64,000 bases of DNA from NCBI GenBank assembly GCA_030149165.1, contig JASBRY010000002.1, forward strand, positions 1 to 64,000. Reading direction: 5' to 3'. Within the stretch, counting starts at the first letter, position 1. Each line of letters starts with the position of its first letter. Origin of the DNA: Phycisphaerales bacterium (GTDB taxonomy: Bacteria > Planctomycetota > Phycisphaerae > Phycisphaerales > UBA1924). The position numbers were made by a program, and so were the translations under genes. Shown here in pieces: positions 1 to 64,000 of this stretch. The notes beneath the pieces were generated by a model. It made no database searches. It saw only the letters and a list, made by a program, of their open reading frames with translations, and had not been told where the DNA came from.

Positions 1-1
1 A

Positions 2-2800
2 CTCCTCGACTACGCCGACTCCAACAAGCTCGGCACCCGCGACCGACTCGCCCTCCTTGCCAAGATCGCCGACGCCGTCCAGCACGCGCACCAAAAAGGC
101 ATCATCCACCGCGACCTCAAACCCGGCAACATCCTCGTCAACGACAAGGGCCAGATCAAAGTCCTCGACTTCGGCGTTGCCCGCGCCACCGACGCCGACA
201 TCCAGACCGCAACGATGCAGACCGACATCGGTCAGCTCATCGGCACCATCCCGTACATGAGCCCCGAGCAAGCATCGGGCAATCCTGACGATCTCGATAC
301 ACGGAGTGATGTGTATGCGCTGGGCGTGATTGCTTATGAGTTACTCACCGGCCAGATGCCGTATGACCTCAAGCAGAAGATGATCCACGAAGCCGTCCGG
401 GTCATCCGCGAGGACGAGCCCAAAACACTGAGCTCAATCAGCAAAACCTTCCGAGGCGATGTCGAGATCATCGTCTCCAAAGCACTCGTCAAAGAGAAAG
501 ACCGCCGCTATCAGTCGGCAAGCGATCTCGCCAGCGACATCGATCGCTACCTCAACAACGAACCGATCGAAGCGCGTCCCCCGAGCACCTGGTACCAGCT
601 CAGCAAGTTTTCCAGACGAAACAAGGCCCTGGTCGCGGGTGTCATCGCGGTACTCATAGTCTCAGTCGCCGGCGCTTTGATCTCCATCAACTTCGCGATG
701 GGCGAAGCGGAGCAGAAGCAACTCGCACTCGACGCCGCTGAAGAAGCACGCATCGCCAAAGAAGCCGCCGAATCAGCGCAAGCCGAGGAAGCCAAACGAG
801 CCGACGAACTCCAGCAGGTCGCGGACTTCCAGAGCGAGCAGCTCGGTCAGATCGAGGTCGAGTTGATGGGAACTCAACTTCGAGATTCAATTCTTGAGAG
901 TGCACCCGAAAATTTCCGGTCCGCGCTGAGTGAATCGCTCGCGTCGGTGAACTTCACGAACATCGCGCTGGGCACACTCGAAGCCAACATCTTCGACCGG
1001 ACGATTGGAGCGATCGACACCCAGTTTGCCGATCAGCCGCTCGTGCAAGCACAGATGCTGCAGACCACCGCTTCTACACTGCATGATCTCGGACTGCTTG
1101 ATCTTGCGGCCGATCCACAATCACGCGCGCTGGAGATCCGACGCACAGAGCTGGGCGATGAGCACCCGAGCACGCTCACCTCCCTCAACAACATGGGCGC
1201 CTTGCTCCAAGAGCAAGGCAAGCTGTCCGAAGCCGAGCCGTACTACCGCGAGCTCCTAGAGACCAGCCGCCGCGTGCTCGGTAACGATCATCCCGATACG
1301 CTCAGCTCCATCCACAACATGGGCGGACTGCTTTGGTCCCAAGGCAAGCTTCCCGAAGCCGAGCCATACTACCGCGAAGCGATGGAGGGTTACCGCCGCG
1401 TGTTGGGCAACGAGCACACGGACACACTCGCCTCCATCAACAGCATGGGCAGCCTGCTCTGGTCCCAGGGCAATCTTTCAGAGGCTGAGCCCTACTTGCG
1501 CGAGGCGATGGAGGGTCGCCGACGCGTGCTCGGCGATGATCATCCCAGCACACTCACCACAATCAATAACATGGGCTACCTACTCCAGTACCAAGACAAG
1601 TTATCCGAAGCCGAGCCCAATTTTCGCGAGGCGATGGAAGGCCGCCGGCGCGTGCTTGGCGACGAGCATCCCGATACGCTCATCTCTATCATCACCTTGG
1701 GCGCCTTGCTCCACGACCAGGGCAAGCTGTCCGAGGCCGAGCCATACTATCGCGAGTCCCTGGAGGCCAGCCGACGCGTGCTCGGCGACGAGCATCCCAA
1801 TACGCTCACCTCCATCAACAACATGGGCAGCCTACTCCAATCCCAAGGCAAGCTGTCCGAGGCCGAACCATACTTCCGCGAAGCACTCTTGGGGTACCGC
1901 CGCGTGCTCGGTGATGAGCACCCGAGCACACTCACCTCCATCAACAACATGAGGATCCTGCTCAAATCCCAAGGGAAGCTGTCCGAGGCCGAGCCCTACT
2001 ACCGTGAAACGATGGAGATCAACCGCAGAGTGCTCGGCGATGAGCACCCGGAAACAATCATCTCCATCCACAACATGGGCAACCTCCTCCGGTCCCAAGG
2101 CAAGCTGTCCGACGCCGAGCCATACTTCCGCGAGGCGATGGAACTCAACCGCCGAGTGCTCGGCGACGAGCACCCGGAAACACTCACCTCAATCAGCATC
2201 ATGGGAGTCCTGCTCCAGACCCAGGGCAAGCTGAGCGAGGCCGAGCCGTATTATCGAGAAGCATTGGAAGGGAACCGAGATATACTCGGCGATGACCATC
2301 CATCCACACTCACATCAATCAACAACTTGGCTGGTCTGCTCGACCAACAAAGTCGCTGGCCAGAATCGCTGGAAATAAGGAAAATCGCTGTAGATATAAC
2401 TCGCCGTGCTGAACCGGAAGGAGGAGCAAAGCTTGGCTCGGCACTGGTACAACTCGGCATCAACTTGATTGCACAAAATAGACATGCCGACGCGCAGCCA
2501 GTATTTGGAGAGTGTCTTGAAATTCGTCAGCGAGTATTGCCCAATGGTCACTGGCTCATATGGAACACCCAGAGCCTGTTCGGCGAGACGCTCATGATGC
2601 AATCAAAGTTCGTGGAAGCTCAAGACCTACTCGTCGAAGCCGCGGAGCAGATCCAGCCCCCTGATACGGCTCGAACCCGAAGGGACGAGGCGATTCAGCG
2701 TGTTGTTGATCTGTACAACGCGTGGCACGCCGCCGAACCCGGGAACGGATACAACACCAAGGCCGAGGAGTGGGGCGGTCGGCTTGGGGAATCTGATTGA
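2..2800 (+). CDS. Ser/Thr protein kinase with TM segment and TPR array (5' end outside window)
   Basis: The reading frame is open from the first bases of the window, so the start codon and kinase N-lobe (ATP-binding lysine) lie upstream. The visible 932 residues begin inside the kinase domain: HRDLKPGN catalytic loop near residue 36, DFG near 56, then the PYMSPEQASG activation segment. A hydrophobic span around residues 208-230 (KALVAGVIAVLIVSVAGAL) should anchor it in the cytoplasmic membrane with the kinase inside. A charged, helical, Ala/Glu-rich stretch follows, then ten tandem 42-residue TPR units of kinesin-light-chain type (residues about 380-800) and a degenerate TPR-like tail. Membrane-bound TPR kinases of this plan are common in planctomycetes; the TPRs probably bind partner proteins outside the membrane. 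Substrate unknown. A tRNA lies downstream, so it ends its transcription unit. Confidence 0.9.
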   Translation, partial: LLDYADSNKLGTRDRLALLAKIADAVQHAHQKGIIHRDLKPGNILVNDKGQIKVLDFGVARATDADIQTATMQTDIGQLIGTIPYMSPEQASGNPDDLDTRSDVYALGVIAYELLTGQMPYDLKQKMIHEAVRVIREDEPKTLSSISKTFRGDVEIIVSKALVKEKDRRYQSASDLASDIDRYLNNEPIEARPPSTWYQLSKFSRRNKALVAGVIAVLIVSVAGALISINFAMGEAEQKQLALDAAEEARIAKEAAESAQAEEAKRADELQQVADFQSEQLGQIEVELMGTQLRDSILESAPENFRSALSESLASVNFTNIALGTLEANIFDRTIGAIDTQFADQPLVQAQMLQTTASTLHDLGLLDLAADPQSRALEIRRTELGDEHPSTLTSLNNMGALLQEQGKLSEAEPYYRELLETSRRVLGNDHPDTLSSIHNMGGLLWSQGKLPEAEPYYREAMEGYRRVLGNEHTDTLASINSMGSLLWSQGNLSEAEPYLREAMEGRRRVLGDDHPSTLTTINNMGYLLQYQDKLSEAEPNFREAMEGRRRVLGDEHPDTLISIITLGALLHDQGKLSEAEPYYRESLEASRRVLGDEHPNTLTSINNMGSLLQSQGKLSEAEPYFREALLGYRRVLGDEHPSTLTSINNMRILLKSQGKLSEAEPYYRETMEINRRVLGDEHPETIISIHNMGNLLRSQGKLSDAEPYFREAMELNRRVLGDEHPETLTSISIMGVLLQTQGKLSEAEPYYREALEGNRDILGDDHPSTLTSINNLAGLLDQQSRWPESLEIRKIAVDITRRAEPEGGAKLGSALVQLGINLIAQNRHADAQPVFGECLEIRQRVLPNGHWLIWNTQSLFGETLMMQSKFVEAQDLLVEAAEQIQPPDTARTRRDEAIQRVVDLYNAWHAAEPGNGYNTKAEEWGGRLGESD
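1141..2400 (+). repeat. Tandem 126-bp coding repeat (TPR units)
   Basis: About ten head-to-tail copies of a 126-bp unit encode 42-residue TPR modules with consensus RRVLGDEHPxTLxSI followed by NMGxLLxxQGKLSEAEPYYR. The unit length is constant and the copies are very similar at DNA level, so copy number could change by slippage or recombination. It is inside the kinase gene and is not a CRISPR array, because the copies are contiguous with no spacers. Confidence 0.9.
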
Positions 2801-2957
2801 TCGTCTATGTGATCATTGCCTATAGGTCAGAATGGCGGATTTGATCGTGTGAGTCAAATCAATCTGTTCCCCCGCTATTCCGCAGAACTTTCGGCAAACA
2901 CTGCGGAACTGAGACTTCAGGAACGGCTGCCAGTAATCTGTTAAACATACATGAGTA

Positions 2958-3008
2958 AAAGTAAAACAGAACAAGGGACCGGCATAATGCTGGCCCCTTG
3001 TTTGATTA
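2958..3008 (-). terminator. Rho-independent terminator of tRNA-Phe
   Basis: Arms AACAAGGG (2970-2977) and CCCTTGTT close a hairpin with a short AT-rich loop. Read on the minus strand the hairpin is followed by a T-rich run (CTGTTTTACTTTT). It starts about 11 bp downstream of the tRNA-Phe 3' end. It may also stop read-through from the kinase gene on the plus strand, though the T-tract is poorer there. Confidence 0.65.
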
Positions 3009-3018
3009 GAGAGTTGAA

Positions 3019-3091
3019 TGGGCAGACCCGGACTTGAACCGGGGACACCGGCATTTTCAATGCCGTGCTCTACCAACTGAGCTACCTGCCC
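3019..3091 (-). tRNA. tRNA-Phe (GAA)
   Basis: On the minus strand the sequence folds as a complete 73-nt cloverleaf. The acceptor arm is GGGCAGG paired with TCTGCCC (one G-T pair) plus discriminator A. The D-arm is GCTCAGTTGGTAGAGC, the anticodon stem CGGCA/TGCCG encloses loop TTGAAAA with anticodon GAA, and the T-arm contains GGTTCAAGTCC. CCA is not encoded. Confidence 0.95.
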
Positions 3092-3276
3092 GCATGCAAT
3101 CCTTTGATCGGATGCGTAGAAGCAAGAATAGACCCAAACTCGCCCGCGTCAACCCCAGCGGACGGATGATCCGCAGAGTTTCACTGTCAGGGTCCCATCG
3201 CATAGATCAGTATGGTTATGGGCCGCTGATAGGTCATCAACGGGCAAATCCGCTCAGGAATGGATACCATACGACC

Positions 3277-4161
3277 ATGACACAAGCAGCCACCGCAAGC
3301 GAGCCAACCAAAGAACCCAAGACTCACAAGCCTCTTCTAGAAGTGAAGGGCCTGAAGACCTATTTCCCAATCCGGACAGGTCTTCTACAGCGTGTCACCG
3401 ATCATTTCAAGGCTGTTGACGATGTCTCATTCTCGATCGGTGAAGGCGAAACCCTCGGACTTGTGGGCGAATCTGGGTGTGGCAAGACCACGGTTGGACG
3501 CACGCTCCTCCGCTTGGTTCAAGCTACCGCCGGGACGGTCACCTTTGAAGGCCGAGATGTGTTCGCGGCTTCAGGGAGCGAACTCCAGCAGCTGCGCCGA
3601 AACATGCAGATCGTCTTCCAGGATCCCGCTGGATCGCTCAATCCTCGTATGCGGATCGCATCCATCGTGGGTGAGCCATTGATCATCCATGGCTTGGTCA
3701 CTGATAAGTCCGAACTCCGAGAACGAGTCGAGTCTCTGCTGGAACGCTGTGGAATGCCTCGTGCCGCCGCAGATCGTTACCCACACGAGTTCTCAGGTGG
3801 TCAGCGCCAACGTATCGGGATCGCTCGTGCGCTCGCGCTTGAACCTAAGTTCATCGTCTGCGATGAACCGACCTCGGCGCTTGATGTGTCGATTCAGGCG
3901 CAGGTGATCAACCTGCTCATGGACCTTCAGGAAGAGTTTGGACTCTCGTATCTCTTCATCTCTCACGATATGGCGGTCATCCAGCATGTCTGTAAACGCA
4001 TCGCCGTCATGTACAAAGGCAAGATTGTTGAAGAGGGATCGCGCGAGGACATTATCAAGAATCCTCAGCACAAATACACACAATCGCTCCTCTCAGCAGT
4101 TCCCGAACCAAACCCACGCAAAACCAAGCAGCGAATCGTCTTTGATGGCGGCGCTATGTGA
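3277..4161 (+). CDS. Oligopeptide/dipeptide-type ABC transporter ATP-binding protein (OppF/DppF-like)
   Basis: A 294-residue ABC ATPase of the peptide/nickel importer group that would energise uptake at the inner membrane. Walker A is GESGCGKTT near residue 64, the signature [14 protein letters not shown] near 173, Walker [13 protein letters not shown], and the H-loop SHDM. The C-terminal segment ([14 protein letters not shown]) is the region typical of OppF/DppF. ATG at 3277 was chosen because the family N-terminus ([14 protein letters not shown]) begins about 20 residues later; the open frame upstream overlaps the tRNA. No permease, binding protein or OppD partner is nearby, so it is an orphan ATPase here. 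The exporter gene follows after 3 bp, suggesting one transcript. Confidence 0.88.
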
Positions 4162-4164
4162 TCC

Positions 4165-5406
4165 ATGGATATCACCAAGCGCCCAATCCGTCGGGCGCCG
4201 CGCCCGGATGATCCTCGGGTCCGATTCCTGATCGAGCTCTCACGCGCCCTGGGGAGTTACGGAACGGCGGCACATCGTCTCGAAGGCGTCATCACGCTTT
4301 GTGCCCATGAGCTTGGACTCGAGTGCCATGTTTTCTCCACACCCACTTCGGTCTTCCTCTCCGTCGAACAAGATGGAACTCAAACGACTTATCTTTCAAG
4401 GATTGATCCAGGCGAAGTGAATCTTTCCAAGCTCCGACGCTTTGATGAGCTCTTCAATGCGGTTCTCGCTGGACGATTGTCACCCAGATCAGGGGTGAAA
4501 CAGATAAAGAAGATTGTCCATGAGAGGGATCCAGTCCCTGCGTGGATCAGCATCCTGAGCAGCGGTGGGGTAGCGACTTGCGCATCGGTCTTCTTCGGAG
4601 GCGGAACCAATGAGATGCTCAGTGCGGGGATCATCGGGTTGACCATCGGTGTTCTCGGAATGTTCATCGGACGCAAACGCGAATACGCAAGGCTCATGGA
4701 GTTCCTTGCTGGATTCATAGCAGCGTTTCTTGCGGGAGTGCTCTCTCTTTGGACCGGTTCATATGCGTCGGGTGTTGCCTTACTCGCTGGGATTATCATC
4801 TTCATCCCAGGACTCACACTCACAATGTCCATGACTGAACTTGCGACCAGGAATGTCGTTTCTGGATCGGCGCGGTTCTTCGGCGCGATGATGATTTTTT
4901 TACTGATCGGATTCGGAGTCGCCGCTGGGAGTCAAGCAGCTTCTGTGTTGTTTGATCTACCGAAGCTTGCCGAACCTGAATCGCTTGCACAGGTGTGGAA
5001 GGTCATTGCCGCACTGATTTCGTCGCTGTTCTTTGTCATTCTCTTCCGAGCGAAATGGTCCGACGCATGGGGGATGGTCATCGCGGTATTCGTGTCCTAT
5101 TACAGCGCCCGCTTTGGCAGCGCTCAGTTCGGATCACAGTTGGGAGTCTGTTTCGCTGCTCTATGCCTCGGAGGACTCGCGAACTCCTATGCGAGACTTA
5201 CGGATAGACCGTCAGCGATCATCATGCTCCCCGGCTTGCTGATGCTCGTACCGGGCTCCATCGGGTTCAAGAGTATCCAGCTCTTCATGCACAACGACAC
5301 CGTCAACGGCGTCCAATCTGCCGTCAGTGTGCTGATGCTCGCGTCCGCGCTGGTCGTCGGATTGCTGCTCGCAAATGTCGTGATTCCGCCCCGTAAAGTG
5401 CTGTGA
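4165..5406 (+). CDS. Threonine/serine exporter family membrane protein (ThrE-like)
   Basis: 413 residues with the ThrE layout: a soluble N-terminal part of about 130 residues (RFLIELSRALGSYGTAAHRL, then STPTSVFLSVEQ) followed by about ten hydrophobic segments from residue 130 to the end, in two five-helix halves matching the ThrE and ThrE_2 domains found fused in Corynebacterium ThrE. Such proteins export threonine and serine driven by the proton gradient; the substrate here is inferred from family only. ATG at 4165 is 3 bp after the ABC ATPase stop, which implies translational coupling. The gene converges on the CYTH gene with only 4 bp between stop codons and no visible terminator. Confidence 0.85.
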   Translation: MDITKRPIRRAPRPDDPRVRFLIELSRALGSYGTAAHRLEGVITLCAHELGLECHVFSTPTSVFLSVEQDGTQTTYLSRIDPGEVNLSKLRRFDELFNAVLAGRLSPRSGVKQIKKIVHERDPVPAWISILSSGGVATCASVFFGGGTNEMLSAGIIGLTIGVLGMFIGRKREYARLMEFLAGFIAAFLAGVLSLWTGSYASGVALLAGIIIFIPGLTLTMSMTELATRNVVSGSARFFGAMMIFLLIGFGVAAGSQAASVLFDLPKLAEPESLAQVWKVIAALISSLFFVILFRAKWSDAWGMVIAVFVSYYSARFGSAQFGSQLGVCFAALCLGGLANSYARLTDRPSAIIMLPGLLMLVPGSIGFKSIQLFMHNDTVNGVQSAVSVLMLASALVVGLLLANVVIPPRKVL

Positions 5407-5410
5407 GTGT

Positions 5411-5965
5411 TTAGCTTGTCTTTGATTCTTCGATCGAGTTGTGCTGCTCGAGCAACTCTGCATAGGAGGAGCGTATTGGCTCACCGAGCGCCGGCAAAAA
5501 TGTCGACCGGAGCTGCTCTGCGATTGCCGGAGCAGACTCGGTGTCTTCGCTGGTATTCGTGAGAATCTCAAACTCGAAGTGCCATCCAAGATCGTGGACA
5601 TCGTCGATATGAATTCGTGTTGATCCAAGCAAATAGAGCTCGCGAACTTTCGTAACTGTCAACCAAACAGGCAATTCAGCTTGTCCGAAACGCTCGTGGA
5701 GTTCGTCCTGAGAGAGGATCGAATAGTCCGAAGTTTTCGGACTGATCTCGTCAGGTCGTTCGTAGTAGATGTACTCGATCGGTTCGGGCGAACCGATCCC
5801 TCGCTCGACCGCGACGGCTTCGCGTTTTTTGAGACGACCACGAGTGATGTTGTAGTAGGTGTCGGTCTGCCGGATTTTGGCTATCTTGGAAGCGCCGATC
5901 TTCTTGCAGATTAATCGCGCAAGATTCGGATCACGGAGCTCGGCTTTCCATTCGAGGTTTTTCAT
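5411..5965 (-). CDS. CYTH domain protein (class IV adenylate cyclase / thiamine-triphosphatase-like)
   Basis: 184 residues. The start MKNLEWKAEL matches the N-terminal acidic/basic strand of CYTH enzymes of the CyaB type (the NLExKA form of the ExExK motif). Later charged strands such as QTDTYYNI, RLKKREA and FEFEIL are consistent with a triphosphate tunnel lined by Arg, Lys and Glu. Members hydrolyse or cyclise triphosphate compounds; the substrate cannot be told from sequence. ATG 5965 is used. An in-frame TTG at 5986 overlaps the ligA stop (TTGA) and could give a translationally coupled form 7 residues longer. It probably shares a transcript with ligA upstream. Confidence 0.75.
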   Translation of the reverse strand: MKNLEWKAELRDPNLARLICKKIGASKIAKIRQTDTYYNITRGRLKKREAVAVERGIGSPEPIEYIYYERPDEISPKTSDYSILSQDELHERFGQAELPVWLTVTKVRELYLLGSTRIHIDDVHDLGWHFEFEILTNTSEDTESAPAIAEQLRSTFLPALGEPIRSSYAELLEQHNSIEESKTS

Positions 5966-5982
5966 ACCACTCTCATCGGCAT

Positions 5983-9064
<3,082 letters not shown>

Positions 9065-9131
9065 ACCAGTACAATTCACAGCATTCTTCCACGAAAGCAG
9101 CACTTCGATTGACTCTCAAGAGGTCCAACCA

Positions 9132-9455
9132 TTGAATACCACCATGCAAACACTCGGATTTCTCCCCAATCTCGGCTGGCCGGAAATGCTCATCATCGGC
9201 ATCATTATGCTGCTGTTGTTTGGACGCCGACTCCCTGAAGTTGGCCGCAGCTTGGGCCAGGGCATCGTTTCATTTAAAAAGGGACTCAAGGAAGTCGGTG
9301 ACGAGATCAATGTCCAATCCGACGACAATGTGTACCAACCCAAGTTTGATTCCGCAAAAGCACCAAACAATCCGGATATGAGTTCCTCAGCCCACAGCTC
9401 ATCGAATATCCAATCCGAGCCTGTAGAGACGCCGAAGAGCGATTCAAACTCGTAA
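9132..9455 (+). CDS. tatA: Sec-independent protein translocase TatA-like protein
   Basis: 107 residues with the TatA/TatE plan: a short periplasmic N-terminus, one TM helix (MLIIGIIMLLLFG), the hinge RRLPEVGRSLGQG, an amphipathic helix (SFKKGLKEVGDEI) and a hydrophilic Ser-rich tail. It would form the Tat pore that exports folded proteins. No TatB or TatC is adjacent. The start is TTG 9132, chosen because AAGAGG lies about 8 bp upstream; ATG 9144, four residues in, is the alternative and loses nothing functional. It follows folD by 67 bp on the same strand and a tRNA gene lies downstream. Confidence 0.9.
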   Translation: MNTTMQTLGFLPNLGWPEMLIIGIIMLLLFGRRLPEVGRSLGQGIVSFKKGLKEVGDEINVQSDDNVYQPKFDSAKAPNNPDMSSSAHSSSNIQSEPVETPKSDSNS

Positions 9456-9553
9456 TCAGCCGAATTCCAACTGTTTTGTACGGAATCCCCTTTCCGATAC
9501 CGATTCAGATGCTTATCATTGCGACCCGCTTGGAAAAGCGGTGCAACACCTTT

Positions 9554-9627
9554 GGCGAGGTAGCTCAGCTGGCTAGAGCGTAGGATTCATAACCCTAAGG
9601 TCGAGAGTTCAAGTCTCTCTCTCGCCA
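9554..9627 (+). tRNA. tRNA-Met (CAT), elongator type
   Basis: A 74-nt cloverleaf. Acceptor GGCGAGG pairs with TCTCGCC, discriminator A, D-arm GCTC/GAGC, T-arm GAGAG-TTCAAGT-CTCTC. The anticodon loop TTCATAA carries CAT. The anticodon stem TAGGA/CCCTA has an A-C mismatch at position 31-39 beside the loop. The first pair is G-C, so it is not an initiator, and the body is unlike tRNA-Ile2, which is encoded separately at 40818-40890. CCA is not encoded. Confidence 0.9.
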
Positions 9628-9633
9628 TTCCAA

Positions 9634-9666
9634 AACACCTCTCATCTATGAGAATGGTGTTTTTTT
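9634..9666 (+). terminator. Rho-independent terminator of tRNA-Met
   Basis: Arms AACACC plus TCTCAT (9634-9645) pair with ATGAGA and GGTGTT across a two-base bulge, followed by a run of T. It begins 7 bp after the tRNA 3' end. Confidence 0.8.
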
Positions 9667-9729
9667 ACTTTTCCTTGTCATCCCGAGAGCACCAGTGCGT
9701 TATTCTGGAGTCCATCAAGGGAGTCTCGC

Positions 9730-10692
9730 ATGAATACGAATGTTCTTGTAAGCGGTGTTGCTGGGATCGGGCTGATCGCAATCGCTGGTATTTTGTTATT
9801 CAGCAGCAGTTCGGAGGAGCCCACGCTCCAGAACACCGCTGCTTCAAATCAATCCCAGATCGGTATCGATCCGGGATCGAGCGCTTATGCACTGCCCGAA
9901 CCCGATGAGAGTCAGACTGAAGACTTGGTAAATACCACGCGCGATCTTCAAGCATCGCGTCGGGACGCTCCAGGCGGGCGGGATCGGCGTGACCGATTCG
10001 CAGACTTCGAAAACCGGTTGATGCAGTTCGATACTGATGGGGACGGGATGCTCAACGCAGAAGAACGCGATGCGATGGCCAACTCGTTCCGTCAGCGGAT
10101 GACCGAGCGTTTCGATACCGATGGAGACGGCATAGTCAGCATCGAAGAACAGTTTGCAGCTCGTCGAGAGTTCATGCTCAACTCAAGACGAGGACAAAGC
10201 ATGCGTGATCAGTTCGATGCCGACGGTGATGGCACACTCAACGAAGAAGAACTTGCGGCGATGAATGCGGATATCGCTGCACGCGAAGCCGAACGCATGG
10301 CAGAGATCGTTTCTCAATACGATACAGACGGCGATGGGGTCATGTCACTCGAAGAAACTGTTGCCATGCAAGACCAACAGTTTCAAGAACGACGGAATCA
10401 AATGGATCAGTTCGCTGCACAGTTTGACCAAGACGGCGACGGGAATCTTAATGCCGACGAACGCGTTGACGCCCGAGATACCATGATCGAACAGCGCGAG
10501 CTCGATCGCTTCCTACGCCGCTACGACACCAACGGCGATGGCGAAATCGGAACCAGCGATTACGATCGCTTCACAGATGCGTATGGAAAGAAAGAACCCT
10601 ACGCGGATGTGAATCGCGACGGGATCTACAACATGGACGATGTTGTGATGTTCCGTGACATGACCGAGCATGTCAACGGCGACGAAGATTGA
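9730..10692 (+). CDS. Membrane-anchored or secreted EF-hand calcium-binding protein
   Basis: 320 residues. An N-terminal hydrophobic segment (VAGIGLIAIAGILLF, residues about 8-24) serves as signal anchor or signal peptide. From about residue 95 there are seven EF-hand loops: DTDGDGMLNAEE, DTDGDGIVSIEE, DADGDGTLNEEE, DTDGDGVMSLEE, DQDGDGNLNADE, DTNGDGEIGTSD and DVNRDGIYNMDD. The last two are spaced like a dockerin pair. The acidic loops should bind calcium outside the cytoplasm; the ligand or partner is unknown. ATG 9730 has GGGAG about 6 bp upstream. It stands alone and converges on the lipoprotein gene. Confidence 0.85.
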   Translation: MNTNVLVSGVAGIGLIAIAGILLFSSSSEEPTLQNTAASNQSQIGIDPGSSAYALPEPDESQTEDLVNTTRDLQASRRDAPGGRDRRDRFADFENRLMQFDTDGDGMLNAEERDAMANSFRQRMTERFDTDGDGIVSIEEQFAARREFMLNSRRGQSMRDQFDADGDGTLNEEELAAMNADIAAREAERMAEIVSQYDTDGDGVMSLEETVAMQDQQFQERRNQMDQFAAQFDQDGDGNLNADERVDARDTMIEQRELDRFLRRYDTNGDGEIGTSDYDRFTDAYGKKEPYADVNRDGIYNMDDVVMFRDMTEHVNGDED

Positions 10693-10708
10693 GCTCTAAG
10701 AAGGTTGA

Positions 10709-11029
10709 TTATTCGAAATCGTATGAAACGACATTCGCGTAAACTGGCGCCAGTAGGTTGCCGTCGAAGTAGCCCGCGGCTTGCGCACACTGAATAGCGA
10801 GCCAATCTCCTGCGATGAGATTCGGACCGACGCTGTTGAGAGCCAGGTTCGATTGCTCGAACTCGTAACCGATAAGCGAACCCTCAACGCCGATTTCTTC
10901 CAGAATGAGCAACTGCTCAGATTCTGCAAGTTCTGTGGTGCGTTGCTGTCCGCATGCACCAAGCAGGAGGGTGGCTGGAATCGCGGCAAGCAAAGCCGCA
11001 CGCAAACTGAGTGTGTTCGTCGAGCGCAT
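10709..11029 (-). CDS. Small predicted lipoprotein of unknown function
   Basis: 106 residues. The N-terminus has basic residues (MRSTNTLSLRA), a hydrophobic core (ALLAAIPATL) and a lipobox LLGAC, so cleavage would leave a lipidated Cys at about residue 26 and a mature part of about 80 residues. No known domain was recognised. The mature part has a Cys in IQCAQAAGYF and ends NVVSYDFE. It faces the TpsB gene divergently across about 200 bp and converges with the EF-hand gene 16 bp away. The lipobox is good evidence that it is real; the function is open. Confidence 0.7.
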   Translation of the reverse strand: MRSTNTLSLRAALLAAIPATLLLGACGQQRTTELAESEQLLILEEIGVEGSLIGYEFEQSNLALNSVGPNLIAGDWLAIQCAQAAGYFDGNLLAPVYANVVSYDFE

Positions 11030-11227
11030 GGTGTCCCCATCGAGTCTTTCCGAAGCGTTCTTGTGCGAAAGTGTGAATCACTGCGAGAGTGATCAACATT
11101 GCGCTTCGATTGTGTCGATATGAAGATAGATACCACAAAAAGCCCTCATTTCCTAGGATTTTATCGGCATCGAGTGTTAATTTACCGGTAGGGACAGTGG
11201 TCGAACTTACCATGCATGGAGTGCATC

Positions 11228-13183
11228 GTGCCGCGTCTCAGACTCTTTCATCTCACGATTTCGACAACAGTTGCGGGCGCCGCCCTGGCAGCGACCACCC
11301 TATCATCCTGTCCTGCAATCACTTATGCCGCCGAAACTTTTGTGAGCCAACCAGACTCGACAGCTGTCCAGATTGAACCAACTCGAGATGGACAGGGATA
11401 TCTCGTGACCGGGATTCGTTTGGGATATGGGATCGAACACCCCGACGCTCCAAATCTGGAGTCTCTGCTCCAAATCCAGGTTCCCCTCACACTGACTGAG
11501 GATGGCTACATCGGCGCTGTTGAGGGGGCTGGTGTCGAAACGGTCACGATTGGATTGATCGGCTCTAAGGGGCCTGAGACACTCTACGGCAGCGCTCTTG
11601 CAACGATCATCCAAGCGGTGCGCGATGAGATGGAATCCCAGTACGGATTTCTTGGGCATCTCGTGACTCCATCCCCAGATGAGATCGCGTTCCAAACCAC
11701 GCAGGAAGATCTTCGTGGTCCCGGAGAGCTTCCACTGACCATTCTGATCTGGCCTGCATCTGTTGGCGAGGTCCGCACAGTCGCGCTCGGAGAACGCATC
11801 GCAGAGCGTGAGGCCGACGACGACGAGTCCAACATCAATCATCCAGCGCACAAACGCCAACGCATCCGGCTTGATATTGGAGAGGGCGACCTCCTGGCCA
11901 AACGCACAGTCGATGACGAGATCCACAAGCTTAATAGACACCCCGGCCGGAGAGCGGATGTTTCCATCGCGCCGTCTGATGAACAAGGCAAAGTCGTTGT
12001 CGATTACTTGATCTCGGAACCCAAGCAATGGACCGCGTATGCGAGCATTTCCAATACAGGTACTCGCAGTACCAATGAATGGCAAGAACGTTTCGGGTTT
12101 GTGCATCGCCAACTCACTGGACAGGATGATATTTTCCAACTGGACTACATCACCGCCGCATTCGACTCATCACACGCGATCCTTAGCTCGTATTCATTCG
12201 ATCTGGGTCCAGACTTCCGCGCCAAGATTCACGGGCGATGGAATCAGTACACCGCATCCGATGTTGGCCTGGGATTCGAGAGCTTCAAGGGTGAGGGGTA
12301 TGAATACGGCGCCGAGATCTCGACCAACATCTGGCAAGATGGTCCACGCTTCCTCGACCTCTTTGGAGGTATCCGTTTCGAGAACATCGATGTCGACAAT
12401 CGTGTGCTGATGATCTCTGGGAATGAGAACTTCTTGCTTCCGTTTGCTGGACTGCGCTATCAGAAATCAACGCCGCTCCATACTTCGTACGGGGAAATCC
12501 GGTTCGAGACCAACCTTGCACGAGCGGCTGGAACGAGCGAGAACATGATCGGTGCACTCGGCCGTCCCCTCGCAGAAAATGAGTTCTCAACACTGAGCGG
12601 ACAGTTAACACACTCTTTCTTCCTTGAACCAATTTTCGATCCAGAGGGATTCCGAGGCGATCGAGGCATTGATGACATGACACTGGCGCATGAGCTGGTC
12701 CTGTCTGTGCGCGGTCAGAGCAGTTTGGGGTCTCGATTGGTCCCCAACTTCCAGACCGTCGCCGGCGGTGCATCGAGTGTTCGTGGATACAAAGAATCGG
12801 TCGCGGTAGGGGACAACGCGATTATCGGAACCATCGAATACCGATTTCATCTCGGCAAGGCGACTCCGGTCACGACCGAAACGACAAATTTGTTCGGTTC
12901 TTCCTTCAGAAACGCAAGAACTCGACCTTATGGGGCCGCAGATTGGGATCTAATCTTCTCGGGATTCGTAGATATAGGACGGGTAACCGTACAGGACGCC
13001 CTCTTCTTTGAAAATGATGAGACTCTGGTTGGCGTAGGTGTCGGAATCGAGGCACAGTTAAAGCGAAATCTCACGCTCCGTTTGAACTACGGGATGGCGC
13101 TCACCAGAATCGGTAGTGGGTTGACCACTGCCACAGATGTTGGGGACTCGAGGTTGCATTTCAGCGCAACCGTAGCTTTCTGA
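11228..13183 (+). CDS. TpsB outer-membrane transporter of two-partner secretion (ShlB/FhaC/HecB family)
   Basis: 651 residues. A signal peptide (FHLTISTTVAGAALAATTL, ending near AITYAAE) is followed by an N-terminal region of about 190 residues whose first part I cannot assign, then a POTRA-like unit (LLAKRTVDDEIHKLNRHPGR ... VVVDYLISEP) and a 16-strand-type barrel beginning TAYASISNTGTRSTNEW. The family motif VRGY is present in SSVRGYKESVAVGDNAI, and the protein ends in Phe, as outer-membrane barrels do. It should form the pore exporting the TpsA product encoded 25 bp downstream. GTG 11228 is preferred because GGAG lies 6 bp upstream and the signal peptide starts cleanly with MPRLRLF; ATG 11216 is the alternative. 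Confidence 0.85.
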   Translation: MPRLRLFHLTISTTVAGAALAATTLSSCPAITYAAETFVSQPDSTAVQIEPTRDGQGYLVTGIRLGYGIEHPDAPNLESLLQIQVPLTLTEDGYIGAVEGAGVETVTIGLIGSKGPETLYGSALATIIQAVRDEMESQYGFLGHLVTPSPDEIAFQTTQEDLRGPGELPLTILIWPASVGEVRTVALGERIAEREADDDESNINHPAHKRQRIRLDIGEGDLLAKRTVDDEIHKLNRHPGRRADVSIAPSDEQGKVVVDYLISEPKQWTAYASISNTGTRSTNEWQERFGFVHRQLTGQDDIFQLDYITAAFDSSHAILSSYSFDLGPDFRAKIHGRWNQYTASDVGLGFESFKGEGYEYGAEISTNIWQDGPRFLDLFGGIRFENIDVDNRVLMISGNENFLLPFAGLRYQKSTPLHTSYGEIRFETNLARAAGTSENMIGALGRPLAENEFSTLSGQLTHSFFLEPIFDPEGFRGDRGIDDMTLAHELVLSVRGQSSLGSRLVPNFQTVAGGASSVRGYKESVAVGDNAIIGTIEYRFHLGKATPVTTETTNLFGSSFRNARTRPYGAADWDLIFSGFVDIGRVTVQDALFFENDETLVGVGVGIEAQLKRNLTLRLNYGMALTRIGSGLTTATDVGDSRLHFSATVAF

Positions 13184-13208
13184 CATTCACCTATTGGAGG
13201 AACTTCCA

Positions 13209-15821
13209 ATGACATCCAAAGACATGAACTTCCCTCGCGGGCGACTCAGCACCGCGCTTATGGCCTTTGCCGGCTTGACCTTGGGGCTTGCTACACCGCT
13301 TGCCTTTGCCAATCCGCATGAGGATGATGCCACGATTGTTGCTGGTACAGCAATTTTCGATGCCAACGGCAATCTCTTGACCATCACTACTAGTGATATG
13401 TCCATCATTGATTGGCTCTCCTTCAACATTGGTGTTGGTGAGACTGTCCAGTTCATCATGCCCAACGCACAGTCACGCGTGCTCAATCGCATCAGCGGAG
13501 CTACACCTTCAGAGATCAACGGGACACTGACTGCGAACGGCCAAGTGTTCTTGGTCAATCCATCAGGGATCGTCTTCGGTGAGAACGCCGTGGTGAATGC
13601 GGGCAGTTTGTACGCCGCAGCTGGGAATATCTCCAATGCGGACTTTGCGTCTGAAACCTATAGATTCACAGATCTCTCAGGATCCGTCATCAATCGTGGA
13701 CACCTGCAAGGCAATGTCATCGCGATGCTTGGTGGCCAAGTCGCGAACATTGGCACTATTTCAGCCCCAGAAGGCACAGTAATCATGGCGGCTGGTGAGC
13801 AGGTCCTCATCGGCACACATCTCGGGAGTCGATTTGTTGAGATCGAGGTCCCACTCAATGCCTCCGATGTGATCCCATCCGTAAGCTCCGCTCCCCGGCT
13901 CGCGGCTGGAGATGTCTACTCCATCGCGGCTTGGAATACAGGGACCATCGAAGCGGACCATGTATTCATGAAAGCTGAGGGCGGCGATGTCTTGGTATCC
14001 GGAAACATCGATGCGACTGCGGCTGATAACAGCGGTTTCCTCACAGTAAGCGGCGACAACATCATTGTCGAACAGAACGCTGAAAGTAGAGGAACACCAA
14101 TCACTGCGGGTTCAGTTAGAATGATTGCTGGACCAAGTGGCGTGATCGATCTGGGCGCGAACATCCACTCCACAGGAGCTGGTATCGCATTCATTGGTGA
14201 TGTCAGACTCTCAGATAGCGTCGCACTCAATAGCACAGGAACATTCAGCGACACATACTTCAACGGGGATGTCTATTCAGAAGCTGGCGAGTTCAACACA
14301 CTCAGCATCTTTGCAAGCAGCGGCGACGCGTATTTCGGTGGCACGATCGGTGTTGACCCAACAAGTGATCAACGACTCGGATTCCTCGTTGTCGATACTC
14401 GTTTGACCTCATACCTTGACAATGTCTCTACACGCGACGGCATGACGCTCATGGGATACACAGAGATCCGAGGCCCAAGCGTGACATTCCATACCGGCAC
14501 CGGAACGACACTTTTCGGCGGACACCTGTTCTCCTATGTCCGTGGCGGATCAGATGTCGCATTCATGTACGACGGCGAAGTCTGGACTGGAGACGGCGAA
14601 GGAAGAACCCCGTTCAAGTTCCAAGGCAACATCGGGACCGGTCTGCCGTTCCATGGCGTTCCGAATCAAGGACCATTCCGCACCGTTCGATTCGGAGATG
14701 ATCTCGCTGGACCATCACAAGTCGCGGCGGCATTCTTGTTCTCGAATGCTGCGACAGAAGGTCTTGGGCTCATGGATGCGAGTGCGATTGATCTCTCCAG
14801 CCGATTCTTCATCTCCGCAACCGATGGTATCTATGCCGGTCGCGGACAGAAGATCACCTCATTCGGGTCCATCCAGTTCGCGGCAAAGAGCTTGGGTTCG
14901 ACAACGATCCAGCTCAGCGATGTGAACGCATTGGGTGACATCCGCATTCTTTCACAAGGGCGAACAGGTAATGACATCACGCTGCTCGGTCACCTCGGCG
15001 GTTTGATCCACGGTACCGGAAATGAGGGTGACCGATCGGGTACTGGATATGACGAACAAGCCGCGGAACTGATCGCTTCTGGTACCATCCTCCTTGACGG
15101 CACCATTGTCACAGACGCTGGAGGAGCAATGATCGGCGCTGAGGATGTGATCCTCGCGAACAACGCAGGAAGCGGGACCACCCTTGGTCTTGCGATCGAG
15201 ACCTTCCCTGGAGGCGTCTCGCTCGCAAACTTCATGGGAACGCTCCCAGCGACCAGCGGACAGGTCTACGCGTATGACCTGACCTTGGGACCATTGCTTG
15301 GGATGAATCCTCCAACCACACAAGCGAACCTTGGTTCCGCTTTGGCTGATGATGACCAGATCCGTTTGCGTGACGATGAGCCGTACCTCGCTCAGCGTCA
15401 GGTGCTGATCGAACTCGGACTCGCGCCGACCTATGTGTCAGGAAGCACGGTCCGTGAGGGCGCACTGACTGGTGCTGAGCGATACACCGTCGCTCCGGAT
15501 CAATCCCCGATGCTGATCATGGATCGCTTGTCCCAACGCAGTGTTGAGCGTTTGACCTCAGCGTACATCTCCTTGTTCGGCGAACTCGATGAGGAATCAG
15601 GTGCACGACCTGGTATCAGTCGAGTTGCAGAACGATTGAACAGCGATGATCAGGATGAAGTCGAGATCGCAATGTCACAGATCGGTGTTGTTCTCGATCG
15701 GATCGCGCTCCTTGAACTGACCCCACTTGAGGTAGAACGAGCACAGACTCAACTCTTGGATATGATCCGTCCAAACTCAATGGATGCATCCAAGTTTCGC
15801 TCTCAATGGGCAAAGAACTGA
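13209..15821 (+). CDS. TpsA-type exoprotein with filamentous haemagglutinin N-terminal (TPS) domain
   Basis: 870 residues. A signal peptide (LSTALMAFAGLTLGLATPLAFA) precedes a TPS secretion domain recognised by SFNIGVGETVQFIMP, RVLNRISG, the NPSGIVFGENA motif and the following GSLYAAAGNIS. The long middle (residues about 160-720) is rich in Gly, Ser, Asn and short beta strands, as expected of a right-handed beta-helix. The last 100 residues are charged and helical (VAERLNSDDQDEVEIAMSQI), unusual for a beta-helix tip. It should be threaded through the TpsB pore to the surface or medium; adhesive, toxic or structural role unknown. ATG 13209 has GGAGGA 6 bp upstream. A TTG at 13194 would only lengthen the n-region. 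Confidence 0.85.
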   Translation: MTSKDMNFPRGRLSTALMAFAGLTLGLATPLAFANPHEDDATIVAGTAIFDANGNLLTITTSDMSIIDWLSFNIGVGETVQFIMPNAQSRVLNRISGATPSEINGTLTANGQVFLVNPSGIVFGENAVVNAGSLYAAAGNISNADFASETYRFTDLSGSVINRGHLQGNVIAMLGGQVANIGTISAPEGTVIMAAGEQVLIGTHLGSRFVEIEVPLNASDVIPSVSSAPRLAAGDVYSIAAWNTGTIEADHVFMKAEGGDVLVSGNIDATAADNSGFLTVSGDNIIVEQNAESRGTPITAGSVRMIAGPSGVIDLGANIHSTGAGIAFIGDVRLSDSVALNSTGTFSDTYFNGDVYSEAGEFNTLSIFASSGDAYFGGTIGVDPTSDQRLGFLVVDTRLTSYLDNVSTRDGMTLMGYTEIRGPSVTFHTGTGTTLFGGHLFSYVRGGSDVAFMYDGEVWTGDGEGRTPFKFQGNIGTGLPFHGVPNQGPFRTVRFGDDLAGPSQVAAAFLFSNAATEGLGLMDASAIDLSSRFFISATDGIYAGRGQKITSFGSIQFAAKSLGSTTIQLSDVNALGDIRILSQGRTGNDITLLGHLGGLIHGTGNEGDRSGTGYDEQAAELIASGTILLDGTIVTDAGGAMIGAEDVILANNAGSGTTLGLAIETFPGGVSLANFMGTLPATSGQVYAYDLTLGPLLGMNPPTTQANLGSALADDDQIRLRDDEPYLAQRQVLIELGLAPTYVSGSTVREGALTGAERYTVAPDQSPMLIMDRLSQRSVERLTSAYISLFGELDEESGARPGISRVAERLNSDDQDEVEIAMSQIGVVLDRIALLELTPLEVERAQTQLLDMIRPNSMDASKFRSQWAKN

Positions 15822-15850
15822 GCGGATGTTCCGAGCTGAAGCAGGTGATC

Positions 15851-16570
15851 ATGCCGATCGTTGATGTTGCTCTGCTCCCAGAGCATGCGCCCAAAGTACA
15901 GGTTGAGTCTCACACACTCATTGTGGTCGATGTCCTCCGCGCGACGACCACAATCGCCGCGGCGCTTCATTCTGGAGCACGAACGATTCTCCCAGTCCGT
16001 GATGTTGATCACGCGAGACACATCGCGAGCGCTCTACAAAACTCCTTCCTCTGCGGCGAGCGTGATGGGCTCCCCCCAGCAGGGTTCAAACTGGGAAACT
16101 CTCCGTTTGAGTACACCAGCGAGGTTGTCAAGGGGCAGGATCTGATCTTGACAACCACCAACGGAACGCGTGCACTCACCATGCTCGATCGAGCACGATC
16201 AGTGCTCTTGGGATCGATTGTCAATCGCCGTGCGATATGCGACCACGCAAAGGGAGCAGACACAACCATCATCTGCGCCGGAACACATCAGCAGGTATCA
16301 GCAGATGATTGCTATGCCGCAGGACTGATGGTTGATCGGCTCGTCCAACTCGGTGCCCAACCAACAGAATCTGCTCAGTTGATTGCCGATGCGACCCATC
16401 ACGCGATCGATCAACATGGCACGATCCATGGGGCACTCAGAGCAACTGTCCACGGCGAGCGCCTCATCGAGCTGGGTATGGATCGGGACATCGAGTACGC
16501 ATCGCGAGTGGATCTGCTCGATGTGGTTCCGGTGTACGATGTCCCGAGTCATCGGATCACAGCGGGCTAG
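15851..16570 (+). CDS. comB: ComB-type 2-phosphosulfolactate phosphatase
   Basis: 239 residues, the usual family size. Family motifs: VVDVLRATTTI near residue 25, CGERDGLPPAGFKLGNSP near 75, LTTTNGTRAL near 100 and a C-terminal YASRVDLLDVVPVY. ComB removes phosphate from 2-phosphosulfolactate in coenzyme M biosynthesis in methanogens. Bacteria often carry it without that pathway, so the physiological substrate here is uncertain. ATG 15851 has AGGTG 5 bp upstream; an earlier ATG at 15806 overlaps the TpsA gene. gpmA follows after 35 bp. Confidence 0.88.
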   Translation: MPIVDVALLPEHAPKVQVESHTLIVVDVLRATTTIAAALHSGARTILPVRDVDHARHIASALQNSFLCGERDGLPPAGFKLGNSPFEYTSEVVKGQDLILTTTNGTRALTMLDRARSVLLGSIVNRRAICDHAKGADTTIICAGTHQQVSADDCYAAGLMVDRLVQLGAQPTESAQLIADATHHAIDQHGTIHGALRATVHGERLIELGMDRDIEYASRVDLLDVVPVYDVPSHRITAG

Positions 16571-16605
16571 AATGAGGTCCAGAGACCTTAAACAAGGAGC
16601 CGCTT

Positions 16606-17352
16606 GTGTACACACTCGTCCTCATCCGTCACGGCCAGAGCACATGGAATAAAGAGAACCGCTTCACCGGCTGGAAAGATGTCCCGCTCAGTGAGCAAGG
16701 TCACGATGAAGCAACCGCAGCAGGCAAACTGCTCGCCGAGGAAGGGTTCACCTTTGATCTCGCGTACACCTCCGTGCTCAAACGAGCGATCGGCACGCTC
16801 TGGCATGTGCTCGAAGAGATGGACCTGATGTGGCTTCCAGTGACCAGAGCTTGGCAGCTCAACGAGCGTCACTACGGAGCGCTCCAGGGACTCAACAAGT
16901 CAGAAACGGCTGAGAAGCATGGTGAGGACCAGGTCAAGATCTGGCGCCGATCCTACGACACGCCACCACCCGCTCTTGAAAAATCCGATGAACGCTGGCC
17001 GGGACACGATCGTCGCTATGCCGGACTCGATCCCAAAGACATCCCAACCACCGAGTGTTTGAAAGATACTGTCGAGCGCGTGATCCCATACTGGGACAAC
17101 GAGATCGCTCCGAAGATCAAGGATGGCAAACGGCTCATCATCGCGGCGCACGGCAACTCCTTGCGAGCACTAGTGAAGTTTCTCGACGGAATCTCTGACG
17201 AAGAAATCGTCGGAGTCAATATCCCGACAGGCATGCCGTTGGTCTATGAGCTCGATGCGGACCTCAAACCGATCTCCAAGCGATACCTCGGTGATGCAGA
17301 AGCGGTCGAAGCCGCGATGGCAGCAGTTGCCGCACAAGGCAAGGCGAAGTAG
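16606..17352 (+). CDS. gpmA: 2,3-bisphosphoglycerate-dependent phosphoglycerate mutase
   Basis: 248 residues, the typical GpmA length. It interconverts 3- and 2-phosphoglycerate in glycolysis. The phosphohistidine motif is [10 protein letters not shown] at residues 6-15, followed by [15 protein letters not shown], then [14 protein letters not shown] and the second catalytic His in [13 protein letters not shown], ending with [14 protein letters not shown]. All key residues are intact. The start is GTG 16606 with AAGGAG 6 bp upstream. Its stop codon abuts the stop of the convergent M24 peptidase gene with no spacer. Confidence 0.96.
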
Positions 17353-18519
17353 TTAGCTCCAGCTCAAACCTGTCTGCAGCGTATTGAAGTTCTCGATGCC
17401 GTCTTTCGTCACGGCAACCATGTCTTCGATGCGGATCCCTCCGATCGCTTTGCAATACAGTCCGGGCTCGATGGTCAGCACATCACCCTCGACCAGTTCT
17501 GGTCCACCCACATCGATCAGCGGGGGTTCGTGGACATCCAGTCCGATCCCGTGACCTGTGCCGTGAGGCATGGTGCAAGCGGTATCTGGAGAGCCCTCTT
17601 CAGGCAGTCCCATCGAATATCCATTCGCTTCGATGACCTTGATCGTCGCCGAGTGTACGGCGTCAGCGGTCACTCCCGCTCGCGTTGTGTTCTCAGCGGC
17701 TTGCTTCGCTTCGATGACCGTCGCATGCATCTTTGCGACCTCATCAGGGATATCGCCGTGGACGACGCAGCGTGTGCAATCGCCGTGATAGTGGGATGAC
17801 TTGATGTATGGGAACAGGTCGATGATGATCGGCTGTCCTGTAAACAGCTGGCCAGTCCCTCTATCGTGACAATCCGCACCGATCGATCCTCCCGCGACGA
17901 TGGAGCCGTGCGGGGTCGATCCGCCGTGCTTAAGGAACCAGATATCGATCAACTCGAACATCCGCTCTGAAGTCAGTGGGGCGCCGTCATGGATCAAACC
18001 ACCATTTGACTCTGCGTTAGATCGTGCGATCGTCTCACACGCCATCTGCATGCATCCCTCAGTGATCTTCTGTGCCTCGCGCAGATGCTGAAGTTCCACG
18101 GCATCCTTCGATCGCCGATCGAAAACTCCGAGATCTGGATCACACTCGATCGTGATACCCGCTTTCTGGATGTAGTGCGCGTAAATCGCTGGGAGTGTGC
18201 GATCGGTCGTGATGTGATCAATCCCTTTGACTCGCAGACACTCCGCAACCGACTGAGCTGTCTCGAGTTCACGATCGCCGATCTCCCAGTCCTTTGGTGC
18301 AAAGTCCTTCGGACACACGACTTCATCCGCATGCGCCTCTCTACGAGCTCGTTGCATTTCGATATCACGAATAATGAGCAGTCGCTGCTTCGGATCGCCG
18401 GGCAGTTCGATGAGTGCCGTCGGATCACCCACCGCGAAGCGGATGCGATGGTAGAGAGCAAGATTGGTCATCGGGCTTCCCGCGAAGACCACGGCATGTT
18501 TGCTGTTTGATCCTGACAT
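17353..18519 (-). CDS. M24 family metallopeptidase (Xaa-Pro aminopeptidase/dipeptidase type)
   Basis: 388 residues: an N-terminal creatinase-like domain (about 1-165) and a C-terminal pita-bread domain. Metal ligands can be read in order: Asp in IIIDLFPYIKS, Asp in HGDCTRCVV, His in MPHGTGHGIGLDVHE, Glu in TIEPGLY and Glu in IRIEDMV. Such enzymes release amino acids next to proline in the cytoplasm. Exact specificity (PepP or PepQ) is not decided by sequence. ATG 18519 is chosen because homology begins shortly after it and a longer form would overlap the divergent exonuclease gene. No strong Shine-Dalgarno sequence was seen. Confidence 0.9.
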   Translation of the reverse strand: MSGSNSKHAVVFAGSPMTNLALYHRIRFAVGDPTALIELPGDPKQRLLIIRDIEMQRARREAHADEVVCPKDFAPKDWEIGDRELETAQSVAECLRVKGIDHITTDRTLPAIYAHYIQKAGITIECDPDLGVFDRRSKDAVELQHLREAQKITEGCMQMACETIARSNAESNGGLIHDGAPLTSERMFELIDIWFLKHGGSTPHGSIVAGGSIGADCHDRGTGQLFTGQPIIIDLFPYIKSSHYHGDCTRCVVHGDIPDEVAKMHATVIEAKQAAENTTRAGVTADAVHSATIKVIEANGYSMGLPEEGSPDTACTMPHGTGHGIGLDVHEPPLIDVGGPELVEGDVLTIEPGLYCKAIGGIRIEDMVAVTKDGIENFNTLQTGLSWS

Positions 18520-18546
18520 ACGCAACCATAGACCTACAGTGTTCAC

Positions 18547-19314
18547 ATGAGAATCGCAACATGGAATGTGAACGGACTCAGAGCCGCACTGCGAAAGGGA
18601 CTCCCTGGCCATATCGACAGGATTCAACCCGATGTGCTGATGATGCAAGAGGTGCGAGCGCTCCCAGAGCAACTCCCATCAGATTGGCGAGATCCGGATG
18701 GATGGAACTGTCTTTGGCATCCTGCAGAGAAGAAGGGGTACTCCGGCACGGCAATCTGGTCGCGTCACGATCTCAAAGAAGAAAACAGAGGTCCGGGCGA
18801 AGACGATCCGGAAGGGCGAGTCATCGTGGGACGCGTGGGGAAGCTCCGTGTGGTTTCGGTCTATCTTCCATCCGGATCATCCGGAGAGCACCGACAAGCG
18901 GAGAAAGATCGCTGGTTGGGGTTCTTCCACCAGTGGATTGAACCGATGCTCAAATCCCAGATCCCGACTGTGCTCGGCGGAGATCTCAATATCGCACATA
19001 CCGAACGCGACATTTTCCACTGGAAGTCCAACCAGAACACCTCTGGATTCCTCCCTCACGAGCGAAAATGGATGGGCAATCTGATCGATATGGGATGGTC
19101 GGATGTCATCCGCGAAGCCCACGGCGATGTAGACGGCCCGTATAGCTGGTGGTCCAATCGTGGACAGGCACGCGCTAAGGATCGCGGCTGGCGGATCGAT
19201 TATCTCCTGATGAACCCTGCCGCGAGGAAACGGATGACAGCTTGTTCGATCGACCGTCAGAGCGGCATGGAAGTATCGGACCATGCGATGGTGATCGCCG
19301 ATGTGGATATTTAG
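18547..19314 (+). CDS. xth: Exodeoxyribonuclease III (AP endonuclease, Xth type)
   Basis: 255 residues, normal for Xth. It cuts at abasic sites and has 3'-5' exonuclease activity in base-excision repair. Catalytic motifs: MRIATWNVNGLRA (metal Asn), MMQEVRA (Glu), YLPSGSS, LGGDLNIAHTERD (Asp/Asn), GWRIDYLLMN and the C-terminal SDHAMVIADV (Asp-His). All are intact. ATG 18547 coincides with the family N-terminus. The gene is divergent from the M24 peptidase, with 27 bp between starts. Confidence 0.95.
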   Translation: MRIATWNVNGLRAALRKGLPGHIDRIQPDVLMMQEVRALPEQLPSDWRDPDGWNCLWHPAEKKGYSGTAIWSRHDLKEENRGPGEDDPEGRVIVGRVGKLRVVSVYLPSGSSGEHRQAEKDRWLGFFHQWIEPMLKSQIPTVLGGDLNIAHTERDIFHWKSNQNTSGFLPHERKWMGNLIDMGWSDVIREAHGDVDGPYSWWSNRGQARAKDRGWRIDYLLMNPAARKRMTACSIDRQSGMEVSDHAMVIADVDI

Positions 19315-19342
19315 GCTGTTATCTCACACGCGACAAGCAGAT

Positions 19343-19379
19343 GAGAATCTTGTTTTTTCAGCATTTTCCGGTGATTCTC
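19343..19379. repeat. Inverted repeat in the gap before the truncated secreted gene
   Basis: GAGAATC (19343-19349) and GATTCTC (19373-19379) are perfect 7-bp arms around a 23-base loop containing TTTTTT. It could be a weak terminator for the exonuclease gene or a trace of the rearrangement that removed the next gene's 5' end. Function not established. Confidence 0.3.
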
Positions 19380-19551
19380 GCTTGTGTAAACCTGTGGATC
19401 TGCTTTATAGTAAAGTCTGTGTTTTTCAGGCTTTGAGAGAGCCTCGTTCGGGGACGGCCTTGACCTGTACTTCGACACCGGCGCTGGTGGCGACAGCACG
19501 CTCGGCAGCGGTTCCGGTGATGGCGGATTTATCATCACTGGCCAGAACGGT

Positions 19552-20829
19552 TTGGAGTTCGATTCAGGTTTCGACGCTGATTACGTCTTCTCCGTCGATG
19601 CTTGGAACGACGACATGGACGATGGCACCACCCCGAATGTGCCTCGCGCGTTCTTCGGACCGATCGATATGGACATCAACGATCTTGGCTCACTCGCGGG
19701 ATACGGCGCTGCAAACGCAGGCTCGCTCTCGGGTGGCGTGATGATGGCCATCGATAACTCGAATATCCAGGGCGTCATCGGAACACAGTCAGAGTCAACC
19801 CCTGTTTCTCCAGATGCAAACTGGGCGTACGGATCGGAACTCGACAACTGCCGCGTCTACATTGACAAGCCAAACGCGAAGCTTTATGTATTCATCGGTG
19901 GCAACATCCAGAATAACTACAACAAGTTCAATATGTTCTTCGATGTTGCTCCGGGCGGACAAAATGTGCTCCTCGACACCAATGTTGATATCAGCTTCAA
20001 CGGCCTCAACGGCATGTCGAACATCACCTTCGATTCCGACTTTGAGCCTGACTACTGGATCAATGTCAACAATGGTGTAGACGGCGGCTCCGGCGACCTC
20101 AACAACTTCGCTGACTGTGCAACACTCCGCACCAACGGCGCAAACATTGATCCTGACTTTGGTGTGATCACGGATTACGGCGCGTACTTTGGTGGCGAAG
20201 TTGGAGCTACTCCTGTGATGGACTTCTCAGGTCCACTGGTTGACATCCAAGATGGTGCTCTCGGTGCCTTGTTCACCAACTACGCTCCACGCATCACCGC
20301 ACTCGATCCGTTCAGCCCAATCCCAGGTCTCGTGCAGATCTCGATCGACAACTCCAATGTCGCCGGTGTCACTGATACCACCGCAGACTCTGCTGCAGCA
20401 GCGGCTGTGAATACCGGTATCGAACTGTGTGTTGACCTAGATGAACTCGGATGGGACGGCAGCCAAGACCTCAAGATGGGTGGATGGATCGCGAACGATG
20501 GATTCTGGTTTATCTCCAATCAGGTTCTCGGCGGACTCCCTGACATGTCAGAAAATATTGGCAACCGTGACGCTGACGAAGACGGCACCAACGATCTGGA
20601 CTTCAACATGATCGCTGGGAATCAGTTCATCAACCTCACCAATCCTGATGTTGGAAACCCTTGCCCGGCTGACTTCACAGGCGAAGGCGATCTGAACTTC
20701 CTCGATGTCTCGGCATTCCTTGCAGCCTTTGGCAATATGGATCCATCCGCAGACTTCACGGGAGAAGGTCAGTTCAACTTCCTTGATGTCTCGGCATTCC
20801 TCGCGGCATTCGGTGAAGGCTGCCCATAA
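19552..20829 (+). CDS. Secreted protein with GC-type dockerin-like tail, 5' end missing
   Basis: About 425 residues from a TTG codon at 19552, but recognisable coding sequence in the same frame runs back to about 19429 (GDGLDLYFDTGAGGDSTLG) without any ATG, GTG or TTG after the stop at 19411. No signal peptide was found in any frame between the exonuclease gene and here. Two homologous beta-rich units are present: first unit LEFDSGFDADYVF to MMAIDNSNIQGV, second NITFDSDFEPDYW to VQISIDNSNVAGV. The second is preceded by about 40 residues (KLYVFIGGNIQNNYNKFNMF) that the first lacks. The C-terminus carries two LNFLDVSAFLAAF modules and ends in Cys-Pro. Probably a pseudogene or an assembly deletion; otherwise not exportable. 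Confidence 0.7.
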   Translation: MEFDSGFDADYVFSVDAWNDDMDDGTTPNVPRAFFGPIDMDINDLGSLAGYGAANAGSLSGGVMMAIDNSNIQGVIGTQSESTPVSPDANWAYGSELDNCRVYIDKPNAKLYVFIGGNIQNNYNKFNMFFDVAPGGQNVLLDTNVDISFNGLNGMSNITFDSDFEPDYWINVNNGVDGGSGDLNNFADCATLRTNGANIDPDFGVITDYGAYFGGEVGATPVMDFSGPLVDIQDGALGALFTNYAPRITALDPFSPIPGLVQISIDNSNVAGVTDTTADSAAAAAVNTGIELCVDLDELGWDGSQDLKMGGWIANDGFWFISNQVLGGLPDMSENIGNRDADEDGTNDLDFNMIAGNQFINLTNPDVGNPCPADFTGEGDLNFLDVSAFLAAFGNMDPSADFTGEGQFNFLDVSAFLAAFGEGCP

Positions 20830-20854
20830 TCGCTCCATAGCAAGTTGATTTTCG

Positions 20855-20886
20855 AGTGCCCGTACACAAGTACGGGCACTTTTTTT
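20855..20886 (+). terminator. Rho-independent terminator
   Basis: A perfect 11-bp hairpin, AGTGCCCGTAC and GTACGGGCACT with loop ACAA, is followed by a run of T. It lies 25 bp after the stop of the truncated dockerin-tail gene, showing the unit was built as a transcribed gene. Confidence 0.92.
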
Positions 20887-20951
20887 GCTACACTCATGCA
20901 CTGATTCAGAGATCCATCCAAACTCATTTGGATACACAAGACGGAGATCCC

Positions 20952-22229
20952 ATGAAATCCTACCTCGTCACGATCTGCATGTTTGTTTTGACTTTGTCCT
21001 GCGTTGCGCAAGAACCAGAACTGGTCCGACCTGAAACGCTCCCCCAAGGTTTTGTGCTGATCGTGAAAGACAACTCCGGTATGGCAAACCAAGAGAACCC
21101 GATCTATCTCGCGTCAAGCATCAACGGCTGGAATCCAGCTGATGAAGAGATGATGCTCAGTGGACGATCGGATACGCGCTGGCAGATTGTGATCGATCGC
21201 AACCTCCACGGCGTCGGGATGCAGTTCAAGTTCACACTCGGCGGCTGGGATCGCGAAGAGCTCGATGGGTCGGGGAATCCCATCGGCAACCGATCACTTG
21301 GTATGGTGGACATTTCTCAACTCAAGCCGGGCGAACGCCCAGTTATTGAGCTGGAGATCCCTGAGTTTCGAGTTCCTCGCTCACTCGCAGAACAAGTCCG
21401 CGAGCAAGGTATCTATCGCGAGCTGCAAGTGACCGGAGATGTCCGCCGAATTGAAGTCCGCGGCGGTAGTGGAGGGGCAGAGGATTCAACAAGAGACCTG
21501 ATCATCTGGCTCCCAGAGGAGTACAGCGATCCAGAGAACAGTGACAAGACTTACCCAGTTCTCTACATGTTCGATGGACAGAACCTGTTCGAGCAGCTCC
21601 CGAATGTGCCGGGAGAATGGAATATTGACGAGACCCTCACTGAGTTGATCGAAGACGATCGAGTCGAACCAATGATCGTGGTCGGCATCCCACACTCCGG
21701 AGAATACCGAATCCAAGAGTTCATGCCGTTCGGTGAATACCAAGGCATCGAAGGCGATGGAAAAGCATGTATGCAATGGATCCTCGATGAGGTGATGCCG
21801 AAGGTCAATCGTGCGTTTCGTGTCAAGATGGAAGCGGACTCTACAGCGATCGGTGGTGCATCTCTAGGAGGCGCCATGGCGCTTTACGGCGCTTCCGAAT
21901 ATCCTGGAATATTCGGAAAGGCACTCATCGAAAGCCTTCCAATGCTCAGCAAGAAGATGGCCCTTCAAGTCATCGATGAGTCTGAGTCTGGGATTGGCCA
22001 CTACTACATTGGTATGGGTTCGCAAGAAGCCGGTACTGACCCCGCGAATGACGAGGTCAACCGGAAGTATGTCGATTGGGCAAAGGAAGTTGATCGAGCA
22101 CTCGCATCCAAATCAAGAGTGAGCCGAAATCAGCACAAGCTGGTCATTGGCGAAGAACAAGTGCACAACGAGACGGCATGGTCTGCGCGATTCGCAGAAG
22201 CGATCGAGTTCCTGTTCCCCGCTGAGTAA
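20952..22229 (+). CDS. Secreted esterase (alpha/beta hydrolase, putative esterase family) with N-terminal CBM-like domain
   Basis: 425 residues. A signal peptide (MKSYLVTICMFVLTLSCVAQ) is followed by a starch-binding or CBM48-like beta-sandwich (residues about 35-130: IYLASSINGWNPADEEMML, FKFTLGGWDREELD). From about residue 150 comes an esterase-D type hydrolase: LIIWLPEEYSD, YPVLYMFDGQNLF, the nucleophile elbow IGGASLGGAMALYG and a candidate late catalytic His in EEQVHNETAW. Enterochelin esterase and feruloyl esterase relatives share this plan; the substrate is unknown, perhaps an esterified carbohydrate. ATG 20952 has GGAG upstream at good spacing. The saccharopine-dehydrogenase-like gene follows after 38 bp. 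Confidence 0.82.
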   Translation: MKSYLVTICMFVLTLSCVAQEPELVRPETLPQGFVLIVKDNSGMANQENPIYLASSINGWNPADEEMMLSGRSDTRWQIVIDRNLHGVGMQFKFTLGGWDREELDGSGNPIGNRSLGMVDISQLKPGERPVIELEIPEFRVPRSLAEQVREQGIYRELQVTGDVRRIEVRGGSGGAEDSTRDLIIWLPEEYSDPENSDKTYPVLYMFDGQNLFEQLPNVPGEWNIDETLTELIEDDRVEPMIVVGIPHSGEYRIQEFMPFGEYQGIEGDGKACMQWILDEVMPKVNRAFRVKMEADSTAIGGASLGGAMALYGASEYPGIFGKALIESLPMLSKKMALQVIDESESGIGHYYIGMGSQEAGTDPANDEVNRKYVDWAKEVDRALASKSRVSRNQHKLVIGEEQVHNETAWSARFAEAIEFLFPAE

Positions 22230-22267
22230 GCATTCAAATATTAGAGAGTTCTTGAGGAGCGTACGGA

Positions 22268-23416
22268 ATGAAAGCAGTCGTACTCGGCGGCGGTATGGTC
22301 GGCACACAAATGGCACTCGATATGGCGAGCGACCAAGATTTCGAGGTCACTCTCTGTGATATCAGCATCGAGTCACTTGAGCGTGCTCAAAGACAAGCCG
22401 CATCTCGCCGTCTCAGTCTCCATACCAACCAATCCGATCTCTCCGATGTCGACGCACTGAAAGCAGCCATCAAGGACGCGGATATCGTGCTCGGAGCACT
22501 TGCGAGCAGAATCGGATTTCAGTCACTCCGCGCTGTGATTGAATCAAAGAAGAACTTTGCGGACATCTCCTTCATGCCCGAGGACTCCTGGGATCTCGAT
22601 GCACTCGCAAAGGAGCATGGCGTCACGGCTGTCGTCGACTGCGGCGTAGCTCCAGGCATGAGCAATATGCTTTCAGGATACGGTGCGAGCCTGCTCAAAG
22701 AGTGCAGGAACATTGAAATCTATGTGGGCGGGCTACCGCGTGAACGCCGCTGGCCATATGAGTACAAAGCGGGATTCTCACCTGCGGATGTGATCGAAGA
22801 GTACACACGCCCATCACGCATTGTAGAGAACGGCGAGATTGTTGTCCGCGAAGCGCTCAGTGAACCAGAACTCATGGACTTTGATGGACTAGGCACACTC
22901 GAAGCGTTCAATACCGATGGATTGCGTTCGCTCGCATACACGATGAAGGTGCCGTTCATGAAAGAACGCACGCTCCGCTATCCTGGACACATCGAACTCA
23001 TGCGTGTCTTCCGTGAGACAGGATTGTTCAGCCAAGATCGGATCGAAGTCGACGGCGGGAATGTTCGCCCGCTCGATGTCGTCAGCAAGCTCATGTTCCC
23101 GAAGTGGACTTATGAGGATGAAGAGCAAGATCTGACCATCATGCGGATCATCACAGATGGGATCGATGAATCAGGAAAACAAGTCCGCCACCAATGGGAC
23201 CTCCTCGACTACTACAACAACAGCGCTACGAGTATGTCACGGACCACAGCATTCCCATGCGCCATTATCGCACGCTTGATTGCGAAGGGCGATCTCAATA
23301 TGCCTGGGGTGATAAACGCCGAGCAGATAGGTCCCATCCCAGGACTCGTAGACCATGTGCTTGCAGAGCATAGCAAACGCGACATCCATTACACTCACAA
23401 AACCATCGATCTCTGA
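22268..23416 (+). CDS. Saccharopine dehydrogenase-like NAD(P) oxidoreductase
   Basis: 382 residues. The N-terminal Rossmann motif is MKAVVLGGGMVGTQMA, followed by VTLCDISIESLERA. Further family segments are ADIVLGALASRIGFQSL, the catalytic-region VDCGVAPGMSNML and YVGGLPRERRWPYEYKAGFS. This pattern fits lysine-6-dehydrogenase and carboxynorspermidine/saccharopine dehydrogenase relatives acting on amino-acid-derived substrates in the cytoplasm. The precise reaction is undetermined. ATG 22268 has GAGGAG 9 bp upstream. It probably shares a transcript with the esterase gene, although their roles do not obviously connect. Confidence 0.82.
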   Translation: MKAVVLGGGMVGTQMALDMASDQDFEVTLCDISIESLERAQRQAASRRLSLHTNQSDLSDVDALKAAIKDADIVLGALASRIGFQSLRAVIESKKNFADISFMPEDSWDLDALAKEHGVTAVVDCGVAPGMSNMLSGYGASLLKECRNIEIYVGGLPRERRWPYEYKAGFSPADVIEEYTRPSRIVENGEIVVREALSEPELMDFDGLGTLEAFNTDGLRSLAYTMKVPFMKERTLRYPGHIELMRVFRETGLFSQDRIEVDGGNVRPLDVVSKLMFPKWTYEDEEQDLTIMRIITDGIDESGKQVRHQWDLLDYYNNSATSMSRTTAFPCAIIARLIAKGDLNMPGVINAEQIGPIPGLVDHVLAEHSKRDIHYTHKTIDL

Positions 23417-23460
23417 GTTTGCACTAAGCACTAAGCTTCAAACTCGAATCTTCGTTTTTA
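23415..23460 (+). terminator. Possible weak terminator
   Basis: Arms GAGTTTG and CAAACTC enclose a 17-base loop containing two copies of ACTAAGC. A T-rich run (CGTTTTTATT) follows some 8 bases later. The loop is long and the T-run offset, so this is tentative. Confidence 0.35.
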
Positions 23461-23701
23461 TTCCATGTGCTATACACTCCATCAGCATATGAACCTCTGT
23501 TTGAGCGATCATTTTGTCCGTAATGCACATGGCGAAAAAGAGTCTGTTTCATAGCATATTTCACCTCAGGATTACGCCTGGAGCATGTATACTCGATTCA
23601 GCGTCGAATGGTTTTGTAGATGATTCGTTTAGGGCAGTTTCCAGCTCTTATCTGAAAAATCATCGCCTGTCGCGCCGACTATCTGGATGGAGACTTTAAG
23701 A

Positions 23702-26083
23702 ATGAAAGCCCTTAAAACGACCATATTGGGTCTCACAGCTGGCATGCTGACAACAACCTATTGCTTTGCTGATGAAGCAAGCGTTCGCGCCTACCTCACA
23801 GGCAGCGAATCAACCGCTTATCTACAGCAAAACGACTTTCGCATCGAACTGGTAGCGCCAGGAAAGCTTGACCAATCTGATGTGTTCGTCTTCCAAAAAT
23901 ATATTGGAGAATTACGGCTCCATGGCGCGCAGGTCATCGTGCTAGAGAATGCGGACGGAACAGTATCCAAAGTTTACGACGAATCGACGGAAAACTTAGA
24001 ACTGCGTCAAGGCCAGGCCAATGTCACGATGAACACAGCGATTGATCTGACTGAAACGCTCGTGCCTGAAGCAATGGAATCTGCCGCGGAACAAGTATGG
24101 TTCCGGAGAGGCGATGAAGCCATATTGGCCTGGGAAGTGACTTCGGAACTCAGGGATCTTGGATTACCTGCGAGCCCAACACACTTTGAGTTGGTGATCG
24201 ATGCCGCCACTGCAGATGTGCTATCAATGCGTCAGATCGATACCAAGACCTACGCCCCCGGCTCACCCGAAGCTGCTGAAAGTGTGTTCCCTCGTATCGT
24301 GATTAACAACACCATCGGTGCCCAGGGTTCAAGAGACTACGCGGCTCCATTCGACGCTGTCGTCAGAATCGGAGGATGCTCTGGAACGCTGATTGCTCCA
24401 AATGTCGTGCTCAGTGCTCGACACTGTGGTATCGGGGCTGGGACCCTCGTCCGCTTTGGTGACAACTCGAACAGCCCATCCTTCAGCACATCGGTTCAGT
24501 CTTCAACCCTACCAGCCGGAAGCGGTTCGCTCTTAGATGGCGGTGATGTCTCAATCCATGTTCTCAACGCGACAGTCCCGGCAAACATCGCAGAACCCGT
24601 ACGGCTGATTGACGAAACGAATGATCTCGAAGGGATGGTTGCGGCAACCCTCGGATACGGCTACAACGGACTCGGCAGTTCTGGACACGGATTCAGTGGC
24701 GATGGGTTCCGATGGGGAGGTGAAAACATCATCGATGCTTATGGCAGCCCAGCGAGCGCAGGTGGTACAAACATCATCTCGACCGATTTCGACAACGGCA
24801 CGGGATCCGCCAACACAATCCCCAGCAGCAGTTCGACTCCGCTTGAGTTTGAAGCGACAACCGCACCTGGTGACAGTGGTGGCCCGGTGATGGTCCAGTT
24901 CGGGAACGAATGGGTCATCGCGGGCGTCCTCTCTGGAGGAACCACGAGCACCAGTGTGTATGGTGACATCTCATGGTGGACCGGTACCGCGATCTACCGT
25001 AGCGAAATCGAAACCTCCGGTGGCATCTTCGTGACCGGCCTCGAGATCTTGTTGCCGGAAGGAACTCCCGATCTGATTTCATCCACCGGCGGTGATACCT
25101 TGAGTATTGAGATCGTGCCATCAGCAGAAGACCCAGTCGTCCCGGGCAGCGGAACTTTCCATGTCGACACGGGCTCGGGATTCCAACAGTTCCCGCTTAC
25201 TCAAGACTCCTCGACAAGCTTCACGGCCACCTTCCCAATGCCGATGGACTGCCCAACGAATGTCGAATACTTCATCTCGTTTGATCTGCAGTCAGGGACT
25301 ACGGTGAACGCACCTGCATCAGGAACATTCACGGCATTGGCGGCTGATCAGATCGACTTGGACAATCTGTACGACTTTGAGTCTCCGGTTGGCTTCACTG
25401 TGGGTGCCCCTGGTGATAATGCGACTACAGGTGTCTGGGTTCGTGTGAACCCGATCGGTACAGAAGCTCAACCAGAAGACGATAACACCGTTGACGGAAT
25501 CGTCGCTTGGGTCACCGGTCAAGGAACACCAGGTGGCGGGCTCGGTGAGAATGACATCGACGGAGGCACAACCTCACTGGTCAGTAATCAGATCGATTTG
25601 AGTGCTACTCAGTCAGCGACCATCTCGTACGCACGCTGGTACTCAAACGATACAGGAGCTGCCCCAAACACTGATGTGTTCCAAGTATTCGTCTCTGATG
25701 ACGACGGCATGAACTATGTACTCGTCGAAACAGTCGGCCCATCCGGTGCCGGCACCTCAGGTGGCTGGATCCAAACAGGGTTTAATGTCAGCGATTTCGT
25801 AGATCTGACATCCACGATCCGGGTCAAGTTCGTCGCGAGCGATCTCGGTGATGGCTCAGTGGTGGAAGCGGGCATCGACGATGTGCGCATCATCGGCGTC
25901 TCGTGTAACCCAGATACATGCCTAGCCGATATCAATATGGATGGCGATCTGAACTTCTTGGATGTCTCGGCATACCTCGCACTGTTTGCCGATGGTGATT
26001 TAGCTGCGGACTTAACAAACGATGGCCAACTCAACTTCCTTGATGTTTCAGCCTATCTCAACGAGTTCGCAAACTGTCCGTAA
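23702..26083 (+). CDS. Secreted trypsin-like serine protease with propeptide and GC-type dockerin tail
   Basis: 793 residues. A signal peptide (TTILGLTAGMLTTTYCFA) is followed by a propeptide-like region of about 180 residues, then an S1 protease: GGCSGTLIAPNVVLSARHC (His, with Ser-Ala-Arg-His-Cys in place of the usual AAHC), Asp in LLDGGDVSIHVL and Ser in TTAPGDSGGPVMV. A second half with beta domains (residues about 440-730) resembles a jelly-roll or MAM-like module (YDFESPVGFTVGAPG ... GIDDVRIIGVSC). The C-terminus carries two dockerin-like modules, DGDLNFLDVSAYLALF and DGQLNFLDVSAYLNEF, ending Cys-Pro. It likely acts outside the outer membrane, held by the tail. ATG 23702 has GGAGA upstream. 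Confidence 0.88.
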   Translation: MKALKTTILGLTAGMLTTTYCFADEASVRAYLTGSESTAYLQQNDFRIELVAPGKLDQSDVFVFQKYIGELRLHGAQVIVLENADGTVSKVYDESTENLELRQGQANVTMNTAIDLTETLVPEAMESAAEQVWFRRGDEAILAWEVTSELRDLGLPASPTHFELVIDAATADVLSMRQIDTKTYAPGSPEAAESVFPRIVINNTIGAQGSRDYAAPFDAVVRIGGCSGTLIAPNVVLSARHCGIGAGTLVRFGDNSNSPSFSTSVQSSTLPAGSGSLLDGGDVSIHVLNATVPANIAEPVRLIDETNDLEGMVAATLGYGYNGLGSSGHGFSGDGFRWGGENIIDAYGSPASAGGTNIISTDFDNGTGSANTIPSSSSTPLEFEATTAPGDSGGPVMVQFGNEWVIAGVLSGGTTSTSVYGDISWWTGTAIYRSEIETSGGIFVTGLEILLPEGTPDLISSTGGDTLSIEIVPSAEDPVVPGSGTFHVDTGSGFQQFPLTQDSSTSFTATFPMPMDCPTNVEYFISFDLQSGTTVNAPASGTFTALAADQIDLDNLYDFESPVGFTVGAPGDNATTGVWVRVNPIGTEAQPEDDNTVDGIVAWVTGQGTPGGGLGENDIDGGTTSLVSNQIDLSATQSATISYARWYSNDTGAAPNTDVFQVFVSDDDGMNYVLVETVGPSGAGTSGGWIQTGFNVSDFVDLTSTIRVKFVASDLGDGSVVEAGIDDVRIIGVSCNPDTCLADINMDGDLNFLDVSAYLALFADGDLAADLTNDGQLNFLDVSAYLNEFANCP

Positions 26084-26116
26084 AAAGGATTGCAAGTATC
26101 AACGGATTCATAACTC

Positions 26117-26140
26117 CCGCACCAACAGGTGCGGTTTTTT
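26117..26140 (+). terminator. Rho-independent terminator of the protease gene
   Basis: CCGCACC and GGTGCGG form a 7-bp hairpin with loop AACA, followed by six T. It lies 33 bp after the protease stop and before the convergent kinase gene. The minus strand lacks a T-run after the hairpin. Confidence 0.88.
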
Positions 26141-26259
26141 ATCCGCTGCGCCAGTAACAACTCTCATATGAGCATCCTGCCGATAGCTACTCACTGGAGT
26201 CACTATTTAAGATCGAACCAATGGCATTCGGCTTGTGAATCCATCCCTCGAATTGCTGG

Positions 26260-28893
26260 TCAGTCTCTTGAGTTTGCCTTCAACCAACCCAGCCCGACAT
26301 GGACGGCGATGGTTTCCGGCGCCGATGGCATGTCGTCCGGGTTCTTGAGCATCAAGAATCGTCCGTCGTCCGCGACACCATAGATGCGTGTACTGACCAG
26401 GTTGCTCTTGGCTTTGTCGAAGAGCTTTGTTGGGGTATTGACAATAGGTTGAGACCCGCTGATATCGACTGGTGCTTCCCACATCGCGTCCTGAGCCCAG
26501 AAGTAGATTTTGGTGTCGTCGTGCGACCAGTTGATACCCCGGACATCCATGGTGGTGACGGTTGTCCTGGCCCCGCCTTCGGGGAAACGCTGGATGCGAA
26601 GACCTTCGCCGTTGTCACCGAGTGAGTACGCAAGGAATCGGCTGTTCGAGCTCAGGTCAAAGTCGGATGTACTGAGGCCATCAATCAGCTTGGCTTCATC
26701 TTCGCCTTCGATCAGATAGCTCACCTGTGCAATGTTGCTCAGCACATACCGTCCGTCGTCTGAAGGACGGGCGATTAGCGATCGCTCGAACACGACTGAC
26801 GGCTGATCCGTGCCGGAGGCAAGACGCTGGCTGGAGCGTCGTATCCCTGCGTTGTATGTCGAGTAGATCAGGCGCTTTCCATCAGCGTACCAAGACGGGT
26901 AGTAATCGTTCCCGGAGCTGTCTTCGAGTTCATATCGGGCACCGGTCTGGAGATCAACGACCGCGATATCGACATTGCGTTGGTCTGAACCAAGGGTTGA
27001 AGAGGAGATGATCGAAACCGCTGCTCGGGTTCCGTCTGGCGAGAGTGCGACATCAGTGCCGTTGGGCATGTTTTCAGCAACGACCTCTGCGACAGTGCCG
27101 TCGGGGTTGACCCATACCAGTTCGCGCATCACAGGGTCTGCGTCGACTCTGGGCGCTCTGACCATGGACCCGTTGTCCGCGACATCGATATCGCTCATCG
27201 GGAAGAGCAGGAAGGGATCTCCGGTCACTTCGAGGCGATCGGGATCCAGATCGAGGCGGTAGGTCCCCCGCGCGAGGTGCCCGGTATAGATTGATACATA
27301 GATGCTCCCATCGCTGGCGACATCGAACTGGCTGAGTCGATCGCCCTTGAAGTCATAGAGCGTGCGCCGCTTCCCGTCTTTGTACAACTCAAGCGTCCCG
27401 CTGTTTACTTCGAAGAAGACGATCGCATCGGAGTCTGGCAGTACCTGCGGCTGCACGTGGATCTCACCCTCTGCCGCGGGTGCGAGGTACTGCTTGATGC
27501 TCCCCCCGCGCTCGGGAACGGTCCATAAGCCTTCGGTTGTATACCCCACAATGAGCGTCTCATCATCGAGATATGCGACGCTGTCTCTCCAGAGAAATCC
27601 CTCGTCCGGGAGGGAACAGATGAGTCTTGGTGCGTCTCCGGTCAAACTGATTTTCCAGAGCTCCCCCTGAGTGATTTGACCGCGGAGCACGATCAGTGAC
27701 TTGCCGTCCATTGTCCATCTGATGAGCTCTGGGTTCTCTGCCCAGGGGGATTCGATTCGTATGAGCCCATCGCGATTGAGATGACGCACATAAATCGGGT
27801 CGTACCCATCATTGTCGGCCTGGATCGCGATCGATTGCCCGTCGGCGGTGATCGCAACTGAGGGAATGCTTGTGAATGATGCGCGAGCTAGAGGGACTTC
27901 GAAGCTGAAATTCACGGGTGGTGGCACAGCAGGCGCTGGGCGTGTGAGCGTGTAGCCTAGCATTGCGACCGCAATCATGAGAAACACAGCAGCGACGGTC
28001 CAAGCGATCGCCCCTGTTTTCTGCACGCTCGATGTCTCAGCATGCACCGGCGTAAGCAGATCGAGTCTCGCGTCGCCGATGTCGCGGTATCGCAGGTTTT
28101 TGTCCCGCTGCAGGCACCGCTCGAGCACGCGCCTGACATTGAGGGGGGTCTGCGCGGGCAAAAGGTCGAAGTTGAACTCTTTGTGCAGCACGGCGCCGAT
28201 CGAGTCGCTCGCTGTCTCGCCGATGAACGGGCTTGCGCCTATGAGCATCTCATACAGCAAGACACCGAAGGACCAGATATCGGTGCGTTTATCGACGCGC
28301 CGTCCCCGCGCCTGCTCGGGTGACATGTACGCGGCGGTGCCCAAGATCGCCCCTTCAATCGTGGGAGAATGTTGGTGCTGCATGGTTAGGGTTGGCTGAT
28401 CGAGAGTCCCGCTCGATGACACGGACTCGTCTGCACGAGCAAGCCCGAAGTCGAGGACTTTGGCGACGCCGTCTGAGGTGATCTTGATATTGGCAGGCTT
28501 GAGATCGCGGTGGATTACGCCAGCGTCGTGCGCCGCCTGAACACCAGCGGCGATCTGGGCCGCGTGCTCAACGGCTTCGTCGACCGGGAGTGGTCCCCGA
28601 TCGAGGCGTTCGGCGAGTGTCTCTCCATCAACGAACTCGAGCACAAGAAACTTGGCGCCCTCTTGCTCCTCGATGCCATAGATCCCCGCAATATTGGGAT
28701 GACTCAATCCCGCAAGGGTCTTCGCTTCTCTTTCGAAGCGTTCCATACGCACCGGGTCTGACGCCAAGTGCTCTGGGAGCATCTTGATCGCCACCTGGCG
28801 ATCGAGGCGTGTGTCGTGCGCAAGGTACACGACGCCCATGCCGCCACGCCCGAGTTCACTCGAAATCTGGTATGGGCCGATGCGGTCGTTCAT
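26260..28893 (-). CDS. Ser/Thr protein kinase with TM segment and beta-propeller sensor (third of three tandem paralogues)
   Basis: 877 residues. Complete kinase domain (residues 1-270): LGRGGMGVVYLA, VAIKMLP (ATP lysine), HRDLKPANIKI, VLDFGLARA and AAYMSPEQARGRRVDKRTDI. One TM helix lies around residues 300-320 (AWTVAAVFLMIAVAMLGYTL). The remaining 550 residues carry repeated TolB/WD40-like blades (SPDGTRAAV, YADGKRLIYS), which should form a propeller outside the membrane. It resembles the PknB-with-propeller kinases of planctomycetes and acidobacteria. Its ATG overlaps the stop of the upstream kinase by 4 bp (ATGA), so the two are co-translated. Substrate unknown; all catalytic residues are intact. 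Confidence 0.92.
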   Translation of the reverse strand: MNDRIGPYQISSELGRGGMGVVYLAHDTRLDRQVAIKMLPEHLASDPVRMERFEREAKTLAGLSHPNIAGIYGIEEQEGAKFLVLEFVDGETLAERLDRGPLPVDEAVEHAAQIAAGVQAAHDAGVIHRDLKPANIKITSDGVAKVLDFGLARADESVSSSGTLDQPTLTMQHQHSPTIEGAILGTAAYMSPEQARGRRVDKRTDIWSFGVLLYEMLIGASPFIGETASDSIGAVLHKEFNFDLLPAQTPLNVRRVLERCLQRDKNLRYRDIGDARLDLLTPVHAETSSVQKTGAIAWTVAAVFLMIAVAMLGYTLTRPAPAVPPPVNFSFEVPLARASFTSIPSVAITADGQSIAIQADNDGYDPIYVRHLNRDGLIRIESPWAENPELIRWTMDGKSLIVLRGQITQGELWKISLTGDAPRLICSLPDEGFLWRDSVAYLDDETLIVGYTTEGLWTVPERGGSIKQYLAPAAEGEIHVQPQVLPDSDAIVFFEVNSGTLELYKDGKRRTLYDFKGDRLSQFDVASDGSIYVSIYTGHLARGTYRLDLDPDRLEVTGDPFLLFPMSDIDVADNGSMVRAPRVDADPVMRELVWVNPDGTVAEVVAENMPNGTDVALSPDGTRAAVSIISSSTLGSDQRNVDIAVVDLQTGARYELEDSSGNDYYPSWYADGKRLIYSTYNAGIRRSSQRLASGTDQPSVVFERSLIARPSDDGRYVLSNIAQVSYLIEGEDEAKLIDGLSTSDFDLSSNSRFLAYSLGDNGEGLRIQRFPEGGARTTVTTMDVRGINWSHDDTKIYFWAQDAMWEAPVDISGSQPIVNTPTKLFDKAKSNLVSTRIYGVADDGRFLMLKNPDDMPSAPETIAVHVGLGWLKANSRD

Positions 28894-31565
28894 GGACTCA
28901 TCTCATCCCTGAACTCTTCGTACCAGTTCTCTATTAACTGGAGTTTGAAGCCGGTCTCACCGGATTCCAGGACATCATCTTTTGGTTCACCCACGGCGAT
29001 GAACCGTTTGCCGTCTGGTGCGGGCCGAATACCCCAGCTGTTTGTGTCGATCGCAGGCATGACCGCGAACGCAGGCCTTGGGATACCGAATCGAAGTGTC
29101 GGATCGCGTGTTACATCGACGCTCAACAACTCATTGTCAGAAGAAATGTAATAGATCCTCGATCCATCCGGAGCCCAGTGCGGTCTGTCGCCGCCATTTG
29201 CGGAGACCTGCCACCGTCCCTCACCAGAAGGAAAACTGGTGCAGTACACCTGCGTCTTCCCAGACTCGCGTGAAGCATACAGCAGATACTCTCCATCCGG
29301 GCTGATTGAGAAGAAAAGGAATGTACCCAATCCGGTTGTTATTTCACTGATGATAGACATATCCGAGAGATTGACCACTGAGGCCGTCGTACTCCCAGAT
29401 CTCGGGTCTGGAACGACCACGCCGCGGGTCCAAGTCGTATCGATCGATGCTATAAGCCCTGGATGTGGCTGTCGCGTTTCACCCGTGCCATCGGAGGCGA
29501 GGAACACGGTTCGCTGCGCTTCTGCGCCAACACCCTTAGACGGATCAAAGTTCATTACTGCGATCTCGCTCTGGTCAGGCGACCATGCTGTAGGTATAAC
29601 GAAGCCATTGAGCGACGAGATTCGTGTGTTGATCCCACGTTCAAGATCTCGAACCCAGATATCAAGTTCAGCTGGGCTTGCACCAGCCGCGAATACAAGA
29701 TGCGATCCTTCGGGTGAGACAATTGGATTCGTAACAATTGACCCACCGTCACCGATCGGCTCAGTCGTCCCGTCGGGGAGCACCCAGACAAGTTCACCCG
29801 CAAGGCCCTTCGATCCGCTCACAAACGCCAGCGTGCCGTTGTCCGAAACAGATGGTGCGGAGGCATCGGCCATCACGAGAAATGAATCACCGGTGACTTC
29901 CATCCTACTGGCATCGAATGGGACTGCCCAAAGATCCAACTGCCCAAAACCACGGGCGAACAAGACATGTCCAGTTGGTGACCATGCCGGGGTCGCAGCA
30001 TAGATATCGTCGAACTCGGCGATCAAAACAGTGCGTTCACCGTCCCAAGCCTCGATCGGCGTTCGTTGATTCAAGCGATGACGAATGTACAACACAACAT
30101 TCGTGTCAGGAATGATGTCTATTGCATGGAAGTCAATGACTTCGTTTGGATCAGCATCGAGAATCATCTCTGGCATACCACCACGCGCCGGAATCGCAAA
30201 AATGCCAGGCTGGTCGATCTTGTTCTCGTCTGAGAAAAGGATCCGATCGTAATCATCCCATGCGTGTTGGAATGAGATACTGTGATTGCCCAGTCGCGAA
30301 GGAGCACCTCCCTGAGTCGCTGGAATCCTAAAGAGTGCATCTGATGTTGAGTACGCGATTGATCGACCATCTGGTGACCAACTGAGTTTCCGTGCACCAC
30401 TGGCTTGATAGAGAGTCTGCACACCGAATGTCGAGAGATCTCGGACCATGATTGCATCATCTTGGATGAATGCGATCTTCATGCCATCGGGAGAGATTTG
30501 CGGCGAAGAAATATCAAACTCATCGTCCGCTCCTGTTGAGTGAACGGTAAGTTTGCGAACGATTCGCTCAGGTTTACTCAATGTGGCCCTTGAGGCGAAC
30601 CAGCCAGTGACACCAGCTACCGCGGCAACAACCGCCGCAGTTATGATCACAGTCGCTATGAATTTACCACGAATGCCTTGCACGCTCTCGCGATCTTGTT
30701 CTTCGAATGAATCGTGGCGCAACAGTTCCACTCGTACATCGCCTATATCTCTGTATCGATTGTTCTTATCCCGAACGAGGCAGCGTTCCAGCACACGGCG
30801 AACATTGGAGGGCGTGTCAGAGGGCAAGTGATCCAGATCAAACCGCTTATGCAATACGGCGCCGATGGAATCACTAGCAGTCTCACCGATGAACGGACTG
30901 ACTCCGGTCAGCATCTCATACAGCACGACGCCGAAGGACCAGATATCGGTGCGTTTATCAACGCGTCGTCCACGCGCCTGCTCGGGCGACATGTATGCTG
31001 CAGTACCGAGGATTGCCCCTTCAATGGTCGGTGAGTGCTGCGGCTGGGGTGTTGTCATGGTCGGGCTATCGAGCCCACCTGTTGACGACTGCCCATCTTC
31101 TTCCGTCCGAGCCAGACCGAAGTCGAGCACCTTGGCCTTGCCGTCAGGTGTGATCATCACATTCGCCGGCTTGAGGTCGCGGTGGATTACGCCCGCCTCG
31201 TGGGCCGCCTCAAGCCCAGCGGCAATCTGAGTTGCGTACTCGATCGCATCTTCAAGAGGCAGCGGACCACGGTCGAGCACGTCTGCCAAAGTCTCGCCAT
31301 TAACGAACTCCAGCACAAGATACTTCGCCCCGCCCTGCTCCTCGACACCAAAGATCCCGGCGAGGTTGGGATGGCTGAGGCTCGCGAGTGTCTTCGCTTC
31401 CCGCTCGAAACGTTCGAGTCGCGCGGGATCCGACGCCAACTCAGCGGGGAGTACCTTAATGGCTACCTGGCGATCGAGTCGTGTGTCGTGCGCGAGATAC
31501 ACGACGCCCATGCCGCCACGGCCGAGTTCGCTCGATATCTGGTATGGGCCGATGCGGTCAATCAT
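28890..31565 (-). CDS. Ser/Thr protein kinase with TM segment and beta-propeller sensor (second of three tandem paralogues)
   Basis: 891 residues with the same plan as its neighbours: kinase domain with LGRGGMGVVYLA, VAIKVLP, HRDLKPANVMI, VLDFGLARTEED and MSPEQARGRRVDKRTDI; TM helix near residues 305-325 (FIATVIITAAVVAAVAGV); propeller blades such as ISPDGMKIAFI, WSPDGRSIAYS and APDGSRIYYI. The start is MIDRIGPYQ at 31565, matching the N-termini of both paralogues; an ATG 15 bp upstream would add MYAVC only. No good Shine-Dalgarno sequence was seen. It follows the first kinase gene after about 117 bp on the same strand and overlaps the next by 4 bp. Confidence 0.92.
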   Translation of the reverse strand: MIDRIGPYQISSELGRGGMGVVYLAHDTRLDRQVAIKVLPAELASDPARLERFEREAKTLASLSHPNLAGIFGVEEQGGAKYLVLEFVNGETLADVLDRGPLPLEDAIEYATQIAAGLEAAHEAGVIHRDLKPANVMITPDGKAKVLDFGLARTEEDGQSSTGGLDSPTMTTPQPQHSPTIEGAILGTAAYMSPEQARGRRVDKRTDIWSFGVVLYEMLTGVSPFIGETASDSIGAVLHKRFDLDHLPSDTPSNVRRVLERCLVRDKNNRYRDIGDVRVELLRHDSFEEQDRESVQGIRGKFIATVIITAAVVAAVAGVTGWFASRATLSKPERIVRKLTVHSTGADDEFDISSPQISPDGMKIAFIQDDAIMVRDLSTFGVQTLYQASGARKLSWSPDGRSIAYSTSDALFRIPATQGGAPSRLGNHSISFQHAWDDYDRILFSDENKIDQPGIFAIPARGGMPEMILDADPNEVIDFHAIDIIPDTNVVLYIRHRLNQRTPIEAWDGERTVLIAEFDDIYAATPAWSPTGHVLFARGFGQLDLWAVPFDASRMEVTGDSFLVMADASAPSVSDNGTLAFVSGSKGLAGELVWVLPDGTTEPIGDGGSIVTNPIVSPEGSHLVFAAGASPAELDIWVRDLERGINTRISSLNGFVIPTAWSPDQSEIAVMNFDPSKGVGAEAQRTVFLASDGTGETRQPHPGLIASIDTTWTRGVVVPDPRSGSTTASVVNLSDMSIISEITTGLGTFLFFSISPDGEYLLYASRESGKTQVYCTSFPSGEGRWQVSANGGDRPHWAPDGSRIYYISSDNELLSVDVTRDPTLRFGIPRPAFAVMPAIDTNSWGIRPAPDGKRFIAVGEPKDDVLESGETGFKLQLIENWYEEFRDEMSP

Positions 31566-31682
31566 GCATACAGCATACACGATGCTGGCTCAATCTGAAG
31601 CTTAACCAGAGTGCAATATCAACAGATCATAGTAACTGTGCGTTTATCTTGAACCGTCGCCTGTTGAAAGCACAAACGCCTG

Positions 31683-34409
31683 TTATCGCCCGCTCCGCAA
31701 TGGCACCTGTTGCTCCAGCCTCGTCGACCAGTTCAGGATCAGCATCGGAGCCTGTTCCTGATTAAGCTCTACTTGGTCAATAGGTTCACCCACGATAAAG
31801 GCTGTGCCTTCGGTGTTGACGTAAAATGAGTCCAGATCGTTAATCGTGACCAAGTCAACCACCGGGCGCGGAGGGGAAACAACCGGATCACCAACATCAT
31901 CAAGCGTGAAGTCCACAGCATATACCGTCATCGGGACCTCATCATCGTATGTGTAGTACACGATGCCTCCGTCGGGTGACCATGCGGCAAAGTTCGAATT
32001 GCCCACCGAAACCTGGACAGAGATGGATGGGTCCGCCATGCTGGTGATATACAATCGAGAGTCGTTACGCTCAGTCCGTGAATGGAAAGCCAGCCATCGG
32101 TCATCCGGTGAGAGCGCAGCGTTTCGTTGGGTGCCTGGCCACGCGATCAACGGCTCAATTTCCTTGGACAGAACCTCGCCAGTTTCATCAAACCGGATGA
32201 CTCCAATATCCAAGTTCTGTTGCTCCCCGACATACTCCACAATCAGCAATTTTCCGTCGCTTGACCAGTCGGTAGCCTGAATCCACTCTGAACTGGACCT
32301 GATGATCAACTCCGGAGGCGAAGAACTGCCGACCCGAGTTCGGTAAATCTGGCGCGTATCGGTTTGTTCGTCACGATCCGATGCGAAAGCGACCCATCGG
32401 CTATCCGGGCTCCAAACCGGGGTGAAGTCCCCTTTCCCGAACTCCTGAGCCACTGGACTGATGATGTCACGAGCGAGTTCAATGACCTTGATCTGATCAA
32501 AACCTGTGGGCTGGTTGACTTCCACAGCGATAAACCGCCCGTCGTCCGAGGGAACAATCTCAGCAAAGCTATCAACATGTGTAGAGAGCGGTGTCACGAC
32601 TCCTTCGAAATCTATCGTAACAATCCGACGCCGTTCTTCCTGCTGAGCGCCTCTAAAGTACACCAGCGTGCCGTCAACGCTGAGATCGAACATCGCAGGT
32701 CCCGCCGCGTATGACTCGAGATCCCCTTCAAGAGCAATGGTTTCAGGCGTAGTGAACTCGAGCGTTTCAAGATCGAACCCAGCGACGAACAACGAATCTT
32801 CACGCTGATACACCAGATGCCCCGAGTTGAGATAACGACCGTGTGAAACGCCCTTGAGGAGTTCACGAGGCGCTCCGCCGTCGGGCGGCAGCACCATCAG
32901 CCATGTTTCATCCCAGTTCGAAATGTCACCCAAGCAACGATGAAATAGAACTCCACGCCCATCTGGTAGCACAGATGGGGAACGATCCGAAGTTGTCGGA
33001 GAATCGCTCAGTTCGTACAAAGGTACGGGCACTCCACTGCTGGCACTCACACGATGAAGCGGCCCAAGCCTCCTCGGTGCAATAATGATTGAATCTTCGC
33101 TTTCCCAAGCGGCTCCACGATAGTTTTCTGCGTCGCAGATCTTGATTGCTGGCCCACCAGCAATCAGTCGTTTATACAACGAGTTGCGGTGTCCGTAGAG
33201 CAGCCATTCGCCGTCTATCGAGATGCTGGGGTTCCCAGTTTGCTCCGTTCCGGGAATGACCCGAATCTCCTGCTCGTCAAGATCGCGCACTGCGAGAAGT
33301 GTTTCATTGTCCTTCTCGACCCGAATGACCAGACGCCGTCCATCTTCCGTAAGATCCGGCATCGGCCATCCAGAAGGACTGATGTCCTCAGGCATCTGTA
33401 GCATCGCGTGTACGGTATGACCCGGTTGAGCCGGCGCAACGGGCTTGAGGATCCATGCCGCAGCACCTGCGATGATTGCAACGAACACTCCAGTGCTCAC
33501 CAGTAGCACACCGCTCGTGCGAGAAGGTGCAGTCGAGTCGGGCGATACTGTGGCATTCGGCCTGAGTAGTTCAAGGCGCACATCTCCGATGTCGCGAAAC
33601 CGTAAATCCCGGTCACGCTCAAGACACCTCTCCAGCACACGCTGAATATTCATTGGTGTATCCAGCGGGAGTAGCTCAAGATTAATGCCCTTGTGTAGCA
33701 CTGCCCCGATCGAATCGCTTGCTGTCTCACCATGGAACGGGCTGGTCCCGATGAGCATCTCAAAGAGCACGACGCCGAACGACCAAATATCAGTCCGCTT
33801 GTCAACGCGGCGCCCACGCGCCTGCTCGGGCGACATGTATGCCGCAGTACCAAGGATTGCCCCTTCAATCGTCGGTGAATTCTGCGGCTGGGGCGTGGTC
33901 ATTGTGGGCAAGTCAAGCCCGCCGATCGAAGACTGCCCGCCCTCATCAGTTCGTGCGAGCCCGAAATCTAAGACCTTCACCTGCCCATCAGGGTTGATCA
34001 TTACATTCGCCGGCTTAAGATCACGATGGATGACCCCTGCATCATGAGCGGCTTCGAGCCCCGCAGCGATCTGAACGGCAAATTCGATCGCCTCTTCATA
34101 CTCCAACGGTCCACGATCCAATCGATCCGCGAGCGACTCGCCTTCTACATACTCGAGCACAAGGTATCGTGCGTTCTCCTCTTCCTCAACGCCGTAGATA
34201 CCAGCTAGATTCGGGTGGCTAAGGCTAGCGAGCGTCCTAGCTTCTCTCTCGAACCGCTCTAAGCGAGCCGGATCTGACGCGAGTTCAGCGGGTAATGCCT
34301 TGATCGCAACTTGGCGATCGAGGCGTGTGTCGTGCGCGAGATATACGACACCCATGCCGCCTCGGCCGAGTTCGCGAATCATCTCAAATGGACCAATGCG
34401 ATCAATCAC
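31683..34409 (-). CDS. Ser/Thr protein kinase with TM segment and beta-propeller sensor (first of three tandem paralogues)
   Basis: 908 residues. Kinase domain: LGRGGMGVVYLA, VAIKALP, HRDLKPANVMI, VLDFGLARTDEG and MSPEQARGRRVDKRTDI. A TM helix lies near residues 305-325 (VLLVSTGVFVAIIAGAAAWIL). Propeller blades include SPDSRWVAFASDRD, WSSDGKLLIVEY and LSPDDRWLAFHS. The start is GTG 34409, giving MIDRIGPFE in register with the paralogues. It is the promoter-proximal gene of the kinase cluster and faces the phosphatase gene across 66 bp. The first 270 residues are far more conserved among the three kinases than the propellers, which suggests shared signalling with different sensed inputs (inference). 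Confidence 0.92.
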   Translation of the reverse strand: MIDRIGPFEMIRELGRGGMGVVYLAHDTRLDRQVAIKALPAELASDPARLERFEREARTLASLSHPNLAGIYGVEEEENARYLVLEYVEGESLADRLDRGPLEYEEAIEFAVQIAAGLEAAHDAGVIHRDLKPANVMINPDGQVKVLDFGLARTDEGGQSSIGGLDLPTMTTPQPQNSPTIEGAILGTAAYMSPEQARGRRVDKRTDIWSFGVVLFEMLIGTSPFHGETASDSIGAVLHKGINLELLPLDTPMNIQRVLERCLERDRDLRFRDIGDVRLELLRPNATVSPDSTAPSRTSGVLLVSTGVFVAIIAGAAAWILKPVAPAQPGHTVHAMLQMPEDISPSGWPMPDLTEDGRRLVIRVEKDNETLLAVRDLDEQEIRVIPGTEQTGNPSISIDGEWLLYGHRNSLYKRLIAGGPAIKICDAENYRGAAWESEDSIIIAPRRLGPLHRVSASSGVPVPLYELSDSPTTSDRSPSVLPDGRGVLFHRCLGDISNWDETWLMVLPPDGGAPRELLKGVSHGRYLNSGHLVYQREDSLFVAGFDLETLEFTTPETIALEGDLESYAAGPAMFDLSVDGTLVYFRGAQQEERRRIVTIDFEGVVTPLSTHVDSFAEIVPSDDGRFIAVEVNQPTGFDQIKVIELARDIISPVAQEFGKGDFTPVWSPDSRWVAFASDRDEQTDTRQIYRTRVGSSSPPELIIRSSSEWIQATDWSSDGKLLIVEYVGEQQNLDIGVIRFDETGEVLSKEIEPLIAWPGTQRNAALSPDDRWLAFHSRTERNDSRLYITSMADPSISVQVSVGNSNFAAWSPDGGIVYYTYDDEVPMTVYAVDFTLDDVGDPVVSPPRPVVDLVTINDLDSFYVNTEGTAFIVGEPIDQVELNQEQAPMLILNWSTRLEQQVPLRSGR

Positions 34410-34475
34410 ACCGACAGTGTACTGGCTGATCGAGAGCTACGCACCTTCCTAGAGACAACCCCCTATGATCCCGTC
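34410..34475. promoter_or_regulatory. Divergent promoter region between kinase cluster and phosphatase gene
   Basis: Only 66 bp separate the GTG of the first kinase and the ATG of the phosphatase, so promoters of both must lie here or inside the genes. TATGAT at 34464-34469 resembles a -10 box. Because it ends 6 bp before the phosphatase ATG it would give a leaderless mRNA, which fits the absence of a Shine-Dalgarno sequence. No convincing -35 box was seen. Confidence 0.3.
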
Positions 34476-36092
34476 ATGGAATCTGAAATCACAGGTCTCA
34501 GTCTACGATCTATTTCGACGCTTGAAACTGGTGATACGAATAGGACTGTGAGCCTGCCGAGCGAGGGCCAGTTTTTCATTGGTCGATCTTCAGATGCCAA
34601 CTGGCCGATACCTGATCAATCCGTATCGCGCCGGCATGCCTCGATTATTCGCAAAGGTGAGACCTGGCTGCTCACAGACCTGAACTCAAGACACGGGACT
34701 TCGATCAATGACAGGAGAATCGAACCCTCTGTACCAACACCAATCCATGATGGCGATTTCATCAAGTTCGGGTCGTGGTGTTGCCAATGTACTTCCAGCG
34801 TTGGACAACGCAGTGCCACCACGCCATTCGCATCGCCAATGGGGGAATCAGCGAGTGTAAGCGCTATCCCAATCCAACAACTGGGAGGTGTCGCACAGCG
34901 GGGCCTCGATGTCCTTATGGAGTTGACCGCGAAGCTTGATGAGTACAACACTCGCGAATTGGTAGCTCAAGCTGCTGTAGACGCTGTTCGCGAGGCCACC
35001 AAGTGCAGGCGGGTCGTTGTCGTTGAACCGATTACTGACTCCGAACTCTCGGTGCTTGCTTCAACATCGGAACAACCACCAAAGGTCTCTCGTTCGCTGC
35101 TCGAACAAGCAGCCCAACAGGGGCTTGTTCAGCTGACCGTGAACCCAGACCATGGGGACCACGCCCAGTCCATTGTCGATCTCGGAATCCGATCGGCTAT
35201 CTGTGCCCCAGTACTCATCGATGGCACGCCGGCAGCGTACATGACGATCGATACGCGAGATGCTGAGGGTGTCGTGCCATCTGATGCGGCGTCGTTTTGC
35301 CAGTCCGTCGCGAGACTCGTCGGATTGGCTTTCCAGCGAATCAACGCCTCAATGATGGCTGATCGACATCGGCAACTCCAAGAAGATCTGAACGCGGCAA
35401 GACGCGCACAGGAACTACTCTCACCTCCAGCGAAGGGCCGTCACGGAGCAGTCTCTTATCAATTCGAATCCATACCTGGTCGAGTTGTCGCGGGCGACCT
35501 GTTTGATGTGTTCTCAGTTGATGAGTCGAGAACGGCTTTCTTCTTGGGAGATGTCTCCGGTAAAGGCGTCGGCGCTGCGATGCTCATGGCTGCATGCCAA
35601 TCTCAGCTTCGGACACATTTACTTTCGGGAGCTGCGCTGGCCGATGCAATGGCGTCAGTCAACTCCGATCTCCATCAGCGATCGGAGTCGTCCAAGTTCG
35701 TAACGCTTATCGCTGGTGTTGTTGACAGCAGCGTGGGTGTCATCGAGTTGGCTGATGCGGGGCACGGATTGTCTGTCTATGTGCCGAGCGCGTATGCTGC
35801 GAGTCAAGTGAATACTGAACCAGGATTTCCTCTCGGCGTCGTCGAGTCCGCAGTCTATGAGGTGCACAAACTCCAATTGCAACCAGGATCATCTCTAGTA
35901 ATCTTCTCAGACGGTGCAGTAGAGCAAACAAACCCGGAAGGAGAACAGCACGGTATCAACGGCGTCTTGGATTGCGTGAATGGAAACCACGATCGCGAGT
36001 CCATTGTTCATCGCGTTTTACAAAGCGTCCGCACGCATGCCGCGGGACCGCTTGCCGATGATTTGACTGTCGCTGCGGTGTGGATTGATTGA
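34476..36092 (+). CDS. FHA-GAF-PP2C (SpoIIE-type) protein phosphatase
   Basis: 538 residues with three domains. Residues about 20-110: FHA phosphothreonine-binding domain (FFIGRSSDANWPIPDQSVSR, RRHASII, LNSRHGTSIND). Residues about 145-295: GAF domain (LMELTAKLDEYNTREL, IRSAICAPVLIDGTPAAYM). Residues about 320-538: PPM/SpoIIE phosphatase with metal residues in VVAGDLFDVF, FFLGDVSGKGVGAAMLMA, LADAGHGLSV, IFSDGAVEQTNPEG and LADDLTVAAV. It should remove phosphate from Ser/Thr while docking on phosphothreonine, probably opposing one or more of the adjacent kinases (inference from divergent position). ATG 34476 is used; the longer open frame upstream overlaps the kinase gene. Confidence 0.9.
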   Translation: MESEITGLSLRSISTLETGDTNRTVSLPSEGQFFIGRSSDANWPIPDQSVSRRHASIIRKGETWLLTDLNSRHGTSINDRRIEPSVPTPIHDGDFIKFGSWCCQCTSSVGQRSATTPFASPMGESASVSAIPIQQLGGVAQRGLDVLMELTAKLDEYNTRELVAQAAVDAVREATKCRRVVVVEPITDSELSVLASTSEQPPKVSRSLLEQAAQQGLVQLTVNPDHGDHAQSIVDLGIRSAICAPVLIDGTPAAYMTIDTRDAEGVVPSDAASFCQSVARLVGLAFQRINASMMADRHRQLQEDLNAARRAQELLSPPAKGRHGAVSYQFESIPGRVVAGDLFDVFSVDESRTAFFLGDVSGKGVGAAMLMAACQSQLRTHLLSGAALADAMASVNSDLHQRSESSKFVTLIAGVVDSSVGVIELADAGHGLSVYVPSAYAASQVNTEPGFPLGVVESAVYEVHKLQLQPGSSLVIFSDGAVEQTNPEGEQHGINGVLDCVNGNHDRESIVHRVLQSVRTHAAGPLADDLTVAAVWID

Positions 36093-36235
36093 AGATCTAC
36101 GAACGCATTTGGCAATTGCTCGAAAACCACATAAGCGCAGAATCATCCAACCCTGCCTCAGCTGCATTGACTCTTCGAAAGTAGTTTCCATACTACGAAA
36201 CATGTGGCGATTTGTAGAACCTCGTACATTTGGAC

Positions 36236-37558
36236 TCAATTTTTGGTCAAGAGATACTCCGCGACCGCCTGATATGCGGGCAAGGAAGTCGGGTCGATCT
36301 TCGAGTTCTTCGCAGTTGGGAACGATGAGAATCGGACGATAACCATGTCTGCTGTCGGATCAACATAGATAGTCTGGCCATGCACACCGCGTGCCGCGAA
36401 TGCATGATGCTCGTTGTGGAGTATCCACCACATACTCCTGTAGCTACCACCTTCTAGAGTGGCGTAGCCAGCCTGTTCAAAGGCCGCCTTGCTTCCTCCG
36501 GCGCGGATGCTCGCTACAACTTGCGAGGGGAAGAGCCGCTGGCCGTTGATCTCACCTTCGTTCAGCATCAGCAGCCCAATACGACCGAGGTCACGCAGGC
36601 CCGCGCTCAAACCACCGCCTGCAAACGGAACACCATTACCGTCTACGGTCATGTATGCGTCCTGCTCCGCTCCCATGTGACGCCAGATCCGTTCTGAAAG
36701 CAACTCAGTGATCTCTTGTCTGGACACGCGTGAGATGATCCAGCCTAACGCGTCCGTGTTGATTGTCTTGTAGTGAAAGGCCATTCCGTGAGCACCTTGG
36801 GGCTCGACCGTTTGCAGATACTCAAAGTAACCGTTGGGCCCCTCATAGTTCACCGGCTTGGGTAGCGGGCTGGCCGCCGCGGAGTATGCCCAGATGTCTG
36901 CGTTCGGATCCGAGTAGTCTTCGCTGTAGGAAAGCCCGGTAGTCATATCCATCACTTGACGGACCGTCGCATTGCCAAAGGCACTGTTGGCAAGCTCGGG
37001 GATGATCGAGGACACCAGCGCTGAATCATCAAGCGTGCCTTCAGCGACCAAGATTTCCGCTAACAAGCCGGTTAGCGACTTTGTCATCGACATAGCGGCA
37101 TGCTTGCCGGTTTCGTCAAGACAGCCAAAGTAGCGTTCGTAGACGATCTTCCCTTTATGAAGGATGAGGATGCCATCCGTGTAGTTAACTGACAGCGATT
37201 CACTCCATGTCATGTCTCCGCCTGAACCGAGAGGCTCAAATGTCAGGGCATCGATGGCGGTCTCATCGAGGTCATAAACCAAGGGGACTGGAGCGCCGAT
37301 TCCTCGGCTGACTTCCTCAGTTGGGAGGAGTTCACGCAGGTGGCACACTGTCCAACGCAGTTTGGGAAAGCTGAAGTAGTTCGAGTCGGGCTGGGTGATC
37401 AGCTTCTCCGGAGGTGGCGGGAACCCCTCCATCCATGCGAGCAATCTTGGATCAGATTCTTCAGCAGTGGGGACCTCGCTCTGAGCATCTGCGTAACCAG
37501 TGAGCAGCAAGACGACGGCAACGGCACCAGTGATACACTTAGCCGAATACTGAAACAT
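36236..37558 (-). CDS. Secreted serine hydrolase, beta-lactamase class C / 6-aminohexanoate-dimer hydrolase-like
   Basis: 440 residues. A signal peptide (SAKCITGAVAVVLLLTGYADAQ) precedes a penicillin-recognising fold. The SxxK nucleophile is in MSMTKSLTG, the Tyr-x-Asn-like motif is FHYKTINTDALGW and the late H-G motif is ARGVHGQTIYVDP. This spacing is closest to NylB-type esterases rather than to true beta-lactamases. Likely periplasmic; substrate unknown. ATG 37558 has AAGGAG 7 bp upstream, clearly better than an in-frame start 21 bp further. It converges on the phosphatase gene with about 140 bp between, in which I see nothing definite. Confidence 0.87.
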   Translation of the reverse strand: MFQYSAKCITGAVAVVLLLTGYADAQSEVPTAEESDPRLLAWMEGFPPPPEKLITQPDSNYFSFPKLRWTVCHLRELLPTEEVSRGIGAPVPLVYDLDETAIDALTFEPLGSGGDMTWSESLSVNYTDGILILHKGKIVYERYFGCLDETGKHAAMSMTKSLTGLLAEILVAEGTLDDSALVSSIIPELANSAFGNATVRQVMDMTTGLSYSEDYSDPNADIWAYSAAASPLPKPVNYEGPNGYFEYLQTVEPQGAHGMAFHYKTINTDALGWIISRVSRQEITELLSERIWRHMGAEQDAYMTVDGNGVPFAGGGLSAGLRDLGRIGLLMLNEGEINGQRLFPSQVVASIRAGGSKAAFEQAGYATLEGGSYRSMWWILHNEHHAFAARGVHGQTIYVDPTADMVIVRFSSFPTAKNSKIDPTSLPAYQAVAEYLLTKN

Positions 37559-37618
37559 CTGGCTACTCCTTCCACCCATTTTCTGGGTCTACTACATAGC
37601 GGTTTCACCGGTCGTGAA

Positions 37619-37690
37619 AGCGGGTGATCGGGATCGAACCGACGACATTCAGCTTGGGAAGCTGACGTTCTACCACTGAACTACACCCGC
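37619..37690 (-). tRNA. tRNA-Gly (CCC)
   Basis: A 72-nt cloverleaf on the minus strand. Acceptor GCGGGTG pairs with CACCCGC, discriminator T. The D-arm is AGTTCAGTGGTAGAAC, the anticodon stem TCAGC/GCTGA encloses loop TTCCCAA with anticodon CCC, and the T-arm contains GGTTCGATCCC. CCA is not encoded. Confidence 0.93.
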
Positions 37691-37880
37691 AAAGGAGCGG
37701 CGTGATTGTATCCATTCGATATGAAATGGTCGAGTTTCGCCCCTTATTCACACTTGCCCCTTCGCAGTCAAGTCAGCGGGTGCACTGTGAAAATATCCCT
37801 GAGTGCAGGCCTAAAATGATCATCCACCTCGGTTCACGGGGAACAAGCAGGACCCGAGAACTACGAACAGTGAGGCACTG

Positions 37881-39761
37881 ATGCCAGCTGACCTAACGAT
37901 GGACAAAGTACCCACCACGCTCGAGTCAGTCGTCATCCGATTCTGTGGCGACTCTGGCGACGGAATGCAACTCACCGGCGGACAGTTCACCGACACCTCC
38001 GCACTTTTCGGAAACGACTTCGCGACCTTCCCAGACTTCCCGGCAGAGATTCGCGCGCCCAAGGGGACGACCTTTGGTGTATCGGGATTCCAGATCCAGT
38101 TCTCGAGTCAGGACATCTTTACCCCCGGCGACCGTGTGAACGCGATGGTCGCGATGAACCCTGCAGGATTCAAGGTCAACATCGATGATGTGGAACCCGG
38201 AGGGATCGTCATTGTCAACGAGGACGAGTTCACCAAAGGCAACCTTTCAAAGTGCGGATACCTCGATGGATACAACCCCCTCGAAGATCCCGAGATCGAG
38301 CACAAGTACGCATTGATCAAGGTGCCGATGTCGCGGTTGACCAAGGAATCGCTGGCTGAATCCGGAATGGGCGCCAAGGACATCAACCGCTGCCGAAACA
38401 TGTTCGCATTGGGGATCGTGTACTGGCTCTACGAGCGTCCCATCGACAACACCAAAGACTACCTCATCAAGAAGTTCTCAGGGAAGAAGAACCTCCCAGA
38501 GGTCGCGAAAATCAACATCCAAGCACTCGAAGCGGGCTACTACTTTGGAGAGACCGCAGAGATCTTCCCATCGCGTTATCGAGTCCCACCTGCAAAACAA
38601 GAACCCGGAACATACCGGCAAATCAGCGGTAACGAAGCGACTGTACTCGGACTCGTGACGGCTTCTCAAAAGGCGAGTAAACCCATCGTCTATGCGAGCT
38701 ACCCGATCACCCCAGCATCGAACATCATCCATGGTCTTTCGCATCTCAAACGATTCGGGATCAAGACCATCCAATCGGAAGATGAGATCGCGGCGGTCTG
38801 TACCGCGATCGGTGCGAGTTTCGCTGGTGACATCGGAGTGACCGGGACTTCAGGTCCTGGACTGGCGCTCAAGGGTGAAGCAATTGGCCTGGCGCTGATG
38901 CTCGAAATACCACTGGTGATTGTCGATGTTCAGCGTGCTGGACCCGCAACCGGAATGCCAACCAAGACAGAGCAAGCGGACCTGCTCCAAGCGATGTATG
39001 GAAGGCATTGCGAGAGCCCTGTGATTGTTGTTGCGCCAAAGAGCCCCGCGGACTGTTTCAATATGGCGGTCGAAGCCGTGCGCCTCTCGACCAAGTACAT
39101 GTGTCCAGTGATCTATCTCTCGGATGGATACATCGCAAACGGAGCTGAGCCTTGGAAGGTGCCGGATGTGAACTCGATCCCGGCGATCAAGATCCATCAT
39201 CCATCAAGGGAACAGTTCGAGGACAGGGAGTTCCTCCCATACGAGCGTGATCCAGAGACACTCGCACGAGCGTGGGCGATCCCAGGCACTGAAGGACTGG
39301 AACACCGCGTCGGGAGTCTGGAGAAGGAAGACAAGACAGGCAATGTCTCCTATGACCCAGACAACCACGACAAGATGGTCAGACTGCGTGCGGAGAAAGT
39401 GAAACGAGCCGTGAACTCCATCCCGCTGCTCGAAGTCAACGGTGATGAGCAAGGCGACACGCTCGTACTCGGTTGGGGTGGTACCTACGGCTCCATCACG
39501 ACAGCTGTCCAACACATCCGAGCACGCGGACACCAGGTCAGTTCAGCGCACCTGCAATATCTCAATCCGATGCCTTCTAATACTGAGCAGGTTCTGCGTT
39601 CGTTCAAGAAGATCGTGATCCCTGAGATCAATCTTGGTCAACTCAGCATGCTCATCCGCTCCCAGTTCCTCATCGAAACACATGGCATCAACATCGTCAA
39701 GGGACAGCCCTTCAAAGTCGATACGCTCGTCGAGCGGATCATGGAGGTGATCGAATCATGA
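37881..39761 (+). CDS. korA: 2-oxoglutarate:ferredoxin oxidoreductase subunit alpha (fused gamma-alpha)
   Basis: 626 residues. The N-terminal gamma part starts VVIRFCGDSGDGMQLTGGQF and includes EIRAPKGTTFGVSGFQIQF. The alpha part follows from about residue 250 (VYASYPITPASNIIHGLSH, GTSGPGLALKGEAIGLA, CPVIYLSDGYIANGAEPW). This fused large subunit plus a small beta subunit is the two-subunit KorAB form, as in Mycobacterium, known to work aerobically. It decarboxylates 2-oxoglutarate to succinyl-CoA and reduces ferredoxin. The next gene overlaps by 4 bp. Assignment to 2-oxoglutarate rather than another 2-oxoacid rests on overall resemblance only. Confidence 0.9.
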   Translation: MPADLTMDKVPTTLESVVIRFCGDSGDGMQLTGGQFTDTSALFGNDFATFPDFPAEIRAPKGTTFGVSGFQIQFSSQDIFTPGDRVNAMVAMNPAGFKVNIDDVEPGGIVIVNEDEFTKGNLSKCGYLDGYNPLEDPEIEHKYALIKVPMSRLTKESLAESGMGAKDINRCRNMFALGIVYWLYERPIDNTKDYLIKKFSGKKNLPEVAKINIQALEAGYYFGETAEIFPSRYRVPPAKQEPGTYRQISGNEATVLGLVTASQKASKPIVYASYPITPASNIIHGLSHLKRFGIKTIQSEDEIAAVCTAIGASFAGDIGVTGTSGPGLALKGEAIGLALMLEIPLVIVDVQRAGPATGMPTKTEQADLLQAMYGRHCESPVIVVAPKSPADCFNMAVEAVRLSTKYMCPVIYLSDGYIANGAEPWKVPDVNSIPAIKIHHPSREQFEDREFLPYERDPETLARAWAIPGTEGLEHRVGSLEKEDKTGNVSYDPDNHDKMVRLRAEKVKRAVNSIPLLEVNGDEQGDTLVLGWGGTYGSITTAVQHIRARGHQVSSAHLQYLNPMPSNTEQVLRSFKKIVIPEINLGQLSMLIRSQFLIETHGINIVKGQPFKVDTLVERIMEVIES

Positions 39762-40783
39762 GCACCACCGAAACCAAACTCCCGATCTACACCGCGAAGG
39801 ATTTCACCACCGATCAAGATGTCCGCTGGTGTCCCGGCTGCGGCGACTATGCGGCACTTGCCGCTGTTCGCAAGGTCCTCCCCAAGATCGGACGCAAGAA
39901 GGAAGACTTTGTCTTTGTGTCAGGGATCGGGTGTGCCGCTCGCTTCCCGTACTATGTGGAAACTTACGGCATGCACTCCATCCACGGACGAGCTCTCGCG
40001 GTTGCGACAGGTGTCAAGTGTGCCAATCCAGATCTTGAAGTCTGTGTCGTCTCCGGAGACGGCGACCTCCTCTCCATCGGTGGAAACCACACCATCCACA
40101 CGATGCGCCGCAATGTCGACATCACCATTATCCTCCTGAACAACAAAATCTACGGACTCACCAAAGGTCAATACTCACCAACCAGCGAGACCGGAAAGAT
40201 CACACCAACCTCACCCGCTGGCTCGATTGACTTCCCTGTGAATCCGATTGCGCTTGCTGTCGCGGCTGGATGTACCTTCATCGCACGCAGTCTTGATGTT
40301 GATATGCAGAATCTTGACAACATCATCCAGCGAGGCATGGCGCATCGCGGCACCGCGTTCGTCGAGGTCTACCAGGATTGCAATATCTTCAACCACAAAG
40401 CATGGTTCTATGCGTCACAAAAGGACACCAATCCTGAGAACACCGTCATGCTTGAGCATGGAAAGCCTTTGGTCTACGGCACCGATCGAGATAAAGGCAT
40501 CCGCTTCAACAATGGACGACCTGAGAAAGTGGTCATCGGACAGGATGGAATCAGCGAGAGCGACCTGATTGTCCACGACGAGACGGATCCGATCCTTGCG
40601 AGCATGTACTCGAAGATGGCGCACCCCGAGTTCCCCGAACCGATGGGTATCCTGTACGCCGATCCGAGCAAGCCGACTTACAACCAGCTGCTGCATGACC
40701 AGATCGAGCATGCGCAAGCTGATGGAAAGGGCATGGATCTGCAATCGCTCATCACCGGGAACAAATCCTGGACTGTTGAATAA
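39758..40783 (+). CDS. korB: 2-oxoglutarate:ferredoxin oxidoreductase subunit beta
   Basis: 341 residues. The TPP-binding beta subunit is shown by RWCPGCGDYAALAAV, VSGIGCAARFPYYVETYG, the GDGDLLSIGGNH diphosphate motif and NNKIYGLTKGQYSPTS. Cys residues in CPGCG and GIGCAAR, with a later one (YQDCNIFNH), are those expected to bind the single Fe-S cluster of two-subunit enzymes. ATG 39758 overlaps the korA stop (ATGA), so the subunits are made together. No korC or korD lies nearby. Confidence 0.92.
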   Translation: MSTTETKLPIYTAKDFTTDQDVRWCPGCGDYAALAAVRKVLPKIGRKKEDFVFVSGIGCAARFPYYVETYGMHSIHGRALAVATGVKCANPDLEVCVVSGDGDLLSIGGNHTIHTMRRNVDITIILLNNKIYGLTKGQYSPTSETGKITPTSPAGSIDFPVNPIALAVAAGCTFIARSLDVDMQNLDNIIQRGMAHRGTAFVEVYQDCNIFNHKAWFYASQKDTNPENTVMLEHGKPLVYGTDRDKGIRFNNGRPEKVVIGQDGISESDLIVHDETDPILASMYSKMAHPEFPEPMGILYADPSKPTYNQLLHDQIEHAQADGKGMDLQSLITGNKSWTVE

Positions 40784-40817
40784 CAACGGTCTATGTAATG
40801 TTCATCCAGGAAGAAAA

Positions 40818-40890
40818 TAGCCCCGCCCGGATTCGAACCGGGGACCGAGCGATTATGAGTCGCGTGCTCTAACCGCTGAGCTACGGGGCC
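40818..40890 (-). tRNA. tRNA-Ile2 (CAT, lysidine-modified)
   Basis: A 73-nt cloverleaf on the minus strand. Acceptor GGCCCCG pairs with CGGGGCT (G-T first pair), discriminator A. The anticodon loop CTCATAA carries CAT. The body (GGCCCC start, GCGACTCATAATCGCT arm) closely matches E. coli tRNA-Ile2 as I recall it, so the C of the anticodon is probably modified by TilS to read AUA. An elongator tRNA-Met reading is less likely because a better tRNA-Met lies at 9554-9627. Confidence 0.85.
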
Positions 40891-40965
40891 GACGCGGGAT
40901 CGTAGCCACCGCTTCAGGGTCAATCCAAAGTGGTGTTATTGCTTCGTTGTCCCTACAATACGGGC

Positions 40966-42375
40966 ATGACCATGACCAAAGAATCCCCCGCATCGACCCT
41001 GTCCGCTCCAATCTTCGATTCCGTGCTCGATGCGATCGGGAACACCCCGCTCGTGAAACTCAATAAGGTCGCTGATCCATCCGGAGCAACAGTCTACGCG
41101 AAGTGCGAGTTCATGAACCCAGCGGGTTCCATCAAGGACCGCATGGCCCGCTACATCATCGAGATGGCTGAGAAAGAAGGGCTCCTCAAACCCGGCGGCA
41201 CCATCGTCGAGAACACCTCTGGGAACACCGGAATGGGTGCCGCGATGACCGCAGCCGCGAAGGGGTACAAAGCGGTTTTCACGATGCCCGACAAGATGAG
41301 TCAGGAGAAGATCGACGGCCTCCGTGCGTATGGAGCACAGGTCATCATCACACCGACCGATGTGCCTGGTGATTCCCCAGACCACTATGTCAATGTCGCC
41401 AAACGCGTCGCCGAAGAAACGCCCAACTCGTTCTACATGGATCAGTACCACTCCCAGTGGAATATCGACGCGCACGAACTCTCCACTGGACGCGAGCTCT
41501 ACGAACAAACCGACGGCGGTAAGGTCGATGCGATCGTCATTGGGACCGGCACCGGCGGGACCGCATCAGGCATCGGCCGCTACTTCAAAAAGATGGGAGC
41601 CGATACCAAAATCATCGGAGTCGACCCCCTCGGATCGGTCCACTACTCGATCTTCCACACCGGCAAACCAAGCACCCCCTATGTCTACAAAGTCGAAGGG
41701 CTCGGAGAGGACATCGTCTGTAGAGCATTCGATCCTTCGGTCATCGACGACATGTACCAGGTCAACGACTACGAGTGCTTCACGATGGCACGACGACTGG
41801 TGCGCGAGGAAGGACTCTTCTGCGGCGGATCATCCGGAGGCATGGTCCACATCGCGTGCGAAATCGCCAAACAGATGGGACCAGACAAGAAAGTCATCGC
41901 GATCTGCCCAGACTCTGGAACTCGCTATGTTACGAAATACCTCTCAGACGAGTGGATGAAGATGCACGGCTTCCTCGAACCCGACAAGGGTCTGGGAATC
42001 ATCGAAGACCTCATTGATCGCTCTAAGGAAGTCATCAGCGTCCGCGATACGACGACAGTGGGGGAGGTCATCGAGACACTCCGTACCAATGGGATCTCGC
42101 AAGTTCCAGTCACAGACATTGATGGTAAGCCAACAGGGATCGTTCACGAGGTCGATATCCTCCGCGCATTGCAATCTGGATCCGCGAGTGCGGACACACA
42201 AGCGAAATCCATTGCCAATCCTCTCGGCGGACTCCTGCATCCCAAGGCACGCGTCGAAGAACTCTACGGCGTGTTCGGCGCCGATCAGGTCGCGCTCGTC
42301 TATGAATCCAACACGATCCTCGGCGTGATCTCACAAATCGACCTCATCGAACACCTCAGCAAGCACTCGAAGTAA
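40966..42375 (+). CDS. cbs: Cystathionine beta-synthase (PLP enzyme with C-terminal CBS pair)
   Basis: 469 residues. A fold-type II PLP domain carries the lysine in AGSIKDRMARYIIEMAE, the substrate-binding VENTSGNTGMGAAM and the phosphate-binding GTGTGGTASGIGRYFK. Two CBS motifs follow from about residue 345 (VISVRDTTTVGEVIETL and HPKARVEELYGVF). It joins serine and homocysteine to make cystathionine, the first step of reverse transsulfuration. The gamma-lyase-type gene 36 bp downstream supports this over plain cysteine synthase. ATG 40966 is used; a second ATG two codons later is equally possible. Confidence 0.9.
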   Translation: MTMTKESPASTLSAPIFDSVLDAIGNTPLVKLNKVADPSGATVYAKCEFMNPAGSIKDRMARYIIEMAEKEGLLKPGGTIVENTSGNTGMGAAMTAAAKGYKAVFTMPDKMSQEKIDGLRAYGAQVIITPTDVPGDSPDHYVNVAKRVAEETPNSFYMDQYHSQWNIDAHELSTGRELYEQTDGGKVDAIVIGTGTGGTASGIGRYFKKMGADTKIIGVDPLGSVHYSIFHTGKPSTPYVYKVEGLGEDIVCRAFDPSVIDDMYQVNDYECFTMARRLVREEGLFCGGSSGGMVHIACEIAKQMGPDKKVIAICPDSGTRYVTKYLSDEWMKMHGFLEPDKGLGIIEDLIDRSKEVISVRDTTTVGEVIETLRTNGISQVPVTDIDGKPTGIVHEVDILRALQSGSASADTQAKSIANPLGGLLHPKARVEELYGVFGADQVALVYESNTILGVISQIDLIEHLSKHSK

Positions 42376-42411
42376 TTAAATCCCCGGAGTAGTTCGGGAG
42401 GAGATATATCC

Positions 42412-43602
42412 ATGCATGTCAACGATTCGCACAAGTTTGCTACCCGCGCCATCCACGCCGGACAACAACCTGATCCGTCGACCGGCGCGATCATGACTCC
42501 AATCTACCAGACTTCAACTTATGTACAGAAGTCACCTGGTACCATCGTCGGCGAGTATGACTACTCCAGAGCCGCGAACCCGACGCGTGCGGCGCTTGAA
42601 GCGAACCTTGCAAATCTCGAAGGCGCCAAGCACGGCTTGTGCTTCTCCTCAGGAGTCGCCGCAACTGGGGTCGTGCTCCACCTGCTCAGCGCCGGAGACA
42701 AGGTCCTGCTCGGAGATGATGTCTATGGCGGGACCAACCGACTCTTCCATCGAGTCTTTGCACAACTCGGTATCGAAACCGTGATGGTCGATATGACCGA
42801 TCTCGATGCCATCAACGCAGCGATCGACGATCGCGTGAAGCTGATCTGGCTCGAAACCCCGACGAACCCAACACTCAAGATTACCGACATCGAAGCGGTC
42901 TCGAAGATCGCGAAGTCCAACGACATCATCCTTGCCGTGGACAACACCTTCGCGACCCCGTACCTCCAGAACCCGCTCTCGTTGGGCGCAGACATCGTGT
43001 GCCACTCGACGACCAAATACATCGGAGGCCACTCCGACTCCATCGGCGGCGCATTGCTGACCAACTCCGACGAACTCCACCAGAAGCTCAAGTTCATCCA
43101 GCTCTCTGAAGGTGCAGTCCCAGGGATCATGGAATGCTTCCTGCTCCTGCGTTCGACCAAGACTCTCCATGTCCGGATGCAGCGTCACTGCGAGAACGCC
43201 GCGAAGGTCGCCGCGTATCTGGACGCACACGATGGTGTTGAGAAGGTTATCTATCCCGGTCTTGAATCGCATCCTCAGCACGAACTCGCGAAGAAGCAGA
43301 TGCCTGGATATGGAGGCATGATCACGATGTATCTGCGGGGCGGACTTGAGGAGTCACGGATCATGCTCGAGAACACCAAACTCTTCGCGTGCGCCGAATC
43401 GCTCGGAGGCGTTGAATCGCTCATCGAGCATCCAGCAATCATGACGCATGCTTCAGTCCCTGCAGACCAGCGTCAGAAACTCGGGATCGACGACAACCTC
43501 ATCCGACTTTCTGTTGGGATTGAGGATGTAGACGATCTGATTGCGGATTTGGATCACGCGATCAGCACAGCACTGAAAAACTGCTCCGCGGCTTGCAGCT
43601 AA
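42412..43602 (+). CDS. Cystathionine gamma-lyase / gamma-synthase family PLP enzyme
   Basis: 396 residues, the normal size of the Cys/Met metabolism PLP family. Motifs: FATRAIHAGQQPDPSTGAI, YDYSRAANPTR, LWLETPTNPT-like IWLETPTNPTLK, the PLP lysine in HSTTKYIGGHSD and AESLGGVESLIEHPAIMTH. In an operon with the beta-synthase it most likely cleaves cystathionine to cysteine, 2-oxobutyrate and ammonia. Gamma-synthase activity cannot be excluded by sequence. A possible GGGAGGAG ribosome site lies about 10 bp before ATG 42412. It converges with trpA, 2 bp between stops. Confidence 0.92.
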   Translation: MHVNDSHKFATRAIHAGQQPDPSTGAIMTPIYQTSTYVQKSPGTIVGEYDYSRAANPTRAALEANLANLEGAKHGLCFSSGVAATGVVLHLLSAGDKVLLGDDVYGGTNRLFHRVFAQLGIETVMVDMTDLDAINAAIDDRVKLIWLETPTNPTLKITDIEAVSKIAKSNDIILAVDNTFATPYLQNPLSLGADIVCHSTTKYIGGHSDSIGGALLTNSDELHQKLKFIQLSEGAVPGIMECFLLLRSTKTLHVRMQRHCENAAKVAAYLDAHDGVEKVIYPGLESHPQHELAKKQMPGYGGMITMYLRGGLEESRIMLENTKLFACAESLGGVESLIEHPAIMTHASVPADQRQKLGIDDNLIRLSVGIEDVDDLIADLDHAISTALKNCSAACS

Positions 43603-43604
43603 GC

Positions 43605-44423
43605 TCAGCTCATCAGATCATCCATCGAGAACGACCCTGTAGAGAGCTCCATCAGGAATGCCTCCGCTTCCTGAGCGGGGTTCTTTCCCGATGCCTTCGC
43701 GTCAACCAATCGCCGCACGAGAGCGCTGCCCACGATCGCGCCGTCCGCGTGCTGCGTCACGGCGCGCACCTGTTCTGGATTGGATATACCAAACCCACAC
43801 GCGATCGGCGTGGGGGACTTCTGGCGTAGTTCGCGGACACGCTCGCTGATGTCAGGAATCTCTGATCGCTCGCCGGTAATGCCGGAACGCGCGAGCATGT
43901 ACACAAATCCGCTCGATGCTTTCGAGATCGCCGCCGCTCGATCGATTGGCGTTGAAGGCGAAATCAACATCGAGTTGGTCAGCCCATGTTTCTTGCATGC
44001 TTCACTAAACGGCTCTGATTCCTCAAACGCAAGATCAGGGAAGATGCACCCATCGAAACCAGATTCACTCGCAAGTTCACAAAACTGATCTGGACCACCC
44101 ATCGCGATCACGATACTCGCTGAGACCATCGCAACCAGACCAATCTCCAGATCACCACGAACCGAAGCAACCTGCTCAAAGATCTTCTCAGGAGTGATTC
44201 CCGATTCGATTGCATCATGCATTGCTGCAGCAATCGTTGGACCGTCCGCGACAGGATCCGAGTACGGAAACCCGACTTCAACTACAGAAGCGCCGCCTGA
44301 TTGCAACGCGATCAGAATCTCTGGGAGCGAATCAACAGTAGGGGACCCAGCGCACACAAACGGCAGTAGAACCGGGTGGTTGGATTCCTTTGCGTTCTTG
44401 AATTTTGCATCAATCCGATTCAT
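43605..44423 (-). CDS. trpA: Tryptophan synthase alpha chain
   Basis: 272 residues, typical TrpA. It cleaves indole-3-glycerol phosphate to indole. The catalytic Glu is in VVEVGFPYSDPVADGPT (Leu-Gly-Ile-Pro-Phe in many homologues) and the catalytic Asp in GCIFPDLAFEE. Phosphate-binding strands are GFVYMLARSGITGER and ACGFGISNPEQV, followed by GAIVGSALVRRL. All key residues are intact. The ATG overlaps the stop of map by 4 bp. trpB is not adjacent, so the trp genes are dispersed in this genome. Confidence 0.95.
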   Translation of the reverse strand: MNRIDAKFKNAKESNHPVLLPFVCAGSPTVDSLPEILIALQSGGASVVEVGFPYSDPVADGPTIAAAMHDAIESGITPEKIFEQVASVRGDLEIGLVAMVSASIVIAMGGPDQFCELASESGFDGCIFPDLAFEESEPFSEACKKHGLTNSMLISPSTPIDRAAAISKASSGFVYMLARSGITGERSEIPDISERVRELRQKSPTPIACGFGISNPEQVRAVTQHADGAIVGSALVRRLVDAKASGKNPAQEAEAFLMELSTGSFSMDDLMS

Positions 44424-45241
44424 CGTGTGATCACATCCGTGACTTGCTCCAGACCCGCTGTGAGGATCTCAGGTCCTTCATCTGTAATAAGGACATCATG
44501 TTCATAATGCACCGACATCGAATGATCCGCCGTGTAGATCGGCCAATCTCGATCCGCTTGCTCGATCATCCCAGTCCCTACACCGATCATCGGCTCGACA
44601 GCGACAATCGTCCCGGGTGTGCACGCGAGATTCGCATCCGGCCATTCCCCAGGATACGAAGGCACCACATTTGAAATCCAAGGCGACGAATGGAGCTTAC
44701 GACCACATCCATGACCACCCAGACCTCGGATCATGTGAAAGCCATAGTCACCTTCAACAATCCCCTGAACACGCTTCGCCCAGGCAAGGTATGTATTTCC
44801 CGGACGGAGTTCTTTGATCCCCTCTTCGAGTGATTCCTTCCCAGAGTCCGTCAATCGTTTGATCTCGTCGTTCATCTCACCGAACACATAGGTCCACGCC
44901 GCATCACCAAACCAGCCGTGGTATTTCACCCCGATGTCGATGCTCAGCACATCCCCCTGTTCCATCGGACGCGTGAGGTATCCAGCGGTGCCGTGAACGA
45001 CGCAATCGTTGACACTCAGGCACGCTTGGGATGGAAAGGGAGGCATCCGGCCCGGACGGTATTTGAAGAAACACGAAGTCCCGCCCAGTTTACGGATCGT
45101 TTCCCCTACGAACCGATCGATCTCTGCGAGTGTCTGTCCCGCAGCGAGAAAGTCCGCGAGTGCGTGATGCACTTCGACGACCTTCTGAGCCGCGGCGTAT
45201 GCTGATTCATGATCCCGTGATGTCTGTACTGTTGCTTGCAT
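44420..45241 (-). CDS. map: Methionine aminopeptidase, type I
   Basis: 273 residues. It removes the initiator Met from nascent proteins. The five metal ligands can be read: Asp in VLSIDIGVKYHGWFGDAAW (two Asp), His in IRGLGGHGCGRKLH, Glu in VAVEPMIGVG and a late Glu in HYEHDVLITDEG. CLSVNDCVVHG is the family substrate-pocket motif. There is no N-terminal zinc or SH3 extension. It is the first gene of a map-trpA unit and is divergent from the lipid kinase gene 46 bp away. Confidence 0.94.
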   Translation of the reverse strand: MQATVQTSRDHESAYAAAQKVVEVHHALADFLAAGQTLAEIDRFVGETIRKLGGTSCFFKYRPGRMPPFPSQACLSVNDCVVHGTAGYLTRPMEQGDVLSIDIGVKYHGWFGDAAWTYVFGEMNDEIKRLTDSGKESLEEGIKELRPGNTYLAWAKRVQGIVEGDYGFHMIRGLGGHGCGRKLHSSPWISNVVPSYPGEWPDANLACTPGTIVAVEPMIGVGTGMIEQADRDWPIYTADHSMSVHYEHDVLITDEGPEILTAGLEQVTDVITR

Positions 45242-45287
45242 GGATAGCCATCATAGGGCCGATAGGGGGGTTGTAGGAGGTTTTTGA

Positions 45288-46187
45288 GTGCACATCGGTC
45301 TCATCGTCAACACCAGATCAGGACGCAACAAAGCAGCCATGCTCGCTGATCGTTGTTCTGTGGTATTGAATGACCGCAAACACACCGTCATCCGAGTCGA
45401 TCCGCATGATCTCAGTGTATCTGGTGATCAGTTTGCCCACATGGATCGCCTCATCATCATCGGAGGCGATGGCACGGTGCACCACGCACTCCCTCAGCTA
45501 ATCGAGCACCAAGTCCCGTTCTATCACCTCGCCACAGGGACATCCAATCTCATCTCCAAAGAGCTGAAAATGCCTCGCAATCCTGCCGCCATCGCAAACT
45601 GGATCGAGCAGGGGGGGTCAATGGAAATCGATGTTGCACGCCTGGACGGGGTCCCCTTCCTAATTATGTGCAACTTCGGCATGGATGCGAGCGTGATCCA
45701 TCGCTTCGAGTCCAGCAGAACAAGCTCAGGGGGATTCCGAAACTATGTCTTTCCAGTCGCAAAGGAAGTCTTCCGCCCACAGCCTGCCTCCGTCCAGATA
45801 CAAATCGATGAAGAGCAACTCTCAGCGTTCCCGAGCAGCAATCTATTGATTGCAAATATGCGTTCCTACGCGTTGGGTCTTAATCCTTGCAATCATGCCG
45901 ATCCAACTGACACCAAGCTGGATCTACTTGAGTGCTGGTGCGGCTCAACTCCTGTCTGGTCCATACAAGGACTGCTTGCTCGATGCCGCTTACCAATCTT
46001 CAGATCCCGAAGGCGTAGAGCAACAAAGATCGTTGTCACCGGAGGCTCTCGTCAATCACGAGTACAAGTCGATGGCGAGATCGCCAGGACACCGAGCATG
46101 CCTGATGGAATACTCCAACCTGCTCAGGAGATTCAAGTGACAATAGGACATGACCGCATCCGAGCCACTTCTGTGCCGAATCCATGA
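45288..46187 (+). CDS. Diacylglycerol/lipid kinase family protein (DagK catalytic domain)
   Basis: 299 residues. N-terminal NTRSGRNKAAM is followed by the nucleotide motif LIIIGGDGTVHHAL near residue 55 and LATGTSNLISKEL near 85, the hallmark of the DagK/YegS/sphingosine kinase fold. C-terminal beta domain: FPSSNLLIANMRSYALG, then VVTGGSRQSRVQVDGE, where the family has its VDGE motif. It probably phosphorylates a membrane lipid; exact lipid unknown. GTG 45288 has AGGAGG about 7 bp upstream, a strong start. Confidence 0.87.
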   Translation: MHIGLIVNTRSGRNKAAMLADRCSVVLNDRKHTVIRVDPHDLSVSGDQFAHMDRLIIIGGDGTVHHALPQLIEHQVPFYHLATGTSNLISKELKMPRNPAAIANWIEQGGSMEIDVARLDGVPFLIMCNFGMDASVIHRFESSRTSSGGFRNYVFPVAKEVFRPQPASVQIQIDEEQLSAFPSSNLLIANMRSYALGLNPCNHADPTDTKLDLLECWCGSTPVWSIQGLLARCRLPIFRSRRRRATKIVVTGGSRQSRVQVDGEIARTPSMPDGILQPAQEIQVTIGHDRIRATSVPNP

Positions 46188-46343
46188 GTGAGCAAATCCG
46201 GACCCAAAGACCGATAATATATGTTCTGTAAAATTGGCTCCAGGGCAGAATCTGCACTCAACACACCGAGAATCTCATTCAACAGACAGCTACCAATCTA
46301 GAGTCTTCATCACGCTGAGCATTGGCGTTGAGAGAACAGCCTG

Positions 46344-47963
46344 ATGACCAGCAACCCACCAACCCCAGACGACCAGTATGACGACCTCGACATGCCTGAG
46401 CGTGTCGATGAAGTTGGTGTCGATCCTGATCAAGAAGAGATGACCGTTGTGCCAGCGGTCACGCTGAGTACGGTCCGCCAAACCGAGCTCTCCAGCGATG
46501 GCAAGTTCCGTAAAGGAAAGCTCGCCGGCCTCACAATGAACCAAGCGATCTGGATTCTCGCTTGGCCCGTGGTCACTGAGAGCTTCCTGAACTCCTTTGT
46601 GGGACTCGTTGATACCGCATTGTCAGCGGGTCTTGAGCAAGGCGAAGCCGCGACCGACGCGATCGGGGGGGCAAGCTACATCATGTGGCTCATCGGTCTC
46701 ATCATCATGGCGCTCGGCGTTGGCGCGACAGCACTCATAAGCAGATCCGTAGGGAAAGGGCGTCTAGGAGTCGCAAACACAGTCCTTGGACAAACATTCA
46801 TCCTCTCGGCATGCTCAGGGGTCATTGTCGGCTTCGGGATCTGGCTACTCGTGCCACTCGTCACTAAAGCGCTCAACATGTCCGAGCAGGCTTCCGAGTT
46901 CTTCGCTCAGTACATGAGCATCATCGCGATGGGTGTACCTGCTGCTTCAGTGCTTTTTGGCATGATCGCGTGTTCTCGCGGAGCAGGGGACTCAATCTCA
47001 CCGCTCAAAGCGATGATCGCACGCAATGTCATCAACATACTTGTGAGCTGGGGGCTTTCCGGAATCACGATCTACAACATGACCTCCCCACTCGGGATCA
47101 ATATGGGGATCGCCGGTATCGCGTGCGGCACCGTTGCAGGAGATATCGTCGGCGCCCTCTACATCACGCACATGGCTCGATCAGGGAAATGGTCCATCCG
47201 ACTCAAGTTCATCCGGATGAAGCCGCACCTGCTCACCATCCAACGGCTGTTCAGGCTCGGGATACCTAACTTTCTCGAGACCTTTGGTCTCTGGATCGGA
47301 AACTTCGCGATCATCCTCTTTGTGGGATTCCTCACCCTCCAACTCGACAAAGACGGCTTGCTCGGCGCCCACATCATCGGGATTCGCATTGAAGCGTTTA
47401 GTTTCATGCCCGGCTTCGGGATGGGAATTGCTGCAGCGACACTCGCCGGACAATACCTCGGGATGAAACGCCCTGACCTCGCGAAACAAGCTGTGTTCCG
47501 CTGCACCATGATCGCAACCATCATCATGGGCGCGATCGGTGTCGCCTTTATCTTGATCCCGCAGCAGATTACCGCCCTGCTCTCAGAACAAGAACTCCAT
47601 CAACAGATTGTTCCCAACCTGCTCATCATCTGCGGCATTGTTCAAGTCCCATTCGCGATCTCCATCGTCTTCCGCTCAGCAATGCGTGGAGCAGGGGATG
47701 TCAAGTTCGTGATGGCGCTGACATGGACAGCAACCTACATCATCCGCTTGCCAATCGCGTACATCCTTTCCGGAGTGGATATCCCGGTTCCTGAAATCTT
47801 CGGCGGCGGAGTCATCGAGAACCCGAAGCTGCTCAAGTCGATGTTTGGAGTCGAGCCCGGACTGACCGCGCTCTGGATTGGACTGTGCAGCGAGATGTTC
47901 CTGCGAGGGGTCCTCTTCGCCGCACGCTTCTTCCAAGGCGGCTGGCTGAAAGCGAAGGTTTAA
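46344..47963 (+). CDS. MATE family multidrug/organic cation efflux transporter
   Basis: 539 residues with twelve predicted TM helices in two halves. An acidic soluble N-terminal extension of about 60 residues precedes the first helix (MNQAIWILAWPVVTESFLNS). Family features include FVGLVDTALSA, SRSVGKGRLGVAN, MIACSRGAGDSISPL and AMRGAGDVKFVMALTW. MATE proteins exchange sodium or protons for drugs or metabolites at the inner membrane; the substrate is unknown. It stands alone, converging on the Asp-rich secreted protein gene. Confidence 0.92.
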   Translation: MTSNPPTPDDQYDDLDMPERVDEVGVDPDQEEMTVVPAVTLSTVRQTELSSDGKFRKGKLAGLTMNQAIWILAWPVVTESFLNSFVGLVDTALSAGLEQGEAATDAIGGASYIMWLIGLIIMALGVGATALISRSVGKGRLGVANTVLGQTFILSACSGVIVGFGIWLLVPLVTKALNMSEQASEFFAQYMSIIAMGVPAASVLFGMIACSRGAGDSISPLKAMIARNVINILVSWGLSGITIYNMTSPLGINMGIAGIACGTVAGDIVGALYITHMARSGKWSIRLKFIRMKPHLLTIQRLFRLGIPNFLETFGLWIGNFAIILFVGFLTLQLDKDGLLGAHIIGIRIEAFSFMPGFGMGIAAATLAGQYLGMKRPDLAKQAVFRCTMIATIIMGAIGVAFILIPQQITALLSEQELHQQIVPNLLIICGIVQVPFAISIVFRSAMRGAGDVKFVMALTWTATYIIRLPIAYILSGVDIPVPEIFGGGVIENPKLLKSMFGVEPGLTALWIGLCSEMFLRGVLFAARFFQGGWLKAKV

Positions 47964-48016
47964 CCCCCCCACTGTTAAACCTGATCTCTTCATTGCCTGA
48001 TCTGTGGACATAAAGA

Positions 48017-48044
48017 AACCCCCGACACCGAGGTGCCGGGGGTT
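48017..48044 (-). terminator. Rho-independent terminator of the Asp-rich secreted protein gene
   Basis: A strong GC hairpin of AACCCCCG...CACC paired with GGTG...CGGGGGTT with one mismatch. Read on the minus strand it is followed by TTTCTTTA. It lies 43 bp after the stop of the minus-strand gene and may also halt transcription from the MATE gene. Confidence 0.8.
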
Positions 48045-48086
48045 CTGGTTTGTAGAAGATGAAATCTTCAGATCATCAAACGATGA

Positions 48087-49424
48087 TTATGGGCAGCCTT
48101 CTGCGAATGCAGCGAGGAATGCCGAAACATCGATGAAGTTGAACAGACCGTCTGGCGATCCGTCTGGGTTACCAGCGAAGTCAGCAGCTGGATCCATTGC
48201 GGAGAATGCCGCGAGGAACGCCGAGACGTCGATGAAGTTCAGCAGCCCGTCTGGGGTGCCGTCTGGGTTACCAGCGAAGTCCGGTGCACAGATTGGATCA
48301 CCGCCTGGACCGTAGAGGATGGTCTGGAAGTGAGCCGCTGGGGTGTAGTTGACTTGGGTAGTCGAGCAATCGAGACCACCGAAGAAGAAGGTACCAGCGA
48401 TGGTCAGGAGACCTGAGCCGTCTGGGTTCTCAGTGGTACCGAGAGCGAATGCGTCCTCAGTAGCACCTGCGGTTGGGCCGGTTCCGACCCAGTCCCATCC
48501 ACCAGCGGTGTCCATTTCAGCCATACCTGGGGTAGGTGAACCGAACACGATACCAGCGGTTGCCAGAGCAGCTGGGTCACCGTCGATACCGGTCTGGGTG
48601 TTGCTGTCCGAGTCAGCGTTGTCCACGTCAACAGTACCTGGCTGGTTGAACTGGATTGACCAGCCCCAGTCAGCGAGGCTGTCGCCGTCAGGATCGATGT
48701 CGGGGATCGAGTCCGAGTCATTGTCCAGGAGGTCCATACGAGGGTTGTGGACTGCAGCGCCTTGGAGGTCGGAGTCGTTGTCACCGAGCTCGAAGGTGAG
48801 CGAAGTTCCGAAGGTCGCACCGAGGTCGATGTCTGCAGTGAAGAAGACAAGGGTTGCGGTGTCCGCAGGGAACTCACCTGGGAGGCTGAAGAAGGTGAAC
48901 TGGATGACTGGAAGCGCGATCGAGTCGAGCTGTGGCGAACGACCGTTCATGCCGTCCCAGTAGGTCCATGTACCAGCGAAACCTTCGATACCATCGCCGA
49001 CGCTGTCGCTATCGGTGTCAGTATCTGCGTGGTCGGAGACCCAGTGGATCTGAACACAGTCAACGACAGTGTTGAATGCGATATCGCCCCAGTCGATGTT
49101 GATCGCGTTGAGCGCCAGAGAAGTGGTGCCGGTTGGATCATCAAGACCGAAGAAGTAGCTGGTGGAGAAGCCCTGGTCTGCACACTGTTGAGCAGTGTCA
49201 GCGATCCAGATTTCAGTACCAGCGGTGCCGTCAGCAGCTTGCTGAGCATCACCTTGGTTGATCACAGTGGTGATCTTCTCGCCGGTAGCGATGTTGAAGT
49301 AGATGTGACCTGCGTGCCGCAGCTGAGCAGCGGTAGCGTCAATCTTGGTTGGGGTGTTGTTGGCAACTGCGGTGCTGGCGATACCAGCAGCCAGAGCCAG
49401 GCTAAGTGCACTTTTCGCCTTCAT
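48087..49424 (-). CDS. Asp-rich secreted protein with GC-type dockerin tail, probably abundant
   Basis: 445 residues. A signal peptide (MKAKSALSLALAAGIASTAVA) leads to a beta-rich body with no recognised enzyme motif. Asp-rich stretches such as HADTDTDSDSVGDG and DNDSDSIPDIDPDGDS resemble thrombospondin-3-type calcium sites. The tail holds two modules, DGLLNFIDVSAFLAAF and DGLFNFIDVSAFLAAF, and ends Gly-Cys-Pro. Codon choice is strongly biased (GGT, GCT, CTG, AAC, GAC, TTC) compared with neighbours, which suggests high expression. ATG 49424 has AGAGGAG upstream at good spacing. A strong terminator follows. It could be a surface or matrix protein (inference). Confidence 0.82.
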   Translation of the reverse strand: MKAKSALSLALAAGIASTAVANNTPTKIDATAAQLRHAGHIYFNIATGEKITTVINQGDAQQAADGTAGTEIWIADTAQQCADQGFSTSYFFGLDDPTGTTSLALNAINIDWGDIAFNTVVDCVQIHWVSDHADTDTDSDSVGDGIEGFAGTWTYWDGMNGRSPQLDSIALPVIQFTFFSLPGEFPADTATLVFFTADIDLGATFGTSLTFELGDNDSDLQGAAVHNPRMDLLDNDSDSIPDIDPDGDSLADWGWSIQFNQPGTVDVDNADSDSNTQTGIDGDPAALATAGIVFGSPTPGMAEMDTAGGWDWVGTGPTAGATEDAFALGTTENPDGSGLLTIAGTFFFGGLDCSTTQVNYTPAAHFQTILYGPGGDPICAPDFAGNPDGTPDGLLNFIDVSAFLAAFSAMDPAADFAGNPDGSPDGLFNFIDVSAFLAAFAEGCP

Positions 49425-49466
49425 GGAAAGCTCCTCTATTAGTAAATGTGAACCACAACTCGAACC

Positions 49467-49486
49467 ATGTGTCAGAAAAGACACAT
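49467..49486 (-). promoter_or_regulatory. Hairpin in the 5' leader of the Asp-rich secreted protein gene
   Basis: ATGTGTC and GACACAT form a perfect 7-bp stem with a 6-base loop (TTTTCT on the mRNA strand). It sits about 43 bases before the start codon and ahead of the Shine-Dalgarno sequence. It could stabilise the mRNA 5' end or be an operator palindrome; neither is shown. Confidence 0.4.
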
Positions 49487-49757
49487 TGAAACGAACAAAA
49501 TCTTGCAGCAGGACACGAATCCCACTACACGCCGAACACATCGTGACCGCCATCGGGTTCTCTCTCTACCCAGGTCCCTCACAGATTCCCACGAGCGGGT
49601 GCCTGTCAAGATTGACCTCTACGCGGTATTCTCGCACACAACGAGAATCGTACGGCAAAACAAACTACATACCACAAACTGAGTGGTACATGTCGAATAT
49701 ACAGGGTCTGGTGCGGATTGCAAGAGCCCAGCCCCCGATTTTGCGTACATTTCTGGG

Positions 49758-49808
49758 AAAAAGCCCCGATATCTACCCCTTGAATCACCCCAGCGAACCG
49801 GGCTTTTT
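49758..49808 (-). terminator. Probable terminator of carA
   Basis: AAAAAGCCC (49758-49766) and GGGCTTTTT (49800-49808) form a 9-bp stem with T-runs on either strand. It begins 8 bp after the carA stop. The loop is long (33 bases), which lowers confidence. Confidence 0.55.
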
Positions 49809-49815
49809 ACCCATC

Positions 49816-51000
49816 TTAACACTCTGAAGCCGTCTCCAGACCTCGTACAGCCGCCGCAAATCGAGTGAAGAATCCATCCGCATCATGCGGACCTGGAGAT
49901 GCTTCTGGATGAAACTGCATCCCAGCGATTAAGCCATCTCGCGCCTCAAAACCAGCCACGGTGTCATCGTTGAGATGACGATGCGTCACCACCATTCCCG
50001 CGGCTTCACAACTCGAAGCGTCCACCGCGAAGCCATGATTCTGACTCGTGATCTCTACTCGCCCGCTCTTGGAATCCAAGACTGGATGATTGATGCCTCG
50101 ATGTCCAAACTTGAGTTTATAAGTTGTAGCCCCCATCGCGAGCGACAGGATCTGATGACCGAGGCAGATTCCAAATATTGGGAAGCCCTCCAGCGATGGA
50201 TTCTCGATGAGCTTCCGAAGAGTGTCGATCAATCCGGTCAATGCCGCGGGATCTCCAGGTCCGTTGGAAAGGAAGAGTCCACGAATCTTCCCGGCATTGA
50301 AATCGCGCTCGATCTCTTCTGCGGTGACTGAGATCGGATAGACAGTGGGCGCACAGCCCGCATCGACCAGGCATCTCAGGATATTCTCTTTGACGCCGCA
50401 ATCGATGAGCCCGATGGGAACTTGTTCCTGATCGGATGATTCGATGTGACGCCACTCACCGCTTGATACTTCCCAAGCCCCCTGCTTTTCCATTCCTGCA
50501 GTGGTTGCCAGATCAGCGCCATCCATCGTTGCGAGCGACCGAGCTCGCTCGACAAGTTGCGAATCGCTGAGAGAGGCATCGCCCGTGATGACGCCTTGGA
50601 CCACGCCTTGTGATCTCAGGAGCGAAGTCAACGCTCGCGTGTCAATCCCAGCGATACCTGGCACGCCTGCGATCTTCAGAAACTGATGAAGACCGCTTGA
50701 GGACCGATAGTTCGAGTGCAAATTGACATACTCGTGGACGACCATCCCAGAGACTTGGATTCTCTTCGATTCCATGTCCCGCTCATTCATACCGGTGTTC
50801 CCGATCATGGGAGCCGTTTGAACGAGTATCTGATTCATGTAGGAAGGATCAGTAAGCGATTCTTCATAGCCGCTCATCGCGGTATTGAAAACCACCTCCC
50901 CACTCCCATCGCATGAGGCTCCAAAGCCCCAACCCTCGAAGATTTCCCCACTCGACAACGCCAAACGGACTCGATTAGGCTCGGTGCGATCGCTCTTCAT
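49816..51000 (-). CDS. carA: Carbamoyl-phosphate synthase small (glutaminase) subunit
   Basis: 394 residues, the family norm. It releases ammonia from glutamine for carbamoyl phosphate, feeding arginine and pyrimidines. The N-terminal domain has IFEGWGFGASCDGSGEVVFN and GIAGIDTRALTSLLRS. The class I amidotransferase domain has FLSNGPGDPAAL, the nucleophile in IFGICLGHQILSLA (about residue 277) and the His-Glu pair in GMQFHPEASPGP. ATG 51000 is used. Its start codon is only 20 bp from the divergent priA start. carB is not in the window. Confidence 0.96.
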   Translation of the reverse strand: MKSDRTEPNRVRLALSSGEIFEGWGFGASCDGSGEVVFNTAMSGYEESLTDPSYMNQILVQTAPMIGNTGMNERDMESKRIQVSGMVVHEYVNLHSNYRSSSGLHQFLKIAGVPGIAGIDTRALTSLLRSQGVVQGVITGDASLSDSQLVERARSLATMDGADLATTAGMEKQGAWEVSSGEWRHIESSDQEQVPIGLIDCGVKENILRCLVDAGCAPTVYPISVTAEEIERDFNAGKIRGLFLSNGPGDPAALTGLIDTLRKLIENPSLEGFPIFGICLGHQILSLAMGATTYKLKFGHRGINHPVLDSKSGRVEITSQNHGFAVDASSCEAAGMVVTHRHLNDDTVAGFEARDGLIAGMQFHPEASPGPHDADGFFTRFAAAVRGLETASEC

Positions 51001-51020
51001 GAATAGAGTGTAGCGATCCA

Positions 51021-53366
51021 ATGTCGATGCTGCCCTTCAAACACGAGCTTGAGAACGACGAATCTGCCGCCGGCGACACTTTCGTCCGCGTGGTCATCGA
51101 GCGAGGACTCGATCGATCCGAGGGACTGACCTACCGGACCGACCTTGATGTTGAAGTTGGCCAACGCGTACAGGTCCCAGTCGGGAGAGGAAACACCCCC
51201 ACCGATGGCTTCGTGATCCAAATAGGTGGACCCGAACTCGCGAGCGGCTTCGAGCTCCACAAAGTCAAAGCTCTCCGCTCAGTCTCACCCGTCAAGCTCA
51301 ACACGCTCCAGTTCGAGTTGTGCCAATGGATCGCGAAGTACTATGCCTGCCCGCTCGGGATGGTCCTCGCAGCTGCGATCCCCAAAGCCGTGAAGAAGCA
51401 GATCGGCAAACGCACAATTCAGACGATCACAAGAGCTGAGACGATCCCCAGCCCGCTCCCCAAGCTCCCCCCCACTGCATTGGAGGCTTGGGAGAAACTC
51501 AAAGAGATTGACACTGAGCATTTCCCGATCGAGAAATCAAAGCTGAAGGATCAGATCCACCTCCGCTCGATCGCACCAATCCACAAACTCCGTGATGTCG
51601 GCTTGCTGATCGAGTCTGAGGAGGAAGTCATTCGAACGCCGAGTGTGTTCAATCTGCTGGAGCAGAACAGCGATCGGATCGCACCTGAACTCAACGAACA
51701 ACAACAAGCCGTGGTCGAGGGGATCATCGGATCCCTGAACAGATCATCCACGCACCTCATCCACGGGATCACAGGCTCAGGCAAGACCGAAGTCTACATG
51801 AGACTGATCGAGCAAGTCCTCGCGGTAGGAAAGACCGCGCTGGTTTTGGTTCCTGAGATCGCGCTGACCCCACAAACCGCTGGACGATTCGTCGCAAGAT
51901 TCAAAGATCAAGGCGTCGCGTTGCTCCACTCGGGACTGAGTGATGGCTCACGCAACGCACAATGGTCGCTCGTCAAGAACAAGGAGGCCCGCGTCGTCAT
52001 CGGCCCAAGATCAGCGATCTTCGCACCGATCGAGGATCTCGGAATCATCATTGTCGACGAAGAGCACGACAGCTCGTACAAACAGGATCGCGCCCCTCGT
52101 TATCACGCACGAGACTCAGCGGTCATGCTGGGGACACTCGCGAACTGTGCTGTTATTCTGGGATCCGCGACCCCATCGTTAGAGAGTTGGCACAACGCAC
52201 GAGCCGGACGCTACCAGCTCTGGTCCATGACTACGCGAGCAGGAGAAGGCACGCTGCCTCGTGTCCAGATCGTGGACAGCACCAAGGACAACAACAATAC
52301 ATTCAAAACCGCTTCGAACAAATCACTCGCATTCCCAATCATTGGTCAAACGCTGGAATCTCAGATCAACCAAACACTGGATCGAGGCGAGCAAGCGATC
52401 CTACTGCTCAATCGACGCGGATACGCATCGGTCGTTGCCAGCGCCGATCCTAACTGCGATTGGCGCCTCGAATGCGACCAGTGTGACTCGACCATGGTCG
52501 TCCACAAGTCCAGAGTCCGCAACTCCGCAGGAAAGAGATTTGTTCGCTGTCATCATTGTTTGAGTGAACAGCTCATCCCAACCGTCTGCCCCATGACCGG
52601 CAAAGGGGTCGTACAGATCGGCGTTGGCACCCAACGAGCCGAAGACGAAGTTCTGATGAGACTCGGAGAGCGACAGCAACTTAAACTCGGAGAGAACTTC
52701 GTCCGTGTAGATTCAGACACCATGACTCGTCCATCAGATTACTTCTCGATCCTCGACCGGTTCTCGAAGGGTCAAATCAAGCTCATGCTCGGCACCCAAA
52801 TGATCGCAAAGGGTCTCGATTTCCCAGGCGTCACACTCGTCGGAATCCTCAACGCAGACACAGCGCTCTCGATCCCTGACTTCCGTGCTGAGGAACGAAC
52901 ATTCCAGTTGATCGCCCAAGTCGCAGGACGAGCAGGCCGGAGCCGCACGCCCGGACAAGTCATCGTCCAAACGATGAATCCACGCAATAAAGCAATCATC
53001 CTCGCGTCCAAGCACGACTATCCGAATTTCGCGAATCAGGAACTCAGGACTCGTCAGGAGTGTGATCTCCCGCCAGTTACGCGTATGGCCCGGATCATCT
53101 GCAGAGACCAAGACGCGGCCAAAGCCAAGGCCCGCGCTGAGCAGTTGGCTGACGCTCTAGTTGCACTTTCAGATTCACGCGTCTCCATCGAGGGGCCCAT
53201 GGAGTGCACAATCGCACGAATCGCGAACCACGCTCGTTGGGGCTTAGAGGTTCATGCACCAAACGCTGCATTGATTCAGAAACCAGTCGCGAAACTCAGG
53301 CAACAGGGACTGCTCAAATCCGATGCAGGCACAATCATCGACATGGATCCGATCTGGCTGATGTGA
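51021..53366 (+). CDS. priA: Primosomal protein N' (PriA helicase), one zinc site incomplete
   Basis: 781 residues. PriA restarts stalled forks. A 3'-end-binding domain (GDTFVRVVIERGL, VGQRVQVPVGRGN) is followed by a winged-helix region, helicase motifs GITGSGKTEVYM, IVDEEHDSSYKQDRAPRYHA, LGSATPSLESWH and QMIAKGLDFPGVTLVGI, and a C-terminal domain. The Cys-rich insert reads DPNCDWRLECDQC, RCHHC and TVCPMTGKG. Against E. coli CHEC-CPRC-CHHC-CPSC the first Cys is Asp and the last is Thr, so one zinc site keeps four Cys and the other only two. ATG 51021 is used; ATG 51027 is possible. Confidence 0.94.
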   Translation: MSMLPFKHELENDESAAGDTFVRVVIERGLDRSEGLTYRTDLDVEVGQRVQVPVGRGNTPTDGFVIQIGGPELASGFELHKVKALRSVSPVKLNTLQFELCQWIAKYYACPLGMVLAAAIPKAVKKQIGKRTIQTITRAETIPSPLPKLPPTALEAWEKLKEIDTEHFPIEKSKLKDQIHLRSIAPIHKLRDVGLLIESEEEVIRTPSVFNLLEQNSDRIAPELNEQQQAVVEGIIGSLNRSSTHLIHGITGSGKTEVYMRLIEQVLAVGKTALVLVPEIALTPQTAGRFVARFKDQGVALLHSGLSDGSRNAQWSLVKNKEARVVIGPRSAIFAPIEDLGIIIVDEEHDSSYKQDRAPRYHARDSAVMLGTLANCAVILGSATPSLESWHNARAGRYQLWSMTTRAGEGTLPRVQIVDSTKDNNNTFKTASNKSLAFPIIGQTLESQINQTLDRGEQAILLLNRRGYASVVASADPNCDWRLECDQCDSTMVVHKSRVRNSAGKRFVRCHHCLSEQLIPTVCPMTGKGVVQIGVGTQRAEDEVLMRLGERQQLKLGENFVRVDSDTMTRPSDYFSILDRFSKGQIKLMLGTQMIAKGLDFPGVTLVGILNADTALSIPDFRAEERTFQLIAQVAGRAGRSRTPGQVIVQTMNPRNKAIILASKHDYPNFANQELRTRQECDLPPVTRMARIICRDQDAAKAKARAEQLADALVALSDSRVSIEGPMECTIARIANHARWGLEVHAPNAALIQKPVAKLRQQGLLKSDAGTIIDMDPIWLM

Positions 53367-54050
53367 TCAGTCCTCGGCATCCGCTGAATCTTCTTCGCTC
53401 TCCTCTCCACGGATGCGTACACGCACCGAGTCCCCCTTCTGAGGGACCTGATCCCGACTGGCGATCCAAACGGGCTCATCCACGGACGCATCGGGTGAAA
53501 GAGTCCAGGTCGGCGAGATGACCTCATGCCCCCAAGGCGTCAAAGAAATAAGCGATCCCTCACGATCTGCGATGTATCCCTTCCCCTCAACGACCTTCGA
53601 TCCGGCGAAGACGAACCCATCCCAACCTGGGTCATCCACAAGCAGCAGTTTTTCATCTACATGGACGACCCAATCAACCAGTGTAATCCAGTCTTGGGTA
53701 ATATCGAGTTGCACTTCGACAACCAGTCGATCACCAGTCGCGGCTGCCCGATCGTGCTGGTCGTTGTATGTCACCGGCGACCCGGGTTCAAAGCCAGCCG
53801 CAAGCAAAGCCGCGTGGAGATTGGACGGCTTGACATCGGTCACCAACAGCGATTCGTGCTCTCTCGTGTCTGGACCTGTGATCAGCATCTCCAGATAGAC
53901 ATCCGGGGTTTCAGGATGATGACAATCCATCGCGATGGAAGCATCGAAGAAGACCACTCCTTCATCAACCAGAATTCCAGGGAGCAACTCTTTCGGCTCT
54001 ATGGCAAGAGCAAAGAGCACCATACAACATGTGATCATTGAACCGATCAA
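53367..54050 (-). CDS. YdjY-domain secreted or envelope protein
   Basis: 227 residues. A short hydrophobic N-terminus (SMITCCMVLFALAI) acts as signal peptide. The body matches the YdjY family pattern: VVFFDASIAMDC, then REHESLLVTDVKPSNLHAAL, AAGFEPGSPV and VFAGSKVVEGKGYIADREG. The role of YdjY proteins is unknown; they are frequent in planctomycetes. The tail is acidic (GEESEEDSADAED). The start overlaps the murD stop by 4 bp, so it is translated with murD as the last gene of a five-gene minus-strand run. Its stop abuts the priA stop. Confidence 0.75.
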   Translation of the reverse strand: MIGSMITCCMVLFALAIEPKELLPGILVDEGVVFFDASIAMDCHHPETPDVYLEMLITGPDTREHESLLVTDVKPSNLHAALLAAGFEPGSPVTYNDQHDRAAATGDRLVVEVQLDITQDWITLVDWVVHVDEKLLLVDDPGWDGFVFAGSKVVEGKGYIADREGSLISLTPWGHEVISPTWTLSPDASVDEPVWIASRDQVPQKGDSVRVRIRGEESEEDSADAED

Positions 54051-55363
54051 ACCACACTCCGCTTGCTGGTTTGAGCGAGCTGAGCAAACTGCTCGCCGCG
54101 AGCTTCATAGTTCTCAAACTGATCCCACGAAGCACATCCCGGCGAGAGCAACACAGCATCCCCCGATTTCACTCTGGACTCGATGCAACTCATCGCAGCT
54201 CGTAGATCCCCGCAATCGAACGCATTGCTCTCAGCGGACTCAGAGATATTCTTTCCTGTAGATCCGATTGTATATAGACCCGCGAGCATTGGAGCTTGGT
54301 GAGCAATCGACGACAAGTCACTCCCTTTGTCATATCCGCCTGCAATCAGGTGGATACACCCTTTGTTAACCAGTTCCGAGACCGCTTCAATCGCCAGCAG
54401 CGTCGCGTCAGGAACCGTGCATTTGGAATCGTTGTAGTATCGCACGCCGTCGATCTCACAGACCATCTGTAAACGATGAGGCAATCCAGCAAAGGCCCCC
54501 GCTGCTTCGCGTGCTGCGTGTAGATCCGCACCGGTCGCGAAGCTCACCGCTCTCGCGGCAACCACAGCATTGAATCCATTATGTTTGCCGGGCAATGCAG
54601 ACCCCTCGACCGCTTCGGTTTGAGTGATCACCACATAGTTCCCATTGCTCCAATGAGATACCTGCTCCCCGAGCACAACCTGAATTGCGACTTCGGCAAG
54701 CAACCGCTTGGATCGCTCGTAATGCTCTGCATCGCCGTGCCAATCGAGGTGGTTGGGGATGCAGTTGGTGACCACCCCGATCGCTGGAGGAGATGTATTG
54801 AATACCTTAGATTCGCCGAGCCAATGCAGCATAGCGCTGGACAACTCGAGCACAACCCAAGTGTCTTGTGTGATCGATTCCAGATCCGAGAGCAAAGACC
54901 CACCGATGTTCCCGCCGAGCTTTGAGTAATACCCGAGTTGCGTAAGCGCATGATGAATCATCGCGCTGGTGGTGCTCTTCCCCGCTGATCCTGTCACGGC
55001 GATGACTCTACTGGGATCCAAAGATCGGTAGACAATCTCAATCTCAGTCGTGATCGCTATCCCTTGGCGCTTAGCTTCCCGTATGAAAGCGTTTTTCCAA
55101 GGGAGCGGGACCGCTGGATTGACCACCAGCACATCGACGCCCTCGAGGTCATCGAATTGATGCTCTCCAAGTCGCAGTTCAGCGCTCTGATGTTCAAGCA
55201 GTTCTTGAATCTGACTGATTGAATCGCTCAGAGAGTCCTTATCGCTGAGGTCACCGATCCGGAGTAGTGCGCCTTGCGAAGCAAGGTAACGAACAACTTC
55301 AATGCCACCCCCGAAGCGGCCGAGTCCCATGACATAGACCAGTTTGCCATTCCAATCATTCAT
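54047..55363 (-). CDS. murD: UDP-N-acetylmuramoyl-L-alanine--D-glutamate ligase
   Basis: 438 residues. It adds D-Glu to UDP-MurNAc-L-Ala in peptidoglycan synthesis in the cytoplasm. Mur ligase motifs: N-terminal VYVMGLGRFGGG, ATP loop VTGSAGKSTTSAM (GTNGKT in most homologues), central NCIPNHLDWHGDAEHYERSK, YYNDSKCTVPDATLLA, GGYDKGSDLSSIA and the MurD-type C-terminal LLSPGCASWDQFENYEARG. GGAAG lies 6 bp before ATG 55363. No other mur gene lies near it, so it is outside a dcw cluster here. Its presence argues that this planctomycete makes peptidoglycan. Confidence 0.94.
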   Translation of the reverse strand: MNDWNGKLVYVMGLGRFGGGIEVVRYLASQGALLRIGDLSDKDSLSDSISQIQELLEHQSAELRLGEHQFDDLEGVDVLVVNPAVPLPWKNAFIREAKRQGIAITTEIEIVYRSLDPSRVIAVTGSAGKSTTSAMIHHALTQLGYYSKLGGNIGGSLLSDLESITQDTWVVLELSSAMLHWLGESKVFNTSPPAIGVVTNCIPNHLDWHGDAEHYERSKRLLAEVAIQVVLGEQVSHWSNGNYVVITQTEAVEGSALPGKHNGFNAVVAARAVSFATGADLHAAREAAGAFAGLPHRLQMVCEIDGVRYYNDSKCTVPDATLLAIEAVSELVNKGCIHLIAGGYDKGSDLSSIAHQAPMLAGLYTIGSTGKNISESAESNAFDCGDLRAAMSCIESRVKSGDAVLLSPGCASWDQFENYEARGEQFAQLAQTSKRSVV

Positions 55364-55382
55364 CTGATCTTCCGCACACGGC

Positions 55383-55862
55383 TCATGCCGAGTCCTCGAT
55401 CAAGTCCTTGAGACGATCTAAATGATCCCCCTCGCACTTCTCCATCATCTTGATCATCATCGGCCCGGTCACCACCGACATCGCTTTGGTCCACCACTTG
55501 TTCGGAGCGTTCGACATTGTCCAAGTTGCTTCCGTTCCACCCTCGCTCGGCGCGTAAGAATATTCTGCGATCATCCGATTGCAACCGTCATCAAAGACCG
55601 CCTTGTGGTGCAACACCCCGCTGACGAGCTCATGACGCTCAATGTCAATGATCGCTTTCGCGTTCATCTTACCCATTTTGCGTGTTTCTCGGAAACGCAT
55701 GCCGTTGCACATTGGATCAGTCTGCTGGTGCTCTGACAGCATCTCGATCGACACCAAACTTGGTCCCATCCACGACTTGATGTTGTCCCAATCCGACAAC
55801 CAATCACGGACTTGCTCTGGAGTGCAGTTAATCTTGACTTGCTTGGTGAGCGACTTTGGCAT
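55383..55862 (-). CDS. SRPBCC (START/Bet v1-like) family protein
   Basis: 159 residues. The N-terminus (KQVKINCTPEQVRDWLSDWD, NIKSWMGPSL) is the usual first strand and helices of polyketide-cyclase-like ligand-binding proteins. The middle strands (GMRFRETRKMGKMNAKA, RMIAEYSYAPSEGGTEATW) and the long C-terminal helix (MMEKCEGDHLDRLKDLI) fit the fold. Such proteins hold hydrophobic ligands in the cytoplasm; no ligand can be named. It lies 19 bp before murD and 17 bp after the protease gene on the same strand. Confidence 0.75.
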   Translation of the reverse strand: MPKSLTKQVKINCTPEQVRDWLSDWDNIKSWMGPSLVSIEMLSEHQQTDPMCNGMRFRETRKMGKMNAKAIIDIERHELVSGVLHHKAVFDDGCNRMIAEYSYAPSEGGTEATWTMSNAPNKWWTKAMSVVTGPMMIKMMEKCEGDHLDRLKDLIEDSA

Positions 55863-55879
55863 GCAGACACTATATCAGA

Positions 55880-57310
55880 TCAGCGGATACTCAACCGAAT
55901 ATCGACTGTCCCAGATCCTTCACGCCAGACGGTCACATCTACGCTGTTGCCAGTGAGCAATCCGGCATCCGCGAGTAAAACAAGAAACTGACTGAGATCT
56001 TCGAATCGTTCTCCTTCTACTCTTCGGATTTCATCGCCAGCCTCCAAACCCGCCATTGAAGCAGGCATCCCCCTCCAGACTTGATTCACACGCACACCCT
56101 CGGCACTCCCGCTGAACAATGCACCAAGCTGCAACTGGATTGGTTGAGCCAATCTCTGTGCGAGTACTTCTGGTCGCATCTGACCGAGCGTGACTGAGAG
56201 TTCCAAAAACTCTCCGCTGCGATACACCTCGAGCGAGATAGGCTTGCCTGCTCGTTGTGAACTGATGAGCGACGACAGCGCCTCAGCGTTGGTCACTGGC
56301 GATCCCTGCACGCTCAGGATCACATCACTCGGAAGAACGCCCGCACGATCTGATGGGCCGTCGGTTTCAACACCAGTGATTCGGATCCCGAATCTCGACT
56401 CGCCATCCTCATTGACCACTTCAACGCGTCCCGAACGCGAGGAGTCGTACGAGATCCCCATGAACCCCCTGGAGACTGACCCGTGCTCGATGATCTGCGC
56501 CACGATGGGCTCAATAGTTCCGAGAGGGATCGCGAAAGAAATCCCAGCGGAGTCACCGCCGGAATCCTCTGGATTCGATCCGACCGTGCTTGCGGCGGTC
56601 GCGATCGCGACATTCATGCCAATCACTTGTCCATCGGTATTGACCAGTGGTCCACCAGAGTTGCCCGGATTCACAGCCGCATCCGTTTGAATGTAGTTGG
56701 TGTACCCTCCCACCAATCGCGCGCCTTGTGCCTGTCGGCCGAGTCCAGAAACGATCCCCTCCGACATTGAGAACTTGAATCCAAACGGAGAACCAAACGC
56801 GAACACGCGCTCGCCGACACGAGGGAGCCGTTGCGTAGCGCGCATCGCTGGGAATGTGGTGTGCGACCGATCGACCTCGATCACCGCGATGTCTGTATAA
56901 ATATCCGTCCCGATCACTCGACCTTCAACAACATCGCCGTTGTAGAACTCGATGGAGACTCGTTCCGCAGATTTGACCACATGCGCATTGGTGACCAGGT
57001 GTCCTTCAGAATCAAAGATCCAACCCGCTCCGCTGGAGTACGAACCGTAGTTCGATATTTCATCGCCACTGAACTCCGCTCTTGTTTCGATATGAACGAC
57101 ACTCGGCTCAATCGTGTCACCGATCGCTGAAACAGCGCGATCTATGCGACGCAGAATATCGTCATCAGCGAGCACATTGCGAGCAAGTGTGATCCGTGCC
57201 CCTTGTTGAGCGACGGCATAACGATCAAGCAATGAAGGAGCGAGAAAGACCAGCGTTGCCGTAACCAACAGGACGACCAATGCCGGGATAATCGAGACAA
57301 ACTTCCGCAT
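55880..57310 (-). CDS. HtrA/DegP-like S1C serine protease with two PDZ domains
   Basis: 476 residues. An N-terminal TM or signal segment (SIIPALVVLLVTATLVFL) is followed by a trypsin-like domain with catalytic His in VTNAHVVKSA (near residue 110), Asp in TDIAVIEVD and Ser in NPGNSGGPLVNTDG. Two PDZ domains follow: SRGFMGISYDSSRSG ... GVLPSDVILSVQGSPV, and a C-terminal one with VNQVWRGMPASMAGLEAGDE. It should act in the periplasm on damaged or regulatory proteins. ATG 57310 has TTGGAG upstream. It lies 45 bp after panB on the same strand. Confidence 0.92.
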   Translation of the reverse strand: MRKFVSIIPALVVLLVTATLVFLAPSLLDRYAVAQQGARITLARNVLADDDILRRIDRAVSAIGDTIEPSVVHIETRAEFSGDEISNYGSYSSGAGWIFDSEGHLVTNAHVVKSAERVSIEFYNGDVVEGRVIGTDIYTDIAVIEVDRSHTTFPAMRATQRLPRVGERVFAFGSPFGFKFSMSEGIVSGLGRQAQGARLVGGYTNYIQTDAAVNPGNSGGPLVNTDGQVIGMNVAIATAASTVGSNPEDSGGDSAGISFAIPLGTIEPIVAQIIEHGSVSRGFMGISYDSSRSGRVEVVNEDGESRFGIRITGVETDGPSDRAGVLPSDVILSVQGSPVTNAEALSSLISSQRAGKPISLEVYRSGEFLELSVTLGQMRPEVLAQRLAQPIQLQLGALFSGSAEGVRVNQVWRGMPASMAGLEAGDEIRRVEGERFEDLSQFLVLLADAGLLTGNSVDVTVWREGSGTVDIRLSIR

Positions 57311-57355
57311 GGTGGACTCCAATTCGCTCAGGCGGGAAGAAGGAACAGCTGCACA

Positions 57356-58276
57356 CTATGTATTCGGTTTCGTGGCATCCTTGGTGGCAGATTCTTTGGA
57401 GGTCGATCCAAGTTTTTCCGACTCACCCGCTCGCATCGAGTACCGCTGACCCCCGATAGACCCATCACGGACCCTCGAAACCCATTCTTTCCCAGCTCTC
57501 ATGATCTCTGGACCGATCGAGGAAACTGGTTCAGCGAATCTGGGGGGATGATCCGTGAGTCCAAGCAGATCATTCACCACGAGAATCTGTCCATCGCACG
57601 CCGTCCCGGCTCCGATCCCGATCACTGGGACTGATGCGATTTCCATGACGCGAGCGGTCACTTCATCGGGGACCGCTTCGATCAGCAACAGTACCGCGCC
57701 GGCGTCCTGTAGGGCTTGTGCATCCCGCACAACCTGCTCGAGCGAATCTGATGTCCGTCCCGCCGCGACTGGACCACCGGTCACAGAGCTCGTCTGAGGC
57801 TTGCACCCGACATGAGCACAGATTGGCACTCCAGCCCTGGTCAATCGATCAACAATCCCGGCTTGGGTCTCATCCGCTTCGAGCTTGATGACATCCGCCA
57901 TCCCCTCTGTCATGAATCGACCAGCATTGCCCATGGCTTCGTCCACCGATCGGTGATAGCTCATGAACGGCATATCCGCCATCACCAGCGTCCGAGGAGC
58001 GCCCCGCTTCACCGCGGCCGTCATCAGGATCGCGTACTCCATCGGCATGTCAATCGTCCGCTCAAAGCCGAGCATGACCTGAGCCGCGGAATCTCCCGCG
58101 AGCAGGACATGCACCCCCCCACGCTCAAGCCAGCGTGCTGTTGTGGCGTCATAGCACGCGAGACAGGCGAACGGATCGCCACGATGCTTCATCGCCTTGA
58201 GCGTTTTCAGTGTCACAGGATCCCGCATAGTGGGTTCTGTATTGTGGTCAGCTTGGTCATTTGGAGAGAGACTCAT
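57356..58276 (-). CDS. panB: 3-methyl-2-oxobutanoate hydroxymethyltransferase
   Basis: 306 residues, slightly long for PanB because both ends are extended. It makes ketopantoate from 2-oxoisovalerate and methylene-THF for pantothenate and CoA. Motifs: FACLACYDATTARWLER, LLAGDSAAQVMLGFERT, ADMPFMSYH, KLEADETQ, AHVGCKPQTSS (GHIGLTPQ region), LLLIEAVPDEV and VIGIGAGTACDGQILV. Catalytic Glu and metal-binding Asp residues are kept. ATG 58276 is chosen; ATG 58228, closer to the core domain (MRDPVTLKTLKAM), is an alternative. It is the first gene of the minus-strand run. Confidence 0.93.
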   Translation of the reverse strand: MSLSPNDQADHNTEPTMRDPVTLKTLKAMKHRGDPFACLACYDATTARWLERGGVHVLLAGDSAAQVMLGFERTIDMPMEYAILMTAAVKRGAPRTLVMADMPFMSYHRSVDEAMGNAGRFMTEGMADVIKLEADETQAGIVDRLTRAGVPICAHVGCKPQTSSVTGGPVAAGRTSDSLEQVVRDAQALQDAGAVLLLIEAVPDEVTARVMEIASVPVIGIGAGTACDGQILVVNDLLGLTDHPPRFAEPVSSIGPEIMRAGKEWVSRVRDGSIGGQRYSMRAGESEKLGSTSKESATKDATKPNT

Positions 58277-58344
58277 GCTCGATTGTATGTCTCTCGCAAC
58301 GCAGGATGCTAAACTCCATTCTGACCCACACTTGAGAGCATCCC

Positions 58345-59343
58345 ATGACCCATTCAACCATGCTCCGCACACCAAATCTTGCTGATGACCAGATTCTCCG
58401 AGTTGTCGCCGGCCTCCGTCCATGTCGACAAGGCGGGCTTCGGCTTGAGTCCCAAGAACTCGGATCCAAGCACATCATCCACAACTATGGACACGGCGGG
58501 TGCGGGATCACCCTGTCTATGGGAACCGCGCACGCATGCGCCGATCTCATTGAAAAATCGACGAATCGCAATGATCCAATCGCCGTGCTAGGTGCCGGCG
58601 TGGTCGGACTGACCACAGCGAGAGAGCTCGCTTCGCGTGGTCACAAGGTCCGAATTTACGCAAAGCAATCCGGGATCGATACCCTCAGCGTCCTTGCCGG
58701 AGCGCTCTTCCTCCCCGTTGGTATCGAGTACGACCATCCTGATATTGGACAAGAGAAGTTCCTCGAGATTCTCTCCAAGTCCAAGCAATCCCTCGATGCT
58801 CTCGATCCCGAACGCTATGGCATTGACTCACTCCCAGTGTTTGAACCTGAATACGCACACGATCCCGACTTCCTCTTCACCAACGGCACTATCGCGCCTC
58901 CAGTGCACATCGACAAGCTCCCGCTCCCTGGTCCCCCTCGAAGTGGACGCACATTCGAGTCCATGTTTATCCATACTCCCAGATTCCTCAACGCGTTGAT
59001 CGATGATCTTCAATCATTGGATGTGGATCTCAAACAACACACGATGACCTCAGCCGACGACATCGAAAGACTGAGTGAAGAATCCATTGTCAACTGCATG
59101 GCGCTCGGCTCTCGCACGATCTTCAACGACACCGCGATGTATCCAGCACGCGGGGTGTTGGTGCACATGAAGCCGCAGGATCTTGGATACATCATCCACG
59201 ACGGATACAAATACATGTTCCCTCGTGAGGATGCACTCATCCTCGGCGGATGCTTCGACGAGCATGTCTGGGATGACACACCTGATCAAAAGATAGCCGA
59301 CGAGATCCTCTCGCATCACCGAAGATTCTTCGGCGTCGACTAG
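58345..59343 (+). CDS. D-amino-acid-oxidase-family flavoenzyme with circularly permuted domain order
   Basis: 332 residues. Residues about 18-70 hold what is normally the C-terminal end of DAO enzymes: VVAGLRPCRQGGLRLESQEL (substrate-binding Arg) and HNYGHGGCGITLSMGTA (FAD pyrophosphate contact). A ten-residue linker leads to the usual N-terminal FAD Rossmann motif, IAVLGAGVVGLTTARELASR, at about residue 79. The rest follows normal order: LSVLAGALFLPVG, SIVNCMALGSR, YPARGVLVHMK and MFPREDALILGGCF, ending just where GLRP would be expected. One open frame, no second motif copy, no frameshift seen. It should oxidise a D-amino acid or related amine using FAD; substrate unknown. ATG 58345 begins about 12 residues before the first family strand. 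Confidence 0.85.
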   Translation: MTHSTMLRTPNLADDQILRVVAGLRPCRQGGLRLESQELGSKHIIHNYGHGGCGITLSMGTAHACADLIEKSTNRNDPIAVLGAGVVGLTTARELASRGHKVRIYAKQSGIDTLSVLAGALFLPVGIEYDHPDIGQEKFLEILSKSKQSLDALDPERYGIDSLPVFEPEYAHDPDFLFTNGTIAPPVHIDKLPLPGPPRSGRTFESMFIHTPRFLNALIDDLQSLDVDLKQHTMTSADDIERLSEESIVNCMALGSRTIFNDTAMYPARGVLVHMKPQDLGYIIHDGYKYMFPREDALILGGCFDEHVWDDTPDQKIADEILSHHRRFFGVD

Positions 59344-59361
59344 CGCGTACACTCCTCTCCC

Positions 59362-61338
59362 ATGCCCATCCTGAGTGGTACCAATCTGACCCTCCAGTAC
59401 GGAGACGACCTCATCCTCGATGGGGTATCGCTGTCGATCGAACAGAGCGAACGAATCGGTATCGTTGGACGCAATGGATGCGGCAAATCCACACTCATCA
59501 AAATCCTCGCAGGGGTCCTTCCTCCCACCGACGGATCAGTATCCAGCGGCAAAGCGACCATCGGATACCTCCACCAGAATCCGGACCTCAACCCACAGCA
59601 CACACTCAAGGAAGCCGTCGCGAGCGCGTTCGATCACATCAAAGAGCTCAACGCAAGGCTCGAACAGATCTTCGAGGAGATGGGCAACGCCGACAAAGAC
59701 AACCTCGATCGACTCCTGAAAGAACAAACACGCATCGAGCATGAGATCGAAGCCAGTGGTGGTCTGGTCAACGACCACAAAGTTGATCAGATTCTGCATG
59801 GTTTGGGATTCACAGATGCTCAGTTCGGCATCAAAGTCCCTGATCTCTCAGGGGGTCAAAAAGCACGCGTCGCGTTGGGAAAGCTTCTGCTCCAAGATCC
59901 GTCCGTACTCCTGCTTGACGAACCCACCAATCACCTCGACATCCAGGGACGCGAATGGCTGGAAGTGTTCCTTCGTGAAGAGTTCAAAGGAGCCGTGGTC
60001 CTCATCAGTCACGATCGATACATGCTCGATCGCGTTGTCAATCGGATCGTTGAAGTCGAACATGCTCGATTGATTGAGTACCCAGGGAACTACGCCGCGT
60101 TCCGTAAGCAGCGCGCCGAGCGCCGGACAGTCCAGCTCCGCGCGTATGAGAAGCAACAAGCGGAGTTCAAACGCGAAGAAGCGTTCATCGCGCACTTCAA
60201 AGCCGGACAGCGCGCCAAGCAAGCTCGAGGCAGAGAATCAAGACTCAACCGCGCTAAAACACAAACCATCGAGCGCCCACTCGAGCTCGCGAGCCTTCGA
60301 CTCTCGCTCCCCAAAGCTCAGCGAGCGGGTGATATCGTCGTCGCCGCTCGATCGCTCTCGAAGAAGTACCCCAACGAGGACGGCGGCGACAAAGTCCTCT
60401 TCCATGACCTCGATATCCGCATCGAGCGTGGACAACGCTGGGGCGTCATTGGTCCCAACGGCGCTGGAAAGTCCACACTGATCCGTTGCATTCTCGGTGA
60501 GCAGGAAGCCGATCAAGGCACCGTGAAGCTCGGAACCAATCTGGATGTCGGTCACTTCACCCAAACCCACGACAATGTGGATATGTCCAAGACTGTGTTC
60601 CGACATATCCAAGACACTGTCAAAAAGAACACGGATGATCGCGTCACGCTTTCCGAGCTCGAAGCAAGGACCATAGCAGGCGCTTTCTTGTTCTCTGGAG
60701 ACGACCAACAACGCGAACTCCAATCCATGTCCGGCGGAGAGAAAGCAAGAGCCGTGCTCGCTGGATTGCTCGCGAGCGCCAAGAACCTGCTCGTGCTCGA
60801 CGAACCCACCAACCACCTCGACATCCCATCCGCGGAGCGTCTCGAAGAGACCTTCGCTCGCACGCATCACGATCCCAAAACCGGCAAGACCACCAGCGGC
60901 GCGTACGAGGGGACCGCGATCCTGATCTCGCATGATCGTGCTCTGATTGATGCCGTGTGCGATCACCTTATCATACTCGACGGGCATGGGAACGCCGAGA
61001 TCTTCGCAGGCACCTACACCGAGTGGCACGACCAACACCTCAGAGAGTCTATATCAAAGACCACTGCTCAGGATCAACCGAAACAGGCTGCTGAAAAACC
61101 GACCCAACAACCCAAGCCAGAAGCATTAGCGACCAAGTCCCGTTTTTCATGGATGCCGATCAACCAGATCGAGGAGCGGATGACAGACTTGGAGATTGAA
61201 CTCAACACGCTCGACGCTCAGCTCAACGATGTTGACATATGGAAAGACATCGAACACGCCAACGAGGTCACCGCAAAGCGGGACAGCGTGCGCTCGGAAC
61301 TCGACGAGCTCGAAGAGGAATGGCTACGCAAGTCATGA
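59362..61338 (+). CDS. ABC-F family ATPase (Uup-like)
   Basis: 658 residues with two ABC domains and no TM segment. First: Walker A GIVGRNGCGKST, signature LSGGQKARVAL, Walker B LLLDEPTNHLD. Then a linker rich in Lys, Arg and Gln (ERRTVQLRAYEKQQAEFKRE). Second: GVIGPNGAGKST, MSGGEKARAVLAGLL, LVLDEPTNHLD. The C-terminal coiled coil (from about residue 590, RFSWMPINQIEERMTDLE) is like that of Uup. ABC-F proteins act on ribosomes or, for Uup, have been linked to DNA-branch intermediates; the exact role is open. ATG 59362 follows the oxidase gene by 18 bp, possibly one transcript. Confidence 0.93.
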   Translation: MPILSGTNLTLQYGDDLILDGVSLSIEQSERIGIVGRNGCGKSTLIKILAGVLPPTDGSVSSGKATIGYLHQNPDLNPQHTLKEAVASAFDHIKELNARLEQIFEEMGNADKDNLDRLLKEQTRIEHEIEASGGLVNDHKVDQILHGLGFTDAQFGIKVPDLSGGQKARVALGKLLLQDPSVLLLDEPTNHLDIQGREWLEVFLREEFKGAVVLISHDRYMLDRVVNRIVEVEHARLIEYPGNYAAFRKQRAERRTVQLRAYEKQQAEFKREEAFIAHFKAGQRAKQARGRESRLNRAKTQTIERPLELASLRLSLPKAQRAGDIVVAARSLSKKYPNEDGGDKVLFHDLDIRIERGQRWGVIGPNGAGKSTLIRCILGEQEADQGTVKLGTNLDVGHFTQTHDNVDMSKTVFRHIQDTVKKNTDDRVTLSELEARTIAGAFLFSGDDQQRELQSMSGGEKARAVLAGLLASAKNLLVLDEPTNHLDIPSAERLEETFARTHHDPKTGKTTSGAYEGTAILISHDRALIDAVCDHLIILDGHGNAEIFAGTYTEWHDQHLRESISKTTAQDQPKQAAEKPTQQPKPEALATKSRFSWMPINQIEERMTDLEIELNTLDAQLNDVDIWKDIEHANEVTAKRDSVRSELDELEEEWLRKS

Positions 61339-61827
61339 ACTGAGCACCGATCGGATCCGCTCGATGGTTTCCTGCGCGTGTTGATGTGCCGATTTCTTCG
61401 ATTTCAGAATCGCGGATCTCCATGCAAACGGAGCCGGGATCATCGTCAGCGGCAAATACCACATCCAAGTCTCGATCGAATCACCCAACAGCCGCTCATA
61501 CCAACCGAAGCTGAGCATGAACGATTCGGTGAGTGGCAATCCGGGCCAGATCGTGACCACCAGAATCAACGCAAACAGGATCGGCATTTTACGCCGCATG
61601 ATCAACTGAAAGCGGACTCGAGTCTGATCTCCATCCGATTCACTTTGAACAATCAGATCCGAATCAAACGGCGTTCCATGTGCATCCACTACAGCGGATC
61701 CCGATTCACCCCCGGCTTGGAATCCAGCAAGCTTGCCGCGCTTGGACATGGTCTTGAGCGCCTCAACAACCCCACTCGGATCGAGCGTGGTTTCAATCAC
61801 AGGCAGTGTCTCTAGATCGTTCGTCAA
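61333..61827 (-). CDS. Small membrane protein of unknown function
   Basis: 164 residues, not recognised. A soluble N-terminal half (VEALKTMSKRGKLAGFQAGG, then SGSAVVDAHGTPFDSDLIVQ) is followed by two hydrophobic segments near residues 80-100 (PILFALILVVTIWPGLPL) and 115-135 (TWMWYLPLTMIPAPFAW), and a basic helical tail. The N-terminal half has alternating polar strands like a small beta domain. Its 3' end overlaps the ABC-F gene by 6 bp, tail to tail. The length, TM pattern and absence of a better frame support it as real. Confidence 0.65.
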   Translation of the reverse strand: MTNDLETLPVIETTLDPSGVVEALKTMSKRGKLAGFQAGGESGSAVVDAHGTPFDSDLIVQSESDGDQTRVRFQLIMRRKMPILFALILVVTIWPGLPLTESFMLSFGWYERLLGDSIETWMWYLPLTMIPAPFAWRSAILKSKKSAHQHAQETIERIRSVLSS

Positions 61828-61924
61828 TGTGTACTCCAGCAGAACTCAACACATACATCGGTCCAACAGAGCATGAGCATAAGAGCCGTATCGAGGCTGG
61901 CACAGTGTGTGCAGCTAGTAAGTT

Positions 61925-62356
61925 GTGCAGACCCCAGATCCCCAGAGCGGACTTCAGAAGACTCCCTCGTTGCGTCTGATCAACACGGACGGCCGTGTGT
62001 TGTCGACACACCACATCCAATCCCAGTTCTCGGACATCGATCCCTCGATCACCGGACTCGAATCTACTGATCCTCGCATGCTCATCGCGATGATGACCCA
62101 GACCCGAAATGCCTGCCGCTCCTCAGGGCTGAGCCCTCGCGATACGACTGAACTGATTCAGATCGGGAGATCACTCGGCATTTCCCAGATCAATACACGC
62201 AAGATCATCGAGTTGGCTCAAAGCGGAGATCTCCGTCAACTCTCAGAGATCACCCTTGGTGATTTCAATGATAAAAAGACCCGGATTGATATCCGGGTCT
62301 GGATCGTTCTAGGAATCTGGTCGCTCACCATCGCGATCGCGATGAGCGTCGTCTAA
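61925..62356 (+). CDS. Small protein with C-terminal membrane anchor, unknown function
   Basis: 143 residues, not recognised. The soluble part (residues 1-118) is polar with a helical region DTTELIQIGRSLGISQINTR. The last 20 residues form one hydrophobic segment (VWIVLGIWSLTIAIAMSVV), so it would be tail-anchored, with the bulk in the cytoplasm. GTG 61925 is taken as start with weak support; internal ATGs near 62080 would give a shorter form. It is divergent from the small membrane protein on its left (about 100 bp) and converges on the symporter gene 3 bp away. Confidence 0.55.
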   Translation: MQTPDPQSGLQKTPSLRLINTDGRVLSTHHIQSQFSDIDPSITGLESTDPRMLIAMMTQTRNACRSSGLSPRDTTELIQIGRSLGISQINTRKIIELAQSGDLRQLSEITLGDFNDKKTRIDIRVWIVLGIWSLTIAIAMSVV

Positions 62357-62359
62357 CGA

Positions 62360-64000
62360 TCACTCCACATCGTGGCCCTCGACCACATCAGTGATCTTCG
62401 GAGCAGCGTGGGAATCCAGCTCACCTCGCTTGAGTCGACCGATGTACTCGTGGTACGCCTTCATTGCTTTGGCGCCAAAGATCCACATGATCGGGATGTT
62501 CGCAACGAGCATCACACCCAAACCAAGCGTGGTCCACATGTCCAGTTCATGATCAGTCGCGATGAATGCTTTCTTGTCAGGTCCAAACAATGGCATTGCG
62601 AGAATGGTCGTCAACAGAATCAAACCAGCGTACACAATCTTGTAGATGAAGACTGCGGTCTTGGCACCGCCTTCCCCGTGTGTGCCAAAGAAGTAATAGA
62701 TACCCTGCTCGCCGTAGTACGACCAAGAGATCATCGTCGAGAGCGCAAACAACCACGCCGCGATCGAAACGAGCCACTTCCCGAGTCCAGGGAACTGTCG
62801 ATCGAACGCGTATGCCGTCATCGATGCGCCCGCGTAATCGCCGTAGACACCCAGATCCACCGTACCATCCGCATGGGATCTGAAGTGCGGCATCATCACC
62901 GACTCAAGCGAGTTCCATGAGACTTGCCACTGGTCGTTCTCATCGCGATTCACTGTGCCGGTGATCTTCCGCAAATCACGACCGGTATTCGTATCTTCAT
63001 CCGCGGCGACAATGAAGAAGACCGTTTCACCCTCACGCCAACCCGATGCGTTCTCAGGTGTCTGACGGATCTTCCGTGAATCTGATGACATCTTCGGAAG
63101 CGCTTCAGTCTTGAGCGTCCAGTAGTTTTCAACCACAGCACCAGTATCAGCATTCATAACCTGAACGATCTGGACATCTTCAACACTCGCAAAGTCCGCT
63201 TCGGCGTCTCGGTTGTACGCGCCGGTCGACAGGATCACGAGTGCTGTCAATGTACACACGACAATGGTGTCAATGAATGGCTCGAGTCCCGCGACCACAC
63301 CCTCACGGACCGGCTCGTCGGTCTTCGCCGCAGAGTGAGCAATCGGTGAGGAACCCTGACCCGCTTCAGACGAAAACAATGCACGCTTAACACCCCACAT
63401 CGCGGCGTATCCGAATGTACCGCCGAGGAATGCCCCAGTCGCATCAGCGCTCTGTCCACCCATCGCTTCAGGCAAACCACTCTTGACGATCAGTCCCAGC
63501 ATTGCAGGGACATCCGCGATATTGGCAAACAAGACCACCAACGCCGCGATCACATAGATCGCGCACATCACAGGAACAATGCGTCCAGCGACGGCACCGA
63601 TTCGCTTAATCCCACCAATAATCACCAGTCCAACGAGAACAGTGAGGATCACGCCGGTCACCACCTGCGGCACACCGAAGTATGTAAAGGTGATGTCCGC
63701 GACATTCCACGCTTGGAACATGTTCCCGCCGGTAATCGCGGAAATGATCAGCGTAATGACAAAGATTCCACCGATGAGCGTTCCGATTGGTGCGAGCCCC
63801 CACTCAGCGAACCCTTTCTTCACAACAAACATCGGACCGCCGTGCGGATTCTCCGGATCATCCGTATTCCGGTAAAGCATGGATTGCGTCACCTCGGTCA
63901 TTTTGAGTGACATCCCAAGGAAACCGATGATCCACATCCAGAAAATCGCACCCGGACCACCAAGCGCCACGGCGACGGCAACACCAGCGATGTTCCCGAG
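62360..64000 (-). CDS. Alanine or glycine:cation symporter (AGCS family), 5' end outside window, with soluble insert
   Basis: The frame runs off the right edge; 546 residues are visible, beginning inside the family motif (GNIAGVAVAVALGGPGAIFW). AGCS proteins import alanine or glycine with sodium. Recognisable parts: MTEVTQSMLYRN, GGPMFVVKKGF, IGGIKRIGAVAGRIVPVM, KRALFSSEAGQGSSPIAHSA and FALSTMISWSYYGEQGIYYF. Between the helix ending LVILSTGAYN and the one starting GASMTAYAFDRQFPG lies a polar segment of about 120 residues (WTLKTEALPKMSSDSRKI, WREGETVFFIVAADED, DENDQWQVSW) that ordinary AGCS transporters do not have. Total length will therefore exceed the usual 450-500. Confidence 0.9.
   Translation of the reverse strand, partial: LGNIAGVAVAVALGGPGAIFWMWIIGFLGMSLKMTEVTQSMLYRNTDDPENPHGGPMFVVKKGFAEWGLAPIGTLIGGIFVITLIISAITGGNMFQAWNVADITFTYFGVPQVVTGVILTVLVGLVIIGGIKRIGAVAGRIVPVMCAIYVIAALVVLFANIADVPAMLGLIVKSGLPEAMGGQSADATGAFLGGTFGYAAMWGVKRALFSSEAGQGSSPIAHSAAKTDEPVREGVVAGLEPFIDTIVVCTLTALVILSTGAYNRDAEADFASVEDVQIVQVMNADTGAVVENYWTLKTEALPKMSSDSRKIRQTPENASGWREGETVFFIVAADEDTNTGRDLRKITGTVNRDENDQWQVSWNSLESVMMPHFRSHADGTVDLGVYGDYAGASMTAYAFDRQFPGLGKWLVSIAAWLFALSTMISWSYYGEQGIYYFFGTHGEGGAKTAVFIYKIVYAGLILLTTILAMPLFGPDKKAFIATDHELDMWTTLGLGVMLVANIPIMWIFGAKAMKAYHEYIGRLKRGELDSHAAPKITDVVEGHDVE

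Follow-up and report, generated by a model that had tools for sequence, protein, structure and literature searches.

In the D-amino-acid-oxidase (DAO) family, which includes human D-amino-acid oxidase (DAAO), glycine oxidase ThiO, and bacterial DAAO, the Rossmann motif comes first in the protein and the GxRP/NYGHGG region comes last, an arrangement shared by the wider DAO family. Whole enzymes that are circularly permuted in nature are uncommon. To our knowledge, ThiO does not carry the HNYGHGG motif. Among the closest described systems, D-amino-acid oxidase and D-aspartate oxidase (DASPO; EC 1.4.3.3 and 1.4.3.1; PDB 6rkf, 1kif, 2du8, 7ct4) have unswapped blocks, whereas the family presented here, with activity predicted from sequence, has swapped blocks and, in many members, a Tat-like signal. 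ThiO (TIGR02352) shares the DAO-family fold and is the best NCBIfam match of the protein under study, but the match, at 70.4 bits, falls short of the cut-off of 250.8, and the block order differs. A circular permutation relating the flavin reductase split barrel to the ferredoxin-reductase-like domain is noted in the consulted part of PMC13327496 (Murzin, 1998, as cited therein); this permutation likewise concerns flavin binding, but the fold differs from that of the permuted DAAO. No description of a permuted DAAO was found in searches confined to open-access literature, and the string "permut" occurs 0 times in the part of PMC4699246 consulted. The earlier sequence-only reading of this DNA had likewise known of none.

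The window, a stretch of 64,000 nucleotides from a Phycisphaerales bacterium, contains the gene as a single unbroken frame, as the sequence-only reading had reported (Table 1). That reading had also placed the GLRP and HNYGHGG motifs ahead of the FAD motif, and this order stands, though the two motifs lie at residues 23-26 and 46-52 rather than at about 28-62; the FAD motif VLGAGVVGLTTA spans residues 81-92. The protein ends in ...HHRRFFGVD, where GLRP would follow in a normal DAO, and a second GLRP block cannot fit 3′ of the gene since just 18 bases precede the next ORF.

Table 1. Coordinates of the permuted gene, its parts, and its neighbors in the window.
Feature	Position	Strand	Basis
HtrA-like protease, trypsin-like and PDZ domains	55880..57322	-	PF13365, PF13180; BLAST homolog at 8/12 window-clade loci
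Ketopantoate hydroxymethyltransferase (panB), divergent	57356..58228	-	PF02548, 279.8 bits; BLAST homolog at 7/12 window-clade loci
Permuted D-amino-acid-oxidase-like gene	58345..59343	+	332 aa, ATG start, TAG stop; PF01266 E 1.6e-29
Moved block, residues 9-72 (GLRP strand, HNYGHGG motif, helix that normally closes the protein)	58369..58560	+	PF01266, pig DAAO match, structure model
Codon of Arg25 (GLRP)	58417..58419	+	R in 73/73 permuted members
Junction EKSTNRND, residues 70-77, old C-terminus to old N-terminus	58552..58575	+	G60-G83 spacing
Main block, residues 79-329 (Rossmann FAD-binding start and substrate domain)	58579..59331	+	
GxGxxG dinucleotide-binding motif, residues 83-88	58591..58608	+	G83 and G85 in 73/73, G88 in 70/73 permuted members
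Codon of Tyr290	59212..59214	+	Y in 22/25 window-clade and 28/48 other permuted members
ABC-F type ATPase, 18 bases downstream	59362..61338	+	PF00005 in two stretches, PF12848; BLAST homolog at 9/12 window-clade loci

In its native order, the protein does not match PF01266 as one collinear, Rossmann-first stretch; instead, two swapped stretches are found, with residues 79-329 on profile positions 2-297 and residues 9-68 (58369-58548) on positions 297-353. The match is not due to chance, since the whole protein scores 104 bits (E 1.6e-29) against a curated cut-off of 27.9 bits, which each block also exceeds singly (72 and 30.1 bits). A phmmer comparison with the PDB gives the same picture, as residues 68-130 and 190-322 of the native protein align with positions 14-82 and 152-298 of 7ct4, while residues 16-72 align with positions 319-375; residues 9-72 match positions 267-333 of the pig DAAO chain (1dao). 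Rotation had been predicted to yield an end-to-end alignment, and the rotated protein does match PF01266 in a single stretch (2-353 of 353; 111.4 bits versus 104 natively) and is collinear with pig DAAO (residues 2-326 on 3-332) and, nearly identically, with human DAAO. The effect of rotation on PDB scores is modest and mixed (7ct4, 78.8 to 82.2 bits; 6rkf, 65.5 to 65.2; 9vpf, 41.8 to 41.6), and at the level of sequence the permutation is shown by block order, not by score. The structure model of the native-order protein is confident and places strands at E17-28, E33-39, and E42-48 and a helix at H51-72. A profile of the permuted family matched 27 PDB sequences, 0 of which had a best stretch over both blocks. 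In the DAAO/DASPO subset (17 sequences), the best-matching part was the Rossmann/substrate block close to the chain start. Together with the shared order in many relatives described below, the swapped blocks and the collinearity after rotation bear out the natural circular permutation that the sequence-only reading had proposed.

The same reading had assigned EKSTNRND as the short link between the old C- and N-termini, and spacing across the junction agrees with this. In the window protein, 23 residues separate Gly60, which is conserved, from the first Rossmann glycine (Gly83), and this distance is 21 residues in 29 and 23 residues in 28 of 73 permuted members (57/73 together). In canonical proteins fitting the pattern, the tail after the equivalent glycine measures 10-25 residues in 28 of 32 (≤20 in 27 of the 28), and the nearest upstream Met lies 5-15 residues before the Rossmann glycine in 24. 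The fusion of the old termini seems to have added little sequence, if any. The last ~60 residues of a normal DAAO, comprising the strand of the substrate arginine, the HNYGHGG loop, and the final helix, would have become the first ~60, with the old C-terminal helix leading through a few linker residues directly into the first Rossmann strand and the new termini opening in the stretch ahead of the GLRP strand. Tandem duplication followed by loss of the outer ends is a plausible, if hypothetical, route. Intermediates with two C-blocks numbered 0 among 154 C-block ORFs, a set in which overlapping loci are counted repeatedly, and a normally ordered family carrying both motifs at the N-terminus with a second copy at the C-terminus likewise did not appear.

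The gene belongs, by sequence comparison, to a widespread bacterial family with the same swapped order. Within the genus of the window genome, a homolog is found in 20 of 21 genomes, the miss being G011 (61% complete), and in G004 the gene lies in two pieces at the ends of contigs. Another family of the same order includes a genome with the permuted gene (G057), while a genome from the window's own family (G024) has a canonical protein. Outside the phylum, the permuted gene occurs in an Acidobacteria bin, two Alphaproteobacteria, and Cyclobacterium xiamenense (Bacteroidota, L048), and in plasmid-collection records from Niveispirillum, Bradyrhizobium, Kozakia, Rhizobium, and Nonomuraea (Actinomycetota; a record of 11.85 Mb labeled plasmid I), so that the order recurs in five phyla. 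Where these records are annotated, the product is named an FAD-dependent oxidoreductase; two carry no annotation. Among fetched loci, distinct ORFs with both blocks comprise 76 with C before N and 32 with N before C. A census was made with a profile built from 21 permuted proteins, which favors recovery of permuted members, and its figures are rough, since each draw has a center genome picked for having the gene and some first-look candidates per genome were scored. In Planctomycetota, 5 of 294 genomes have permuted and 7 canonical matches. In Bacteroidota, 36 of 326 genomes have any match at E ≤ 1e-15, and 3 are permuted, including the divergent L090, with calls covering fetched loci rather than every matching genome; with the exception of L090, the loci L083-L100 are canonical (17 of 18). 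Acidobacteriota yielded any match in 24 of 199 genomes. Of these, 16 are permuted and the other 8 have canonical-type matches; fetching 4 of the 8 confirmed the canonical order. In Pseudomonadota, 18 of 349 genomes match, all 18 collinear across the junction with 0 canonical matches at threshold, and among relatives of a Sphingomonadaceae genome 16 of 118 match, all 16 collinear. One genome of the Acidobacteriota draw (G1063; L123, L161, L162) has four permuted matches. Phages searched for the permuted protein gave 0 matches and PHROGs none, and a viral structure library gave 5 matches at E ≤ 0.001, all general FAD oxidoreductases or unrelated names with TM ≤ 0.52.

Canonical order is taken as ancestral because all 17 PDB-matched DAAO/DASPO sequences have it, as does the wider DAO family. 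In a 76-row tree of rotated sequences, 52 permuted and 24 canonical rows split at one branch (support 100/100; 100% of 200 bootstrap trees). One block runs uninterrupted in either order, and a tree of it alone yields this split too, so the split was not created by rotation. The 76-row trees leave out 29 of 105 rotated rows, mostly near copies but including the long rows L053_C, L090_P, and L026_C. A single origin is favored because the two orders separate at this one well-supported branch, assuming a root on the canonical side, and one permutation in an ancestral bacterial DAAO would then have given rise to the permuted members. It has to be considered that the fold was permuted more than once, since the termini lie close together and the joined length requires almost no linker. 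The permuted DAO-like protein L090 (G493, Bacteroidota) is highly divergent (149.2 bits; end branch of 2.57 in the 88-row tree), lies far from all others, and possibly reflects a second permutation event. However, an 88-row quick tree, from which 17 near copies were left out and in which the three long rows were retained, still needs only one change of order (SH-aLRT 90), and recurrent permutation is considered improbable.

The permuted family also differs from the canonical proteins in its export signals. A strict pattern scan, not a trained predictor, was made for twin arginines followed by an uncharged hydrophobic 12-mer within 95 residues upstream of the core, reading the open frame with the start codon unproven. 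It covered 73 permuted members (25 of the window clade and 48 others) and 32 canonical proteins, with near-duplicate loci and the partial L006 and L030 skipped. A Tat-like signal lies upstream of the moved block in 40 of the 48 permuted members outside the window clade, 26 of which also show a lipobox-like pattern, loosely defined, whereas the scan found the signal in 0 of 25 window-clade members, the window protein included, and in 0 of 32 canonical proteins. Tat-bearing permuted loci include L025, L045-L048, L051, L053, and others among L059-L132. By eye, the motif is visible in three of the 8 misses (L061, L115, and L128); a further one, L117, is truncated upstream, and L052, L054, L055, and L101 show no Tat motif by scan or eye. 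L090 carries a Tat/lipobox-like signal. Parsimony requires 3 changes within the permuted rows and is compatible with an exported as well as a non-exported ancestor, with L061 and L115 set to Tat by eye, L117 left out, and the by-eye L128 absent from the tree. The Tat-bearing planctomycete members L025, L059, L060, and L062 (L061 by eye) share a larger group with the window clade, which fits loss of the signal in that clade. The window protein is probably a cytoplasmic branch of a family predicted to be largely exported. On this reading, Tat export, frequently in lipoprotein form, would date from the family's ancestor or one of its early branches, and the window's Phycisphaerales clade would have lost the signal, its enzyme staying in the cytoplasm. 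It is tentatively suggested, at a likelihood well short of even, that permutation and export signal arose together, the freed N-terminus giving a Tat-exported periplasmic family in at least five phyla with the window clade returning to the cytoplasm. If so, the swap would have freed the N-terminus from a buried first Rossmann strand and given a periplasmic, often lipid-anchored, family of amino-acid oxidases or dehydrogenases.

A cytoplasmic enzyme could also be thought to replace ThiO in the window clade, providing dehydroglycine for thiamine synthesis. The window genome has ThiG (329.5 bits; G000 C5:103444-104211), neither ThiO nor ThiH over its cut-off (ThiH, 23.2 bits versus 380), and no other full-length PF01266 match, only two partial ones (profile 2-43 and 2-38), and ThiO is the best NCBIfam model of the protein. 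However, the cut-offs for ThiO and ThiH are each passed by 0 of 61 relatives, among them genera that lack the permuted gene, and the gap is thus independent of that gene. Both cut-offs are stringent (3 and 2 of 14 control genomes score above them), ThiO-like proteins below threshold, at up to 150 bits, occur in many of the relatives, PF01266 has no match on the contig of ThiG (C5), and the HNYGHGG motif is of the DAAO/DASPO type. Because so few genomes, whether relatives or controls, pass, the gap is only a weak hint of a glycine-oxidase role; replacement of ThiO appears unlikely.

The window protein is instead predicted to be a D-amino-acid oxidase or dehydrogenase. The GxRP arginine of DAAO/DASPO enzymes is present as Arg25, which we take to be the equivalent of the substrate-carboxylate arginine of DAAO, and Arg28 is kept in 72 of the 73 permuted members. 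Arg25 would hold the substrate carboxylate while the flavin takes a hydride from the alpha carbon of the D-amino acid; the acceptor would be either oxygen or a carrier of the respiratory chain. Tyr290 presumably aligns with the active-site tyrosine region of DAAO/DASPO; outside the window clade, this position is H, S, N, or another residue in 20 of 48 members, which suggests that substrates may differ among members. Gene context was tried as a guide to function and set aside, as neighbors point to no shared pathway (Pfam was run on some adjacent same-strand genes). The HtrA-like protease/PanB/ABC-F order is partly conserved in the window clade, and few common neighbors were seen among the loci examined outside it. 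A TPP-dependent enzyme adjoins the permuted gene at L047, L052, and L054; at L052 and L054, on rhizobial plasmids, an FAD-binding oxidoreductase is also adjacent, with a berberine-like domain in L052. Peptidase or beta-lactamase-family hydrolases lie singly beside L053, L150, and L164. The Kozakia member (L053) is followed by a cytochrome c gene, which would fit a dehydrogenase there.

The inconstancy of Tyr290 in other clades could also indicate a degenerate or non-catalytic flavoprotein. This is judged quite unlikely, as the 73 members show no or almost no variation in Arg25, the FAD glycines, and HNYGHGG, and codon differences fall mostly at third positions: relative to L030, positions 1/2/3 differ 33/14/71 times in 287 codons, and relative to L031, 90/47/192 times in 332 codons, an excess as expected for a protein under purifying selection. 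An assembly or frameshift artefact setting a C-terminal fragment ahead of a normal DAO gene, conceivable in a draft genome of 11 contigs and 94% completeness, has a negligible chance, because the same order is found in many independent assemblies, among them those of the genus, of five phyla, of the named strain C. xiamenense, and of records titled complete plasmids, and no C-block ORF has a second C-block. Taken jointly, the observations are best, and with good confidence, explained by a permuted FAD enzyme of the DAAO/DASPO branch that arose by one permutation, with Tat export in the ancestor or an early branch and its loss in the window clade.

Such a family is easily overlooked, as a family model scores both blocks but does not signal that they are swapped. 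As far as searches tell, what would be undescribed in the open-access literature extends beyond the permutation itself to a widespread family with putative export signals in many members. The finding presents a conserved natural permutation in the DAAO family, spread over several phyla and under selection, and the dozens of natural permutants, together with their normally ordered relatives, may serve the study of folding, of FAD loading, and of the new N-terminus. The permuted family also draws attention to a group of amino-acid oxidases that appear to be exported.
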